Shown here: positions 1 to 61,070 of the stretch, piece after piece
Position numbering within the stretch: the first letter of the stretch is position 1
Layout: every line of letters starts with the position of its first letter
NCBI RefSeq assembly: GCF_000148995.1
Contig: NZ_GL538354.1
Span: 1 to 61,070 of the forward strand
Reading direction: 5' to 3'
Length of the DNA: 61,070 nt
DNA from: Listeria grayi DSM 20601
Lineage (GTDB): Bacteria > Bacillota > Bacilli > Lactobacillales > Listeriaceae
Notes under the pieces: model-generated
Told to the model about the DNA's origin: nothing
The model's input: only the letters and a program-made list of their open reading frames with translations
Database searches by the model: none
Translations under genes and position numbers: made by a program

Positions 1-1
1 A

Positions 2-853
2 AGTCTGAAAGTAGAAGATGAAGCTGGGAACGCGGTAGCGTATGATGGCGGTATCGATGGGAACAACCTATCGGTCGTGTTAGAGAAACTGGCTCATGGC
101 CATCCAGTAAGTGTGAGCTTTGAAGTAACCGTCAGCGAAGCAGCGAGCGGGGAGATCACGAACATCGCGACCGGGAAAGTACCGGGGAACGATGAGACTC
201 CAGAAGATAATCAGAAAGTGGATGTCCCTGTGACACCAAGCTTGAAGAAAACAGCGAGTGTGCAAGAAGCGAAGCTTGGAGATACGTATGAGTATCAAAT
301 CGAAGTGGGCAACGAAGCTGGCGGAGGTAAGTGGAACAATATCGCGATCCGTGACCAATTACCAGCGGAACTGAGCTATGTGGCAGGCAGCACGAAAGTG
401 AACGGCCAAGCCGTCTCCGATGATGCGTGGGCAGCTGGGAAATATGAAGCTACGATCGCGAGCCTCGCAAGTGGTGCGAAACAAACGATCACGTACAAAG
501 TCCAAGTGAAACAAGTTCCAGCGAGCGGAGTGCTTACGAATGAAGTCAGCGCCGCCGGGGAACAAAGTGATGGAAAAGCTGTAGCGGCAACGCCAGCGAG
601 TGTAGATGTAAAAATAAATAAACAAGAACCAAAACCAAATCCGAGTCCAGATCCGAAACCGAGCCCAACACCGGATCCAAAACCAAATCCAGCACCACAT
701 AACAACCCAGACACAAAACCGCATTCAGAAATCAAAAAGTTCATTGACTCGATCTTGCCAAAAACTGGAGATCAGTTCTTATGGATGTACACAATCATCG
801 GTTTGCTATTAATAGCAACAGCGATCTACGTGTGGAAAAGAAAAAGAAAATAA
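2..853 (+). CDS. LPXTG cell-wall anchored protein, C-terminal part (5' end outside window)
   Basis: The frame is open from base 2, so this is the end of a longer surface protein. About 100 residues form a DUF11/isopeptide-type beta domain (KTASVQEAKLGDTYEYQ... through ...TYKVQV), preceded by the tail of another such domain. A proline-rich wall-spanning stretch (PKPNPSPDPKPSPTPDP) follows, then LPKTG, a hydrophobic segment and the tail KRKRK: a complete sortase A sorting signal. The protein should be covalently linked to peptidoglycan; ligand unknown. Its GCG/AGC-rich codons look more GC-rich than the genes that follow, as is common for repeat-built surface proteins. A strong terminator follows immediately. 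Confidence 0.9.
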   Translation, partial: SLKVEDEAGNAVAYDGGIDGNNLSVVLEKLAHGHPVSVSFEVTVSEAASGEITNIATGKVPGNDETPEDNQKVDVPVTPSLKKTASVQEAKLGDTYEYQIEVGNEAGGGKWNNIAIRDQLPAELSYVAGSTKVNGQAVSDDAWAAGKYEATIASLASGAKQTITYKVQVKQVPASGVLTNEVSAAGEQSDGKAVAATPASVDVKINKQEPKPNPSPDPKPSPTPDPKPNPAPHNNPDTKPHSEIKKFIDSILPKTGDQFLWMYTIIGLLLIATAIYVWKRKRK

Positions 854-856
854 CGA

Positions 857-896
857 AAACAGCTCAAGATAACTAGCTATCTTGAGCTGTTTTTTA
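857..896 (+). terminator. Rho-independent terminator of the LPXTG gene
   Basis: Stem AACAGCTCAAGATA pairs with TATCTTGAGCTGTT, followed by a T run. It separates the surface protein gene from the next operon. Confidence 0.9.
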
Positions 897-934
897 TCTA
901 AAAATCAAAATCTTCTTATCCGAGCAATTTTGGA

Positions 935-963
935 TTGTACTTTTAAAAAAAATCATCTATGAT
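935..963 (+). promoter_or_regulatory. Sigma-A promoter of the yusI-gcvH operon
   Basis: TTGTAC at 935-940 and TATGAT at 958-963 with 17-bp spacing, about 34 bp before the first ATG. Confidence 0.65.
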
Positions 964-996
964 AGTAATAGAACAATAAGTAGGAGGAGACATTAG

Positions 997-1350
997 ATGA
1001 TTGATTTTTACTGGTATCCCAAATGCACAACATGCAAAAAAGCAAAAAAATGGTTAAATGATAATGAAGTAGAAGTAAACGAAATTGACATCACCGAAGA
1101 TACTCCTAGTGCAGCAAAACTCCAAGCATTACATGAAAAAAGTGGACTTCCGATTCGTCGTTTTTTCAATACAAGTGGTATCAAATATCGTGAGCTTGGT
1201 CTGAAAGATAAAATCGATCACATGTCTTTGCAAGAAGCATATACGCTACTTGCTTCTGACGGGAAATTAATTAAGCGTCCACTGACAACAGACGGTGAAA
1301 ATATTACATTAGGATTTAGTGAAGATAGTTATGAAAGCACTTGGAAATAA
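997..1350 (+). CDS. ArsC/Spx-family protein (YusI-like)
   Basis: 117 residues with a thioredoxin-like ArsC/Spx fold. The N-terminus MIDFYWYPKCTTCKKAKKW holds a CxxC at positions 10-13, and the central IRRFFNTSG and LIKRPL segments are family landmarks. Members are arsenate-reductase-like or Spx-like; with no ars genes nearby a true arsenate reductase is unlikely. A GGAGGAG ribosome site lies before ATG 997. It heads an apparent operon with gcvH (21-bp gap) and a thioredoxin-like gene, the same order as yusI-gcvH in Bacillus, suggesting a redox role connected with lipoylated proteins (inference). Confidence 0.85.
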   Translation: MIDFYWYPKCTTCKKAKKWLNDNEVEVNEIDITEDTPSAAKLQALHEKSGLPIRRFFNTSGIKYRELGLKDKIDHMSLQEAYTLLASDGKLIKRPLTTDGENITLGFSEDSYESTWK

Positions 1351-1371
1351 TAATTAGGGGAGGAAATACAA

Positions 1372-1749
1372 ATGAGTTTGCCAAAAGATTATCTATATAC
1401 AGAAGAACATGAATGGGTAAAACAAGAAACAGAGGGCGTTCGTGTAGGTATCACAGATTTCGCGCAAGATCAGTTGGGAGATATCGTTTTCGTTGAACTT
1501 CCTGAAGTTGGCGCAACAATTGAGCAAGGGGACTCCATCGGTAGTATCGAGTCTGTTAAAACGGTTTCTGATTTTTACGCACCTGTAAGTGGGAAAATCG
1601 TGGAAGTAAACGAAGCGTTGGAAGATGCGCCAGAAATGATCAATAGCGATCCATACAACGAAGGCTGGATCTTGAAAATAGAAGAACTAGAAGAGTCGCA
1701 GCTAGATGAATTGCTAAACAGCGATGCTTACGAAGAAACTTTAGATTAA
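1372..1749 (+). CDS. gcvH: Glycine cleavage system H protein (lipoyl carrier)
   Basis: 125 residues, full GcvH length. The lipoyl-attachment lysine is Lys63 in SIESVKTVSDFYAPV, and the SDPYNEGWI motif is intact. GcvH carries the aminomethyl group in glycine cleavage; in Firmicutes it is also the first acceptor of octanoate, which LipL passes to the 2-oxoacid dehydrogenases. No gcvT/gcvP is adjacent, which fits a lipoyl-relay role. Ribosome site AGGGGAGG lies upstream of ATG 1372. Confidence 0.97.
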   Translation: MSLPKDYLYTEEHEWVKQETEGVRVGITDFAQDQLGDIVFVELPEVGATIEQGDSIGSIESVKTVSDFYAPVSGKIVEVNEALEDAPEMINSDPYNEGWILKIEELEESQLDELLNSDAYEETLD

Positions 1750-1767
1750 AGAAAGAATGAAATAGCT

Positions 1768-2073
1768 ATGGATATATGGGCTCGTCCCGATTTAGAACAA
1801 GCAGAATCTTTGGATAAAAATTTTTATGTTTATTTTTTCACGCCGATGTGTGGCGCTTGCCAGTTTGCAAGTCAGCTGATCGAGATTATTGAGCAATCCG
1901 ATGACTGGGAGCAGCCTTTAGCGAAAATGGATTTGAACTTTGTGCCTGAGGTTGCGGAAAGATTGCAGATCACCTCGGTCCCTGCACTCGTTTTCTTTGA
2001 AAATGGCAAAGCCAAGCGCATCAGTTATGACTTAGGCAATATTTCATCGATTTATGATTTTTTTCAAAAATAG
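1768..2073 (+). CDS. Thioredoxin-like protein (YusE-like)
   Basis: 101 residues with a thioredoxin fold. The active site FFTPMCGACQFA gives CGAC instead of the usual CGPC, and the cis-proline segment TSVPALVFF is present. Probably a cytosolic thiol-disulfide protein; partner unknown. It starts 18 bp after gcvH and is followed by a terminator, so it closes the three-gene operon. Its ribosome site is weak (AAAGAA), so it may depend on translation of gcvH. Confidence 0.85.
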   Translation: MDIWARPDLEQAESLDKNFYVYFFTPMCGACQFASQLIEIIEQSDDWEQPLAKMDLNFVPEVAERLQITSVPALVFFENGKAKRISYDLGNISSIYDFFQK

Positions 2074-2078
2074 TGATG

Positions 2079-2118
2079 GCTTGCTCCCTGAGAAGTACTT
2101 GGGAAGCAAGCTGTTTTT
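2079..2118 (+). terminator. Terminator of the yusI-gcvH-yusE operon
   Basis: GCTTGCTCCC pairs with GGGAAGCAAGC (one bulged A), then a T run. Confidence 0.8.
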
Positions 2119-2263
2119 CAAAGTATAAGTTGCGCTAAGGCAAAATAGTTTCGTTCACTTTATAGAAGTGGAGACCGTTAAAAAGATTGCTGTAGACCCA
2201 CTACCATCCTGTATGATATGATAATTCAGGTTTACCGAATCGGTGGAAATTGGAGGAAGCAGA

Positions 2264-3133
2264 ATGAATCATTTAAATTTAACTATTCTATCAGTATTCA
2301 GTAACTTTTTCATTGTCGTATTAAAATTGATTGTTGGCGTTCTTACAGGTTCGGTAGCAGTTATCTCAGAAGGCATACACTCATTTATGGATCTGTTTGC
2401 TTCTGTCATTACCTTCTTCTCGATTCGGATATCTAATCGTCCGGCTGATGAAGATCACCCCTATGGGCATGGAAAAGCAGAAAATATTGCTGGAACAATC
2501 GAAACATTGTTGATTTTTGTAGCGGGTATTTGGATTATTTATGAATCTGTCAATAAATTTATTACACCGCATGAAATACGATTACCAGGGCTAGGTATCG
2601 GTGTGATGTTGCTGGGAGCCACGATGAACTTAGTGATCTCCATGATCATCAAACGTGCGGCCATCAAGCAGAACTCGGTAGCAATGAAGTCAAATGCCTT
2701 ACATTTATATACAGATGTATTTACATCTGTCGGGATCGCCTTCAGTTTGTTTTTAGTCTATCTTACTGGCTGGTTGTGGCTAGATCCAGTTATCGCAATC
2801 ATCACAGCGATCTATATTATGTATGAAGCATGGCAATTGTTAAAAGAATCGTTCCCCCCACTGATGGACGAGCGCTTATCTCCTGATGAGGAGAAAGAGA
2901 TCAAGCGGATCATTGAGTCATATAGTGATAACTACATCGAGTTCCATGATTTTCGCTCCAGAAGAGCAGGGGCAGAAGAATATATTGATTTTCACCTCGT
3001 TTTTCCGGCAAGCATGTCAATCGAAGAGGCACACCATTTGTGTGACGAGATCGAGACAGCAGTCAATGATTTTTATTCGAAAGCGCAGGTATTGATCCAC
3101 ATCGAACCAGAGGAAGAACGGAAAAATAAATAA
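2264..3133 (+). CDS. Cation diffusion facilitator family transporter
   Basis: 289 residues starting at ATG 2264, preceded by GGAGGAA at 2252-2258; a GTG 21 bases upstream is in frame but has no ribosome site. About six membrane segments are followed by a cytosolic CDF dimerisation domain. Metal-site landmarks are visible: EGIHSFMDLF in TM2, HPYGHGKAE, and LHLYTDVF in TM5. The family exports Zn2+, Mn2+ or Fe2+ in exchange for H+; which metal cannot be read here. Monocistronic with its own terminator. Confidence 0.93.
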   Translation: MNHLNLTILSVFSNFFIVVLKLIVGVLTGSVAVISEGIHSFMDLFASVITFFSIRISNRPADEDHPYGHGKAENIAGTIETLLIFVAGIWIIYESVNKFITPHEIRLPGLGIGVMLLGATMNLVISMIIKRAAIKQNSVAMKSNALHLYTDVFTSVGIAFSLFLVYLTGWLWLDPVIAIITAIYIMYEAWQLLKESFPPLMDERLSPDEEKEIKRIIESYSDNYIEFHDFRSRRAGAEEYIDFHLVFPASMSIEEAHHLCDEIETAVNDFYSKAQVLIHIEPEEERKNK

Positions 3134-3140
3134 TAATGAA

Positions 3141-3173
3141 AAGAAATCTATCTTGAGACGGATTTCTTTTTTT
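3141..3173 (+). terminator. Terminator of the CDF transporter gene
   Basis: AAGAAATC pairs with GATTTCTT, followed by T7. The short stem makes some read-through into the response regulator possible. Confidence 0.6.
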
Positions 3174-3226
3174 ATATTGAAAATGATACAATAGAAACAA
3201 GACTATGCCGGAAAGGAAAATGAATC

Positions 3227-3919
3227 ATGACTTCCATATTGATTGCAGATGACGACAAAGAGATTGTAGATTTGGTAAAGCTATACCTCCAAAACGAGGG
3301 CTATCAGATCTATCAAGCCTATAATGGAAAAGAAGCCTGGGAGATCGTTCAAGATAAAATGCCGTCCTTAGTGATTCTGGATGTAATGATGCCGGAGATG
3401 GACGGACTAGAGGTCTGTAAAAAAATGCGCAATGAAAATATTTTGACGCCAATCTTGATGTTGAGTGCGAAAGCAGAAGATAATGACAAGATCATGGGGC
3501 TCTTAACAGGAGCTGATGATTATATGGTCAAGCCTTTCAATCCGCTTGAGCTATCTGTCCGCGTAAAAGTTATTCTGAGAAGGATCCAGAATATCCAAGC
3601 CAATAGTAGTGTCGATACAGCTAAAACGATCATTGGCCCGATTGTGATCGATAAAGATCAGCACATTGTGACGGTGAATGAAAAAGAGCTGCATTTGACG
3701 ACTTCTGAATTTGATATTTTATATTTGCTAGCCAGTGAACCGGGACGTGTTTTTAGCTCAGAATATATTTTTGAAAAGATCTGGCAGGAGAAAGCGCTTG
3801 GAGCAAGTAAAACGGTGATGGTCCACATCAGTAATTTACGAGATAAACTTCGCGTTGCTATGGCGGGAGAAAATGTTATCAAGACCATCTGGGGAGTGGG
3901 CTATAAAATTGAACTTTAA
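3227..3919 (+). CDS. cesR: OmpR-family response regulator (CesR-like)
   Basis: 230 residues: receiver domain (1-118) with acidic pair D8-D10, phospho-acceptor Asp52 (VILDVMMPEMDG), Ser80 and Lys102 (YMVKPF), then a winged-helix DNA-binding domain (130-230). The next gene is its kinase and overlaps it. Position between the CDF gene and the metNPQ operon matches, from memory, cesR of Listeria, which controls the response to cell-wall antibiotics and ethanol. The symbol rests on that synteny. ATG 3227 follows GGAAAGGA. Confidence 0.85.
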   Translation: MTSILIADDDKEIVDLVKLYLQNEGYQIYQAYNGKEAWEIVQDKMPSLVILDVMMPEMDGLEVCKKMRNENILTPILMLSAKAEDNDKIMGLLTGADDYMVKPFNPLELSVRVKVILRRIQNIQANSSVDTAKTIIGPIVIDKDQHIVTVNEKELHLTTSEFDILYLLASEPGRVFSSEYIFEKIWQEKALGASKTVMVHISNLRDKLRVAMAGENVIKTIWGVGYKIEL

Positions 3920-5081
3920 AAAAATCTTTCTACATGTCAGCCGAGTGATGAATATTTGGCAGGTAGCATTCTTTGCGGTTTTATCATGGATCTTCGCATT
4001 GTTTTTGCTGCGGACGATGTATCTCTGGTTAGTAGCGATCCGCGATGATTCTATTGTACTCAAGGGATTATCAGATTCTTTTGTCCGCCTATTTGGCAAG
4101 ACGAAATATACCCAACTGCGGGAGTCTATCGGGTTTGGAATCACGAAATATATCGTTGTTCTACTGCTCGCGACTTTGATTTTCTATTTATTCTACCGCT
4201 TTTGCCGGCATCAAATATTTAAGAAACAGCTGCGGACGATCAATTTTGCATTGCGGGAAGACCGTCCTGTTGATACCGCCAGTTATGTAAAGGATATCCA
4301 AGAGCTGGAGGAAAATATTGAGAATATGCGTAAACGGCAGCGTGTGCTTATGGAACAAGAATCACAAGCTCAAAAGGCGAAAAATGATTTGATCACCAAC
4401 GTATCACATGATCTACGGACGCCGCTGACTTCGATCTTGGGTTACCTAAGCTTTATTCACGAAGACCGCTATCGTGATGAGATCGAACTGCGCTATTACA
4501 CCGAATTAGTGTATGGCAAGGCGAAGCATCTTCATAAGTTGATTGACGACTTGTTTTCCTATACCCGTTTGGAAAGTACGGAATATCCGCTGAAACATGA
4601 TACGCTTGATATGAACGAACTACTGAGCCAGCTTGTTTTAGAGTTCGAAGCACAAGCAGCTGAACGAAAAATCAAGATCAATGAGAGCTATCAACTTGAT
4701 AAATTGATCGTAACAGGTGATGGGAATCAGATCATGCGGCTATTTGAAAATTTATTTTCCAATGCGCTCCGCTATGGCGAAAATGAGTTGGAGATCGTAG
4801 CTCGAAAAGAAGAAGAAATGGCTGTGGTCGAGGTTTCTAATTATGGAGAGGAAATCCCAGCTATCGATTTGCCATATTTATTCGACCGTTTTTATAAAGT
4901 CGACAAAAATCGGACGACCACTGGAACGGGGCTTGGGCTTGCGATCGCGAAGTCGATCGTAGAGAAGCACGGCGGGATCGTGACCGCAGAGAGCAAAAAT
5001 CACAAAACGACATTTATTGTCAAATTACCGCTTGCTGAGCATCAAAGTCGGAAAAATTGTTCGTATTCAATCAATAGTTGA
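3909..5081 (+). CDS. cesK: Sensor histidine kinase (CesK-like)
   Basis: About 390 residues. Two membrane segments (roughly residues 12-35 and 75-98) flank a short extracellular loop; then a charged linker, a HisKA domain with the H-box NVSHDLRTPLTSILGYL, and an HATPase domain with N-box ENLFSNALRYGE and G-box TGTGLGLAIAKSIVEKHGG. The frame is open upstream inside the response regulator gene; I chose TTG 3909 because GGGGAGTGGG lies about 10 bp before it. It overlaps the regulator stop by 11 bp, implying coupled translation. The last codons overlap the promoter of the met operon. Confidence 0.85.
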   Translation: MNFKKIFLHVSRVMNIWQVAFFAVLSWIFALFLLRTMYLWLVAIRDDSIVLKGLSDSFVRLFGKTKYTQLRESIGFGITKYIVVLLLATLIFYLFYRFCRHQIFKKQLRTINFALREDRPVDTASYVKDIQELEENIENMRKRQRVLMEQESQAQKAKNDLITNVSHDLRTPLTSILGYLSFIHEDRYRDEIELRYYTELVYGKAKHLHKLIDDLFSYTRLESTEYPLKHDTLDMNELLSQLVLEFEAQAAERKIKINESYQLDKLIVTGDGNQIMRLFENLFSNALRYGENELEIVARKEEEMAVVEVSNYGEEIPAIDLPYLFDRFYKVDKNRTTTGTGLGLAIAKSIVEKHGGIVTAESKNHKTTFIVKLPLAEHQSRKNCSYSINS

Positions 5082-5107
5082 CAAAATTAAGCAGTTCGGT
5101 GTAATAT
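5078..5107 (+). promoter_or_regulatory. Sigma-A promoter of the metNPQ operon
   Basis: TTGACA (5078-5083) and TAATAT (5102-5107) with an 18-bp spacer. The -35 box overlaps the stop codon of the kinase gene. Confidence 0.75.
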
Positions 5108-5140
5108 AAACGAACAGCAATTATAACTAATAAAATCATA

Positions 5141-5302
5141 TTCTTATCAAGAGCGGTGGAGGGAAATGCCCTACGAAGCCCGGCAACCTAAGCAATTTGC
5201 TTAAGGTGCTAATTCATGCAAAACATTTGTTTTGGAAGATGAGAAGAAAGTAATCGACCTCTAAATCGTCGCCTTTCTGCTCACTTGCAGAAAGGCTTTT
5301 TT
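5141..5302 (+). ncRNA. SAM-I riboswitch (S-box) with terminator
   Basis: The aptamer shows the S-box signature: TTCTTATCAAGAGCGGTGGAGGGA, AAGCCCGGCAACC, AAGGTGCTAATTC and a closing GATGAGAA that pairs with TTCTTATC. The expression platform is a terminator, GCCTTTCTGC/GCAGAAAGGC plus T6, at 5271-5302. High S-adenosylmethionine should stop transcription before metN, so the transporter is made when methionine is scarce. Confidence 0.96.
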
Positions 5303-5334
5303 CATATTCTGACAGAAAAAAAGGTGAATAAAAA

Positions 5335-6360
5335 ATGATTACACTCAAACAAGTAGTGAAAGATTATAAAACGAGATCGCAAAAAATCCGTGCTGTTGAT
5401 CATGTCGACCTTCAAATCGAGGACGGTGAGATCTTTGGAGTAGTTGGTTATTCCGGTGCTGGGAAAAGTTCGTTGATCCGAATGTTCAATGGTTTGGAGC
5501 TTCCAACAGAAGGAACGGTCCAGATCGGCGAGAATATCATCAGCGAGATCCGTGGCGGCAAACTTCGCAAAGCCAGACAAAAGATCGGTATGATTTTTCA
5601 GCATTTCAATCTGCTGTGGTCGCGAACAGTTTTTGAGAACATCGCTTTTCCACTGGAGATCGCTGGCATCCGTGGTGCAGAAAGAAAACAGCGTGTCAAT
5701 GAGCTGATCCGGTTGGTTGGACTGGAAGGAAAAGAGCGTTCCTATCCATCCGAATTAAGTGGCGGTCAAAAACAGCGTGTCGGGATTGCCAGAGCGCTTG
5801 CCAATGACCCAAATGTACTGCTTTGCGATGAGGCGACTAGTGCGCTCGATCCGCAAACAACGGATGAAGTACTGGATCTGCTGCTTGATATCAATAAAAA
5901 ACTCAATCTGACTATTATTGTTATCACCCATGAAATGCATGTTATCCGCAAAATCTGTAATCGGGTCGCTGTCATGGAAGAAGGAAAAGTAGTAGAACTC
6001 GGCAATGTGCTCGATGTTTTCCAGCATCCACAGCAGCAAGTGACCAAACGTTTCGTGCGTCAAGTGACCGATTCTGATGAGACAGAAGAACTGATCCAAC
6101 TGCTCTTAGAAAATTACGGTGAGCAAGGTGAGATCGTGAAGTTGCTGTTTGTAAATAAAAATGCGACTCAACCGATCATTTCAGAAGTAGTTAGGGCGCA
6201 GCAAGTGTCATTGAATGTCCTGCATGGTTCGTTGACACAGACGCAAAACGGTGCATATGGTACCTTATATGTTCATTTGACAGGAGAGCCGGAGCGTATC
6301 GCCAAGAGCATTGAACAATTTCACCAACTGCAGGTAGAAACGGAAGTGATCAGCAAATGA
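5335..6360 (+). CDS. metN: Methionine ABC transporter, ATP-binding protein
   Basis: 341 residues: ABC ATPase with Walker A GYSGAGKSS (38-46), Q-loop, signature LSGGQKQR and Walker B LLCDEATSAL, followed by a C-terminal NIL domain (about 265-340) that senses methionine in this family. Powers uptake of L/D-methionine. It lies just behind the SAM riboswitch and overlaps the permease gene by 4 bp. Ribosome site AAGGTG lies before ATG 5335. Confidence 0.97.
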   Translation: MITLKQVVKDYKTRSQKIRAVDHVDLQIEDGEIFGVVGYSGAGKSSLIRMFNGLELPTEGTVQIGENIISEIRGGKLRKARQKIGMIFQHFNLLWSRTVFENIAFPLEIAGIRGAERKQRVNELIRLVGLEGKERSYPSELSGGQKQRVGIARALANDPNVLLCDEATSALDPQTTDEVLDLLLDINKKLNLTIIVITHEMHVIRKICNRVAVMEEGKVVELGNVLDVFQHPQQQVTKRFVRQVTDSDETEELIQLLLENYGEQGEIVKLLFVNKNATQPIISEVVRAQQVSLNVLHGSLTQTQNGAYGTLYVHLTGEPERIAKSIEQFHQLQVETEVISK

Positions 6361-7025
6361 TGAACCATTTATTCCCAGATGTGGATTGGCAGTTGATTGG
6401 AACTGCCACCCAAGAAACACTTTATATGACAGTGATTTCCCTAGTGCTGGTTTTTATAATCGGAATCATTCTAGGATTGCTGCTGTTTTTGACAGCTAAC
6501 GAAGACAGCATTTGGAAGAAGATCATCCATTGGATCACAGCTGTTATTGTTAATATTTTCAGATCGATCCCATTTATCATTCTGATCATTTTATTGATCC
6601 CAGAGACAAAACTTCTAGTCGGAACGATCATTGGACCGAAAGCCGCACTTCCGGCTTTGATCATTGGCGCAGCACCTTTTTACGGTCGTTTGGTAGAAAT
6701 CGCCTTTCGCGAAGTAGACAAGGGCGTTATCGAAGCCGCTAGAGCTATGGGTGGGAATATTTTCACCATTATTTGGAAAGTGCTATTACCAGAAGCCATG
6801 CCGGCGATCATTTCCGGGATCACCGTCACAGCGATCTCACTCGTGAGTTATACAGCAATGGCAGGCGCGGTTGGAGCAGGTGGCCTTGGAAACGCCGCCT
6901 ATATCGATGGCTATCAACAAGCGAACTTTCAGATAACGATCGTTGCAACCGTGATTATTTTAATTATTGTATTTATCTTCCAAATTATTGGAGATTTATT
7001 AACCAAATCGTTTGATAAACGATAA
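6357..7025 (+). CDS. metP: Methionine ABC transporter, permease
   Basis: 222 residues with five predicted membrane segments and the EAA loop EAARAMGGNIFTIIWKVLLP that docks on MetN. Its ATG overlaps the metN stop (ATGA), so translation is coupled. It forms the membrane channel for methionine together with MetN and the lipoprotein MetQ. Also called metI in other bacteria. Confidence 0.96.
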   Translation: MMNHLFPDVDWQLIGTATQETLYMTVISLVLVFIIGIILGLLLFLTANEDSIWKKIIHWITAVIVNIFRSIPFIILIILLIPETKLLVGTIIGPKAALPALIIGAAPFYGRLVEIAFREVDKGVIEAARAMGGNIFTIIWKVLLPEAMPAIISGITVTAISLVSYTAMAGAVGAGGLGNAAYIDGYQQANFQITIVATVIILIIVFIFQIIGDLLTKSFDKR

Positions 7026-7041
7026 AAAAGGAGAGGGAAAA

Positions 7042-7872
7042 ATGAAAAAGTTTACAGCATTATTTGCAGTTTTAGCAGTTATTTTAGTATTAGGGGCTTG
7101 CGGGTCCGGAAGTAAAAGTTCTTCAGGCGATTCCAAGAACAAAGAATTGATCGTAGGTGCATCTAGTTCACCACATGCAGTTATTCTTGAAAAAGCAAAA
7201 CCGATCTTGAAAAAGAAAGGCATCAACTTGAAAATCGTGAAATACAATGACTACGTGTTACCGAATAAAGCACTAGACGAAGGGGATTTGACAGCTAACT
7301 ATTTCCAACATAAACCATATTTGGAATTAGAAGAAAAGCAAAAAGGCTATAAATTTGCTGATGTCGGCGCTATTCACTTAGAACCACTTGGCATCTACTC
7401 GAAAAAAGTAAAATCACTGAAAGACTTAAAAGACGGCGCTCAAATTTTAGTATCCAACTCTAAATCAGACTGGCCACGTATTATCGGTATTTTTGTAGAC
7501 GAAGGTTTGATCAAAGTGAAAAAAGGGGTAAAACTACAAGACGCGACTTTCAAAGATATTTCCGACAATCCAAAAAACTTGAAATTCAAAACCAGCTTCG
7601 ATCCAGGCTACTTGATGACGGCTTACAAAAATAATGAAGGCGATGCTGTAGCAATCAACTCCAACTTTGTCGTTGCGCAAGGCTTGAATCCTGAAAAGGA
7701 CGCAATCGCATTGGAAAGCAAAAAATCTCCATATGCTAATATCATCGTGACAACAGAGAAGAACAAAAACAATAAGGATGTAAAAGAACTAGTAAAAGTA
7801 TTGCATTCGAAAGAAATCCAAGACTTTATCACGGATAAATGGAAAGGCGCAGTATTGCCAGTAAATAAATAA
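7042..7872 (+). CDS. metQ: Methionine-binding lipoprotein
   Basis: 276 residues from ATG 7042, preceded by GGAGAGGG. A lipoprotein signal peptide ends in the lipobox LGAC, so Cys22 is the likely lipidated residue. The rest is an NlpA/MetQ binding protein (ELIVGASSSPHAVILE, DYVLPNKALDEGDLTANYFQH). It captures methionine outside the membrane and delivers it to MetNP. Last gene of the operon. Confidence 0.96.
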   Translation: MKKFTALFAVLAVILVLGACGSGSKSSSGDSKNKELIVGASSSPHAVILEKAKPILKKKGINLKIVKYNDYVLPNKALDEGDLTANYFQHKPYLELEEKQKGYKFADVGAIHLEPLGIYSKKVKSLKDLKDGAQILVSNSKSDWPRIIGIFVDEGLIKVKKGVKLQDATFKDISDNPKNLKFKTSFDPGYLMTAYKNNEGDAVAINSNFVVAQGLNPEKDAIALESKKSPYANIIVTTEKNKNNKDVKELVKVLHSKEIQDFITDKWKGAVLPVNK

Positions 7873-7882
7873 CAAAAGCAAA

Positions 7883-7923
7883 AAAAGCAGCGTTCCTTGT
7901 TTAATAAGGGGCGCTGCTTTTTT
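7883..7923 (+). terminator. Terminator of the met operon
   Basis: AAAGCAGCG pairs with CGCTGCTTT across a 17-nt interior, then a T run. Confidence 0.85.
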
Positions 7924-8281
7924 GTATTTGAAAAGAAGAAGTGTAAATTTGCGTTTTTTGGTGTAGAAAAAAGCCGTAAAAAGCTACTTTTAATGCGGTT
8001 TTAAAATCCTTTTTTTGTGGGAATTTTAAAGTTTTTTAAAGATTTTCAAGAATTTTTCTCAAAAAACTTTAACATATCTTACAAAATGGCTCTAGGATAG
8101 CAATATTACTATATATTACAAATCGAAAAAGTAAAGCTGTTCTTAAGAATTAAGGTTTTGCAAAGGTTTTTATAGTAAAAATAAAATTGGACAAAACAAA
8201 GCAAATGAGTTAAATTAATATATGACATTTAATATTAATTTTTGTAATCTAACGGAAATATTAGAAAAGGAGGATTTTATC
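7924..8281. other. AT-rich region upstream of the dlt operon
   Basis: 358 bp without a gene. It holds a 12-bp AT-rich inverted repeat (8026-8037 and 8061-8072, TTAAAGTTTTTT with its complement, 23-nt loop) and a weak promoter candidate, TTGGAC near 8188 with an A/T-rich -10 about 17 bp on. It ends with the strong ribosome site AAAGGAGG of dltX. The dlt promoter must lie here. Confidence 0.6.
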
Positions 8282-8425
8282 ATGAAACTAAAATTATTGC
8301 TCACAAAACCAATTGTTATTTTCTTCCTGCGCACATTGTTTTATTTGCTTATCTTTTTTGGCTTATTTTGGTTCTATGGCTTCAAAAACCCTAATGGCGC
8401 ACAATTCATCTACAACGAATTTTAG
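8282..8425 (+). CDS. dltX: DltX, small membrane subunit of the D-alanylation system
   Basis: 47 residues with one central membrane segment and the typical DltX tail (GFKNPNGAQFIYNEF). DltX is needed for teichoic-acid D-alanylation; its C-terminal tyrosine-containing motif is thought to take part in D-Ala transfer to DltD. Ribosome site AAAGGAGG lies 8 bp before ATG 8282. It is the first gene of the operon, 18 bp before dltA, and is often missed because of its size. Confidence 0.92.
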   Translation: MKLKLLLTKPIVIFFLRTLFYLLIFFGLFWFYGFKNPNGAQFIYNEF

Positions 8426-8443
8426 AAAGAAGGGACATTACAT

Positions 8444-9985
8444 ATGAGAACACAAACAGAGACGAGTTATTTACTTATGAAACTAAATGAATGGGCGGAA
8501 AAAGCGCCGAATGTCTCGTGTTATGAATATCGCGATGAGACGCTGACGTATCAGTCGTTAAAAACAAAGTCTGATGCGCTTGCTTATTATCTGGCAGAAA
8601 ATTATATAGCAGGCACCTCGCAGCCTGCTTTAGTATATGGACACATGAATAGCAGTATGCTGGTAGCTTTTATCGCTGTTGTAAAGTCTGGCCGTGCCTA
8701 TATACCGGTCGACAGCAGTATGCCGAAAGAACGGTTGGAGCAGATCATTGAAGCTGCTCAGCCTGCATACATCATCGCTACGGAGTCATTCCCGCTTGAA
8801 GAAAGCCGACAAGTACCGCTCATTACGCCGGACGACATTGACCGGGCGGTTATAAAAAACGACGACAAAGCGCTCTCAGAGGAGCGAGGCGTGGCAGAGG
8901 ATGAAAATCATTATATCATCTATACTTCTGGCAGCACGGGAATGCCGAAGGGAGTACAGATCAGCCACAATAACCTGGTAAGCTTTACGAATTGGATGCT
9001 AAAGACTTTTTCTTTTGCACCTGGTCGACGCGTTCTTAATCAAGCACCATTTTCCTTTGATTTGTCAGTCATGGATCTTTATCCGACCTTGACCGCTGGT
9101 GGTACACTAGTGCCGCTCGACAAGGCAGAAAGTAATGATCTGAAAACCCTGGCGACAGCGATTCAAAATAAGAAATTACAGACTTGGGTATCCACGCCTT
9201 CCTTTGCAGACGTGTGCCTGCTGGATCCTAACTTTAATGGAGAAAACAATCCAGAATTGACGGAGTTCTTATTTTGCGGAGAAGTACTGACAAAAGAAAC
9301 GGCTGCTGAGTTGCTGAAAAGATTTCCGAAAGCGCGTGTATTCAATACTTATGGGCCAACGGAAGCAACAGTGGCAGTTACCCACATCGAGGTAACGCCT
9401 GAAATCCTTGAGCAGTATGAGGCTATTCCCTTGGGAGAACCGAAAGCTGATTTGACATTGAAGATCATGCGGGAAGATGGTTCCGAGGCAGCGGCAGGCG
9501 AAAAAGGTGAAATCGTGCTGATTGGTCCTTCTGTATCAAAAGGCTATCTGCACGAAGCAGAGAAAACAGCAAAAGTTTTTTCCAAGCATGGTGGCTATCG
9601 TGCCTATCACACCGGAGACTGCGGCTACAAAGAAGCTGGGCAGCTCTTTTATCATAGCCGAATGGATTTCCAAGTCAAGTTACATGGTTATCGCATCGAA
9701 CTAGAAGACATCGAGCAAAACTTGAAAGTAGTCGATTATGTCAAAAATGCTGTTGTGCTACCGCGATACCGCGCTGGTAAAGTGGAGAAGTTAGTAGCCG
9801 TGATCGTTCCGAACGAACATGATTTTGAAAAAGACTACCAATTGACTAAAGCAATCAAAAATGAATTAAAAGAAGTGATGCCTAGCTATATGATCCCTGG
9901 AAAGTGGCTGTATAAAACAGAATTGCCGCTTACGATGAATGGTAAGATCGATCGGAAACTTCTTGCAGAAGAGGTGCAAAGATGA
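8444..9985 (+). CDS. dltA: D-alanine--D-alanyl carrier protein ligase
   Basis: 513 residues, adenylation-domain enzyme. Motifs: YIIYTSGSTGMPKGVQ (P-loop A3), NTYGPTEATVAVT (A5), YHTGDCGY (A7) and catalytic lysine in MNGKIDRK near the end. Activates D-alanine as the adenylate and loads it on the phosphopantetheine arm of DltC in the cytosol. It overlaps dltB by 4 bp. Operon product D-alanylates teichoic acids and lowers surface negative charge. Confidence 0.97.
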   Translation: MRTQTETSYLLMKLNEWAEKAPNVSCYEYRDETLTYQSLKTKSDALAYYLAENYIAGTSQPALVYGHMNSSMLVAFIAVVKSGRAYIPVDSSMPKERLEQIIEAAQPAYIIATESFPLEESRQVPLITPDDIDRAVIKNDDKALSEERGVAEDENHYIIYTSGSTGMPKGVQISHNNLVSFTNWMLKTFSFAPGRRVLNQAPFSFDLSVMDLYPTLTAGGTLVPLDKAESNDLKTLATAIQNKKLQTWVSTPSFADVCLLDPNFNGENNPELTEFLFCGEVLTKETAAELLKRFPKARVFNTYGPTEATVAVTHIEVTPEILEQYEAIPLGEPKADLTLKIMREDGSEAAAGEKGEIVLIGPSVSKGYLHEAEKTAKVFSKHGGYRAYHTGDCGYKEAGQLFYHSRMDFQVKLHGYRIELEDIEQNLKVVDYVKNAVVLPRYRAGKVEKLVAVIVPNEHDFEKDYQLTKAIKNELKEVMPSYMIPGKWLYKTELPLTMNGKIDRKLLAEEVQR

Positions 9986-11166
9986 CAACTCCATATGGGA
10001 CGCTGTTTTATTTCGGCGTATTGATCCTCTTTTTATTACCAGTTGTGATCGCGGGATTATGCGGTAAGCGACTCCCAATTTACAATTCTTTTATTACGCT
10101 CGTCTTTCTTTATTTCTTGTACGCGCATAATACAGTTCAAGCTGTCACCTTCATCTGCTTTATTTTCTGGCAGCTAGCGATCGTGAGAATGTACTTCCAC
10201 TATCGGAAAGTATGGAATAAAAATCATGGCGGGATCTTCGTTCTGTTTGTGATCTTATCGATTTTGCCATTGGCAGTTGTAAAAGTGCAGCCGCTTCTGG
10301 CAGCACACACGACGATGATCGGTTTCCTAGGGATCTCCTACGTTACTTTCAAGGCAGTTGCGATGGTCATAGAGATCCGTGATAATCTGATCAAAGAATA
10401 TAACGCGGTTGACTTTGTACAGTTCCTGCTGTTCTTCCCAACAATTTCTTCAGGACCGATCGATCGCTTCCGGCGTTTTCAAAAAGACGTCAAAAAGCCG
10501 TTGGAAAAAGAAGCATATCTGGAGCTGCTGAATAAAGGGATCTTCTTGATCTTCTTGGGATTCCTTTACAAATTCATTCTATCGTATCTGATCGATACCT
10601 ATTTGATCCATCATCTGCAGTTTCGCTTATTCAATCACATTGATTTCGGCTGGTCGATGGTCGGCTATATGTACAGCTATAGCATGTATCTATTCTTCGA
10701 CTTTGCCGGCTACAGTGCTTTCGCAGTAGGTGTAAGTTATCTGCTGGGGATCCAAACACCGATGAACTTTAATAAGCCGTTCGCATCGAGAAATATCAAA
10801 GACTTCTGGAACCGCTGGCACATGACGCTGTCTTTCTGGTTCCGCGATTTTATCTTTATGCGCCTTGTCATGTGGCTGACGAAGAAGAAATGGTTCAAGA
10901 GCAAGTTCACCGTCATGTATATTGCCTATTTCGTCAATTTCTTCGTCATGGGTGTCTGGCATGGTTTGCATTGGTATTACATCGTCTATGGACTCTATCA
11001 TGCGACGATGATTGTCGGGATGGATATCTTTGAACGAATCAATAAGAAGTATCGATTTTATCCTAAAAACAACGTGACTTATATCATCAGTTTGATAATT
11101 ACATTCCACGTTGTCTGCTTTGGCTTTTTAATCTTCTCAGGAATATTCGCGAAAATCACATATTAA
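9982..11166 (+). CDS. dltB: D-alanyl transfer protein DltB (MBOAT)
   Basis: 394 residues, many membrane segments, MBOAT family. The invariant histidine is in FFVMGVWHGLHWYY (about residue 328), and the preceding KDFWNRWHMTLS motif is intact. DltB moves D-alanine from DltC across the membrane. ATG overlaps the dltA stop (ATGA). Confidence 0.97.
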   Translation: MTTPYGTLFYFGVLILFLLPVVIAGLCGKRLPIYNSFITLVFLYFLYAHNTVQAVTFICFIFWQLAIVRMYFHYRKVWNKNHGGIFVLFVILSILPLAVVKVQPLLAAHTTMIGFLGISYVTFKAVAMVIEIRDNLIKEYNAVDFVQFLLFFPTISSGPIDRFRRFQKDVKKPLEKEAYLELLNKGIFLIFLGFLYKFILSYLIDTYLIHHLQFRLFNHIDFGWSMVGYMYSYSMYLFFDFAGYSAFAVGVSYLLGIQTPMNFNKPFASRNIKDFWNRWHMTLSFWFRDFIFMRLVMWLTKKKWFKSKFTVMYIAYFVNFFVMGVWHGLHWYYIVYGLYHATMIVGMDIFERINKKYRFYPKNNVTYIISLIITFHVVCFGFLIFSGIFAKITY

Positions 11167-11184
11167 ATAAAGGTGGTACTAAAA

Positions 11185-11421
11185 ATGGAATTTAACGAAA
11201 AAGTATTGGACTTATTAGCAGAAGTAACAGAAACAGAAGAAGTAAAAGACGATTTGAATTTGAACTTATTCGACGAAGGATTATTAGATTCAATGGGCAC
11301 AGTCCAATTGTTGATGGAAGTGGAATCAACTCTGGACATCACGGTGCCAGTTTCAGAATTTGATCGGGAAACGTGGGCTACTCCGGCAATGATAATTGAA
11401 CGCTTGAAGGAATTCGAATAA
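11185..11421 (+). CDS. dltC: D-alanyl carrier protein
   Basis: 78 residues from ATG 11185 (ribosome site AAAGGTGG); a GTG 12 bases upstream is in frame but lies on that site. Acyl-carrier fold with the phosphopantetheine serine Ser36 in [10 protein letters not shown]. Carries D-alanine as a thioester between DltA and DltB. Its stop overlaps the dltD ATG by one base. Confidence 0.96.
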
Positions 11422-12707
11422 TGAAAAAGAAACTATGGATGACATTTGGCCCAATACTGGTTGCTTTATTACTATTCAGCTTTATTTTATTTGGGCCAAG
11501 TGCTATCTTTGGTGGTGTGAGCGAACAAGCAGTGCGCGACAGTGCGACTTCGATGAATCAGACATCTCTGCAGGGAAATATCTTGCAGAAAAGGGCAATG
11601 GAAGAAAACTATCTGCCACTTTTTGGTTCCTCCGAGTTATCGCGTCTGTCTGCTTTTCATCCCAGTGTCTTTCTAGGAAAGTACGAGCCTACATATAAAA
11701 CTTATTTAATGGGAAGACCGGGCACACAATCCTTGCAGCATTTTCTAGATGCTAATATGCTTGGCGATAGTTTGAAAGGCAAAAAAATTGTGTTCATTTT
11801 ATCACCGCAATGGTTTAAACAAGATGGTGTAGGAAACGGCGGGTTCGGAGCCAACTTCTCGCCGCTGCAGGCTTATTATTTTGCTTTGCAAACGGAAAAA
11901 CCGACGCCGGAGATCAAATACGCAGCCAAACGGCTTTTGGAGTTCCAAGTTGTAAAAGATGATGTTATTTTGAGTCATCTGCTGAAGAATAAGCTATTGC
12001 CACCTAATAAAAAACCGGCAAATGCGAAATTTTTCCGTAAATTGGGCGAGTTGAAATACAAGCTCTTGATGCGTAAAGACGAGCTGACCGCCAAACATAT
12101 CCGAAAATCCAAACAAGAACAGATCGACAAGGGCATCGCAAAATTGCCAGAGACACTCGATTTTAAAACGTTAGACAAGCTGGCACTTCAAACAGCAGAA
12201 AAACAAACGGCTGATGTGCCTTTCCATATCAAACGCAAAGTATACCGCAGCAAGCTCAAACCTAATATGAAGAAATTGGTCAAGCAAGCGCAAAAACTGC
12301 GTTATGATCGTTCGCCGGAATATGTCGATCTTCAGCTGCTTTTAGATACCTTTAAAAAGCAAGGTGCTGATGTACTCGTGATCAACCAGCCATTGAACGG
12401 GGAATGGATCGATTACAGTGGAATGGATAAGCCAATGATCGAAAGTTACTATCGCAATAGTGAGCGTATCGTCAAAGAAAACGGCTTCCGCTATCTTTCC
12501 CTGCAAAGTAAGCAAGATAAACCTTATTATATGGAAGATACCTCTCACGTCAACTGGCGCAGCTGGGTCATTGTCGATAAGCGACTGCAAGCATTTTTAG
12601 CAGCACCAAAGCCCAATCATTATCCGAAGGGTCTTTCCATATCAGAAGTACAAAAAGAATATGGGAATCATAACCTGCCGCATATAATAGAAGGAAAAAC
12701 AAAATAA
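11421..12707 (+). CDS. dltD: DltD, D-alanyl transferase acting on teichoic acids
   Basis: 428 residues: N-terminal membrane anchor (about 6-28) and an extracellular SGNH-like domain. The nucleophile Ser is in LFGSSELSR and the catalytic histidine in DTSHVNWRSW. DltD places D-alanine on lipoteichoic acid outside the membrane. Last gene of dltXABCD, followed by a strong bidirectional terminator. Confidence 0.96.
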   Translation: MKKKLWMTFGPILVALLLFSFILFGPSAIFGGVSEQAVRDSATSMNQTSLQGNILQKRAMEENYLPLFGSSELSRLSAFHPSVFLGKYEPTYKTYLMGRPGTQSLQHFLDANMLGDSLKGKKIVFILSPQWFKQDGVGNGGFGANFSPLQAYYFALQTEKPTPEIKYAAKRLLEFQVVKDDVILSHLLKNKLLPPNKKPANAKFFRKLGELKYKLLMRKDELTAKHIRKSKQEQIDKGIAKLPETLDFKTLDKLALQTAEKQTADVPFHIKRKVYRSKLKPNMKKLVKQAQKLRYDRSPEYVDLQLLLDTFKKQGADVLVINQPLNGEWIDYSGMDKPMIESYYRNSERIVKENGFRYLSLQSKQDKPYYMEDTSHVNWRSWVIVDKRLQAFLAAPKPNHYPKGLSISEVQKEYGNHNLPHIIEGKTK

Positions 12708-12708
12708 A

Positions 12709-12748
12709 AAAAGCGTGTTCTTTCATAATAGAAAGAACACGCTTTTTT
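12709..12748. terminator. Bidirectional terminator between dltD and a convergent gene
   Basis: AAGCGTGTTCTTT (12711-12723) pairs with the complement at 12732-12744, with A run before and T run after, so it serves dltD on + and the lipoprotein gene on -. Confidence 0.92.
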
Positions 12749-13794
12749 TAACGGCTCATATAACTTGTGATCACGTCAGAAATTGCTTTATCTAAGCTTT
12801 CTTTATTGATAATAGTGGAACGTCCAGGAATGCTTGGGACGGGTTTATATTTCTTGAACTCGATATTGGTCGTAAAGACTAGCCGGTCATTGGCAGTCTG
12901 CAGATCATTCGTGATAAACATCTTTTTCAGTTTCTTATTGCTATCGCCAGTAAGGGCAATGTCAATGTTCCATTTATTCGCATGGTTATTGACGAAGCTT
13001 GTTAGCTTGCTGTTCGTCTCAGCCATTTGCTTTTCTAAAAATTGCTTCGCGTCTTGTTTACTGATATCCTCGTTTTCCATAACTAGATTCAGCAGATCTT
13101 CATCTTTGTAAAATGATTTTGCATTTTCACGGACCAGCGAACGGATATCGTGCTTATTTAAGCGTAATTTTAGTACATTATCATCTGTGGTGAAGCGCTT
13201 TTTATTGATTTTATTCATGTAGTTATAGAGATTGAACATGACCTTATCTTCAATATTGGCGATTTCTTTTGCTTGCTTCGTCACCATTTGACTGTCGATC
13301 GTTTGGCCAGTGATATTTTGCATAGCTTCATAAAGGTCGAAATATTTGCCTTTAAGCGCTTGGTTCATCGGTAAGACATCATCGGCGATGGTTTGGAGTT
13401 GCTTGCTGAAAAAGAAATCATATTCAGATTGGTTGGAAAACAGGTCTTTAGCTGGGAGATAGATGCGACCAGTTTCGAAATCTTGCAGTGTATGGAAAGT
13501 TAATGTGTGTGAGGTTGGTTTTGTTACATTCCATTGATAGGTATTGTAGCTTTGATTTGCTTTTCTATTTAATGAAGTATCATAAATAAATTCAGAGTTG
13601 CGTAACAGCGAGGCATGCTTCGTTTCATACTTTCCTGATAATTCCTTGATATGGAATGTCATCTTCGCGGAAAAATCGGGTTCTTTTGCGAAATGTCTTA
13701 AATTTGCCAAGAAAACAGATTTAGACGAGCTGCAGGATGTTAAAAGACTTAAAAGCAATGTAAGAACAGCAAGAATGCCTATTGCTTTTTTCAT
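12748..13794 (-). CDS. Lipoprotein of unknown function
   Basis: 348 residues. The signal peptide ends in LLTSC followed by SSSKS, so it should be a lipid-anchored protein of the outer membrane face. The rest has no motif I recognise: a mixed, lysine- and asparagine-rich region with a helical stretch around 215-265 (ENEDISKQDAKQFLEKQMAET). It resembles lipoproteins with LppX/YcdB-like beta folds in general character only. The gene stands alone between dlt and suf; ribosome site AAAGGAG precedes its ATG. Confidence 0.8.
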   Translation of the reverse strand: MKKAIGILAVLTLLLSLLTSCSSSKSVFLANLRHFAKEPDFSAKMTFHIKELSGKYETKHASLLRNSEFIYDTSLNRKANQSYNTYQWNVTKPTSHTLTFHTLQDFETGRIYLPAKDLFSNQSEYDFFFSKQLQTIADDVLPMNQALKGKYFDLYEAMQNITGQTIDSQMVTKQAKEIANIEDKVMFNLYNYMNKINKKRFTTDDNVLKLRLNKHDIRSLVRENAKSFYKDEDLLNLVMENEDISKQDAKQFLEKQMAETNSKLTSFVNNHANKWNIDIALTGDSNKKLKKMFITNDLQTANDRLVFTTNIEFKKYKPVPSIPGRSTIINKESLDKAISDVITSYMSR

Positions 13795-14122
13795 AATAAA
13801 ACTCCTTTTTTAAAAATAAAATATATTACAAAAATAAAACAGTATTGCAATATTATAACACTAAACACAATACCATATTAATGGCAGTCTGACAATACAC
13901 TTCAAGAAAAAGTAGACCTTTTGCATAGGGAATAGTAATAGGGATTTGCCTGATTCTCAAATACAGAAGAAATAATGATAATGATAGAGGTGTGGTAAAA
14001 GTGCTTGCTTAGTAGTAAAATAGAGGAGAAAACGGCTGTAAGACTATTTCTTATAGTTGTAATTAGATTAGAATTATACTAAACTAGATTTAAGAAACGA
14101 CAATAAAGGAGGACTATATTAA
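13795..14122. promoter_or_regulatory. Divergent intergenic region before sufC with a Fur/PerR-like box
   Basis: 328 bp holding promoters of the lipoprotein gene (-) and the suf operon (+). AATAATGATAATGATA at 13971-13986 has the tandem GATAAT-type hexamers of a Fur-family site, which would suit Fe-S biogenesis genes. A -10 candidate TATACT sits at 14075-14080. Assignment is tentative; no regulator data. Confidence 0.4.
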
Positions 14123-14914
14123 ATGGCAATACTTAAAGTAGAAGATCTACATGTTGAAATAGAAGGAAAAGAGATTTTAAAAGGTGTTAATTTAGAAGTA
14201 TCGACAAATGAAATTCATGCGATCATGGGACCAAACGGAACGGGGAAATCCACATTATCCTCAGCAATCATGGGGCATCCAAAATATGAAGTTACACAAG
14301 GCTCTATCACACTAGATGGAGAAGACGTTTTAGAAATGGATGTTGATGAACGCGCACGTGCTGGTTTATTCTTAGCAATGCAGTATCCAAGCGAAATCAC
14401 TGGGATCACGAATGCAGAATTTATGCGTTCCGCGATCAACAGCCGCCGCGAAGAAGGTCAAGAAATGCCGTTGATGCAGTATATCCGTAAAATGGATGAA
14501 AAAATGGAACTGCTAGATATGTCAGAAGAAATGGCAGAACGCTATGTAAATGAAGGTTTCTCTGGTGGGGAAAAGAAACGTAATGAGATCTTACAATTAT
14601 TGATGATCGAACCAACGATCGCGATCTTGGATGAGATCGACTCTGGTCTTGATATCGATGCACTGAAAGTCGTATCACGCGGCATCAACGCAATGCGCGG
14701 CGAAGGTTTCGGCTGCTTGATCATTACGCATTACCAACGTTTGCTTAACTACATCGAACCGGATTTTGTCCACGTTATGATGCAAGGGAAAGTCGTGAAA
14801 AACGGCGGACCGGAGTTGGCTAAACGCTTGGAAAACGAAGGGTACGATTGGATCAAACAAGAATTAGGTATTGAATTTGACGAAGAAGATGAAGAAACAG
14901 TAGAAGAACAATAG
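14123..14914 (+). CDS. sufC: Fe-S cluster assembly ATPase SufC
   Basis: 263 residues, ABC-type ATPase: Walker A GPNGTGKST (36-44), signature FSGGEKKRNEI and Walker B IAILDEIDSGLDID. With SufB and SufD it makes the SufBC2D scaffold that builds Fe-S clusters in the cytosol. The acidic tail (DEEDEETVEEQ) is usual for Firmicutes. First gene of sufCDSUB; ribosome site AAAGGAGG lies before ATG 14123. Confidence 0.97.
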   Translation: MAILKVEDLHVEIEGKEILKGVNLEVSTNEIHAIMGPNGTGKSTLSSAIMGHPKYEVTQGSITLDGEDVLEMDVDERARAGLFLAMQYPSEITGITNAEFMRSAINSRREEGQEMPLMQYIRKMDEKMELLDMSEEMAERYVNEGFSGGEKKRNEILQLLMIEPTIAILDEIDSGLDIDALKVVSRGINAMRGEGFGCLIITHYQRLLNYIEPDFVHVMMQGKVVKNGGPELAKRLENEGYDWIKQELGIEFDEEDEETVEEQ

Positions 14915-14932
14915 GAAAGTGGGGCTAAGATC

Positions 14933-16234
14933 ATGGCAGAAAATTTAATTATAAAAGATGATTTTATCCGCACGTTTTCCGAAAATGGAAATGAACCAAA
15001 ATGGCTGCTTGATTTTCGAACAGCTGCTTGGCAAAAAGTGGCAGAATTAGATTTGCCATATGTGGATAAAACAAAAATAAACCGCTGGAATTTTACCAAA
15101 TTTGATACTTTCCATGCGTTCAAACCAGGGCTTACGGACGAAGAACTTGATTCCAAAGTAACCGGCGTCTTGGACCTGGAAAATAAAGAAGCTAATTATT
15201 ACGTACAAGTGGATCAGCATCCGGCACGTTTGCAATTGCAAGCAGAATTAAAAGAGCAAGGCGTGATTTTTGAAGATCTGCATTCCGCTATTCAAAATCA
15301 TCCAGAGCTGGTCAAAAGCTATTTAATGACACAAGCTGTGCAAAAAGACGAGCATAAATTGACTGCTTTTCATGCAGCATTGATCAATGGCGGCGTTTTT
15401 CTCTATGTTCCTAAAAATGTAGAAGTAAAAGCACCGATCCAAGCTGTTTTTGTCCAAAAAAATATCGAATCACCACTTATCAACCACAACTTGATCATTG
15501 CCGACGACAACAGTTCGGTGACCTATGTGGAAAATTATATTACGTTAGATGAAAAAACGGCTGGGATCGTCAACATCGTCGAAGAAGTGATCGCGAATCA
15601 AAATGCGCGCATCACATTTGGCGCAGTGGACAATTTATCCAGTGAAGTAACGACGTATATCAACCGCCGCGGGCATGTCGGCGCTGACAGCCGCTTAGAA
15701 TGGGCATTGGGCTTGATGAATGACGGGGATACGATCAATGAGAACAATACGAACTTGATCGGCGCTGGTTCGTCCAGTGATGTCAAAACGGTGACCGTTG
15801 GCCGCGGGAAACAAACACAAAATGTGACGACTCGCGTGACGCATTATGGAAAAGCATCCATTGGTACGATCCTTTCGCACGGTGTTATGAAAGATAGCGC
15901 GACGACCGTATTCAACGGGATCGGTCACATCAAACATGGCGCTTCCAAATCCGACGCCCAACAAGAATCGCGTGTTTTGATGCTTAGCTCGAAAGCACGC
16001 GGCGATGCGAACCCGATTTTATTGATCGATGAAAATGATGTAGTCGCAGGCCACGCCGCTTCTGTCGGACGAGTGGATCCAGTCCAAATGTTCTACTTGA
16101 TGAGTCGCGGAATCTCTCGAAAAGAAGCAGAACGCCTGATCATTCATGGCTTCCTAGATCCAGTTGTACGTCAGCTGCCGATCGAAAATGTAAAACTCAT
16201 GCTAAGAAATGTTATCGAAGGGAAAGTGCTGTAA
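14933..16234 (+). CDS. sufD: Fe-S cluster assembly protein SufD
   Basis: 433 residues with the SufBD beta-helix core; C-terminal signature VDPVQMFYLMSRGISRKEAERLIIHGFLD (quoted in pieces elsewhere by family) is intact. Structural partner of SufB in the scaffold. It begins 18 bp after sufC and its stop is directly followed by the sufS ATG. Confidence 0.96.
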   Translation: MAENLIIKDDFIRTFSENGNEPKWLLDFRTAAWQKVAELDLPYVDKTKINRWNFTKFDTFHAFKPGLTDEELDSKVTGVLDLENKEANYYVQVDQHPARLQLQAELKEQGVIFEDLHSAIQNHPELVKSYLMTQAVQKDEHKLTAFHAALINGGVFLYVPKNVEVKAPIQAVFVQKNIESPLINHNLIIADDNSSVTYVENYITLDEKTAGIVNIVEEVIANQNARITFGAVDNLSSEVTTYINRRGHVGADSRLEWALGLMNDGDTINENNTNLIGAGSSSDVKTVTVGRGKQTQNVTTRVTHYGKASIGTILSHGVMKDSATTVFNGIGHIKHGASKSDAQQESRVLMLSSKARGDANPILLIDENDVVAGHAASVGRVDPVQMFYLMSRGISRKEAERLIIHGFLDPVVRQLPIENVKLMLRNVIEGKVL

Positions 16235-17912
<1,678 letters not shown>

Positions 17913-17913
<1 letters not shown>

Positions 17914-19307
17914 TGACTGAAATTCCAGAAATAGATGAATATCAATACGGCTTTCACGATAAAGATACATCGGTTTTTCGTACAGAGCGTGGACTTACAG
18001 CAGATGTAGTCCGGGAGATCTCGAAAATCAAAGAAGAACCAGAATGGATGCTCGACTTCCGTTTGAAATCACTAGAACAGTTTTATAAAATGCCGATGCC
18101 ACAATGGGGCGGAGATCTATCAGAACTGAAGTTTGAAGACATCACCTACTATGTGAAACCATCAGATCACACCGTAAAATCTTGGGATGAAGTGCCGGAA
18201 GAAATCAAACGTACTTTTGATAAACTCGGCATTCCCGAAGCAGAACAAAAATACTTGGCAGGCGCTTCGGCACAATATGAATCCGAAGTTGTCTATCACA
18301 ATATGAAAGAAGACTTGGAAGAACTTGGAATCGTCTTCAAAGACACTGATTCAGCCCTAAAAGAAAACGAAGATATTTTCAAAGAATATTTTTCTAAAGT
18401 CATTCCGCCAAGCGACAATAAATTCGCCGCATTAAACTCGGCAGTCTGGTCCGGAGGTTCCTTTATCTATGTACCAAAAGGAGTCAAAGTAGATACGCCA
18501 TTACAAGCGTATTTCCGCATCAATTCCGAGAACATGGGACAATTTGAACGGACACTTATCGTTGTGGATGAAGGCGCTAGTGTCAATTACGTAGAAGGCT
18601 GTACAGCACCAGTTTACACCACGAATTCCCTGCATTCTGCAGTCGTAGAAATCATCGTAAAACCTAACGCTTATTGCCGTTATACGACCATTCAAAACTG
18701 GGCCAATAACGTCTACAACTTAGTAACCAAGCGTACTTTCTGCGAAGAAAATGCCACAATGGAATGGATCGATGGCAACATCGGTTCCAAACTGACAATG
18801 AAATACCCAGCCGTACACTTGCGGGGAGAAGGCGCACGTGGCACGACATTGTCGATCGCGATCGCCGGAAAAGGCCAACGCCAAGACGCCGGCGCGAAGA
18901 TGATGCACTACGCACCAAACACATCTTCCACCATCGTCTCCAAGTCGATCTCGAAACAAGGCGGCAACGTAACCTACCGCGGAATCGTCCACTTCGGACG
19001 AAACGCAGACGGCGCCCGCTCCAACATCGAGTGCGACACCCTGATCATGGACCAAGCCTCTACATCCGATACGATCCCGTACAATGAGATCCTAAACAAC
19101 AATATCTCACTGGAACACGAAGCAAAAGTATCGAAAGTTTCCGAAGAGCAGCTCTTTTACCTGATGAGCCGCGGACTTTCGGAGCAGGAAGCAACGGAAA
19201 TGATTGTAATGGGATTCATTGAACCGTTTACGAAGGAATTACCGATGGAATATGCGGTGGAGATGAACCGGTTGATTAAGTTTGAGATGGAAGGTTCGAT
19301 TGGGTAA
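17913..19307 (+). CDS. sufB: Fe-S cluster assembly protein SufB
   Basis: 464 residues, SufB family, very conserved. Core motifs [20 protein letters not shown], and the C-terminal [19 protein letters not shown] are visible. Main scaffold subunit where the cluster is assembled. Last gene of the operon; ribosome site AAGGAGG overlaps the end of sufU. The 3' half has a run of C/G-rich synonymous codons, so long antisense frames appear there; they are not genes. Confidence 0.97.
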
Positions 19308-19560
19308 ATAGAGTTATGTGAGCTAGGGATGCCTTTTGGTGTTTCTGGCTTTTTTTGTGCGGAGAAAAGCCATGGCGTGTAAAGTAAATTAATATTTTGG
19401 GCTGTTATTCTTAATATTTTAAAATTTTATCTAGCTAATCATGCTATAATAAATGGTGTATTTAACTCTCGCAGTAGCTAAGCGTAAGTTAAAACAAGCG
19501 AAAACGAACACTTCAAATTATAAAGAATTCCACTATTAGCTATAGAAAGGAAGGATGTAA

Positions 19561-22548
19561 TTGGCAGAAGCAAAGTTTGAAGCAGCTTTGATCAAAAAAC
19601 TAGAAGCTGAAGGTTGGACGTATCGAAAAGATCTGTCTAATGTCAGTATAAAAAGAATTGAGAGCCATTGGCGGGAAGTTTTAAATGAAACGAATGCTCA
19701 CAAGTTAAATGGTACACCATTATCTGATATCGAATTTGGATTGCTCTTACAAGAATTACAACGGATTCGTACACCTTATGATGCACAACTTCTATTAGTC
19801 GGAGCTGGTGGAGTGGGCTCGATTCCTGTAACTCGTGATGATGGGTCGAGTTTGGAAGTTGAGATTTTCTACGAAGATGATGTGGCGGGGGGACGCTCTC
19901 GTTACGAAGTAGTCAGTCAAATAACATTTGATGAGTTGCCTAAAGGATTGACAACAAAGCGTATTATCGATCTTGCCCTACTTATAAATGGAATTCCAGT
20001 TTGTCATATTGAAGAAAAAGATGAACATTTGCAAAATCAATGGCGGGCTTTTGAACAACTCAAGGGTTATCATGGGGATGGATTATATCAGGGACTGTTT
20101 TCCTTTGTTCAGGTACAATTTATTTTAAGTCAACACTCGGCACATTATTTTGCTAGGCCAAATGCACTTGAGCACTATAATAAGAGCTTTGTCTTTGGCT
20201 GGCGAGATGAACATAACAGAGATATAACAGACGCATTTGAGTTTGTACACCAAGTGATGGGGATTCCTGCATTACATCGGTTGATTACTGTTAATATGAT
20301 ACCAGATGCTTCAAATGACAATTTGATGGTTATGAGGAGTTATCAGATTCAAGCTACACGTCAAATTTTACAACGAATGAAAGAGATGGAAGCCAGTGGA
20401 CTTATCCAAAAAGAGGGTGGATACATTTGGCATACTACTGGTTCAGGGAAAACAGTTACATCTTTTAAAGTAGCACAACTATTAGCATCTGCCCCAAGAA
20501 TTCGAAATGTGTTGTTCATTGTGGATCGGGTCGATCTTATTGATCAAACACTGGAAAATTTTAAAGACTTTGCTTATATCCATTTTAAAAAGCGTATAAA
20601 AAAAGTCAATGGGTATGAACTTAAACGTGAGTTAAAACATAAAGGTGCCTCACAAATCTTATTGATTTCTGTGCAAGGGCTAACAAAAGCAGTTAAAAAC
20701 GGTTTAGTAAATGACGATTGGAACGTTATTATTATGGATGAAGCGCATCGAAGTGCAAGCGGTGAATCGGTCCAATTAATAAAAAAAGCCTTCAAAAAAA
20801 CAAGTTGGTTCGGTTTCACTGGAACGCCGAACTTTTATAGCGATGAAATAAACGACATTAAAACGACACGTGAAATTTCCACTCATGATATTTTCGGCAA
20901 AAGACTGCATACATACTCTATAAAAGATGCAATCGGTGATGGAAACGTTTTAGGATTTGATGTAACCTATTTCAAACCCCACTGGGTAATTGAAAATCCA
21001 ATAGATGATTTTACGGAAAAAGATTATGAAAAGGAAATCTATCAAAGTGATGTCTACCGACAAGAGGTCGTTCAAGATATCCTTGATAATTGGCAAAAAA
21101 CTTCGAGTGGTGTGTTAATTGCCGGTAGGCGTCAAGAAAATGCCTTTCAAGCGATGCTTGCAGTGTCAGGCAAACAAGCGGTTATTCATTATTACAACAT
21201 ACTCAAAGAGAAGGCACCCCATCTTAATGTTGCTATGACCTTTTCTCGTGATGAGTCTAATGAGTATGGTACGAAAGAACAAAATGAAGCATTAAAAAAA
21301 GCAATCAAAGACTATACTGAAAAATATAATGTTCCGAGTATTTTGGACGCGAAGGATCCTGCTCGTGCATATATGTTAGACATTACCAAGCGACTTGCTC
21401 GTAAAAAGCCTTATAATCAAGGGAATGAAGAAGATCGACTGGATCTCGTGATTGTTTCCGATCAATTACTGACAGGTTTTGACTCTAAGTATATTAACAT
21501 GATCTATATGGATAAAATGCTAAAAGAAGGCATGTTGATTCAAGCAATGTCCCGTACAAATCGAACGTTTGACCGGAATAGCAAACCGCATGGAAAAGTT
21601 CGCTTTTATCGGCAAGGGGATGAGATGCAAGCATTTGTAGAAAATGCCTTGCTTATCTATACTAAAGGCGGGAATGATACGCTTCAAGAAGCTGAAAAAG
21701 ATATAGCGGAGCAAGAACCGAAAGATTTAGAAAATGATGATATACTGGCTAAGCCTCAAAGCCATCAAATTTTGGATTTAGAAGAGGCTGTGATCAGGTT
21801 AAAAGAGCTTGCTGGAGCCGACTTTAGTCAAATACCGCGTGGAGATAATGATTTGAAAGAGTTCGTGAATCTGGGACTTTCCACTCAAAATAAAATTCAA
21901 AGACTCGTGCAACAAGGTTATGAACTTGGAAGCGAGATTGAGGAACTAGATTCAAGCCATCAGCCAACTGGGGAAATGGTTCGTTTGGATGTTTCGAGTA
22001 TCGAAGAATTTGGCGCATTACAGGCCCGTTTAAATGATGCTCGAGAAAAATTGCCAGAAAAGGAACGCCCTGATTTGACTGAAATAAAGGTAGGCATTCA
22101 GTTATATAGTCACCAAATTATTGATTATGACATGTTAGTAGGACTTCTAAATGCATTTATCGATGACAAAAGTGCAACGAACAAAGCGGCGATCGAAAAA
22201 CATATTACACCAATGGAGGAAGAAAGTCGGCAAGAAATCAATGAAATTTTGGATGATATCGAGTCTGGCGAAATCACCAAACATTTTACAACCGAGTCCC
22301 TTCAAAATATGCGGAAGAAATATCGTACGGAACGACGCGAACTTAAGATTCGCCGATGGGCGGCCAATCAAAATGTCAATAGCAATCGAATAATAGAGGC
22401 TTATGATGCCTATCTCCCTGGGCAAACGCTTATAGAGAATCCGCAGCTTGCTGATATCGTTAGAACGATCGAAAAAGAAGAAGATATCGGTTTCTTTGAG
22501 GCGGCGGAATTTGAAGATGCCCTACTGGCCTTTTTTGAAACATTTTAA
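19561..22548 (+). CDS. hsdR: Type I restriction enzyme, R subunit
   Basis: 995 residues from TTG 19561, preceded by GAAAGGAAGG. N-terminal HSDR_N nuclease domain (PD-(D/E)xK type, with the IEEKDEH segment), then an SF2 motor: Walker A HTTGSGKT (291-298), DEAH (393-396), FTGTPNF (motif III), and helical C-terminus. Cuts DNA after translocation when the HsdS site is unmethylated. A TATAAT at 19445-19450 may be the promoter. First gene of hsdRMS. Confidence 0.96.
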   Translation: MAEAKFEAALIKKLEAEGWTYRKDLSNVSIKRIESHWREVLNETNAHKLNGTPLSDIEFGLLLQELQRIRTPYDAQLLLVGAGGVGSIPVTRDDGSSLEVEIFYEDDVAGGRSRYEVVSQITFDELPKGLTTKRIIDLALLINGIPVCHIEEKDEHLQNQWRAFEQLKGYHGDGLYQGLFSFVQVQFILSQHSAHYFARPNALEHYNKSFVFGWRDEHNRDITDAFEFVHQVMGIPALHRLITVNMIPDASNDNLMVMRSYQIQATRQILQRMKEMEASGLIQKEGGYIWHTTGSGKTVTSFKVAQLLASAPRIRNVLFIVDRVDLIDQTLENFKDFAYIHFKKRIKKVNGYELKRELKHKGASQILLISVQGLTKAVKNGLVNDDWNVIIMDEAHRSASGESVQLIKKAFKKTSWFGFTGTPNFYSDEINDIKTTREISTHDIFGKRLHTYSIKDAIGDGNVLGFDVTYFKPHWVIENPIDDFTEKDYEKEIYQSDVYRQEVVQDILDNWQKTSSGVLIAGRRQENAFQAMLAVSGKQAVIHYYNILKEKAPHLNVAMTFSRDESNEYGTKEQNEALKKAIKDYTEKYNVPSILDAKDPARAYMLDITKRLARKKPYNQGNEEDRLDLVIVSDQLLTGFDSKYINMIYMDKMLKEGMLIQAMSRTNRTFDRNSKPHGKVRFYRQGDEMQAFVENALLIYTKGGNDTLQEAEKDIAEQEPKDLENDDILAKPQSHQILDLEEAVIRLKELAGADFSQIPRGDNDLKEFVNLGLSTQNKIQRLVQQGYELGSEIEELDSSHQPTGEMVRLDVSSIEEFGALQARLNDAREKLPEKERPDLTEIKVGIQLYSHQIIDYDMLVGLLNAFIDDKSATNKAAIEKHITPMEEESRQEINEILDDIESGEITKHFTTESLQNMRKKYRTERRELKIRRWAANQNVNSNRIIEAYDAYLPGQTLIENPQLADIVRTIEKEEDIGFFEAAEFEDALLAFFETF

Positions 22549-22581
22549 TAGCTTACTTTATTAGAAAGAAGGAAAACATAC

Positions 22582-24177
22582 ATGGCATTATCTAATGAAC
22601 AACAAAATAAAATGTGGGCAATGCTCAATCAAACGCGAGGGCAAATTGGTTTAACAGCCTACAAAGATTATATTTTCGGTATTTTATTTTATAAATATCT
22701 TTCCGAAAAAGCTACTCAATGGTTAGAGAGTGTCTTGCGAGGAGAATCATGGGAAAGTATTTATTCACAAGATCCTGCTAGAAGCTTAGATTATATGAAA
22801 AAGAACCTAGGCTATGCGATACGACCAAATAATTTCTTTTCAGATTGGAAAAAAGCCATTGAAGAAGATCAATTTAATATTGGTTTAATGACGGATACAT
22901 TTGGACATTTTAACCAGCAAATCGCTTTTGAAGCAAAAAGTGATTTCGAGGGGATTTTTGATGGCATGCGTTTTGATAGTGCAGACTTAGGCGCCAATGC
23001 GCAAGCCCGAGCTAGCGTAATGATTTCTATGATTGAAGTATTATCTGCCCCGGAATTTGATTTATCTGGTGGAGATGATGCGATTTCAGATATCTATGAA
23101 TATTTAGTGGCTAAATTTGCTACTGTCTTAGCATCTGACATGGGACAGTATTATACACCAAAAGAAATTTCCGATGTAATGGCTCAAATTTTAACTTTTG
23201 GAAGAGAAGAGGCAGAACACTTCTCTATTTATGATCCGACTGTCGGATCAGGATCGTTGCTGTTAACAACTGCTAGTTATATGAAGAACTCGCATAAGCG
23301 GGGAATGATCAAATACTTTGGTCAAGAAAAAGATGCGACGCCTTATCGTTTATCCAGAATGAACTTAATGATGCATGGTGTGGAATATAATGATGTTAGT
23401 ATCAATCATGCCGATACGCTTAAAAGCGATTGGCCAGATGGTGTTGTTGAAGGAAAAGATAACCCACGTATGTTTGATGCTGTTATGGCAAATCCTCCCT
23501 ATTCCGCTCATTGGAATAATAAAGATCGTGAGGATGATCCGCGCTGGCGCGAATACGGAGTTGCACCGAAAACAAAAGCGGATTATGCATTCTTGTTACA
23601 TTGTCTATATCACTTGGAAGATAATGGTAGAATGGCGATTATTCTACCACATGGTGTTCTTTTCAGAGGGGCAGCGGAAGGGCGTATTCGTAAAGCGTTA
23701 ATTGATAAACATCAGATTGAAGCAGTCATTGGATTTCCGGATAAATTATTCTTAAACACATCCATTCCTGTTTGTGTGTTGATTTTAAGAAAGAATCGTG
23801 TGGAATCAGATGTTTTGTTTATTGATGCAAGTAAGGACTTTGAGAAGATGAAAAACCAGAAACGGCTGCGACCAGAAGATGTAGCGAAGATCGTGGATAC
23901 TGTGGTTCATCGCAAAGAAATGGAGAAGTACGCTCATATAGCAACGTTAGATGAAATTAAAGAGAATGACTATAACTTGAATATTCCACGGTATGTAGAC
24001 ACTTTTGAAGAAGAAGAACCAATCGATATTGTTGAAGTAAGTCAAGAAATCACTAAAATCAATGGCGAAATTAAGCAAGCAGAATCTGAATTTCTTTCTA
24101 TGCTAGACGAATTGGCGGTAACTCCGGAAACAAAAGATTTAATAGAGGCAGCAAAAGGAGTGTTCCGTAGTGAGTGA
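22582..24177 (+). CDS. hsdM: Type I DNA methyltransferase, M subunit
   Basis: 531 residues. HsdM N-terminal helical domain, then N6-adenine methyltransferase with motif I DPTVGSGS (218-225) and motif IV NPPY (304-307). With HsdS it methylates adenine in the bipartite target. Starts 33 bp after hsdR and overlaps hsdS by 8 bp. Confidence 0.97.
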   Translation: MALSNEQQNKMWAMLNQTRGQIGLTAYKDYIFGILFYKYLSEKATQWLESVLRGESWESIYSQDPARSLDYMKKNLGYAIRPNNFFSDWKKAIEEDQFNIGLMTDTFGHFNQQIAFEAKSDFEGIFDGMRFDSADLGANAQARASVMISMIEVLSAPEFDLSGGDDAISDIYEYLVAKFATVLASDMGQYYTPKEISDVMAQILTFGREEAEHFSIYDPTVGSGSLLLTTASYMKNSHKRGMIKYFGQEKDATPYRLSRMNLMMHGVEYNDVSINHADTLKSDWPDGVVEGKDNPRMFDAVMANPPYSAHWNNKDREDDPRWREYGVAPKTKADYAFLLHCLYHLEDNGRMAIILPHGVLFRGAAEGRIRKALIDKHQIEAVIGFPDKLFLNTSIPVCVLILRKNRVESDVLFIDASKDFEKMKNQKRLRPEDVAKIVDTVVHRKEMEKYAHIATLDEIKENDYNLNIPRYVDTFEEEEPIDIVEVSQEITKINGEIKQAESEFLSMLDELAVTPETKDLIEAAKGVFRSE

Positions 24178-25300
24178 GAAAAGGGTTCCGGATTTGCGGT
24201 TTAAGGGGTTTAGTGACGATTGGGAAGAGCGTAAGTTTGCTGATTTTATTGATGTTAAGTCTGGAAAAGACTACAAACATCTGAATTCGGGACCAATACC
24301 TGTCTATGGAACTGGTGGATATATGCTAAGTGTAGATAGAGCGCTATCAGATATAGATGCCATTGGAATCGGAAGGAAAGGGACAATTGATAAGCCTTAT
24401 TTATTAAAAGCGCCTTTTTGGACTGTCGATACCTTGTTTTACGCTGTTCCTAAACAAAATATTGACCTTCAATTTTCACTATCTATTTTTAAAAAAATAA
24501 ATTGGAAAAAATTTGATGAATCTACTGGTGTACCTAGTTTATCGAAAACTGTAATTAATAGTGTGGGTGCTTTTGTTCCCAGTTATGAAGAACAACAAAA
24601 AATAGGTTCATTCTTCAAACAATTAGACGAGACTATCGCTCTTCATCAGCGAAAATTGGAGCTGATAAAGCAGTTGAAACAAGGGTTTTTGCAGCAGATG
24701 TTTGTGCGTGAAGACGAGAAGGGGCCGGTATTGAGATTTGCTGATTTTGAGAGTGAATGGGAACAGCGTAAGTTGGGGGCGTTGGGTTCAGTTGTCATGA
24801 ATAAACGCATTTTTAAAGAACAAACATCTGATGATGGTGATGTTCCATTTTACAAAATTGGAACATTTGGAAGTGAACCAGATGCTTATATTTCTTATGA
24901 ATTATTTCTAGAATATAAAGAAAAATATCCTTATCCTGAAATAGGGGATATTTTACTTTCTGCTTCTGGAAGTATTGGAAGATCGGTAGTATATGAAGGG
25001 AAAGACGAATATTTTCAAGATAGTAACATTATTTGGTTAAAGCATGATGAACGATTAGATAATAAATTTTTGAAGCAATTTTATTTGATTGTAAAATGGC
25101 AAGGTCTTGAAGGTAGTACAATAAAACGATTATATAATAAAAATATTCTTGATACGAATATTTTTTTGCCTTCGCCTACTGAACAAGGCAAAATTGGATG
25201 CTTTTTTGAGAAACTCGACACCATCATCGCTCTTCATCACAATAAGCTAGAACAATTACAGTCCTTAAAAAAAGGTTATTTAAAAGCTTTATTCATCTAA
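24170..25300 (+). CDS. hsdS: Type I specificity subunit (expressed copy, two TRDs)
   Basis: 376 residues, GTG start inside hsdM. TRD1 (about 18-140) begins at WEERKFA; conserved helix 1 (about 141-178, QKIGSFFKQLDETIALHQRKLE); TRD2 begins at WEQRKLG (residue 197); conserved helix 2 closes the protein (LHHNKLEQLQSLKKGYLKALFI region). Each TRD reads half of the target. The 21-bp repeat at 24757-24777 at the start of TRD2 is repeated inverted in the silent cassette at 26875-26895, so the second half is expected to be exchangeable. Confidence 0.95.
   Translation: MSEKRVPDLRFKGFSDDWEERKFADFIDVKSGKDYKHLNSGPIPVYGTGGYMLSVDRALSDIDAIGIGRKGTIDKPYLLKAPFWTVDTLFYAVPKQNIDLQFSLSIFKKINWKKFDESTGVPSLSKTVINSVGAFVPSYEEQQKIGSFFKQLDETIALHQRKLELIKQLKQGFLQQMFVREDEKGPVLRFADFESEWEQRKLGALGSVVMNKRIFKEQTSDDGDVPFYKIGTFGSEPDAYISYELFLEYKEKYPYPEIGDILLSASGSIGRSVVYEGKDEYFQDSNIIWLKHDERLDNKFLKQFYLIVKWQGLEGSTIKRLYNKNILDTNIFLPSPTEQGKIGCFFEKLDTIIALHHNKLEQLQSLKKGYLKALFI
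24757..24777 (+). repeat. Inverted repeat IR-L at the start of hsdS TRD2
   Basis: 21 bp: A followed by TGGGAACAGCGTAAGTTGGG. The reverse complement lies at 26875-26895. Both copies encode WEQRKLG in frame. Predicted recombination site. Confidence 0.9.
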
Positions 25301-25318
25301 AATAATTAAACCAAAATA

Positions 25319-25358
25319 AAGGCCATGAAAAATCGGTACATCATTTTTCATGGCCTCT
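25319..25358. terminator. Bidirectional terminator between hsdS and the recombinase gene
   Basis: GGCCATGAAAAAT (25321-25333) pairs with ATTTTTCATGGCC (25343-25355), T-rich on both exits. It stops both the hsd transcript and the opposing recombinase transcript. Confidence 0.85.
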
Positions 25359-25369
25359 TTCCTAACTAC

Positions 25370-26299
25370 CTACATCAACATCGCCAAATGTCTCATAATC
25401 TTATCATTATCCTGATTCTCCAACTCCTGAATAATATGCAGATATGTTTCTTGAGTGGTAGTCATACTCGAATGTCCTAATCTTGTTGCCACGCTTGCAA
25501 TAGAAACTCCCGCAAAAAGAAGTAGAGAGGCATGCGTATGACGCAATCCATGTATGGTAATGATTGGAATACCTGCTTCCACACACAAAGTTTTCAACCG
25601 ATTATTTACTGTCGAATTAAATACTCTACTTTTAACAAAAATCGGTTTATCTGGATCGATTTCCTTGATCAATTGCGAAAACTGCATCGCTGTCTGCCAA
25701 TCGATTTGAATTTTACGCTTAGAAGAATTATTCTTAGTAGGTTGAAATTCACCAATCGTTCCTTTATAATTCCATGTTTTACTCACAGCTAATTTCTGCT
25801 TTGAAAAGTCAAAGTCATTAGGGGTTAAAGCAAGTGCTTCTGAAAAGCGTAAGCCGGTTTTAGCTACCAATAAAATAAACCAGTCCCAATTGATTTCGTT
25901 AGTAAGCTTTAATTGCTTTAACATTGCTTGCACTTCAAATTGATTTAAAAATTTGGGTTTCTTTTCTCTCGCTTTTCGCCCTTTAATAATAATTTTTCTA
26001 GTTGGATTTTTAGCTATCAATCCTTCATCCACTGCATCTAGGATGGATCCTTTTAATTGATGATGAAAATCCATCGTTGTCTGCTTTTCATGAGTCAATG
26101 CGTAATCATTTAATAATTTTTGATAACTTTTTCTGTCTAAACTACCAATTTTTAGTTGTGGCGCTAATTCTTCAAGACGTTGATGTGTCATATAATATTT
26201 TTGAAGCGTAACATCTCGAACGGCCCCTACTTTATACAACTCAATCCATTCTTCGAAATAAGTACAAAATAATTGCTCTGCTTTTTTCTTTCTTACCAA
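25370..26299 (-). CDS. Tyrosine recombinase, probable hsdS invertase
   Basis: 309 residues from TTG 26299, preceded by TAGGAGG with 8-bp spacing. N-terminal SAM-like core-binding domain (about 8-90) and phage-integrase catalytic domain with Arg151 (TGLRFSEAL), His250/Arg253 (HGLRHTHAS), His276 (LGHSS) and nucleophile Tyr286 (ETYLHI): all catalytic residues present. No phage genes or att duplications are nearby. Its place between two inverted hsdS parts is that of the CreX/PsrA-type recombinases that shuffle hsdS genes in Streptococcus and lactobacilli. Main alternative: remnant of an integrated element. Confidence 0.92.
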   Translation of the reverse strand: MVRKKKAEQLFCTYFEEWIELYKVGAVRDVTLQKYYMTHQRLEELAPQLKIGSLDRKSYQKLLNDYALTHEKQTTMDFHHQLKGSILDAVDEGLIAKNPTRKIIIKGRKAREKKPKFLNQFEVQAMLKQLKLTNEINWDWFILLVAKTGLRFSEALALTPNDFDFSKQKLAVSKTWNYKGTIGEFQPTKNNSSKRKIQIDWQTAMQFSQLIKEIDPDKPIFVKSRVFNSTVNNRLKTLCVEAGIPIITIHGLRHTHASLLLFAGVSIASVATRLGHSSMTTTQETYLHIIQELENQDNDKIMRHLAMLM

Positions 26300-26322
26300 A
26301 ATAAAAACCTCCTAATAATTTT

Positions 26323-26339
26323 TGATGTTTATAACATCA
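26323..26339. promoter_or_regulatory. Palindrome upstream of the recombinase gene
   Basis: TGATGTT-TAT-AACATCA, a perfect 7-bp inverted repeat centred about 32 bp before the TTG start and overlapping a TATAAA-like -10 on the minus strand. Candidate operator for control of the recombinase. Confidence 0.4.
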
Positions 26340-26378
26340 TTTCTATTATTGGGAAGTTTTTAATTATTGAAAAGTATT

Positions 26379-26924
26379 TTAAATGAATAAGTTTTTTAAG
26401 TAGGCTTTTTTAAGAGTAGTCAGTTTTTCTATTTTAGAATGGTGAAGAGTGATGGTGTTGTCGAGTTGTTGGAAAAAGGTACCGATTTTTTTTTGCTCTA
26501 AAAAAGTAGGTATTTTAACAGGTAATTTCATCAATGTATTAGAAGTTAATTTTGCTCTACCTCCACCAACTAAAAACGGCTCAATATTAATAGATTTAAT
26601 TGCATTCATTAAAAATTTATTATCACTGACTCTGTCTATTCCTTGTATAACATGAGCATGATTATTAACCCAAATTTTTTCGTTTACATATTGGACGGGA
26701 TAATTTATTAGATCATTAGCTCCATCTTCTGCTATCAATACATATTCACCTTTATGAGTAAATCCTTCAACATAATCTTGTATTCCATTAGCACCATAAT
26801 AAGGAGTTGTCCCTGCTATTCTATCTGATGCAGTAACTGGAATTCTTAAATTATCAAAACGGTTAGCAATTTCTCCCAACTTACGCTGTTCCCATGCGTC
26901 AATTTCCCCGAAATTCAACTCCAT
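26379..26924 (-). CDS. Silent hsdS cassette: second half of a specificity subunit (TRD2')
   Basis: Homologous part starts at WEQRKLGEIANRF and runs through a different TRD to the conserved closing helix (LHHSKIEKLTTLKKAYLKNLFI region). It is only half of an HsdS and has no convincing ribosome site or promoter; ATG 26924 is the nearest start, while the frame stays open to 26990 without homology. The TRD differs from that of hsdS, and the 21-bp repeat at its beginning keeps frame, so after inversion the product would be a 367-residue HsdS. Best read as a storage cassette, not an independent gene. Confidence 0.85.
   Translation of the reverse strand: MELNFGEIDAWEQRKLGEIANRFDNLRIPVTASDRIAGTTPYYGANGIQDYVEGFTHKGEYVLIAEDGANDLINYPVQYVNEKIWVNNHAHVIQGIDRVSDNKFLMNAIKSINIEPFLVGGGRAKLTSNTLMKLPVKIPTFLEQKKIGTFFQQLDNTITLHHSKIEKLTTLKKAYLKNLFI
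26875..26895 (-). repeat. Inverted repeat IR-R in the silent hsdS cassette
   Basis: Reverse complement of 24757-24777, 21 of 21 bases identical. The flanking bases differ on both sides, so the identity is sharply bounded. Confidence 0.9.
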
Positions 26925-27227
26925 TACCGAAATTATATTCAAAAATAAGGTATAAGAAAGCAACGAATTGAGTGAAAAGTAGGAACACATCCCTCAGGAT
27001 AAAATAAAGGTATGGCGAACCTTATCTTTATTTAGAAGACACCACTCCATCTATTTTTGATAAAGTAGTGTAATATTTTCTATCTTTGATCTTCATGCTT
27101 CTACGTAGTGGGATTCTTATACCAATAACACATTCGAATTACCATATACCAATCTTTAACCCAAAATACCATTTCAAAAACCCCCCCCCATTTTTTGTTC
27201 CCAATTACTGAAACAAATACCCAAATC

Positions 27228-27242
27228 ATGAAAACGTTTTCT
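27228..27242. promoter_or_regulatory. Catabolite-responsive element (cre) for CcpA
   Basis: ATGAAAACGTTTTCT matches the consensus WTGNAANCGNWNNCW at every position. It lies over the -35 region of the promoter at 27262-27267, as in genes repressed by CcpA when glucose is present. Confidence 0.8.
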
Positions 27243-27261
27243 AAAAATCGAACTTTCCGCT

Positions 27262-27267
27262 TATAAT
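27262..27267 (+). promoter_or_regulatory. -10 box of the large secreted protein gene
   Basis: TATAAT with a weak -35 overlapping the cre site. The predicted start leaves a leader of about 150 nt that ends in GGGGAGG before ATG 27424. Confidence 0.6.
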
Positions 27268-27423
27268 ATACCCAGAATCACAAAAACAGCAGGGCGTGTG
27301 ATTCAATCCATTCCAGAGGGAGGAGAAACAACGGGATAGCTTGTGAGATGCGTATCAACCAACAGATTATACGAACAATTGGGGAAAGATGCAGTAATTA
27401 TTTTAACTTGGGGAGGTTAAAAA

Positions 27424-30400
27424 ATGGCGAAAAAGCTATTAACGATCAGCTTAACGATTATGTTAGCAGTTAGTGTTTTAGCGACGAATGCATTTCCAGT
27501 GTTTGCAAGCAAGCAACAAAAGTTGGCGGATAAAGATTTATATAAGCCAAATGACGCGTATAGTTATATCGTGTCTGCCACGACCGGTAAAGTTGTCGAA
27601 ATAGATGGTGATGCACTTACCGCAAGTGGGAACGAGAATGATGGCAATAAGCTGACAGATAAAAGTCTATTTTCGATTCAAAAATTTGAAGAAGCTAATC
27701 GTGTACAGATCACTCGTACGGATAATCCAAATCAGGTTTGGGTGAGCAATGGAGAGAATCTTCTAGCAAATGGCACGAAGCAAGCGACGATCTCGGCGGG
27801 AAGCTGGGAAGGTTTTGAATTGGAAAAAACGACCGGCGATATGGTTAACATCAAAAATTTTGACGGTCACTATATTCAGCTTCAAAATGATAAATTAGTA
27901 ATTGGTTCAGCGGATAAAGAGCAGGCAGAAAGCTTTTATATCATTGCGCCAAAATACGAAGATACGAGTGTTTATATGGAACATAAGCAAACTGGCAATT
28001 ATATTCAAGCAAATGGGATAGCGAACGATCCACTGACAGTTGACGGGAAGAAAGAGAATGATAAGATCGGTGACAAAGCAAGATTTAGTCCGATTTACGG
28101 TACTTTTGACGGTCAGCCGGTAATGAATTTTGTTTCGAAAGCATTTGGTAATATCACTTGGAAATCCGGCGGAACAGATACAGTTTTCCAAAACAACGGG
28201 GTTCTGGCAAGTGGCTGGGAATCGATCGTGGTGGTGCCGAATGGGGATGGAACGATTTCTTTCAAAGATTCGCAAAACAAGAAATATATTACTGTCAAAG
28301 ACGGCAAATTAGCTTGCAATTATGAAGGCAACTTGACGAACAATGAAAAATTTGTGATTCATACTGTCACAGCTCCTAAAAAAGCTACAGGGCTGAAAAC
28401 GGAAACGGTGACGAATTCTTCTGCCAAAATCACTTGGAACAGTCCTTCAGAAACGATCTACACTGGCTTCAAAGCGGTTTTGGTCAATCAATCGACAAAT
28501 GAATCGATCATCGGGGAAGAAACAAATAAAAAAGAATGGACTTTCAAAGATTTGAAACCGGGAGCAAGCTATTCAGCGAGTGTGCGAACGGTGAATGCGG
28601 ACGCTCCTTATGCTGAAAGCGAAGCAGTCACCTTCCAAACGAAAAAAGGTGTAGCTCCTGAAAAGCCGACGCAATTAGAGGCCAAAGCGGCTAATAATGC
28701 GATCGAGCTTAGCTGGAAGGCAGTGAACGGCGCAGACAGCTATGACATTTACCGCGCTAAAAGTGCCTACGACAAAGATGGCTATAAAAAAATCGCGACT
28801 GGGATCAAAGCAGCAGCTTATACGGATAAGGATCTGAATGCGGATAAGTACAGTAATTACTATAAAGTCGTTGCTGTGAACGAAAATGATGCGTCTGATC
28901 TATCCGATGAGTTCGCTTCTTTAGAAAAAACATTGTTTGGCAAAAATATCTATATTTTTGCACCAACAGACGATACGAAGCAGATTGACGAAATTTTAGC
29001 GAATACCTTCCAATTACAGAATGATAGTGATAAGAATGCCCAATTTAATGAAAATCGTTTTACTTTCTACTTCAAACCAGGTGATTATACAAAAACGAAA
29101 ACGATTCCTGTTGGTTTTTATACACAAATTGCTGGATTGGGTCAAACGCCTTACGATGTGAAGCTAAACAATTTGGAAGTACCAGCTTATCTACCGGATT
29201 TCAATGCGACTTGTAATTTCTGGCGTTCCGGCGAAAACTTCTCAGTAATGAATACTGGCGACAACACTTCTTATTTCGGCAGTTATCGTCCGGATCAATT
29301 CAACTGGTCAGTAGCACAAGCAGCTCCACTTAGAAGGATCTATTCCGAAAGAGCGATGAGCTATGATTGGAACTACGGCTGGGCGAGCGGTGGTTATGTG
29401 GCGGACAGCAAGATCGACGGGATCACCGGCGAAGGGAATAGTTCAGGTACTTTCTCTGGACAACAGTTTTACACACGTAATTCCGAAGTGAAAGGAAATG
29501 TTTACGGAACGACGCTGAATGCTTTCTATCAAGGAGTCGTTGCTCCAAATCTTGTTAATGATCAATCCGGCAAAGCCTTAGTGAACGGCAATGGTTTCAG
29601 CAACTGGGCGATCCCGACAAGTGATCAACAGCAACAAGTAGACACAAATGTCGCAACCACACCGGAATTACGAGAAAAACCATTCCTATTCCTTGATAAG
29701 GACGGAGAATATAAAGTCTTTGTCCCAGCACTGAAAAAGAACTCCAAAGGGACTTCCTGGTCAAAAGACAGTATGGGAGACGGCAAAGTTGTTTCACTGG
29801 ATAAATTCTATATTGCTAAAGAAGGCGATTCCGCAAGCAAGATCAACGGCGAACTGGCAAAAGGCAAAAATATCTTCTTCACGCCGGGAGTCTACCATGC
29901 GGAAGAAACGATCAAAGTCCAAAAAGAAAATACGATCTTACTCGGAACCGGAATGGCATCGATCATTCCTGATAACCAAGAGGCAGCCATGCATTTAGAT
30001 GATGTGAGTGGCCTTACAGTGGCAGGATTGATATTTGATGCAGGCGAACATTCCAAAGCAATGCTAGTGGCGGGAGAAGAAGGTAAACATACAAGCCACG
30101 CCAGCAATCCGACACTACTTGCAGATCTATTCTTTAGGATCGGTGGCACGACTGATAAATTGACGAAGGCGGACGACGCTTTGATCATCAACAGTGACGA
30201 TGTTATCGGTGACCATTTCTGGATCTGGCGTGCAGATCACGGCACCGGCGTTTCCTGGGACGGCAATAAGTCGAAACACGGCATGATCGTGAATGGTGAT
30301 AATGTGACTTCTTACGCGCTTTTCAATGAACATTTCCAAGAATACGATACACTGTGGAATGGCGAAAATGGTGCCACGTATTTCTATCAAAATGAAAAAG

Positions 30401-31500
30401 CATATGACCCGATCAGCCAAGAAGCATGGATGTCGCATAATGGGACGGTCAAAGGCTATGCGGCTTATAAAGTAGCGAATAAAGTGAAGAAACATTACGC
30501 GATCGGGCTTGGCATCTATAATGTCTTTATCAACACAGGACCTACGCACGACTCGTCTAAAGTCCAAATCGAATTAGACAATGCAATCGAAGTCCCGAAT
30601 GCGAAAGATGTTCTGATCGAAAATGCAACGCTGCAAACCTTCGCGAAGGAAGATGGCGCTCTGCAAAAATTCAATCATATCATCAATGGGACAGGGGAAG
30701 GCGTTAGCAGTGGCGTGGATGTCAATACAGGCGAAAAAGGAGAAGGCTGGTCCCGTAAGTTTATCCTAAGCTACCAAAATGGCGTGACGACAAGAGGATT
30801 TAATGGATCCATCACCGAGCAGGGGCAACAGCCAACGGACGAAAATGGCCAACCACCCGTGCAATCTGTAGATAAAACAGCTTTAAAAAAGTTGATCGCC
30901 CAAAGTGAAACAAAGAAAAAAGCAGATTATACTGCAAAATCATGGACGGCTTTTGAAACAGCATTAAAAACTGGTAAAACAGTCTGGAACGATACGAAAG
31001 CAACGCAAAAAGAAGTAACGCAAGCCGAGAAGAATCTCCAACTAGCACTAGAAAAATTGGTGAAGGCACCAGTAAAAGTTGATAAAACAGCGCTAAAGAA
31101 GACGATCCAGCATAATAAAGATAAAAAGAAAGCAACTTACACTGCCAAAACATGGGCGCCTTACGAAAAAGCATTCAAAAAAGCAGAAAAAGTCTTGAAT
31201 GATGCAAAAGCAACGCAAAAAGAAGTCAATCAAGCAGAAAAAGACTTATCAAAAACAGCTAAAGCGTTGAAAAAAGTAAAAGTAAACAAAAAAACGCTGA
31301 AAGCGACAGTAGAAAAGAATCAGCATAAGAAAAAGAAAAATTACACAAGTAAAACGTGGAAGAAGTATTCCCAAGCATTGAAGGAAGCCAAACATGTTTT
31401 AAAAGACAGCAAGGCGACCCAAAAGAAAGTCGATCAAGCCGATAAAAACTTGAAAAAAGCTGTAAAAGGCTTGAAAAAAGTCAAAAGTAAACACAAATAA
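27424..31500 (+). CDS. Large secreted multidomain protein with FIVAR repeats, probably glycan-active
   Basis: 1358 residues. Signal peptide (about 1-29, ending VFA); beta-trefoil/fascin-like region (about 40-310); two fibronectin III domains (about 316-410 and 411-500); a large domain (about 505-1130) with IAGLGQTPYDV, WAVSQ-like VAQAAPLRRIY, and NSDDVIGDHFWIWRADHG; then three FIVAR-type repeats starting at 1149, 1219 and 1287. Homologues of the large domain are, as I recall, usually labelled coagulation factor 5/8-type or adenylyl cyclase, neither of which is informative; a beta-helix carbohydrate-active fold is likely. No LPXTG; the tail is very lysine-rich. The cre site fits sugar use. Confidence 0.85.
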   Translation: MAKKLLTISLTIMLAVSVLATNAFPVFASKQQKLADKDLYKPNDAYSYIVSATTGKVVEIDGDALTASGNENDGNKLTDKSLFSIQKFEEANRVQITRTDNPNQVWVSNGENLLANGTKQATISAGSWEGFELEKTTGDMVNIKNFDGHYIQLQNDKLVIGSADKEQAESFYIIAPKYEDTSVYMEHKQTGNYIQANGIANDPLTVDGKKENDKIGDKARFSPIYGTFDGQPVMNFVSKAFGNITWKSGGTDTVFQNNGVLASGWESIVVVPNGDGTISFKDSQNKKYITVKDGKLACNYEGNLTNNEKFVIHTVTAPKKATGLKTETVTNSSAKITWNSPSETIYTGFKAVLVNQSTNESIIGEETNKKEWTFKDLKPGASYSASVRTVNADAPYAESEAVTFQTKKGVAPEKPTQLEAKAANNAIELSWKAVNGADSYDIYRAKSAYDKDGYKKIATGIKAAAYTDKDLNADKYSNYYKVVAVNENDASDLSDEFASLEKTLFGKNIYIFAPTDDTKQIDEILANTFQLQNDSDKNAQFNENRFTFYFKPGDYTKTKTIPVGFYTQIAGLGQTPYDVKLNNLEVPAYLPDFNATCNFWRSGENFSVMNTGDNTSYFGSYRPDQFNWSVAQAAPLRRIYSERAMSYDWNYGWASGGYVADSKIDGITGEGNSSGTFSGQQFYTRNSEVKGNVYGTTLNAFYQGVVAPNLVNDQSGKALVNGNGFSNWAIPTSDQQQQVDTNVATTPELREKPFLFLDKDGEYKVFVPALKKNSKGTSWSKDSMGDGKVVSLDKFYIAKEGDSASKINGELAKGKNIFFTPGVYHAEETIKVQKENTILLGTGMASIIPDNQEAAMHLDDVSGLTVAGLIFDAGEHSKAMLVAGEEGKHTSHASNPTLLADLFFRIGGTTDKLTKADDALIINSDDVIGDHFWIWRADHGTGVSWDGNKSKHGMIVNGDNVTSYALFNEHFQEYDTLWNGENGATYFYQNEKAYDPISQEAWMSHNGTVKGYAAYKVANKVKKHYAIGLGIYNVFINTGPTHDSSKVQIELDNAIEVPNAKDVLIENATLQTFAKEDGALQKFNHIINGTGEGVSSGVDVNTGEKGEGWSRKFILSYQNGVTTRGFNGSITEQGQQPTDENGQPPVQSVDKTALKKLIAQSETKKKADYTAKSWTAFETALKTGKTVWNDTKATQKEVTQAEKNLQLALEKLVKAPVKVDKTALKKTIQHNKDKKKATYTAKTWAPYEKAFKKAEKVLNDAKATQKEVNQAEKDLSKTAKALKKVKVNKKTLKATVEKNQHKKKKNYTSKTWKKYSQALKEAKHVLKDSKATQKKVDQADKNLKKAVKGLKKVKSKHK
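30868..31491 (+). repeat. Three tandem FIVAR-type repeats in the secreted protein
   Basis: Units of about 70 codons start at 30868, 31078 and 31282, each with the pattern K-x-YT-x-K-x-W and KATQK-x-V-x-QA-x-K. The word AAAGCAACGCAAAAAGAAGT occurs in units 1 and 2. Lysine content rises from unit 1 to unit 3. Confidence 0.85.
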
Positions 31501-31515
31501 AAACGGAAAAAGGTT

Positions 31516-31548
31516 ACCCTCTTGCAGATCAAGCAAGGGGGTTTTTTT
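31516..31548 (+). terminator. Terminator of the large secreted protein gene
   Basis: ACCCTCTTGC pairs with GCAAGGGGGT (G-T pairs allowed), then T7. Confidence 0.8.
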
Positions 31549-31631
31549 CGGAAAAGCCAGCTTTTTAACTGCTTCCCACCACAAAAAAAGGTATAATAAA
31601 AGGGAGAACAATCAGAAAGGTTGGGATTTAA

Positions 31632-32474
31632 ATGGTAATTATCGGACTTACAGGTTGGAGCGACCATGATACGCTGCTGAATAATCAAAAGAAACTGCAT
31701 TTAGAAGATTATGCGGCTCATTTTCCGCTTGTAGAAGTAGACACGAGTTTTTACGCGATCCCCTCACCTAAAACGACGACGCAATGGGTCCGGCAGACAC
31801 CGGCGGGTTTCGGATTTGTTGTAAAAGCCTTTCAAGCGATGACACTGCATAAAGAGTGGCAGGATTATTTTGATTCCGAGCAAGCCATGTATCGTGCTTT
31901 TATGGATATGATCGCCCCAATCAGTGAAGAGGGCAAGTTGAAAGCAGTCTTGTTTCAATTTCCACCATATTTTAATTGTACGAAGGAAAACATCTCTTAC
32001 TTACGCTATATTGCTAAGCAAATGGAAGGTTTGCCAGTTGCGATCGAGTTCCGCAATAAATCCTGGTATTCTGAGACTAATCGAGAAAAAACACTCGCAT
32101 TGCTGACCGAACTGAAATTTATCCATACGGTTGTCGATGAACCGCAAGTCGGAAATGGAACGGTGCCGATCGTCTTGCAGGCAACACATCCAGAGCTGAC
32201 ATTAGTGCGGCTCCATGGGCGAAACCAATTTGGCTGGCTCAAAGGTAACAGCGAGAATTGGCGGGAAGTACGCACGCTCTATCGCTATAATGAGGAAGAG
32301 ATCGAAGAGTGGAAAAAATACATCCACCATTTAGAAAAATCGTCGAAAGAGATCGTGGTGATCTTTAATAATAACAGCGGCGGAGATGCTGCTGATAATG
32401 CCAAGCAATTGGAAAAAGCGCTTCAAGTACAATACGATACACTTGCACCGCGGCAGATGAATCTGTTTGACTAA
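31632..32474 (+). CDS. DUF72 family protein (YunF-like)
   Basis: 280 residues, TIM-barrel-like DUF72. Signature segments: GLTGWSDHD, VEVDTSFYAIPS, FGFVVKAFQAMT and VRLHGRNQFGW. The family is widespread, structurally related to endonuclease IV-type barrels, and has no firmly known function. It begins a run of five closely spaced forward genes (31632-36376). A TATAAT-like box and AGAAAGG lie upstream. Confidence 0.9.
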   Translation: MVIIGLTGWSDHDTLLNNQKKLHLEDYAAHFPLVEVDTSFYAIPSPKTTTQWVRQTPAGFGFVVKAFQAMTLHKEWQDYFDSEQAMYRAFMDMIAPISEEGKLKAVLFQFPPYFNCTKENISYLRYIAKQMEGLPVAIEFRNKSWYSETNREKTLALLTELKFIHTVVDEPQVGNGTVPIVLQATHPELTLVRLHGRNQFGWLKGNSENWREVRTLYRYNEEEIEEWKKYIHHLEKSSKEIVVIFNNNSGGDAADNAKQLEKALQVQYDTLAPRQMNLFD

Positions 32475-32492
32475 CAAAAAAGGAGACGAAGT

Positions 32493-33902
32493 ATGACACA
32501 ATTAAACGATTATTTAGCTATCCAGGCGGGAAACTTCGAAAAAACACCTTCGACATTTGTCTTTACGCCTAAGCAAGCGATGACACTAAAAGAAATCCAA
32601 AAGCGCTTTAAACTATATCCGCTTTTTTCCAAAGTTCGCTTTGAAACAAATCCGGCAATGCCTGAAACCAGTATGTATATCGATTTCCAGTTTAAGCAGG
32701 AGGAGTATCGATACTATTTGGAGCTATTGGAGCGGCAGGAAGAGGAAGAATTTTTGGAAAGCTATTTTCGGATGGAACCGATCATGGAAGAAACGCTCGC
32801 TGCGGTAAGGCAGGCGAAGCAGGATATTTATTTGGAAACACTTTTTCAAGCAGACAGCATGCTCAGTTACGCTGTCCAACTGCACGCGACTTATTGTATC
32901 GCACCGGATCTGCTTATCTGCCGTGACCTTTCCGCTGGGAACAAGCTTTTCGGCAAAGATTGGCTAGGATTCCAAACGGAGACTGATATCATGCCGGATG
33001 TGGAAAGTTTGTATATCATTCATTCGGTTTATGATAATGAGAGTGCAGAACCGCAGTCGTTCTGGTTCCACACGCACGGACTTAATCGTTTGGGCTTTGC
33101 TGAAGTGGAGATCATCATCCCGAATCCCCTGGAAAGTTTTTATGGGATCTCCGACTTGATTCGTACTTATGTCAATAACTGTATCGAAAATGAGCAGTTT
33201 GTGATGCTGGAGCCGGCGCCTATGGTCCAGACCCCGGAAAGATTGGAGTATGTGCTTGCCGTTCCTTGGGAAGTAGGCTTGGAATATGTGAAACAGCCGC
33301 CGCTGATCGAATCTATTCCGGATCTTGAAGAATTAGCGTTTCCCAGTAGCTTACCGCAAGGAGAATTTTTAGGCGATCTAGCAGACCGCGACGAGCACCA
33401 CGCTGGTCCTTCTGTTCTGCTCTTCCGCGCGATCGAGACAGAACCACAGCTACAGACATTTTTCCAAAGCTTTAATGAGCAACAATCGCTCATGTTTTTG
33501 AAAACTAGAAAAGAAACGCTGACAATGGCGGATAAAGCTAGAAATAGACTACCGTATTTCCGAAATATCTTTGAAGCAGAAACGAAACCGGCGAAAAAAG
33601 GGTTCTTTGGCCGTAATAAAGTACAGGCTGATCCTGATTATCGCTTTTTAATGAAATTCGGCATTCCTTTTGGAGAAGGGGAGGACGATAAGGAACATAT
33701 CTGGTTTGAACCGCTGGAACTTTATAAAGATAAAATAAAAGGCAAGCTGATCAATGAGCCATTTTACCTCCGTGATATGCAAAAAGACGGCATTTATGAA
33801 GTGCCGCTCGAGCAATTGACGGACTGGCAGGTTTCCTCGGAAACAAGTTTTTACGACCCGAATAATGTGTATCAATTTTTCTTGCCGTACACAAATAGCT
33901 GA
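32493..33902 (+). CDS. DUF4026/DUF2314-like protein of unknown function
   Basis: 469 residues, no signal peptide or membrane segment, acidic. The C-terminal 90 residues (KEHIWFEPLELYKDKIKGKL, then NEPFYLRDMQKDGIYEVP and LTDWQ) look like a DUF2314 module, the part before it like DUF4026. A basic linker with KKGFFGRNK joins them. No catalytic motif is apparent. It lies 18 bp behind the DUF72 gene and 23 bp before the metallophosphoesterase gene, so co-transcription is likely. Confidence 0.7.
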   Translation: MTQLNDYLAIQAGNFEKTPSTFVFTPKQAMTLKEIQKRFKLYPLFSKVRFETNPAMPETSMYIDFQFKQEEYRYYLELLERQEEEEFLESYFRMEPIMEETLAAVRQAKQDIYLETLFQADSMLSYAVQLHATYCIAPDLLICRDLSAGNKLFGKDWLGFQTETDIMPDVESLYIIHSVYDNESAEPQSFWFHTHGLNRLGFAEVEIIIPNPLESFYGISDLIRTYVNNCIENEQFVMLEPAPMVQTPERLEYVLAVPWEVGLEYVKQPPLIESIPDLEELAFPSSLPQGEFLGDLADRDEHHAGPSVLLFRAIETEPQLQTFFQSFNEQQSLMFLKTRKETLTMADKARNRLPYFRNIFEAETKPAKKGFFGRNKVQADPDYRFLMKFGIPFGEGEDDKEHIWFEPLELYKDKIKGKLINEPFYLRDMQKDGIYEVPLEQLTDWQVSSETSFYDPNNVYQFFLPYTNS

Positions 33903-33925
33903 CTGCGAGGAAAGGGAGGATCTGA

Positions 33926-35299
33926 ATGAAAAAATTAACACTATGGCATACGAATGACATCCATAGTCACTTTGAAAATTGGCCGCAGATCATTGCTTTT
34001 TTACAAGCAAAGAAAAAGCAGGCAGATTCTTCTGGAGAAGCCGCACTATTCTTTGATATCGGCGACTTTCTAGATCGCGTCCACCCGCTGACGGAAGGAA
34101 CGAATGGAAAGGCAAATGTAGCGATGCTGAACGAGCTACCTTATGATGCCGTCACGATCGGAAACAATGAAGGGACGACGTTGGCACATGAACAGGTAGA
34201 AGAACTCTATGAGGATGCCGTATTTCCTGTTGTCTGCTGTAATCTATATGAAGATCTCGATTATCAAATCAGACCAGACTGGGCGGCGCCTTTCGTTTAT
34301 AAACAAATCGATGATCATAAAGTTGCGATCCTCGGCGCAACAGCACCATTTCGCGAGTTTTATGAAACATTGGGTTGGGGAATCGAAGAGCCGATTCCAG
34401 CTATCCAAAAAGTCTTAGCGATGCTAGATAAAGACACGGACACGATCATTCTGCTTTCACATCTGGGTTTACAGGCAGATGAACGGATAGCAGCGGTACT
34501 GCCAGAAATCGATATCATCATCGGCAGCCATACGCATCATTTACTCGAAACTGGTAAAATGGTAGGAAACACACTGCTTGCTGCCGCTGGGAAATGGGGA
34601 CAGTATGTGGGCGAGATCACGATCACTTTCCATGATGATAAAACTATCGCAGCAAAAACGGCGATCACTTATCCGACCACCTCACTTCCCGATGTTGCTG
34701 GAAAAGAAGCAATGATCGCGCAATATTTTGAAGAAGGAAAAGCGGAATTATCTGCTGAAGTGGTCCACCTCCCAGAAGCTCTTTATCATGATTGGTACCA
34801 GACTTCAAAAATAGCGGATATAATGGCGGAAGCTGTGATAGAATGGACAGGGGCAGAAACATTTCTAAACAATGCCGGTATCTTTATGAAAGATTGGCAG
34901 CCGGGAACCATTACAGAATTCGACATCCATCAAATGCTGCCACACCCGCTCAATGCGATTGTGGTGACGATGACAGGTGAAGAACTGGCCGTGCTGATCC
35001 AATCGATTGCAGAAAAAGAAGCAGAATTAGTCCAATTACCGCTAAGAGGTTTTGGCTTCCGTGGTGAGTTTTTCGGAAAGATCCTGATGCCCGGAGCGAG
35101 CTTCGATGCCGAAAACCAAGTGGCGCTATTCAATGGCGAATGGATCGATGCACAAAAAGAATACCGGATCGCCACACATGATACATTTGTATTCGCACCA
35201 TTTTTCCCGATCATCAAACGGGTATCTAAAAAAGAAGTGTATACACCGGAGCTTTTGCGTGATATTTTAAAATGGAAGCTAAAGGCTATTTACGGATAG
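33926..35299 (+). CDS. Bimetal phosphoesterase, 5'-nucleotidase family (YunD-like)
   Basis: 457 residues. N-terminal calcineurin-like phosphoesterase with HTNDIHSHFENW, FDIGDFLDR, GNNEGT, LLSHLG and GSHTHH metal motifs; C-terminal 5'-nucleotidase domain (from about 260, with FLNNAGIF and MLPHPLNAIV). No signal peptide, so it acts in the cytosol, as YunD does; substrate likely a nucleotide or related diphosphate. Fourth-position gene context: followed 17 bp on by yutD. Confidence 0.9.
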   Translation: MKKLTLWHTNDIHSHFENWPQIIAFLQAKKKQADSSGEAALFFDIGDFLDRVHPLTEGTNGKANVAMLNELPYDAVTIGNNEGTTLAHEQVEELYEDAVFPVVCCNLYEDLDYQIRPDWAAPFVYKQIDDHKVAILGATAPFREFYETLGWGIEEPIPAIQKVLAMLDKDTDTIILLSHLGLQADERIAAVLPEIDIIIGSHTHHLLETGKMVGNTLLAAAGKWGQYVGEITITFHDDKTIAAKTAITYPTTSLPDVAGKEAMIAQYFEEGKAELSAEVVHLPEALYHDWYQTSKIADIMAEAVIEWTGAETFLNNAGIFMKDWQPGTITEFDIHQMLPHPLNAIVVTMTGEELAVLIQSIAEKEAELVQLPLRGFGFRGEFFGKILMPGASFDAENQVALFNGEWIDAQKEYRIATHDTFVFAPFFPIIKRVSKKEVYTPELLRDILKWKLKAIYG

Positions 35300-35316
35300 A
35301 AGAGGAGGGAAGCCCG

Positions 35317-35595
35317 ATGATCACCATCCAAAATATCAATTACGAATTGATAACGAACTATCGGGAAGCATTCGATCAGGAAAAGTTAGAAGAACGCTTC
35401 AGTGATATTCTCGGAAGATATGATTATATTGTCGGCGACTGGGGTTATGATCAGCTCAGACTGAAAGGCTTTTTTGAAGACAACAACCGGAAAGCCGCCT
35501 ATGATAATAAAATCGGCACGCTGAAAGAATATATTTATGAATACTGTAATTTTGGCTGTGCTTATTTCGTTTTGAAAAAAATAAAAGGCAAATGA
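35317..35595 (+). CDS. yutD: YutD family protein
   Basis: 92 residues from ATG 35317, preceded by AGAGGAGGG. Matches the YutD family (DYIVGDWGYDQLRLKGF, YEYCNFGCAYFVLKKI). Conserved in Bacilli; function unknown. The conserved association with the HAD gene yutF holds here too, with a 10-bp gap. Confidence 0.9.
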   Translation: MITIQNINYELITNYREAFDQEKLEERFSDILGRYDYIVGDWGYDQLRLKGFFEDNNRKAAYDNKIGTLKEYIYEYCNFGCAYFVLKKIKGK

Positions 35596-35605
35596 GGTTT
35601 GTAAA

Positions 35606-36376
35606 GTGATCACAAAAACATATGGTGCATATTTGATTGATTTAGACGGAACCATGTACCGAGGTTCAGAAAAAATCCCGGAAGCACCGCTCTTTGTAAA
35701 AGAACTGTTGGCTCGAAACATCCCACATTTATTTGTGACGAATAATTCGACCAAAACACCAGAACAAGTCGCTGCAACATTGAATAGCATGGATATCCCG
35801 GCAAAACCGGAAAATATTTTCACTTCTTCTTTGGCGACTGCACAATATATGACACAACTGAATCAAGGAAAAACTGCCTATGTCATCGGTGAGACTGGCT
35901 TAAAAGAGGCACTTCAGCTGGCGGGTTTTGAAGAGAAAGCCGTTGATCCTGATTTTGTGGTCGTAGGAATGGACCGGGAAGTAAATTATGAAAAATTAGC
36001 CACAGCAGCACTAGCGATCCGCGACGGGGCTACTTTTATTTCTACAAACCGCGACCGAGCGATCCCCACTGAAAAAGGTCTCATGCCCGGTAATGGAGCA
36101 ATCACAGGCGCGATCAGTTTGACAACTGGCGTAGAGCCGACATTTATCGGCAAACCCGAAGCTATCATTGTAGAGCAGGCATTAGAACGCCTTGGAATCG
36201 GAAAAGAACAAGCAATCATGGTCGGCGATAATTATGAAACAGATATTTCCGCCGGCATTCATTACGGTATGGATACGGTGATCGTGCATACCGGCTTTAC
36301 TTCACCAGAAGAACTGCGGGAAAAGCCGCAGCAGCCTACATATGCCATTGCTGATTTATCGGAGTGGCAGTTTTAA
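35606..36376 (+). CDS. yutF: HAD-IIA phosphatase (YutF/NagD-like)
   Basis: 256 residues from GTG 35606 (GAGGT upstream). HAD motif I DLDGTMYRG with nucleophile Asp, motif II VTNNSTKTP, motif III lysine in FIGKPEA and motif IV MVGDNYETDI. A cytosolic sugar-phosphate or nucleotide phosphatase; exact substrate unknown. End of the forward cluster. Confidence 0.93.
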   Translation: MITKTYGAYLIDLDGTMYRGSEKIPEAPLFVKELLARNIPHLFVTNNSTKTPEQVAATLNSMDIPAKPENIFTSSLATAQYMTQLNQGKTAYVIGETGLKEALQLAGFEEKAVDPDFVVVGMDREVNYEKLATAALAIRDGATFISTNRDRAIPTEKGLMPGNGAITGAISLTTGVEPTFIGKPEAIIVEQALERLGIGKEQAIMVGDNYETDISAGIHYGMDTVIVHTGFTSPEELREKPQQPTYAIADLSEWQF

Positions 36377-36395
36377 TAGGAAGGCGTCATCATGG

Positions 36396-36446
36396 TGATC
36401 ACATATTAAAGAGCATGAAGCAGAAGCTTGATAATATATGTGATCA
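36396..36446. repeat. Long imperfect hairpin behind yutF
   Basis: TGATCACATATTA (36396-36408) and TAATATATGTGATCA (36432-36446) can pair over 13 bp with a 2-nt bulge. No T run follows, so it is not a terminator; purpose unknown. Confidence 0.6.
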
Positions 36447-36459
36447 AAAGTAGCAATAT

Positions 36460-36497
36460 AAAAAGCCATATCATCCACTAGATGATATGGCTTTTTA
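36460..36497. terminator. Bidirectional terminator between yutF and the glycerate kinase gene
   Basis: AAAAGCCATATCATC pairs with GATGATATGGCTTTT around CACTA, with A and T runs on the sides. Confidence 0.92.
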
Positions 36498-37634
36498 TAA
36501 CCGCAAGATCCTAGCAATATTCTCACTAGCACGTTCTAAATTGGCGTCTGTCTGCTGCATCGCCGTTTCTAACTCTGTTACGCCAGATTGAATACTGAAA
36601 ACACTCGTAAATCCCTCTTGATACAGGGCGGCATTTTCAGCAGTAATACTTCCTGCTAGTGCAATCACAGGGACATCATAACGTGCAGCAAGGCTGGCAA
36701 CAGCAACGGGGACTTTCCCGGCTTTGCTTTGGTCATCCAGCTTGCCTTCGCCAGTCAAACAGAGATCGGCCTGCTGCATTTTTTCTGCTAGATCGGTATA
36801 TGTCATAACGATTTCTGCGCCGTTTTTGATTGTAGCATTGGTAAAAGCCACCAGTCCTGCAGCTAATCCGCCAGCAGCACCTGCTCCTTTTAGGGACAAA
36901 ACATCTTTACCCAAGTTTTGCCTGATCAGCTCGCCATATTGATGAAGCGCGTTATCCAATTCTTGCACAAGTTTCTTATCTGCGCCTTTTTGTGGTCCGA
37001 AAACAACACTCGCACCATATGGCCCACAAAGAGGGTTATCGACATCCGTAGCAATGATAAATGTTGTTTCAGCGACACGCGGATCTAACTTTGATACGTC
37101 GATCTTAGCCAACTGCCTCAAGGAGGAAACACCGTTTGGGAGAAGTTGGCCGTTTCTATCTAAAAAACGAATACCAAGCGCTTCGGCCATGCCTCTGCCG
37201 CCATCATTTGTGGCACTTCCGCCGACGCCGATCAAGATCGTTCGCATGCCGTCAGCCAAACATTGTTTGATCAGCTGGCCTGTTCCATAAGTAGAAGCAA
37301 TGGCGGGATCTCGCTCTGACAACTTCAAAAGTTCTAATCCACTGGCAGTGGCCATTTCGATGATACCGGTTTTACTAGCTTCGATAATGCCATAATGTGC
37401 CAGTACTGACCGACCGAGCGGGTCGCGCACATTCAGCTGCTTTTTGACTCCGCCAGCTGACATAACCACTGCATCCAGAGTTCCTTCCCCGCCATCTGCC
37501 ATTGGGGAGAGGATAAAGGCAGCCTCTGGATATACTTTTTGCATACCGCGCTGGATCGCTAAACAAACTTTTCGAGCAGACAAACTTTCTTTGAAAGAAT
37601 CTGGTGCGATCAAAATAGTAGGACTTTCTTTCAT
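36495..37634 (-). CDS. glxK: Glycerate kinase, type 1
   Basis: 379 residues of the GlxK/GarK family. Landmarks: IAPDSFKESLSARKV at the N-terminus, SPMADGGEGTLDA, GVGGSATNDGGRGMAEALG and LTGEGKLDDQS. Phosphorylates D-glycerate with ATP, feeding lower glycolysis. Ribosome site GGGAGGC precedes its ATG. It follows the PgpA-like gene by 15 bp on the same strand. Confidence 0.94.
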   Translation of the reverse strand: MKESPTILIAPDSFKESLSARKVCLAIQRGMQKVYPEAAFILSPMADGGEGTLDAVVMSAGGVKKQLNVRDPLGRSVLAHYGIIEASKTGIIEMATASGLELLKLSERDPAIASTYGTGQLIKQCLADGMRTILIGVGGSATNDGGRGMAEALGIRFLDRNGQLLPNGVSSLRQLAKIDVSKLDPRVAETTFIIATDVDNPLCGPYGASVVFGPQKGADKKLVQELDNALHQYGELIRQNLGKDVLSLKGAGAAGGLAAGLVAFTNATIKNGAEIVMTYTDLAEKMQQADLCLTGEGKLDDQSKAGKVPVAVASLAARYDVPVIALAGSITAENAALYQEGFTSVFSIQSGVTELETAMQQTDANLERASENIARILRL

Positions 37635-37649
37635 AAGAACAGCCTCCCT

Positions 37650-38150
37650 CTATTGGACGATATCGTCATGATAACTATGCGCAAGTCTGCTTGCTGCAGC
37701 TGCAGCGATCGCTCCGACGATGTCATCGAGGAAGGTATGCACATCTGTACCGTTATGCTCATTTAATTTAGCCAAAATACCTGGTTTGACTTTATCGATA
37801 TAGCCGTAATTAGTGAAACCGATCGAACCATAAACGTTGACGATCGAAAATGCCAAGATCTCATCAATACCATAAAGGCCTTCATCTGAATCAATAATAC
37901 TTTGCAGCGGTTCCACGAGTTGCTTTTGTTCCGCTAAGACATCTAGCTGAATACCAGTCAAAATCGCATTTTGAACTTCTCGTTTGCGAAGGACACGCTC
38001 TACATTTTGGCGGCAGATCTCAATATCCAAAGTAGGATGATATTTTTTTTGTAAATATAAAACAAGCTCTGCGATGTCGTCGATCGTGACGCCACGTTCT
38101 TCCAGCCAACTTCTGGCTTTTGCTTCTAAGACACTTTGTTTTTCAACCAT
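37650..38150 (-). CDS. Phosphatidylglycerophosphatase A-like protein (YutG)
   Basis: 166 residues from ATG 38150 (ribosome site GAGGTGAT). PgpA-type signature: DEILAFSIVNVYGSIGFTNYG and HTFLDDIVGAIAAAAASRLAH. In this family the YutG branch lacks clear membrane segments, so a phosphatidylglycerophosphate phosphatase role is plausible but unproven. The frame is open 33 bases further upstream without a ribosome site. Confidence 0.85.
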   Translation of the reverse strand: MVEKQSVLEAKARSWLEERGVTIDDIAELVLYLQKKYHPTLDIEICRQNVERVLRKREVQNAILTGIQLDVLAEQKQLVEPLQSIIDSDEGLYGIDEILAFSIVNVYGSIGFTNYGYIDKVKPGILAKLNEHNGTDVHTFLDDIVGAIAAAAASRLAHSYHDDIVQ

Positions 38151-38237
38151 TATGATCACCTCATCATTAAAATGAAAAAGCATCCTAAAAAGGGATAGCG
38201 GATTATTCCTTTTTAGAACACTTCAATTATTCTATGT

Positions 38238-38477
38238 TTAATATACTTGAACGACTTCTTTAAAGCCGATCAACTTATCTGCAAGTGTTGTTTCTAGTCC
38301 CACTTTTAGTGTGATTTCTGAGCTTGCGCAAGACTCACATGCTCCTAAAAGTTTGATTTTGACAGTACCGTCTTTCGTAACATCGATCAATTCATAGTCG
38401 CCACCATCACGTGCAAGGTAGGGACGGAACTTTTGAAGCGCTCGCTCGACCGCTTCATAGCTGATTTCTTCCATCAT
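38238..38477 (-). CDS. NifU C-terminal-like Fe-S carrier (YutI)
   Basis: 79 residues made only of the NifU C-terminal domain, with Cys pair CESCASS and the RPYLARDGGD motif. Such proteins carry or transfer Fe-S clusters; works downstream of the SUF scaffold at 14123-19307. Ribosome site AAAGGAGG; own -10 TATAAT on the minus strand (38513-38518). Two adjacent ATGs; the first is taken. Confidence 0.93.
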   Translation of the reverse strand: MMEEISYEAVERALQKFRPYLARDGGDYELIDVTKDGTVKIKLLGACESCASSEITLKVGLETTLADKLIGFKEVVQVY

Positions 38478-38569
38478 AATAGAAACAGCCTCCTTTGAAT
38501 GCTTATATCCCTATTATAACAGGTTGTTGCTAAAAGAAAACTATTAATATCCGAAGCCCATTTTCCCAT

Positions 38570-38746
38570 AAAAAAAGGCGCGCTCCTAAGGCTCAAAAAG
38601 GAACGCGGTTCTACTAAAAAAAGTAGATAAAAGTTACAGGTTACTATACCTGTAAACAAAAGGGAGTGTTGCTAGATCCAAATCATCTGACCCAAGATAG
38701 CAACTTCATTTCAACACTTAGGCGCATTAAAGCACCATAGATGTTG
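38570..38746 (-). ncRNA. Candidate small structured RNA with own promoter and terminator
   Basis: No ORF. From the minus strand: hairpin GGTGC/GCGCC (38721-38736), hairpin GTTGCTA/TAGCAAC (38668-38704), single-stranded ACTCCCTTTT (38658-38667), hairpin TTACAGGT/ACCTGTAA (38634-38655), hairpin CTACT/AGTAG (38611-38626), and a final stem (38579-38607) followed by T7. The final stem pairs better on the minus strand, where a C-A mismatch becomes G-U. About 175 nt. The ACTCCC stretch can pair with ribosome sites, as in LhrC-type RNAs. Alternative: an attenuator leader of the NifU-like gene, but that gene has its own promoter. Confidence 0.6.
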
Positions 38747-38751
38747 GGACA

Positions 38752-38781
38752 ATTATAATATAAGACAGAATTATCTGTCAA
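38752..38781 (-). promoter_or_regulatory. Strong sigma-A promoter of the candidate small RNA
   Basis: On the minus strand TTGACA (38776-38781) and TATAAT (38752-38757), both consensus, 18-bp spacer. Predicted start about 38745. No coding region follows before a terminator. Confidence 0.8.
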
Positions 38782-38854
38782 CCATTATCTAAACAAGATA
38801 GTCGCAATTGCCGATAAGATTCGTTACAATATGGATAGAAAGGTGGGAAATAAA

Positions 38855-39184
38855 ATGACAGAAGCAGTGACTATTTATGTGTATGGTTCTTCCATTCCAT
38901 GTGCCAGTTGTGTAGGTGCTCCGTCCTCTAAAGAAACAGAAGAATGGCTGCGGGCAGCAATCAGAAGGAAGTTTCCGGAACAGTCATTCCGCGTGACCTA
39001 TGTTGATATTTTTGACCCGCCAAACCAGCAGGAGACCCGGCAACTCGCAGAAAAAATCGTGGAAGAAGACTATATCTACCCAGTTATCGTTGTGGATAAT
39101 GAAGTGGTGGCCGAGGGAAATCCGCGGCTGAAGGATATCTATGCGATCATGCTGGATAGAGGATATATAGCGCAACCATCTTAA
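38855..39184 (+). CDS. yuzD: YuzD-like protein (DUF1462)
   Basis: 109 residues from ATG 38855, preceded by AAAGGTGGG; upstream in-frame ATG lacks a ribosome site. Thioredoxin-like small protein with [17 protein letters not shown] (CxxC) at its N-terminus and [18 protein letters not shown]. Function unknown; a disulfide or metal role is suggested by the cysteines. Precedes yuzB by 14 bp. Confidence 0.9.
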
Positions 39185-39198
39185 AGGAGAGGGCAGAA

Positions 39199-39438
39199 AT
39201 GAACCCGATTGTCGAATTTTGTGTGAACAACCTGGCGCAAGGATCACAAGCAGTTTATGAGAAGTTGGAGAATGATCCGAATCTAGATGTCGATGTCATC
39301 GAATATGATTGTCTGACTTACTGCGATCTATGTGCAACCAGCTTGTTTGCATTAGTGGATGGAGAAGTCGTTAGAGGGAGCAATGCCGAAGAACTTGCTG
39401 CCAATATCTATCGCTTTTTGGAAGAAAATCCCATATAA
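39199..39438 (+). CDS. yuzB: YuzB-like protein (DUF1450)
   Basis: 79 residues with four cysteines ([15 protein letters not shown]), thioredoxin-like/DUF1450 family. Function unknown; the cysteine cluster could bind a metal or Fe-S cluster. Ribosome site AAAGGAGAG. It forms a two-gene operon with yuzD and ends at a double hairpin. Confidence 0.9.
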
Positions 39439-39440
39439 AA

Positions 39441-39507
39441 AATGGACAAAAGCCAGTTGACTTTGTCCATTCCATAGGCGCCTTCGCTGAAAAGCAAGGC
39501 GCTTTTT
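39441..39507. terminator. Double hairpin terminator between yuzB and a convergent gene
   Basis: AATGGACAAA/TTTGTCCATT (39441-39471) followed by GCGCCTT/AAGGCGC plus T6 (39479-39507). Confidence 0.85.
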
Positions 39508-40139
39508 TAATTCCAAAAATCCTCGATCTTAGTAGATCCGTTTTCAATGGTATAGATTTTCTGATAAGCTTTTTCGACTGGAAGAACTTCTGTGACGAAA
39601 GCCGCAACATCCGCGCGTGAGATTTTTTCGGTAGGCGCGTTATTAACGACTTCACCGACTTTCCCAGTAGGCTCATCATTTGTGAGAGCAACGGGACGGA
39701 CGATGGTGTAATCTAGACCGCTTTCGATCAATGCGTCATCTGCCCGGCCTTTTGCTGCTAGATAATGAGCAAGCGAATCAGGTCCTTTATCAGGTTCGCC
39801 GGCGAAAATCGTACTGATCAGTACAAAGCGTTTCACACCTTTTTGCTTGGCAGTCTCGATCGCGCGGATCGCTCCTTGTTCGTCGACGGCAGTTGTTTTT
39901 TCAGGACCACCGCTTCCGCCAGAACCAGCCGCGAAGACAACTGCATCGATTTCATCATAAGCGTAGCTGAAATCTTTTTCAAGATCTGCGATAACGGGTT
40001 TTCCTCCAAGTTTGGAAAGCGTATCACCTTGTTCTGCTTTACGCACCATTGCCCGTACAAAATAACCTTTTTCCAAGGCTAACTTTTCCACGATTTGCTT
40101 GCCGATCTGGCCATTTGATCCGATAACTAAAACATTCAC
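39507..40139 (-). CDS. NAD(P)-binding atypical SDR protein (YhfK-like)
   Basis: 210 residues from GTG 40139 (ribosome site GGAGGCG); longer frame upstream has no ribosome site. Rossmann motif VIGSNGQIGKQIVEKL at the N-terminus, then VRAMVRK, AAGSGGSGG and DYTIVRP. Belongs to the SDR a5/NmrA-like group; a redox or flavin-reductase-type role is likely, substrate unknown. Confidence 0.9.
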   Translation of the reverse strand: MNVLVIGSNGQIGKQIVEKLALEKGYFVRAMVRKAEQGDTLSKLGGKPVIADLEKDFSYAYDEIDAVVFAAGSGGSGGPEKTTAVDEQGAIRAIETAKQKGVKRFVLISTIFAGEPDKGPDSLAHYLAAKGRADDALIESGLDYTIVRPVALTNDEPTGKVGEVVNNAPTEKISRADVAAFVTEVLPVEKAYQKIYTIENGSTKIEDFWN

Positions 40140-40192
40140 TCTATCGCCTCCAAAATTTCTATAGTTATTATTTCCCGGTCTTGCCAAAATAA

Positions 40193-40229
40193 AACAAGGG
40201 GCCACGCCTAATTAGACGTGGCCCCTTGT
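40193..40229. terminator. Terminator of the ferredoxin-NADP reductase gene
   Basis: ACAAGGGGCCACG pairs with CGTGGCCCCTTGT; on the minus strand a T-rich run follows. It sits just beyond the stop at 40234. Confidence 0.9.
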
Positions 40230-40233
40230 AGAA

Positions 40234-41238
40234 TCACTTGTCTTGATCGAACAATGAGCTAGAGTGCATTGGTTGCACGCGGGCTTTAGGATCGATAAAA
40301 TGCATCGCGTTATTAACAGCAGTTGGTGCTTCACCAAAACCAGTGGCAATCAGTTTCACTTTGCCGTCATACGTACAAATATCACCCGCACTGTAGATGC
40401 CGGGAATGTTCGTTTCCATTTTGGAATTGACGACGATCGAATTTCGTTCGAGATCCAAACCGAAATCTTTGATCGGTCCCAGCGAGGAAACAAAGCCATA
40501 ATTGATGATAAAGTCATCGACCTCTAAAAGTTCTTTTTTGTCACCCTTCACTTCATCTAAAGCAATTGCGGACAAACCACTTTCATCGCCTACGATGCTA
40601 GTAGGGATGAAAGGAGTCATGATCTTGACATTACTCTTTTCCAAATTGGAGACGCTATGTTCATGTGCGCGGAAAGCATTGCGACGATGGATGATCGATA
40701 CTTCGGCAGCGATCGGCTCCAGCATCAGCGCCCAGTCGACAGCGGAATCACCGCCACCGCAGACAGCCACCCGGCGCCCTGAAAAGCGACTCAAGTCGTT
40801 GATGAAGTAGTGGAGGTTTTTCCCTTCGTATTGTTTAGCTTCTTCCAACTCCAAACGGCGCGGTTGAAAAGCGCCATTACCAGCAGTGATGATGATCGAC
40901 TTGCTGTAATGGATATCTGTTTCCGTTGTGATCTCAAAAGTGCCATCCGCCTGCTTTTCCACGGCTTGTACTGCTTCACCGAGACAAACGGTTGGATCGA
41001 ATGGTTGCATTTGTTCGGTTAAATTATTGACGAGTTCCTGCGCGCGAACAGCGGGGAAACCGGGGATGTCATAAATATATTTTTCTGGATATAGTGTCGA
41101 AAGCTGACCGCCTAATTGAGGAAGGCTTTCGATTATTTTCACACTGGCTTTACGCATTCCTGCATAAAAAGCGGCAAAAAGACCAACTGGGCCTCCGCCG
41201 ATAATGGTGATATCATAAATTTTGGTAGTGTCGTCCAA
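40234..41238 (-). CDS. yumC: Ferredoxin/flavodoxin--NADP reductase, TrxB-like type (YumC)
   Basis: 334 residues from TTG 41238 (AAGGAGG, 8-bp spacing). FAD motif [16 protein letters not shown] and NADPH motif [11 protein letters not shown], with no CxxC redox pair, which separates it from thioredoxin reductase. Supplies reduced ferredoxin or flavodoxin from NADPH. Next to the divergent NDH-2 gene, as in Bacillus yumC-yumB. Confidence 0.94.
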
Positions 41239-41358
41239 AAGAATTCCTCCTTATTATGGGTACAATACAGCTATTTTAGCATAAAATCAGTTAAAAAGAA
41301 CAGCTTTTCTTACGGAAGCGGATACTTATAAAAAGATAAAAAAAGTAAGTTTATCTTC

Positions 41359-41387
41359 TTGAAAATGCTTGTGAAAAAGTCTATGAT
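41359..41387 (+). promoter_or_regulatory. Sigma-A promoter of the NDH-2 gene
   Basis: TTGAAA (41359-41364), 17-bp spacer, TATGAT (41382-41387). It leaves a leader of about 115 nt; a second TTGACA at 41400-41405 has no matching -10. Confidence 0.6.
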
Positions 41388-41508
41388 AGAATAGTGAGTT
41401 GACATTTTCACTTAGTAATAGATGTTTAGCGCAATCTATCTAGAAGTGAGAAATATTTGCAAAATTATTTGTGAAGAAAAATATAAGGGAAAGTAGATGT
41501 GATTACAG

Positions 41509-42720
41509 ATGAGCAAATCTAAAATTGTCATTCTAGGTGCTGGTTACGGCGGTCTTAGAACGTTACGTAAATTACAGCAATCGAACATCGATGCGGAAAT
41601 CGTATTGGTTAACAAGAATGACTATCATCATGAAACAACTTGGCTGCACGAGGCAGCTGCAGGTACGATCGAACCAGAAAAATTGATGTACTCGATCGAT
41701 AAAGTAGTGAACAAATCAAAAACAACTTTCATCCAAGATACTGTTGAAAAAATCAACAAAGACGAAAAAACAGTTACCCTAACTACAAAAGGGGAGATCG
41801 CATACGATTATCTATTGATCGCATTAGGTTCCGAAGCAGAAACTTTCGGTATCAGTGGGTTGAAAGAGTATGCACATACTATCACAAGCGTAGATTCTGT
41901 TAAAAAGATCCGCGCACACATTGAAGCACAATTTGCGAAATGGAAATCCGAACAACGCGATGAACTATTGACAATCATCGTTGGTGGAGCAGGATTTACG
42001 GGTATCGAATTCTTAGGGGAATTAACAAACCGTATTCCTGAATTAGTGAAAACATACGACGTTCCTCGTGAAAAAGTTCGTATCGTTTGTCTAGAAGCTG
42101 CTCCTCGCGTACTTCCACAATTCGATGAAAAATTAGTTAGCTACGGCGTTGGTGTATTAGAAGACCGCGGTGTAGAGTTTAAAGTGGGCAAACCAGTTAA
42201 AGAAGCAAATGCAGACGGCGTTAAATATGCGGAAAGCGAAAACGATGTTCGCGAGATCAAAGCAGCAACGATCATTTGGGCTGCCGGCGTTCGTGGGAAT
42301 AGCGTGATCGAAGCTTCTGGCTTTGAAGCAGGCCGTGGCCGTGTGAAAGTAAACAATAACTTAACTGTACCAAATAATGAAGAGATCTTGATCGTAGGCG
42401 ACTGTTCCTTGATCATTAATCCGAATAATGAACGTCCATACCCACCAACGGCACAAATTGCGTTGCAACAAGCAGATATAGCTGCGAAAAATCTAATCAA
42501 ATTGGTCAACGGCCAATCTGATTTAGAAGATTTCGTTTATCACGAAAAAGGAACAGTATGTTCCATCGGTGATAATGATGCGATCGGCGTTGTTATGGGC
42601 AAACCGCTTAAAGGTTATCCGGCATCTGTCATGAAAAAAGTGATCGACGACCGTGCGCTCTTAATGCTAGGCGGAGCTGGCGTTTTAGCTAGTAAAGGGA
42701 AATTCCAGTTCTACAAATAA
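41509..42720 (+). CDS. ndh: Type II NADH dehydrogenase (NDH-2)
   Basis: 403 residues. FAD motif ILGAGYGGLRTL, NADH motif IIVGGAGFTGIEFLGEL and quinone-side segment PYPPTAQIALQQA. Membrane-associated, passes electrons from NADH to menaquinone without pumping protons; main entry to respiration in Listeria-type cells. Monocistronic with a strong terminator. Confidence 0.95.
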   Translation: MSKSKIVILGAGYGGLRTLRKLQQSNIDAEIVLVNKNDYHHETTWLHEAAAGTIEPEKLMYSIDKVVNKSKTTFIQDTVEKINKDEKTVTLTTKGEIAYDYLLIALGSEAETFGISGLKEYAHTITSVDSVKKIRAHIEAQFAKWKSEQRDELLTIIVGGAGFTGIEFLGELTNRIPELVKTYDVPREKVRIVCLEAAPRVLPQFDEKLVSYGVGVLEDRGVEFKVGKPVKEANADGVKYAESENDVREIKAATIIWAAGVRGNSVIEASGFEAGRGRVKVNNNLTVPNNEEILIVGDCSLIINPNNERPYPPTAQIALQQADIAAKNLIKLVNGQSDLEDFVYHEKGTVCSIGDNDAIGVVMGKPLKGYPASVMKKVIDDRALLMLGGAGVLASKGKFQFYK

Positions 42721-42728
42721 AAACAAAA

Positions 42729-42775
42729 TGAAAAGAGGTGATACACCAGCCCGCTGGATATCACCTCTTTTTTTA
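42729..42775. terminator. Bidirectional terminator between ndh and yuiD
   Basis: AGAGGTGATA pairs with TATCACCTCT, with A/T runs on both sides. Confidence 0.9.
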
Positions 42776-43246
42776 TAGGAATAATTCAAACAGGATACCG
42801 ATTACGATCCCTGTTACTGCTCCGAAAAATACTTCTACTGGCTTATGACCAAGTAATTCTTTCAAATGCTTGGTTTTTTCTTCTTGCTTTTCCGCCGTCA
42901 ATCCTTTTGCGTGAACAACAAATTCTTGGAAATCCAGTGTTAGTTTGTTCAGTACGATGGCTTGCTCCCCGGCCTGCCGTCTAACACCAGTAGCATCGAA
43001 CATGACGATGACGCCGAACACTACGGCGATTGCGAAATAAGGAGAGCCGAAACCATGTTCTACTGCCAGTGTAGTCATCAGCGCCGTTACTGCAGCGGAG
43101 TGCGAGCTTGGCATACCGCCCGTTGAAAACATCAAGCCCCATTCGATTTTTCGGTAAACGATCAAATGGATCGGAACTTTGATAAACTGCGCGAATAAGA
43201 TTGCTACAATAGAAGCAATAAAAGGTATATTAGTGAATAAGTCCAT
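42773..43246 (-). CDS. yuiD: Divergent PAP2 family protein (YuiD, DUF212)
   Basis: 157 residues, four membrane segments. Motif GGMPSSHSAAVTALM (PAP2-like phosphatase signature) and FDATGVRRQAGEQA. Member of the DUF212 branch of acid phosphatase/vanadium haloperoxidase proteins; probably a membrane lipid phosphatase, not demonstrated. Confidence 0.9.
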   Translation of the reverse strand: MDLFTNIPFIASIVAILFAQFIKVPIHLIVYRKIEWGLMFSTGGMPSSHSAAVTALMTTLAVEHGFGSPYFAIAVVFGVIVMFDATGVRRQAGEQAIVLNKLTLDFQEFVVHAKGLTAEKQEEKTKHLKELLGHKPVEVFFGAVTGIVIGILFELFL

Positions 43247-43374
43247 GGAAATCTCCCCTGTCTAAAGCTTTATAATTTATTTTACCACAAAGCAAGTATT
43301 AAAAACGCCATCTGCTCGCAAGGAAGCGTAATAATTTGTATAATAGAGATATTCTACTAGAAGAAGGTGTTTTT

Positions 43375-43746
43375 ATGGCATTTCATGAAACGATCGGAAT
43401 TATTACCGAACATTTGGAAAAGGGAAAAGCAATCTTAAAACTTCCGGTCACAGAAGCAGTCCTGCAGCCGTTCGGTTATCTGCACGGTGGTGTATCGGTC
43501 GCACTTGCTGAACATGCAGCTAGTATGGGAGCGAGTAAAATGATCGCAGAAGATGAGATCGTTTTTGGATTGGAGATCAATGCCAATCATCTGGCTTCTA
43601 AGCAATCAGGCGAACTTACCGCAACAGCACTACCTATTCATATCGGTAAAACGACCCACGTCTGGGAAGTAAAGATCACAGATGAAACGAATCGTTTGAT
43701 CTGTATTAGCCGCTGTACGATCGCGGTAAAGAAAAAAAGACAGTAA
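43375..43746 (+). CDS. Hotdog-fold thioesterase (PaaI/YuxO-like)
   Basis: 123 residues from ATG 43375 (AGAAGGTG upstream). Hotdog motif LHGGVSVALAEHAASMGA with catalytic Glu, and GLEINANHLAS. Homologues hydrolyse acyl-CoA, including 1,4-dihydroxy-2-naphthoyl-CoA in menaquinone synthesis; which one here is open. A TATAAT lies at 43339-43344. Confidence 0.88.
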   Translation: MAFHETIGIITEHLEKGKAILKLPVTEAVLQPFGYLHGGVSVALAEHAASMGASKMIAEDEIVFGLEINANHLASKQSGELTATALPIHIGKTTHVWEVKITDETNRLICISRCTIAVKKKRQ

Positions 43747-43780
43747 TAGGGAAATCACTTTAGATTTCCCTATTTTTCTT
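43746..43780. terminator. Terminator between the thioesterase gene and mrpG
   Basis: TAGGGAAATC pairs with GATTTCCCTA around ACTTTA, followed by T5 on +. Overlaps the mrpG stop and probably serves both strands. Confidence 0.75.
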
Positions 43781-44363
43781 CCTTTTTATCCTCAGTTTTA
43801 TTTTCTTCTTCTTCCTCGGCGATGATCTCGCCTTCGGAATCTTCTTCTTGTTTTTCGACTGTTTCTGATTCTTTTTCGCGAGCTTCTTCTTCCTCATGGT
43901 CTTGTTTCTCGATTCGTTCTACTTCCCTATCCCATTCGAGTCGATCTTCCAATTCTTCTTTTTCCTGACGCGCTTTTTCGACTTGTTCTTGTCTGATGAT
44001 CAAATTACGGCGCTGTTTGATATCTTCTTTTTTCACCGACCGCAGCTGGTCACGAACCCGGATCGCCAGTGGAACGCCGGTGTCATAAGCGGCACGGTTG
44101 ATAAAGTGCGACGCAACCGGTGTGGTCAGATAGATGAACAAAATTGCTAATATCAAGCGAGCATTAAAGCCCTCGCCGGAATGGAAAAAGTAGCCGACTG
44201 TCGTAAACAACAGCAGGCTGACACCAAATGTGTTACTCACCCCGGCAGCATGCGTCCTTGTATAAACATCGGGAAGTCGAATGACGCCGACCGCAGCAAG
44301 GACGCTAAGCAGCCCGCTGATGATGATCAAAATCGAAATGATCCACTCAATTATCACGTTCAC
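43770..44363 (-). CDS. mrpG: Na+/H+ antiporter subunit MrpG with long acidic tail
   Basis: 197 residues. The first 110 are the MrpG membrane part (three segments). The rest is a charged coiled-coil-like tail of about 85 residues (EKARQEKEELEDRLEWDREV..., ending EEEEENKTEDKKEEK), much longer than common MrpG proteins of about 120-140. GTG start overlapping mrpF by 17 bp. Last gene of mrpABCDEFG; subunit of the hetero-oligomeric Mrp antiporter. Confidence 0.92.
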   Translation of the reverse strand: MNVIIEWIISILIIISGLLSVLAAVGVIRLPDVYTRTHAAGVSNTFGVSLLLFTTVGYFFHSGEGFNARLILAILFIYLTTPVASHFINRAAYDTGVPLAIRVRDQLRSVKKEDIKQRRNLIIRQEQVEKARQEKEELEDRLEWDREVERIEKQDHEEEEAREKESETVEKQEEDSEGEIIAEEEEENKTEDKKEEK

Positions 44364-44634
44364 GTTCGATCACCTTCCCTTTTTCAATAAATTTCGCATA
44401 CGAAATCGTTCCAATAAATGCCAACAAGGCAATCAAGAGAATAACATCTAAATAAGCATCTGTATCATAGAAAATCGAAAGCAGTGCTACGATCGCTACA
44501 AGATTCATTCCAGTAGAATCGAGCGCGACTGCTTTATCTGAGGTGGTAGGTCCTTTGAGCATTCGATATAGGTATAAGAAAGTCGAGATGGAATAAAGCA
44601 ATAGTCCGATCGACAAAGCGATTTTTAAAATCAT
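44347..44634 (-). CDS. mrpF: Na+/H+ antiporter subunit MrpF
   Basis: 95 residues, three membrane segments, MrpF signature YRMLKGPTTSDKAVALDSTGMNL. Stop-start overlaps join it to mrpE (4 bp) and mrpG (17 bp). Small membrane subunit needed for antiport. Confidence 0.94.
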   Translation of the reverse strand: MILKIALSIGLLLYSISTFLYLYRMLKGPTTSDKAVALDSTGMNLVAIVALLSIFYDTDAYLDVILLIALLAFIGTISYAKFIEKGKVIERERDN

Positions 44635-45110
44635 CCGTGAAACACCTCCATAATGGCACCTTCATAAGATTTACGGATCGTTGCGATTTCTTCTTCGATG
44701 TTTGGCACATGCAAGGAATGGACATAAATAACTTTATAATCATCGGAAATATCAATGGAAAGTGTCCCAGGAGTAAGTGTGATCATGATCGCCAGCATGG
44801 TTACTTCCCAGTTTGTCTCCAGCGTTGTGTCATAACGAAATATACCAGGTCGGATATTCATATCCTTTCGCAAAATAATCCGAGCAACATGGACTGTTGA
44901 GATAATCAAATCATGGATAAAGAAATATACCAATTTGACGAGTGCGAATAATCGAAAGAGGTAAAACCGGGAGCCAAGGAAACGGCGCATAAAGAAGAGC
45001 AGCACGATCCCGATCAAAAACCCGATAATGAACGTTCCTACTGTAAATGAAGATTCAAGGAACATCCATAAAGCGGCGAGAATTATATTGATAATCAATT
45101 GAAAGGCCAT
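44631..45110 (-). CDS. mrpE: Na+/H+ antiporter subunit MrpE
   Basis: 159 residues from ATG 45110, with GGAGAG nine bases upstream; a GTG six bases further up is too near that site. MrpE features: FIHDLIISTVHVARIIL and ITLTPGTLSID. Usual length (about 158). Part of the Mrp complex; six bases behind mrpD. Confidence 0.93.
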   Translation of the reverse strand: MAFQLIINIILAALWMFLESSFTVGTFIIGFLIGIVLLFFMRRFLGSRFYLFRLFALVKLVYFFIHDLIISTVHVARIILRKDMNIRPGIFRYDTTLETNWEVTMLAIMITLTPGTLSIDISDDYKVIYVHSLHVPNIEEEIATIRKSYEGAIMEVFHG

Positions 45111-45116
45111 AAACAC

Positions 45117-46604
45117 TCACTCTCCTAGTACTGCATGAATATAGATTGTTGGATCGATCAATGGATCGACCGCTTGTTTGATAAACGGATAGATCGCATC
45201 TGTGAAAATCCCGTAGCTGAGTGATAAGGCAAGCAGGACGACGATCGGGATCATCATTCGCTTGTACGATACCTGCAGATTAAACGTACCTTCTTTAACG
45301 CCCCAGATCCCTTTCGTAAATAACTTGATCATGGAAAAGAGGACGAATAAACTTGAGACCAAAACGATTGTTCCACCAACAAAATGTTGGGAATCAAAAG
45401 CACCTTCCACAATGAAAATTTTTCCGATAAATCCGCTAAGAGGAGGGATGCCCGCAAGGCCAAGCGTTCCGATAAAGAATGCCCAGCTAAGCGCTGGTTT
45501 TACCGACATCAGTCCGCTGAACCGCTTCGTACTGGAATAACCGGTGATCGCGATGATCGTTCCCACTATCAAGAATAAGGCTGTTTTGATGATCATATCA
45601 TGGAACAGATAGAAGATCGCGCCATTCAATGATTCCCGCGTCATCAGCGATAAGCTGTATAAAATAACACCGATCGCGATCATAATGTTATAGATCAATA
45701 CCGTTTTCATATCATAGTAACTAATTGCCCCAATAATACCGAGCACAATTGTCAGCAGCGCCAAAATGCTAAGTAGCGGCATGACAAAGGAAGTTTCTTG
45801 ATGGAAGAATAAGCTGAATGTTCGAATGATCGCATAGACCCCGACCTTAGTCAGCAACCCGCCGAACAATGCTAAAATCGGCATTGGAGGAGCAAAGTAA
45901 GAACCAGGCAGCCAAAAATAAAGCGGGAAGACGCCGGCTTTTAAACCGAAAACGAATAAGAACAATACCCCGACAACACTTAGCATGCCATAACTATGAT
46001 CCCCCAGGGTGCTGATCTTCTGAGAAATATCTGCCATATTTAAAGAACCGATCATCGAGTAAAGCAGCCCGACCGCTACAACGAAGAAGGCAGAACCGAT
46101 CACGTTGATCAGCAAGTACTTGATCGTGGCTTTCAGCTGAATCTCCGTCCCGCCGATGACAAGCAATACATAAGAAGCCATCAGCATTACTTCAAAGAAC
46201 ACAAACATGTTGAAAATGTCGCCCGTTAAAAACGAGCCGTTCACCCCGACGATCATAAAGAGAATCATCGGATAGTATAAAAAGCGTTCCCGCGGTTTCC
46301 CAATTGAATAAAAGGAGTAAAAGATAACGACCGTAACAAGCAGGCTGGTGGTGAATGTCAATAATGCCGCCAACATGTCGGCCACGATACTAATACCAAA
46401 CGGCGCTTTCCAGCTGCCGAGATTTACAACTTGAATCCCATGTACATGCACATAATAAACTAAAAATCCTGATCCGAACAACAGCAAAATACCGAAACAA
46501 AGAGCAGCGATCCGCTGGACGATGATCTTTTTAGGAAGTAAGAGCAGCATGATGGAGCCGAGGAAAGGAATCAAAATGGGTAGTAACACAATATTATTTA
46601 TCAT
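45117..46604 (-). CDS. mrpD: Na+/H+ antiporter subunit MrpD
   Basis: About 495 residues, NuoN/MrpD-type proton channel with some 14 membrane segments (SGSFLTGDIFNMFVFFEVML, GIPPLSGFIGK). Conserved lysine and glutamate of the proton path lie in these segments. Start uncertain: ATG 46604 sits 11 bp behind GAGAGG; ATG 46613 is possible. Overlaps the end of mrpC by about 11 bp. Confidence 0.93.
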   Translation of the reverse strand: MINNIVLLPILIPFLGSIMLLLLPKKIIVQRIAALCFGILLLFGSGFLVYYVHVHGIQVVNLGSWKAPFGISIVADMLAALLTFTTSLLVTVVIFYSFYSIGKPRERFLYYPMILFMIVGVNGSFLTGDIFNMFVFFEVMLMASYVLLVIGGTEIQLKATIKYLLINVIGSAFFVVAVGLLYSMIGSLNMADISQKISTLGDHSYGMLSVVGVLFLFVFGLKAGVFPLYFWLPGSYFAPPMPILALFGGLLTKVGVYAIIRTFSLFFHQETSFVMPLLSILALLTIVLGIIGAISYYDMKTVLIYNIMIAIGVILYSLSLMTRESLNGAIFYLFHDMIIKTALFLIVGTIIAITGYSSTKRFSGLMSVKPALSWAFFIGTLGLAGIPPLSGFIGKIFIVEGAFDSQHFVGGTIVLVSSLFVLFSMIKLFTKGIWGVKEGTFNLQVSYKRMMIPIVVLLALSLSYGIFTDAIYPFIKQAVDPLIDPTIYIHAVLGE

Positions 46605-46941
46605 CAGCTTCATGTCCTCTCGTCTTAGAAATACTCTCACTGTCTAATTCTTGATAAGCTCGGTAAGCGAGGACAAGGAAAAAGGCAGTAATCGCAAAAC
46701 TGATAACGATCGCCGTCAGTACAAGCGCTTGCGGCAGCGGATCATTAAAAAGTTTTCCGATTCCTTTTCCGATCAGGGGAGCTTTCCCTTTTTTGATGCC
46801 ACTCATCGTAAGCACCAGTAGATTGACACCGTGACTCAAAATTGCAGTTCCGATAACGATACGGAGAAGACTTTTCGACAGGATGAGGTAGATACCGGCA
46901 GCAAAGATCAGTCCGATGAGGATCGACATTAATACTTCCAT
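46594..46941 (-). CDS. mrpC: Na+/H+ antiporter subunit MrpC
   Basis: 115 residues, NuoK-like with three membrane segments and GTAILSHGVNLLVLTM. Its ATG abuts the mrpB stop at 46942. Part of the antiporter complex. Confidence 0.94.
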   Translation of the reverse strand: MEVLMSILIGLIFAAGIYLILSKSLLRIVIGTAILSHGVNLLVLTMSGIKKGKAPLIGKGIGKLFNDPLPQALVLTAIVISFAITAFFLVLAYRAYQELDSESISKTRGHEADDK

Positions 46942-47364
46942 CTAATCACTCTCCCCAATCGATTGAATAATCGTCATTGTCACACCAACAACCACTAAGT
47001 AAACGCCTAGATCAAAAAGTGTTGCTGTGTGCAGATTTGTTTCTCCTAGGATCGGCAATTGAAAATGCCCGTATTTATGTGTCAAAAAAGTATCTCCGGT
47101 GAAAATACCGATCATCCCAGTTCCAAGCGCGAATGCCAATCCGATCCCAATCAGCATGATCGGATTGATATTCAGCATACTGCTGACTGTTTTCGTATCA
47201 TAAGCAAGTAATGTCAGCGTGATCGCGCCAGAAGTGGTGAGCCCAGCGACAAATCCGCCGCCAGGATTATAATGTCCGGCAAAAAACAAGTGGAGCGAGA
47301 AAAGGAAAATAATGAAAGAAACTACTTTCGTGACATTTCGAAGTAAGACGTCATTCGTTTTCAT
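46942..47364 (-). CDS. mrpB: Na+/H+ antiporter subunit MrpB
   Basis: 140 residues, four membrane segments, MrpB signature GHYNPGGGFVAGLTTSGAITL. Ribosome site GGAGG; overlaps the end of mrpA by 14 bp. Confidence 0.94.
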   Translation of the reverse strand: MKTNDVLLRNVTKVVSFIIFLFSLHLFFAGHYNPGGGFVAGLTTSGAITLTLLAYDTKTVSSMLNINPIMLIGIGLAFALGTGMIGIFTGDTFLTHKYGHFQLPILGETNLHTATLFDLGVYLVVVGVTMTIIQSIGESD

Positions 47365-49774
47365 CTAATTTCCTCCTTTTCGTTAAACGTAGTTTGATCA
47401 TGATAAAGATACCAATGGCAGCAATGGAAAGGACCATTGTCTCAAAGAGCGTATCAAAACCACGGAAGTCGACCAAAATAACATTGACGATATTTTTACC
47501 AGCCGCTTCTTTATAAGCATTTAGTTCATAGTATTTAGAAATTGACTCGAAAATATCCGTATTATAAGCAGAAAGAGAAATCAGCGTTACCACAACGCCA
47601 ACACCGATGCTCAAGAATGTCTTGATCGACAGCCATTTCGGTTTTTCTTCGATATTACTGAACTGCGGTAAGAAATAAAAGACAAGCAAGTACAAGACGA
47701 CCGAAATCGTTTCAATGACAAGCTGCGTCAAAGCCAGATCCGGTGCTCGTGCGATCACGAAGAAGATACTGATCGTATAGCCCATCGCACCGAGTAAAAT
47801 AATCGACGTGATCCGTGACTTGGAAAATACGATTCCGACGAGTGTCACGATAATCACGACCACAAGGATAAAGTCGATCAGTGTCACTTTCGTCAAGTTG
47901 GAAAAGTCGAAGTTCCAAGCATTCGTGAATGTCATCGCCGACAGTACCATTACAATGAAAGAAGCAAGCATATAATTCAGATAGGTCCGCAGCCAACCAG
48001 TCATCAGCCACATTGTCATCCGATAAGAACCACTTTCTATCCAGAAAAGGCTATTATCATAAATACCGCCCCATTTAAAGAAACGCGGGGTTTTTTCGAT
48101 CAGCCAAACTTTCCAAACAGAATGCCATTTATAAAGCAGTGCGCCGATAATGACGATGCCAAATGTCATCAAGAGGGCAGGCGTGATACCGTGCCAGAAA
48201 CTGATATGGATCGTAAAGTTTTCACCCAAACCGTTATTTTGCAGAGCTGGCATGATGGAACGAACAGCAGGTTCTAAAATCGGTCTAGCCAGAAGGTTCG
48301 GGAAAAAGCCGGTCACGATAACAATAGCGCTAAGTAATAGAGGCGGGATCAATAATCCGGCTCCAGCTTCATGCGGTTTTTTAGGTAGTTTTTTGATTTC
48401 ACCTTGACCCGTAAATGTTCGGAAGAATATCAGCATGCTGTAAATGAAGGTAAATACGCTTGCGATCCAGATAATCGCTGGCAAGATGATCATCAGCGCA
48501 TCGGCGTTGAACAACTGCAGATGTGTGATATCGACCATTGCTTCCAAGAACATTTCCTTGCTTAGAAAGCCATTGAACGGTGGCAGACCAGCCATGGAAA
48601 AAGTCCCGATGAAAGCAATAGTTGCCGTGATCGGCATGATCCGAAGCAGTCCACCAAGTTTCCGAATATCCCGCGTTCCGGTTTCATGGTCAATGATTCC
48701 GACCATCATAAACAAGCTGCCTTTAAAAGTCGCATGATTGAATAAGTGGAACATCGCTGCTACTAAAGCCGCGATATAAATATTGTCATTGTTACCTTTG
48801 AAATGAAGTGCAGCAGCACCGATCCCAAGGAGGGACATGATCATCCCTAATTGACTGATCGTCGAATAGGCAAGGATCGCTTTCAAATCATTTTTGAGTG
48901 TCGCATTCACAGAACCCCACAGAATCGTGAGTACGCCGACGATCAAAATCGTCCAGAACCACACACCCGAACTGGCAAACAAAGCAGTAAAACGAGCGAC
49001 TAAATAAAGTCCCGCTTTGACCATTGTAGCGGAGTGCAGATAAGCACTAACAGGCGTAGGAGCTTCCATTGCATCCGGCAACCAGATGTGAAACGGCACT
49101 TGAGCAGATTTCGTAAAAGCACCAAGTAAGATAAAAATCATTGCGGGAAGAAATAGAGGGCTATCCGAGAGGGAAGCGGCATTTCCAATAATTTCATGAA
49201 CCGAATAAGTACCGCTCATCAAATGAAGGACAATAAACCCACCGAGCATCATCAGCCCACCAAAAACGGTGATCAGCATTGCTTTACGAGCGCCATATCG
49301 AGAACGTTCACGGTGATACCAGTAACCGATCAATAAAAACGAGCTGATAGAAGTAAGTTCCCAGAATAGATATAAAACAATTAAATTATCACTCAACACA
49401 ACGCCGAGCATGGCGGTCATGAAAATAAGTAAAAAGACATAAAAATTATTCAGACGCTCTTTGTTTTTACCGAGATAAAAAATCGAATAAAAAGTCACTA
49501 AAGCACCGATACCAGTTATCAGTAGGACAAATAACAGACTAAGCCCATCGAGCCGAACGGTAAAATCGATCCCTAATCGCGGGATCCATGCCATCGTCTT
49601 CGTGATCGGCCCATTGATTGTTTGCGGGATCAATGTCAAAAAGTAGATAAAGAGTACGATCGGGATCGGAAGCGCAAACCACCCTGTGTGGACTGATTTT
49701 GTAAATCGATAAATTATCGGGATCAAGATTGCCATTAAGAGAGGCAGCAAAATAGCCAGATGGAGAAAATTCAA
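47351..49774 (-). CDS. mrpA: Na+/H+ antiporter subunit MrpA
   Basis: 807 residues from TTG 49774 (AAAGGAGG, 7-bp spacing). N-terminal two thirds are NuoL-like (LFWELTSISSFLLIGYWYH, VPFHIWLPDAMEAPTPVSAYLHSATMVKAG in pieces), the C-terminal part is the MbhD/MrpB-like module (APDLALTQLVIETIS). Largest subunit of the Mrp antiporter, which expels Na+ (and other cations) for H+ and supports alkali and bile/salt tolerance. First gene of the seven-gene operon. Confidence 0.95.
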   Translation of the reverse strand: MNFLHLAILLPLLMAILIPIIYRFTKSVHTGWFALPIPIVLFIYFLTLIPQTINGPITKTMAWIPRLGIDFTVRLDGLSLLFVLLITGIGALVTFYSIFYLGKNKERLNNFYVFLLIFMTAMLGVVLSDNLIVLYLFWELTSISSFLLIGYWYHRERSRYGARKAMLITVFGGLMMLGGFIVLHLMSGTYSVHEIIGNAASLSDSPLFLPAMIFILLGAFTKSAQVPFHIWLPDAMEAPTPVSAYLHSATMVKAGLYLVARFTALFASSGVWFWTILIVGVLTILWGSVNATLKNDLKAILAYSTISQLGMIMSLLGIGAAALHFKGNNDNIYIAALVAAMFHLFNHATFKGSLFMMVGIIDHETGTRDIRKLGGLLRIMPITATIAFIGTFSMAGLPPFNGFLSKEMFLEAMVDITHLQLFNADALMIILPAIIWIASVFTFIYSMLIFFRTFTGQGEIKKLPKKPHEAGAGLLIPPLLLSAIVIVTGFFPNLLARPILEPAVRSIMPALQNNGLGENFTIHISFWHGITPALLMTFGIVIIGALLYKWHSVWKVWLIEKTPRFFKWGGIYDNSLFWIESGSYRMTMWLMTGWLRTYLNYMLASFIVMVLSAMTFTNAWNFDFSNLTKVTLIDFILVVVIIVTLVGIVFSKSRITSIILLGAMGYTISIFFVIARAPDLALTQLVIETISVVLYLLVFYFLPQFSNIEEKPKWLSIKTFLSIGVGVVVTLISLSAYNTDIFESISKYYELNAYKEAAGKNIVNVILVDFRGFDTLFETMVLSIAAIGIFIMIKLRLTKRRKLDENE

Positions 49775-49833
49775 ATTTAGTCCTCCTTTTGTAAACAGCC
49801 ACTATCAAAAATCATTACTAGATTATTTTTCAA

Positions 49834-49845
49834 GTAAGTACTTAC
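49834..49845. promoter_or_regulatory. Perfect palindrome upstream of mrpA
   Basis: GTAAGTACTTAC, 12 bp, about 60 bp before the mrpA start and downstream of a TATACT-like -10 on the minus strand (49877-49882). Possible operator; regulator unknown. Confidence 0.35.
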
Positions 49846-49902
49846 ATTTATTTTTGTAAAATAAAAACTTAATTTAAGTATAACATAAATATTTCTGAAA
49901 AA

Positions 49903-49962
49903 AAACCTCAAGCTGCCGGCAAATGCTGGGGAAATAATCTCATCCAGCACTTGCCGCCAAAA
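49903..49962 (-). terminator. Terminator of the MFS transporter gene
   Basis: GGCGGCAAGTGCTGG pairs with the CCAGCATTTGCCGGC arm on the minus strand, and a T8 run follows after a short AGCTTGAGG spacer. Imperfect but long stem. Confidence 0.6.
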
Positions 49963-49975
49963 GGAAGCCGCTCGA

Positions 49976-51184
49976 TCAATCCACATTCACATGACGCTTG
50001 CGGTCGGAATGCAGTGAGCCTAACAAGATGAAGAAGGCGACGAAAAACATCGCGCTCGTAAAGAGAAAAACATTCGAGATGCCCACAAAACCAGCCAAAA
50101 TGCCACCAAAGATCGGGCCGATCACATTTCCTAAGAACCGAGCACTTTGATTGTAGCCTAGAATCTCTCCCTGCATTGCTGGCGGAGCAGCGATCCGAAT
50201 ATACGCCGTTGTACAAGGAATCATGCCACCAAGAGCGATCCCAAATAAGAACCGGCAGATCACAAACACCCAGAGGTTAGAAACGAATGCTTGAGGGATG
50301 ACTGTCACCGCAGCAAGAATGAGCAAAATGTTGAGGATTTTTTCGTAGCCGTATTTATCGCCCCATTTGCCCCATTGCCGCGTCATCACCAAGTTGCCAA
50401 ACCCAGTAGCGGAGAAGGCAAGACCAGAAAGAAAAGCAATATTTGTGGAATGCGTCATACTACCCACATATAAAGCAAGCAACGGCTGAACGCTGAAGTT
50501 AGCGACTTGGATCAATGCCGTGATGATCAATACGGTCAAGAGAACCCGCAGACTGAAGATTTGTTTCAATACCGCACGTCTGGAATAGAAGGGACGTCCG
50601 CCTTCCTCAGAATCCAATCGGTATTCCTTCAACCCGAAGCCAACTAAAATCGCAGCAATCATGATCGCGATCCCAGTAATAGTAAATGTATTTTTGAATC
50701 CAAATACATCCGCCATCGCTCCGCCAAGCAAAGGCCCGAACAGCATACCCGTCACACCGCCTAATTGAAGCGTCCCTAATATCTTACCGGCTTCTTTAGC
50801 AGGCGTTTGTCTGGCAATAAAAGCGTTGGAAACACCGACAAAACCAGTAACGATCCCCATAAATATTCGCAAAACAAACAAATGAAAGACCGAATCGGCA
50901 AAGCCCATCAAAAAAATACAGACCGCAAGCCCGATCGCTGTGCCCGTAAGAATACCCTTGTAGCCATGTTTATCACCTAACCGACCCCAAATCGGAGAAA
51001 ATATAAATGCAATCAAAAAGGTGATACCGAAAATATATCCCGCCCAGCGCTGCACATAAGCATCACTATAATGCCCAAATGTTTCAATATATAAGGAGAG
51101 AAAAGGCATGATCATCGTCATGCTCGCGGAAACAAGTAAATTCGCCCCCATCAAGATATATAAATTCCGCTTTTGTGCTGTCAT
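49976..51184 (-). CDS. MFS multidrug-type efflux transporter
   Basis: 402 residues, 12 membrane segments. MFS motif A in loop 2-3, GRLGDKHGYKG, and repeated as WGKWGDKYGYEK in the second half; antiporter motif-like FVGVSNAFIARQTP. Resembles DHA1 drug/H+ antiporters (MdtG-like). Substrate cannot be told. It is divergent from the small ORF and cyclophilin gene and ends with its own terminator. Confidence 0.9.
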   Translation of the reverse strand: MTAQKRNLYILMGANLLVSASMTMIMPFLSLYIETFGHYSDAYVQRWAGYIFGITFLIAFIFSPIWGRLGDKHGYKGILTGTAIGLAVCIFLMGFADSVFHLFVLRIFMGIVTGFVGVSNAFIARQTPAKEAGKILGTLQLGGVTGMLFGPLLGGAMADVFGFKNTFTITGIAIMIAAILVGFGLKEYRLDSEEGGRPFYSRRAVLKQIFSLRVLLTVLIITALIQVANFSVQPLLALYVGSMTHSTNIAFLSGLAFSATGFGNLVMTRQWGKWGDKYGYEKILNILLILAAVTVIPQAFVSNLWVFVICRFLFGIALGGMIPCTTAYIRIAAPPAMQGEILGYNQSARFLGNVIGPIFGGILAGFVGISNVFLFTSAMFFVAFFILLGSLHSDRKRHVNVD

Positions 51185-51214
51185 TATCTCACCTCATTTC
51201 TTAAAAGTTTGCAT

Positions 51215-51252
51215 ATTGTCTTATCTATTATAGAATAAATACAATAGACAAT
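51215..51252. promoter_or_regulatory. Overlapping divergent promoters flanked by an inverted repeat
   Basis: On +: TTGTCT (51216-51221), 18 bp, TACAAT (51240-51245). On -: TATAAT (51227-51232). ATTGTCT (51215-51221) and AGACAAT (51246-51252) form 7-bp inverted arms around both. Confidence 0.45.
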
Positions 51253-51269
51253 AAAAAGGATGTGCTTTT

Positions 51270-51365
51270 TTGGGTAAAAAAATTGTTATTTGGTCAGCAG
51301 CTGTTATACTAGTATTGTACATGGTCGCAGTAATAAGTAATTTACTTTATATGTGGCTAGGTTGA
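51270..51365 (+). CDS. Candidate 31-residue membrane peptide
   Basis: TTG start, preceded by AAAAAGGATG. The product [20 protein letters not shown] then [10 protein letters not shown] is a single hydrophobic segment with two lysines in front, an N-in small membrane protein. It lies between the divergent promoter and the cyclophilin gene, 29 bp before its start, so both are probably on one mRNA. Not known to me as a named family. Alternatives: chance ORF in leader. Too short for usual gene finders. Confidence 0.5.
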
Positions 51366-51394
51366 AAAATTTAAAAATAAAGGAGTTAATACAA

Positions 51395-51979
51395 TTGACA
51401 TACCCTCAATTATCGAAAGAAATCGCAGAAAATGAAGTTGCAGTAGAAATGGTGACAAATCGTGGAACAATCAAATTAAAATTATTTCCAGAAATAGCGC
51501 CAAAAGCAGTAGAAAATTTTGTCACACACGCTAAAAATGGTTATTATGATGATTTGATCTTCCACCGTGTTATCCCTGAATTCATGATTCAAGGCGGCGA
51601 CCCACAAGGGCAAGGTTATGGCGGCGAAAGCATCTGGGGTGATCCATTTGAAGACGAATTTTCACCTTATGCGTTCAATATCCGTGGAGCTCTTTCGATG
51701 GCGAATGCCGGTCCGAATACAAACGGGAGTCAATTCTTCATCGTTCAAAAACCGGACATGCCGGAAGATATGATCGAACAAATGAAAGAAGCTGGTTTCC
51801 CATCTGAAATCATCGAAGCATACAAAACAGGAGGCACGCCTTGGTTAGACGGCCGCCACACTGTTTTCGGCCATGTGGTAGAAGGTTTGGATGTAGTAGA
51901 TACGATCGCAAGCGTACCGACTGTGGGACAAGATAAACCTGCCAATGATGTAGTGATCGAAAAAGTTATTGTGAAGTAA
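51395..51979 (+). CDS. ppiB: Peptidyl-prolyl cis-trans isomerase, cyclophilin type
   Basis: 194 residues from TTG 51395, with AAAGGAG nine bases upstream; longer in-frame starts lack a ribosome site. Cyclophilin core: [17 protein letters not shown] with catalytic Arg, and NTNGSQFFI. An insertion ([20 protein letters not shown]) is larger than in E. coli PpiB, as usual for Firmicutes. Cytosolic, no signal peptide; speeds X-Pro isomerisation. Confidence 0.94.
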
Positions 51980-51989
51980 AGAATAGTTA

Positions 51990-52025
51990 AAAACCGCTTG
52001 AGATCATGCTCAAGCGGTTTTTTTG
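51990..52025. terminator. Bidirectional terminator behind ppiB
   Basis: AAAACCGCTTGAG pairs with CTCAAGCGGTTTT around ATCATG, then T run. Confidence 0.92.
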
Positions 52026-52037
52026 AAGTCCATAAAT

Positions 52038-52418
52038 TTACTCTTCCGCAGTAGCGGGAGTAAAGAAATTGATGAGATTTCCATCAGGGTCGCGGAATAG
52101 CAAGGAACGGTTGCCCCAAGGCATATCCGTAGGTGCGTTGACAAAGGATGAAATAACCTTTTTGAGCCGTTCATATTCAGCGTCTACATCAGCAACGAGG
52201 AAATCAAGCATGACAGATCGATTTGCTCCGGCTTCCGCAGCATTATCTCCTAACAGAGGCACTGTTTTTGAACTTGCAATGGCTAGAACGCCAGCATTGG
52301 TCCGTAGCTCCGCAAATAAAGGATGTAAGCGTACGGCTTTTAGTTCCGTGATTTTTTCATAGAAACGGATTAAAACATCAACATCATCCGTTATAATGCG
52401 AGTGGCTTGTAATTTCAT
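52038..52418 (-). CDS. VOC superfamily (glyoxalase/bleomycin-resistance-like) protein
   Basis: 126 residues, two beta-alpha-beta-beta-beta modules; C-terminal LFRDPDGNLINFF with metal-site Glu position replaced by Asn/Phe context, N-terminal TRIITDDVDVLIRFYEKI. Could be a dioxygenase, glyoxalase or binding protein. Single gene on the minus strand. Confidence 0.85.
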   Translation of the reverse strand: MKLQATRIITDDVDVLIRFYEKITELKAVRLHPLFAELRTNAGVLAIASSKTVPLLGDNAAEAGANRSVMLDFLVADVDAEYERLKKVISSFVNAPTDMPWGNRSLLFRDPDGNLINFFTPATAEE

Positions 52419-52518
52419 CTACATCTCCTACTTTCTATAATAAATACACTATTTATTATAATAAAATAGCCGCAGAAAAGCAAACGGACGTTCTGTTTTG
52501 TGGAGCCACTTAGAAAAG

Positions 52519-53880
52519 CTATTTCAAAACCTGTACAAAAAACTCCTCATATAACGCCTGAACCGCGCGCTCCTCCTGTTCTTCACTGACACCAAACATA
52601 ATACTGACCTCCGAAGATCCCTGGTTCAACATCTCGATATTCACACACGAGCCAGACAATGCTTTCGCCGCACGCGCTGTGATTCCAACATTTTGGCGCA
52701 TTTCCTCACCAACCACCATAATTAGAGAGATCTGGTGCTGGATATGAATGCTATCCGGCTTCAATTCGGTCTCCAAATCTGTGATCAGCGTTTGCTCCAA
52801 TGTCGCAGTCAATTGATTTTCCCGCAATAGGATTGTTAGATTGTCGATCCCAGAAGGCATGTGCTCGAAGTTCAAATGATGTGCTTCCAGAATCTGTAGT
52901 ATCTTTCTCCCAAAACCAATCTCACGGTTCATTAGATATTTACTAATAAAAATACTGCAGAACCCGCCATCGCTTGCGATCCCTGTGACCGGTCGACTAC
53001 TTCCTAACCGTTGTTTGACGATCTTAGTTCCTTCACTAAACGGGTTGTTAGTATTCTTGATATGTACTGGAATGCCGGCTTTAAAAGCAGGGATCAAGGC
53101 TTCATCATGGAAAACAGAAAATCCGGCATAAGAAAGTTCACGCATTTCCTGATAAGTTAATTCGTTGATCTGCTCTGGATCTTTGACGATATTCGGATTG
53201 ACAGTATAAACTGCATCCACATCAGTAAAGTTTTCATACAAATCGGCTTGGATGCCATTGGCAAGAATCGCGCCAGTAATGTCAGAACCGCTTCGGGAAA
53301 ATGTCACGATCTCGCCAGCTTTCGTATAACCGAAGAAACCGGGAAAAACAATGATGCCAGGTTGTTCGCGCAATTTATATAAATTGCGATACGATTCGGG
53401 GAGGACTTGGGCATTTGCATGTTCAGCCGTAACGAATAAGCCGGCATCTTTTGGATTGACATACGTGGCTTCAAGCCCTTGATGTCGCAAGTAAGCAGCG
53501 ACTAATTTCGCATTATTGTCTTCACCGCTCGCTTTGATCTTATCCATGAAAACATCCGGATCGTTTGTATCTGCGGCTAAAAGAAGCGTCAAATCTTTCT
53601 CGATCTCTTCTATAATAGCCAGATCCATATCACTATCTAGCGCGATATCACGATAACGGTGGATAATCTTCGCGAAAATCGCTTCCGTGTCTTCCTGCAA
53701 CAACCGCTTTGTTGCACAATCGATCAATAAGTCCGTTACCTTGGCATCTCCCGCAAAACGTTTGCCAGGAGCAGAAACGACAACGATTTTTCTAGATAGA
53801 TCTTCCGCTAATAACTGATGTACTTTTTGGAGTTTTTCTCCCGAAGCGAGCGAGCTTCCTCCGAATTTGATTACTTTCAT
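52519..53880 (-). CDS. Aspartate kinase, monofunctional
   Basis: 453 residues. N-terminal kinase with KFGGSSLASGEKL, and FSRSGSDITGAILANG (aspartate/ATP site); C-terminal ACT domains (about 300-453; GFCSIFISKYLMN, MVVGEEMRQNVGIT). First step from aspartate to lysine, methionine and threonine. No lysine riboswitch precedes it, so it is probably not the lysine-repressed isoform. Confidence 0.94.
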   Translation of the reverse strand: MKVIKFGGSSLASGEKLQKVHQLLAEDLSRKIVVVSAPGKRFAGDAKVTDLLIDCATKRLLQEDTEAIFAKIIHRYRDIALDSDMDLAIIEEIEKDLTLLLAADTNDPDVFMDKIKASGEDNNAKLVAAYLRHQGLEATYVNPKDAGLFVTAEHANAQVLPESYRNLYKLREQPGIIVFPGFFGYTKAGEIVTFSRSGSDITGAILANGIQADLYENFTDVDAVYTVNPNIVKDPEQINELTYQEMRELSYAGFSVFHDEALIPAFKAGIPVHIKNTNNPFSEGTKIVKQRLGSSRPVTGIASDGGFCSIFISKYLMNREIGFGRKILQILEAHHLNFEHMPSGIDNLTILLRENQLTATLEQTLITDLETELKPDSIHIQHQISLIMVVGEEMRQNVGITARAAKALSGSCVNIEMLNQGSSEVSIMFGVSEEQEERAVQALYEEFFVQVLK

Positions 53881-54037
53881 GCTTTCACCTCGACGTTTTT
53901 TTGGAAAAGTTTATTGTCTATTATCGCGCTATTTCTATAAAAGTGCAACATGAAAAGTTAGTTTATTTGGAAAATTCTAGTTATTTATAGAAAAAACCGC
54001 CATAAAAAACATTTTCTAAAATAAAGTAAGGGTTTAC

Positions 54038-54067
54038 TTGTTAATTATACCAGTCATGCGCTATAAT
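54038..54067 (+). promoter_or_regulatory. Sigma-A promoter of the PTS IIB gene
   Basis: TTGTTA (54038-54043), 18-bp spacer, TATAAT (54062-54067). Confidence 0.65.
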
Positions 54068-54116
54068 AAAGATGTAGCAAATATTTGTACCTTGAACTAG
54101 AAAGGAAAGATTGATA

Positions 54117-54428
54117 ATGAAAAATATAGTATTAGTATGTGCGGCAGGAATGTCCACGAGCCTTTTAGTTACAAAAATGCGCCAAGCTGCGGAAGCAAAG
54201 GGAGAAGAAGCTAAAATCGATGCTTATTCTATCTCTGAAATCAATACGGTAGCAAAAGACGCAGATGTTGTATTGTTAGGACCACAAGTTCGTTACCAAA
54301 AGAAAACAGTTGATGATGTTGTAGCTGGTCGTATTCCAGTTGATGTTATCGATATGACGGCGTATGGTACAATGAACGGTGAAAAAGTATACGCACAAGC
54401 TGTAGAATTAATTGAAGGTAACAAATAA
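54117..54428 (+). CDS. PTS lactose/cellobiose-family EIIB component, stand-alone
   Basis: 103 residues from ATG 54117 (AAAGGAAAG upstream). IIB fold with phospho-cysteine in VCAAGMSTSLLV near the N-terminus. No IIA or IIC gene is adjacent; it stands alone between promoter and terminator. Either it serves a distant permease or it is a regulatory phosphocarrier. Confidence 0.9.
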   Translation: MKNIVLVCAAGMSTSLLVTKMRQAAEAKGEEAKIDAYSISEINTVAKDADVVLLGPQVRYQKKTVDDVVAGRIPVDVIDMTAYGTMNGEKVYAQAVELIEGNK

Positions 54429-54451
54429 GCAAACTCATTTTTAAAAATAAA

Positions 54452-54525
54452 AGCACTCAAGAAAACGAACTGTTCGGCCGTTTTTTGTCCGAAATACTGT
54501 AATCGTTTTCTCAGAGTGTTTTTTT
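54452..54525 (+). terminator. Two-tier terminator of the PTS IIB gene
   Basis: Outer stem AGCACTC...AAGAAAACGA with TCGTTTTCT...GAGTGTT, inner hairpin TTCGG/CCGAA, then T7. Unusually large. Confidence 0.75.
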
Positions 54526-54532
54526 GATTTCA

Positions 54533-54577
54533 AAAAGAACCCTTTGACGGCATTTGGCAATCAAAGGGTTCTTTTCT
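54533..54577. terminator. Bidirectional terminator before the ABC transporter genes
   Basis: AAAAGAACCCTTTGA pairs with TCAAAGGGTTCTTTT; serves the minus-strand ABC ATPase gene ending at 54576. Confidence 0.9.
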
Positions 54578-55256
54578 ATTTTTGTTTCGTCAATAAACCG
54601 TCTTCCATATAGTAAACATGATCACAGAGATCCAACATTCTTTCATCATGTGTGACCATGATCGCAGCACGATTAGTACCAACAACTTCGGAACGGAGTA
54701 GTTCGACGACTTCGCGGCTCCGCTTGGAATCTAAACTTGCAGTCGGCTCATCAGCAAGGATGATCGAAGGCTGATTGATGATCGCCCGTGCGATCGCGAC
54801 CCGCTGTTTTTCACCGCCAGAAAGGTCTTTTGGATAAAATTGCTTGCGGTCACCAAGTCCCAATTGCTCCAAGATCACATCAGCTTCTTGATTGGCTTCG
54901 CTTTTCGTCTTCCCAGCAGTACGGCCGATAAAGGTGATCTGCTCTTTTACTTTTAAATAAGGAACAAGATAGGCCGCTTGGAAAATAAAACCAATCTCTT
55001 CCAACCGAATATCTGTCCGCTCTTTTTGTTTAAGAGTACTGATATCACGTCCGTTTATGGAGATCGTTCCTGTAGTAGGTGAGATCAAAGCACCGGCAAG
55101 CGAAAGAAAAGTACTTTTACCGGAACCAGAAGGTCCTACGATTGCAATCAATTCACCACTTGCAGCTGAAAAGTTAGTTGGCTTCAGCGCTTCGATGGTC
55201 GATTTTCCGGATGGATAGGTTTTGCTTACATTTTCAAATGTCATAAGATTTGTCAT
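54576..55256 (-). CDS. ABC transporter ATPase (HrtA/MacB-like)
   Basis: 226 residues. Walker A GPSGSGKST, signature LSGGEKQRVAIARA, Walker B IILADEPTASLD. Belongs to the MacB/LolD-type group with an FtsX-like partner. Overlaps the permease gene by one base. The pair resembles HrtBA, the haem-detoxification exporter of Firmicutes; substrate not provable here. Confidence 0.9.
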   Translation of the reverse strand: MTNLMTFENVSKTYPSGKSTIEALKPTNFSAASGELIAIVGPSGSGKSTFLSLAGALISPTTGTISINGRDISTLKQKERTDIRLEEIGFIFQAAYLVPYLKVKEQITFIGRTAGKTKSEANQEADVILEQLGLGDRKQFYPKDLSGGEKQRVAIARAIINQPSIILADEPTASLDSKRSREVVELLRSEVVGTNRAAIMVTHDERMLDLCDHVYYMEDGLLTKQK

Positions 55257-56359
55257 TATTCGTCACCTCCGCGAATGGCATCTAGTGGATCGATCTTAGC
55301 GATCCGGTATAACGAAAGCAGCGAACCGATGATCGCAACAACGAAGAACAAGACGGAATAACTGATGATCGTTACAGTATCAAGTCGGAATGGCATTGCA
55401 TCCGGCAAGATCAAAGGAAGCAAGAATGTGACCAATACGCTGATAATGATCGCGATCAAAGAAATGACAACGACTTGACCAATAATGCTGCCAGCCAAGC
55501 GTTTTGTCTTGACTCCGAGCGCTTTTAAAATCCCGAATTGTGCAGTCTTCTGTAAAGTCATGACGTAGAAGAAAGCTGTTAGGATAAAACCGCCAATGAC
55601 AACTAAGAAATAAATCATCATGTTCAGCGTCATTTGTTCTGCAGAATAGCCCGGGATCTGATCCAAGAATGCTTTATGATCTAGTAGTGTCAATTTCTTA
55701 TCACTAAGCGCCACTTTTTTATCAGCATCGACTTTTTTGATTGCTATCGCGCTGGTTTGTGGCGTTTTTTGATGATATAAAATCGGATTTATCTGCTGCC
55801 AAGTCGCGATGTTCAGATAGGCAACTGGCGCATGACTGTATTTTTGATCAGTTGTAAAGCCTACAATTGTAAGTTCACGATTTAAAATATCGTCCATCAA
55901 CACGTCGCCAATGTGCAAGCCCTCTTTTTTCAAAGAGGAATCCACGACGATCTCGTCAGGCTTTGTCACTTTCAAAGAATGACCGCTGGCGATCTTCGGA
56001 GCTAAAAAGCTATCAGGCTGAATGCCGAAAAGCGCCACGCTGTATTTTTTATCATCGCTTTCTCGTTTTAAAGTCTGCATAGATTGGCCAAAAAGAGCAG
56101 CATCTTTGACATTACTGTCTTTTTTGATCGTATCTAAAGCCTTCTCATTGAAAAGCGAGCGAGCAAGTGTACCTTGGGCGTCCTTACTGATCGCATAAAG
56201 TGGTACATTGTTATTGGCGATCGAGGAAGCATTGTCATATGCCAGACCGTTTGCAAGACCAGATAAGATCAAGGCAAGCAAGATGATCAATACCATGATG
56301 CCAGTAACTAAGAAAAAACGTAATTTTGAATATAAAAGTTCACGCATTCCAAGAAACAT
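55256..56359 (-). CDS. ABC transporter permease, FtsX-like (HrtB-like)
   Basis: 367 residues: TM1 (about 15-35), large extracellular domain (about 40-235), then three membrane segments with IYFLVVIGGFILTAFF and the tail DPLDAIRGGDE. MacB topology. N-terminus MFLGMRELLYSKLRFFLVTG is typical of HrtB/DevC-type permeases. Starts 17 bp behind the C-S lyase gene on the same strand, so they may form one operon. Confidence 0.88.
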   Translation of the reverse strand: MFLGMRELLYSKLRFFLVTGIMVLIILLALILSGLANGLAYDNASSIANNNVPLYAISKDAQGTLARSLFNEKALDTIKKDSNVKDAALFGQSMQTLKRESDDKKYSVALFGIQPDSFLAPKIASGHSLKVTKPDEIVVDSSLKKEGLHIGDVLMDDILNRELTIVGFTTDQKYSHAPVAYLNIATWQQINPILYHQKTPQTSAIAIKKVDADKKVALSDKKLTLLDHKAFLDQIPGYSAEQMTLNMMIYFLVVIGGFILTAFFYVMTLQKTAQFGILKALGVKTKRLAGSIIGQVVVISLIAIIISVLVTFLLPLILPDAMPFRLDTVTIISYSVLFFVVAIIGSLLSLYRIAKIDPLDAIRGGDE

Positions 56360-56376
56360 GAATAAAACTCCTTCTA

Positions 56377-57549
56377 TTATTTATTTTTTTTAAGTCCGGC
56401 AATAAGCGCGGCAGTTCCTTTTTTTAAAGTTTCACGCGGGCAAGCGATGTTGAGGCGGACAAACTTTTTGCCTGACAATCCGAAAGTGGATCCCATTTGC
56501 ACGCCCACGCCTTCGTCAATCAGGTTTTGATAAATTGTTTTCTCATCACTTTCAAAAGAACGACAATCGAGCCACATGAGATAAGTCGCTTGCAATTCAG
56601 TGACCGTGATTTCCGGAAGTGCTTCATGCAGTGCTTTTTTGACATACAAATAGTTGTCATAGATGTAATCACGTAATTCATCCAGCCATTCGGCTCCACC
56701 AGTATAAGCAGCTTCCATTCCTGCGATCGCAAAAGCGTTTAAGTCAGGCTGGCTCATATAAGCCTGCTCTGCACGGACTTTTTCTTGATAGTCAGGATTC
56801 GTAATAATGAAATAAGAAGCTTTGATGGCAGCTAGGTTAAACGTTTTGGTTGGCGCCATCAGTGTAATGATCTCGTATTCATAGTCAGGTGCAGCCACAG
56901 CGAGCGGGATATGCTTATACTGCTTCATTACCAGATCACTGTGGATCTCGTCAGATACAATCGGAATATTATAGGTAGCGCAAAGTCTAGCGATCGCCTG
57001 CAGTTCTTCCTTAGAATAACAGCGACCACCAGGATTTTGCGGATTACACAGTAAGAAAAGTTTGACATTCTCCTCGCGAATCCGTTTTTCCATATCTTCT
57101 AAATCGATCTGATATTGGCCATCTTCATAACGAAGCGGGGACATTACTACTTGGCGGCGTGTTGCTTTTGTGACTTTGAAGAAAGGATGGTAGATTGGCG
57201 AATGCATCAGCACCCCGTCACCTTCTTTCGTTAATGCCCGTATCAATAAAGAGATAGAAGGCACGACAGCTACATTATAAAACAGTGACTCCTTTTTAAT
57301 AACATAGTTATGACGGTTTTTATTCCATTCAATTATTGCTTTTGGCAAAGAATCGGGGATCAGCTCATAGCCGAAAACACCACTTTCCGCGCGCTTATGT
57401 AGAGCCTCGATGACTACATCGGGAGCTTTAAAATCCATATCGGCTACCCACATCGGGAGAAGGTCTTTGCGACCGAAAAGTTTCTCCGCGCCATCCCACT
57501 TTTCAGAGTTGGTTCCAAGCCGTGTGATGACCTGATCAAAAGTACTCAT
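56377..57549 (-). CDS. PatB/MalY-type C-S lyase (aminotransferase fold)
   Basis: 390 residues, PLP fold type I. PLP-binding Lys in PTKTFNLAAIKAS, substrate Arg in KFVRLNIACP, and NPQNPGGRCYSKEEL. MalY/PatB enzymes split cystathionine or cysteine conjugates to pyruvate, ammonia and a thiol. First gene of a probable minus-strand operon with the ABC transporter. Ribosome site AAAGGAGG. Confidence 0.9.
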   Translation of the reverse strand: MSTFDQVITRLGTNSEKWDGAEKLFGRKDLLPMWVADMDFKAPDVVIEALHKRAESGVFGYELIPDSLPKAIIEWNKNRHNYVIKKESLFYNVAVVPSISLLIRALTKEGDGVLMHSPIYHPFFKVTKATRRQVVMSPLRYEDGQYQIDLEDMEKRIREENVKLFLLCNPQNPGGRCYSKEELQAIARLCATYNIPIVSDEIHSDLVMKQYKHIPLAVAAPDYEYEIITLMAPTKTFNLAAIKASYFIITNPDYQEKVRAEQAYMSQPDLNAFAIAGMEAAYTGGAEWLDELRDYIYDNYLYVKKALHEALPEITVTELQATYLMWLDCRSFESDEKTIYQNLIDEGVGVQMGSTFGLSGKKFVRLNIACPRETLKKGTAALIAGLKKNK

Positions 57550-57624
57550 AGCAGTAATCCTCCTTTACAAAAATTCTCTATTATTGTAACACAAAAGCAG
57601 TTTTATCCCTATAAGGATGAATTA

Positions 57625-57653
57625 TTGTTTAATAATACATGGAGTGTTATAAT
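57625..57653 (+). promoter_or_regulatory. Promoter of the GSP13-like gene
   Basis: TTGTTT (57625-57630), 17-bp spacer, TATAAT (57648-57653). Confidence 0.65.
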
Positions 57654-57691
57654 GTAGGACACATATATCACAGTAGAAAGCAGGTGCGGGT

Positions 57692-58045
57692 ATGAGTGAA
57701 TATAAGGTTGGCGATGTCGTTACTGGTAAAGTGACCGGTATCCAAGCTTATGGAGCCTTTGTAGCGCTCGATGAACATACTCAGGGTCTTGTGCATATCT
57801 CTGAGATCACACATGGCTTTGTCAAAGATATCCATGATTTCTTGGAATTAGAACAAGAAGTAAAAGTCAGGATCCTTGATATCGATTCAGAAGCAAATAA
57901 AATCAGCTTATCCATACGTGCGACCGAAGAAAATAACCACACAACCAGCAAAAAGAAACCAACACGCGATGATGGAAAAGAAGATAACGGTTTCCATACA
58001 TTAAAGGAAAAATTACAAGAATGGATAGAAAAAGCAGATAAATAA
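57692..58045 (+). CDS. S1-domain RNA-binding protein (GSP13/YugI-like)
   Basis: 117 residues: one S1 domain (about 5-75; VGDVVTGKVTGIQAYGAFVALDE, GLVHISEI) and a basic/charged tail (KKKPTRDDGKEDN). Similar to general stress protein 13, which binds ribosomes or RNA. Followed by the Nudix-like gene after 78 bp. Confidence 0.92.
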   Translation: MSEYKVGDVVTGKVTGIQAYGAFVALDEHTQGLVHISEITHGFVKDIHDFLELEQEVKVRILDIDSEANKISLSIRATEENNHTTSKKKPTRDDGKEDNGFHTLKEKLQEWIEKADK

Positions 58046-58123
58046 GCGAGCTCTGTCAAAGGGCTTCGCATCGCTGTTATTTTTTTAATTTTCGGATTAT
58101 TCTCACAGAAAAGGGGACGAGGG

Positions 58124-58534
58124 ATGAAACGGATCATCAAAGTGGAAAGCTTTATTTATAATGAAAAAAAGGATAACGTTCTTCTTACAAGACAAAAAGA
58201 CTTGAGCTGGACTTTGCCTGGCGGTGTAGTCCGAAATGATCAAACTTTAGAAGACGCATTGCGTCAGCTGGTCGCTCATCAGACTGATGTAGATCTGTGC
58301 ATTGACGCGCTGATTTACTGCAAAGAACGAAAAACTGAGTGGGAACATGTCTGTACTTTCTTATTCCGCGCCTATCCGCTTGGTGATTTTGACCAGGTAA
58401 GCGTCGGTGATACCATCATCCAAGCCGAGTGGGTATCGATCCCTACTGCAGACAACATGCTCAAATGGCAAACGTTGTCTTTGGCGGAATTTATTCGCTC
58501 AGCAGGAAGCCATTATGAAAATTTGATCCAATAA
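58124..58534 (+). CDS. Nudix-fold protein with degenerate catalytic box
   Basis: 136 residues. The fold is clear (KVESFIYNEKKDNVLLTRQ, SWTLPGG, AEWVSIP), but the Nudix box reads GGVVRNDQTLEDALRQLVAHQT: the REUxEE glutamates that bind Mg2+ are Gln, Ala-His-Gln instead. It should not hydrolyse by the usual mechanism and may bind a nucleotide or act as a regulator. Ribosome site GGGGACGAGGG before ATG 58124. Confidence 0.85.
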   Translation: MKRIIKVESFIYNEKKDNVLLTRQKDLSWTLPGGVVRNDQTLEDALRQLVAHQTDVDLCIDALIYCKERKTEWEHVCTFLFRAYPLGDFDQVSVGDTIIQAEWVSIPTADNMLKWQTLSLAEFIRSAGSHYENLIQ

Positions 58535-58544
58535 GGGGCATTCC

Positions 58545-58573
58545 TTGATAAAATGGCGTTATTAGGATAAAGT
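58545..58573 (+). promoter_or_regulatory. Promoter candidate of pgi
   Basis: TTGATA (58545-58550), 17-bp spacer, TAAAGT (58568-58573). -10 box is weak. Confidence 0.45.
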
Positions 58574-58608
58574 AAGGATGAAATCTTTTTTAATTTGGAG
58601 GGAAAATC

Positions 58609-59961
58609 ATGACACATATTAAGTTTGATTATTCAAAAGCGCTCCGTTTTTTTGAAGAACGCGAATTAGATTATTTGGAACCTGCTGTCAAAGCGGCACA
58701 CGATGCTTTACATAACGGCACCGGCGCAGGAAGCGACTACTTAGGTTGGGTGAATTTACCTAGCGATTACGACAAAGAAGAATTTGCACGTATTCAAAAA
58801 TCCGCAGAAAAGATCCAAAATGATTCAGAAGTATTGATCGTTATCGGGATCGGCGGATCTTACCTTGGAGCAAGAGCGGCTATCGAAGCGTTAAATCATT
58901 CCTTCTATAATGTACTTGAAAAAGGAGAACGAAAAACACCTCAAGTTTTCTTCGCAGGAAACAGCATCAGTTCCAGCTACTTGCATGACTTAGTAGAAGT
59001 AGTAGGAGATCGTGATTTCTCTGTAAATGTTATTTCTAAATCCGGTACAACAACAGAACCAGCAATTGCTTTCCGCGTATTCAAAGAGTTGCTAGAGAAG
59101 AAATATGGTAAAGACGGTGCGAAAGGTCGTATCTATGCAACAACGGACAAAGCGAAAGGCGCACTTAAAACATTGGCTGACAACGAAGGCTATGAAACAT
59201 TTGTTGTTCCTGATGATGTTGGCGGTCGTTTCTCTGTTCTTACAGCTGTTGGCTTATTACCGATTGCAGCCACTGGTGTGGACATCAAAAAAATGCTAGA
59301 AGGTGCTGAAGCTGCTAGCAAAGATTTTAGCGCTCCAGAATTAAAAAACAATATTGCGTATCAATATGCAGCAGCACGTAATGTCCTTTACCGTAAAGGG
59401 AAAGTAACAGAATTGCTGATCAGCTATGAACCAAGTCTGCAATATTTCAATGAATGGTGGAAACAATTATTCGGCGAAAGTGAAGGGAAAGATAAGAAAG
59501 GTATTTATCCTTCCAGCGCAAGCTTCTCTACGGACTTACATTCTTTGGGACAATATATCCAAGACGGCAGACGCAACCTATTTGAAACAGTAGTAAAAGT
59601 AGACAAACCACGTCATAACCTTACTATTAATAAAGAAGATGTTGATTTGGACGGTCTTAACTACTTGGCAGGCGAAACAGTAGACTATGTAAACACCAAA
59701 GCATTTGAAGGGACTTTACTCGCACATACAGATGGCGAAGTTCCAAACTTTGTTGTAGAAATTCCTAGCTTAGATGAATATACATTTGGTTATTTAGTAT
59801 ACTTCTTCGAGAAAGCAGTCGGCATCAGCGGCTACTTAAACGGCGTCAATCCATTTGATCAACCTGGAGTAGAAGAATATAAAGCAAACATGTTTGCTTT
59901 ATTAGGTAAACCAGGATTTGAAGAAAAGAAAGCCGAATTAGAAAAACGCTTGAATGACTAA
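58609..59961 (+). CDS. pgi: Glucose-6-phosphate isomerase
   Basis: 450 residues, full length for Gram-positive Pgi. Motifs [25 protein letters not shown], and [20 protein letters not shown] with catalytic Glu/His context. Interconverts glucose-6-P and fructose-6-P in glycolysis. Ribosome site GGAGGG before ATG 58609; single gene with strong terminator. Confidence 0.97.
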
Positions 59962-59971
59962 TAGTCAGTCA

Positions 59972-60009
59972 CAGAAAGCCTTTAGCATAGTGCTAAAGGC
60001 TTTCTGTTT
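59972..60009 (+). terminator. Terminator of pgi
   Basis: AGAAAGCCTTTAGCA pairs with TGCTAAAGGCTTTCT, then a T-rich run. Confidence 0.9.
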
Positions 60010-60431
60010 GCTGTTTTTGCGAAAATAATGTAGAATACTATATTAGACAAGTTGATTCTATCTAACATTTTGGTGCGGAGCAAAACATACATTGTTTTTC
60101 CTGCCTGAATAATAGAATATCCGCCTTTTTAAAACTTTTTCAACTTTATTCAAAAAACTTTCGAAAAAGTATTGACGAAAGCGAAAAAAACTTGGTATAT
60201 TTATAAACGTTGCTGATACGCACAAAGCGCTTCGGCAAGGCAAGAAACGACCTTTGAAAACTGAACAAAAAGAAGACGAAATGGTAACGGAACAGTATGT
60301 TTCGGAACATCGCAAGCGGAAACAAAAAGTTGTTTCCAAATAGTAACAAACTAGTAAGTAATTGCTAGCGAAGTCAATTTATGACGCGAGGAATTTATTC
60401 GGTCAAACGAATAAATATTCAAACGCACTTT
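60010..60431 (+). other. rRNA operon leader region
   Basis: About 420 bp before the 16S gene with no protein gene. It carries the rRNA promoter and the CTTTGAAAACTGAACA-type antitermination/processing leader common in Bacilli (about 60251-60266). Short minus-strand open frames in it are chance. Confidence 0.8.
60172..60201 (+). promoter_or_regulatory. rrn promoter
   Basis: TTGACG (60172-60177), 18-bp spacer, TATATT (60196-60201), with an A/T-rich upstream stretch. Transcription would begin about 225 bp before mature 16S. Confidence 0.65.

Positions 60432-61070
<639 letters not shown>

Follow-up and report, generated by a model that had tools for sequence, protein, structure and literature searches.

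By its gene content, the locus described here is a type I restriction-modification system. Within the window (the whole 61,070-nucleotide stretch of DNA that we analyzed), hsdR, hsdM and hsdS are adjacent on the plus strand, and each product has the domains of its family. Two convergent genes on the minus strand follow, encoding a tyrosine recombinase and one half of an HsdS (Table 1). HsdR scored slightly below the cut-off of the NCBIfam hsdR model (273.9 bits; cut-off 284.55). The expressed hsdS starts with a GTG inside the end of hsdM, with AAGGAG upstream, and its product consists of two units, residues ~18-194 (TRD1) and ~197-375 (TRD2).

Table 1. Coordinates of the features of the hsd locus, numbered from the first nucleotide of the window.
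Feature	Position	Strand	Basis or remark
hsdR, restriction subunit, 995 aa	19561..22548	+	Pfam HSDR_N, SWI2_SNF2 and T1R_D3-like above cut-off
hsdM, methylation subunit, 531 aa	22582..24177	+	Pfam N6_Mtase and HsdM_N; NCBIfam hsdM above cut-off
Expressed hsdS, 376 aa, two TRDs	24170..25300	+	Pfam Methylase_S, two stretches
Imperfect related site, TRD1 start	24214..24237	+	24-nt arms 88% complementary to silent site; 16-nt core with one mismatch
21-bp repeat, proposed recombination site, TRD2 start	24757..24777	+	ATGGGAACAGCGTAAGTTGGG
Proposed invertible segment, 2,139 bp with both sites	24757..26895		Inferred from repeat pair
Possible two-way terminator hairpin	25320..25356		Strong hairpin between convergent hsdS and recombinase; inverted-repeat search; z-score -5.8
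Tyrosine recombinase, 309 aa, proposed invertase	25370..26299	-	Pfam Phage_integrase 77.2 bits, cut-off 27.1
Silent one-TRD hsdS half, 203-aa ORF	26379..26990	-	Pfam Methylase_S; one unit
Inverted copy of 21-bp repeat, silent TRD start	26875..26895	-	Reverse complement of 24757-24777

The recombinase gene is intact, as a first, sequence-only reading of this DNA had held. Its open reading frame is unbroken, with AGGAGG before a TTG start, and the product matches the Pfam Phage_integrase family well above cut-off; no NCBIfam model scored above its own cut-off. By eye, the protein has what we take to be the catalytic R, H, R, H and Y motifs of the family. A terminator scan reported no site, including at the possible hairpin between hsdS and the recombinase gene. 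The half gene had been called promoterless, which is plausible. It has in-frame ATGs at 26990 and 26924, by eye with no well-spaced Shine-Dalgarno sequence before them, and a promoter scan was uninformative (9 sites, compared to 9.4 expected in shuffled sequence). Upstream of 26895 we looked for traces of another TRD, the first of the silent copy; the best E value, 0.029, is not significant.

We found that the two arms of the repeat, 2,097 nt apart, are perfect over 21 bp and lie exactly at the start of TRD2 and in the half gene, as first described. Among perfect inverted repeats in 24170-26990 whose arms are separated by over 500 bp, this pair is the longest. When that region was dinucleotide-shuffled 200 times, the maximum was 18 bp, found in one shuffle, and none reached 21 bp. 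Allowing as many as two mismatches, we found the 20-mer TGGGAACAGCGTAAGTTGGG at the two arms and nowhere else in the 2,598,321-bp genome; the same whole-genome search with the 20-mer written backwards gave no match. The reading frame is also shared between the sites: an in-frame WEQRKLG begins at W197 in HsdS and at W33 in the half gene. Joining 196 residues of the expressed protein to 171 of the silent half gives a predicted inverted product of 367 aa, the length that had been estimated beside the present 376 aa. In sequence the locus thus looks like an inverting type I system, with a different part of hsdS on the opposite strand and, shared by the two, a perfect inverted repeat above the 20-bp minimum.

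The best reading of the locus, and in our view very probably the right one, is a recombinase-driven switch that exchanges TRD2 of HsdS between two states. The sequence-only reading had proposed such a switch, and the anatomy, the shared frame, the recombinase and the published systems described below all argue for it. The adjacent tyrosine recombinase would pair the two 21-bp sites and invert 2,139 bp, sites included. Inversion would trade the TRD at the C-terminal end of the expressed hsdS, the copy that follows hsdM, for the TRD stored in the half gene, placing the silent TRD behind HsdS residues 1-196, so that a 367-aa form replaces the 376-aa form. The two forms would have TRD1 in common and differ in TRD2 only, and a clonal population would therefore contain two type I specificities that share a half-site. 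We infer that the two forms occur side by side and that each one methylates, giving two methylomes. In the single assembly examined, the locus is in one orientation.

We compared the locus with those of related recombinases. The set contained 93 distinct recombinase loci, one per distinct recombinase end (last 250 residues) matching at 300 bits or more; 33 of these, including the window, were close (at least 480 bits) and 60 were distant. In 29 of the 33 close loci hsdS flanks the recombinase on both sides, and in all 29 the two copies are on opposite strands. Recombinase homologues at 77-79% identity were found in 5 of 24 other genomes of the genus, and HsdM at 83% identity or more in 4 of 24.

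The position of the recombinase between two hsdS copies in most close loci argues that it acts on the sites beside it. It is conceivable that the sites recombine through another recombinase or through general recombination and that the gene next to them is a passenger; other, distant tyrosine recombinases are present elsewhere in the same genome. A repeat of 21 bp is short for general recombination. In Streptococcus pneumoniae, passages of PMC4948785 report precedents on both sides: two of three inversions, at IR2 and IR3, are independent of PsrA, but inversion via the short (15-bp) repeat IR1 requires PsrA, as established by deletion and complementation. We consider a passenger role highly unlikely.

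That pneumococcal locus (psrA/hsdSA/hsdSB; Spn556II, cod locus) is, by analogy of gene layout, the closest functional precedent for the switch proposed here. As described in the same passages, a tyrosine recombinase gene adjoins a silent hsdS with a single TRD (hsdSB, 609 bp), and the C-terminal part of the expressed hsdS is swapped through a short inverted repeat. The window has the same layout, with its recombinase, one-TRD silent hsdS and short repeat at the TRD2 start. The swap is demonstrated in the pneumococcus and predicted here. The pneumococcal locus differs in having a third hsdS (hsdSC) and two longer repeats, whereas the window has one repeat pair and two hsdS copies (PMC4948785).

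From the same genus are the four-state hsd loci of Listeria monocytogenes CC8 and CC4, which likewise comprise hsdR, hsdM, hsdS, a recombinase and an inverted hsdS (passages of PMC4783014 and PMC7662400). In CC4, alleles switch, and the four alleles give four methylation targets by SMRT sequencing (PMC7662400). According to the passages, these loci have two repeat pairs, a two-TRD silent copy and four alleles, and lie between lmo0520 and lmo0521. In contrast, the window has one pair and a one-TRD store, next to sufB, and so lacks the two repeat pairs and two-TRD silent copy of a four-state locus. The published 5' repeat differs from the sites here by 2 to 3 mismatches in 16, a distance that the unrelated position 24441 also shows (3 mismatches). 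The published central repeat has two matches in the window, one of 4 mismatches at 24633-24661 and one of 7 at the C-terminal end of hsdS; they lie on the plus strand, and no copy was found in the silent half.

Listeria innocua 2010L-2059 (NZ_CP095725.1) has the same gene order and a recombinase 76.8% identical over 306 aa; it differs in its neighbours and in its silent hsdS of ~400 aa, which has two TRDs as judged by length and by two starts of the W-x-x-R-K type. A REBASE survey, in the passages concerned, puts the share of potentially inverting hsdS genes at 3.9% and reports loci of this type from 60 of 123 L. monocytogenes strains (PMC7394358). Its criterion is an inverted repeat of 20 bp or longer, 100% identical between its arms, no more than 30 kb from hsdS; the window would qualify, as a locus of the same kind. 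The remark in the sequence-only reading that such genes are not known from this place in L. monocytogenes has to be withdrawn, given the loci published from that species (PMC4783014, PMC7662400, PMC7394358, in the parts cited above). The window is from Listeria, probably L. grayi, and the position of the locus therefore says little about L. monocytogenes. The product of a chromosomal gene nearby (33926-35299) matched one protein cluster at 97% and proteins of named Listeria species at 58-62%, among 15 proteins with E values of 1e-150 or better. The L. grayi label comes from one database protein, P0126 (below), and L. monocytogenes is an unlikely source. The passages of PMC13198106 and PMC3019230, which bear on L. 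grayi together with hsdS, type I restriction or phase variation, do not describe this locus. This type of switch is thus already known, including in Listeria; what sets this locus apart is the reduced silent copy and the place next to sufB.

The reduced silent copy is unusual among close relatives. Among the 29 close loci that hsdS flanks on either side of the recombinase, the count is two TRDs per side with clear roles in 24 and two per side with unclear roles in 2. In one more (L014) both copies are short and their roles unclear, and we set it aside from the one-TRD count. Two TRDs face one in the remaining two, the window and L012; we also set L012 aside from that count, its second copy being cut by the end of the contig. 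This leaves the window as the only clear one-TRD silent copy among the 33 close recombinase loci. Among the distant loci, 24 of 60 lie within 1.5 kb of the end of their stretch; hsdS was found on both sides in 9 of the 60, and 5 of these 9 have two TRDs facing one.

These counts bear on whether the locus still switches. It might be a decayed, locked remnant of a four-state Listeria-type switch whose silent copy has lost its first TRD, acting now as an ordinary type I system whose specificity is fixed. A two-TRD silent copy is usual in relatives, and in the window the silent copy has one TRD, the TRD1 site is mismatched, and the published central repeat has one reasonable match. However, both sites are still perfect over 21 bp, and the reading frames of hsdM, hsdS, the recombinase and the silent TRD are all open. 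A one-TRD store is also enough in S. pneumoniae (PMC4948785, as above). We regard a locked remnant as unlikely.

The related sequence at the start of TRD1 raises a different issue, that of further states. In addition to exchanging TRD2, the locus might recombine at the TRD1 site and so make a one-TRD, half-length HsdS. The TRD1 start has the core of the site with one mismatch. We measured the length of exact matches at TRD starts in 33 loci whose roles are clear. In four loci with one-TRD stores (L027, L031, L112 and L114) the store matches both TRD starts of the expressed gene over at least 20 bp, and for S. pneumoniae, passages of PMC4948785 describe excision events between direct repeats. 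In contrast, the exact run of the window's store is 21 nt at the TRD2 start and 6 nt at the TRD1 start, and no half-length product or junction was seen. More than two states thus seems improbable. Separately, in L112 the one-TRD store and the expressed TRD1 have in common a 524-nt identical inverted run, as though the store had received a copy of TRD1.

An elaborated version of this idea is a reduced switch with three outcomes. The silent half would have arisen by excision between same-strand sites in a former two-TRD copy, and rare recombination at the TRD1 site would yield a half-length HsdS that dimerizes to methylate a symmetric target. Half-length HsdS proteins can function as dimers. If this were true, one recombinase would give both asymmetric and symmetric type I specificities. 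We think it distinctly doubtful, and continue with the two-state exchange of TRD2.

The proteins in the databases indicate whether the silent TRD type is found at the second position. P0126, a partial HsdS labelled Listeria grayi from another strain, has a central region that is identical at ~41 of 48 residues (by eye) to that of the window's expressed HsdS. Behind it lies a TRD identical to the silent TRD at 155 of 172 residues (90%). The silent TRD type thus does occur where inversion would put it. Alternatively, P0126 could come from a silent two-TRD copy or from a fixed allele. The silent TRD type is also at position 2 in P0135 (L. monocytogenes) and P0133 (L. welshimeri). A tally of its position made without a length filter (76 of 124 starting past residue 120) is given no weight. 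P0021 (L. monocytogenes) has the window's active TRD1 and TRD2 types together.

The combination predicted for the inverted form, the TRD1 type with the silent type, was found in only 2 of 240 proteins (type being defined as 55% identity over 80% of the TRD); the 240 came from two HsdS searches that were not designed for TRD combinations. One of the two, P0220, is full length and has the TRD1 type (61%) followed by the silent type (61%). The other, P0051 (524 aa), has the TRD1, TRD2 and silent types in series. As a side observation, P0051, P0092, P0093 and P0095 (HsdS-like proteins of 524-588 aa) have the TRD2 and silent types in tandem and seemingly contain three TRDs.

Exchange of TRDs at this point is also consistent with plasmid sequences. 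TRD1 of the window (24185-24777) is 87-90% identical at the DNA level to plasmid hsdS genes of Lactococcus, Latilactobacillus sakei and Enterococcus faecium. Among the 40 records listed of 787 that matched, 18 have a match that ends at window positions 24774-24779, the end of the repeat. That the matches end at the repeat fits TRD exchange at that point, by whatever enzyme. We also looked for near-identical plasmid records in the opposite orientation; among the 40 listed of 787 matched, none covers 80% of the query.

We considered whether the word CAG-CGT-AAG is a specific sign of the recombinase, and rejected it. Near close recombinases, 74 of 85 QRK TRD starts carry the word, where codon use predicts a fraction of 0.022. 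It is also used at 11 of 16 TRD starts in hsdS loci that have no recombinase homologue in the stretch examined; for this control 9 of 30 loci were dropped because they had a recombinase homologue, and sites were de-duplicated by their 48-nt context. A word so common without a recombinase cannot alone identify the target of this one. The word is conserved at TRD starts far beyond codon use in the control loci (L160-L189; predicted fraction ~0.02) as in the recombinase loci.

Among the genomes of the genus compared, the place of the locus in the chromosome is peculiar to this one. SufB is present in all 25 genomes of the genus, and in 30 stretches around sufB or a paralogue (~1.5 kb per side) hsdR adjoins sufB only in the window's genome and in none of the 24 congeners. 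A DUF72 gene lies near sufB or a paralogue in 11 of the 30 stretches; in the window it is at 31632, past the hsd locus and the gene (27424-31500) for a 1,358-aa protein. This protein has an fn3 domain and three FIVAR stretches and is probably secreted, judging its N-terminus by eye. About 235 bp upstream of its gene is a run of nine Cs (27181-27189), the sole C or G run of at least 8 in the window, which could be a slipping tract.

The locus opens no new mechanism. Having two states and a single pair of repeats, it would be a simpler model than the pneumococcal and L. monocytogenes loci for measuring the effect of a TRD2 swap. If the switch is active, the methylome and the restriction of phages would vary within a clone, which would bear on transformation, on work with phages and on how methylation data are read.
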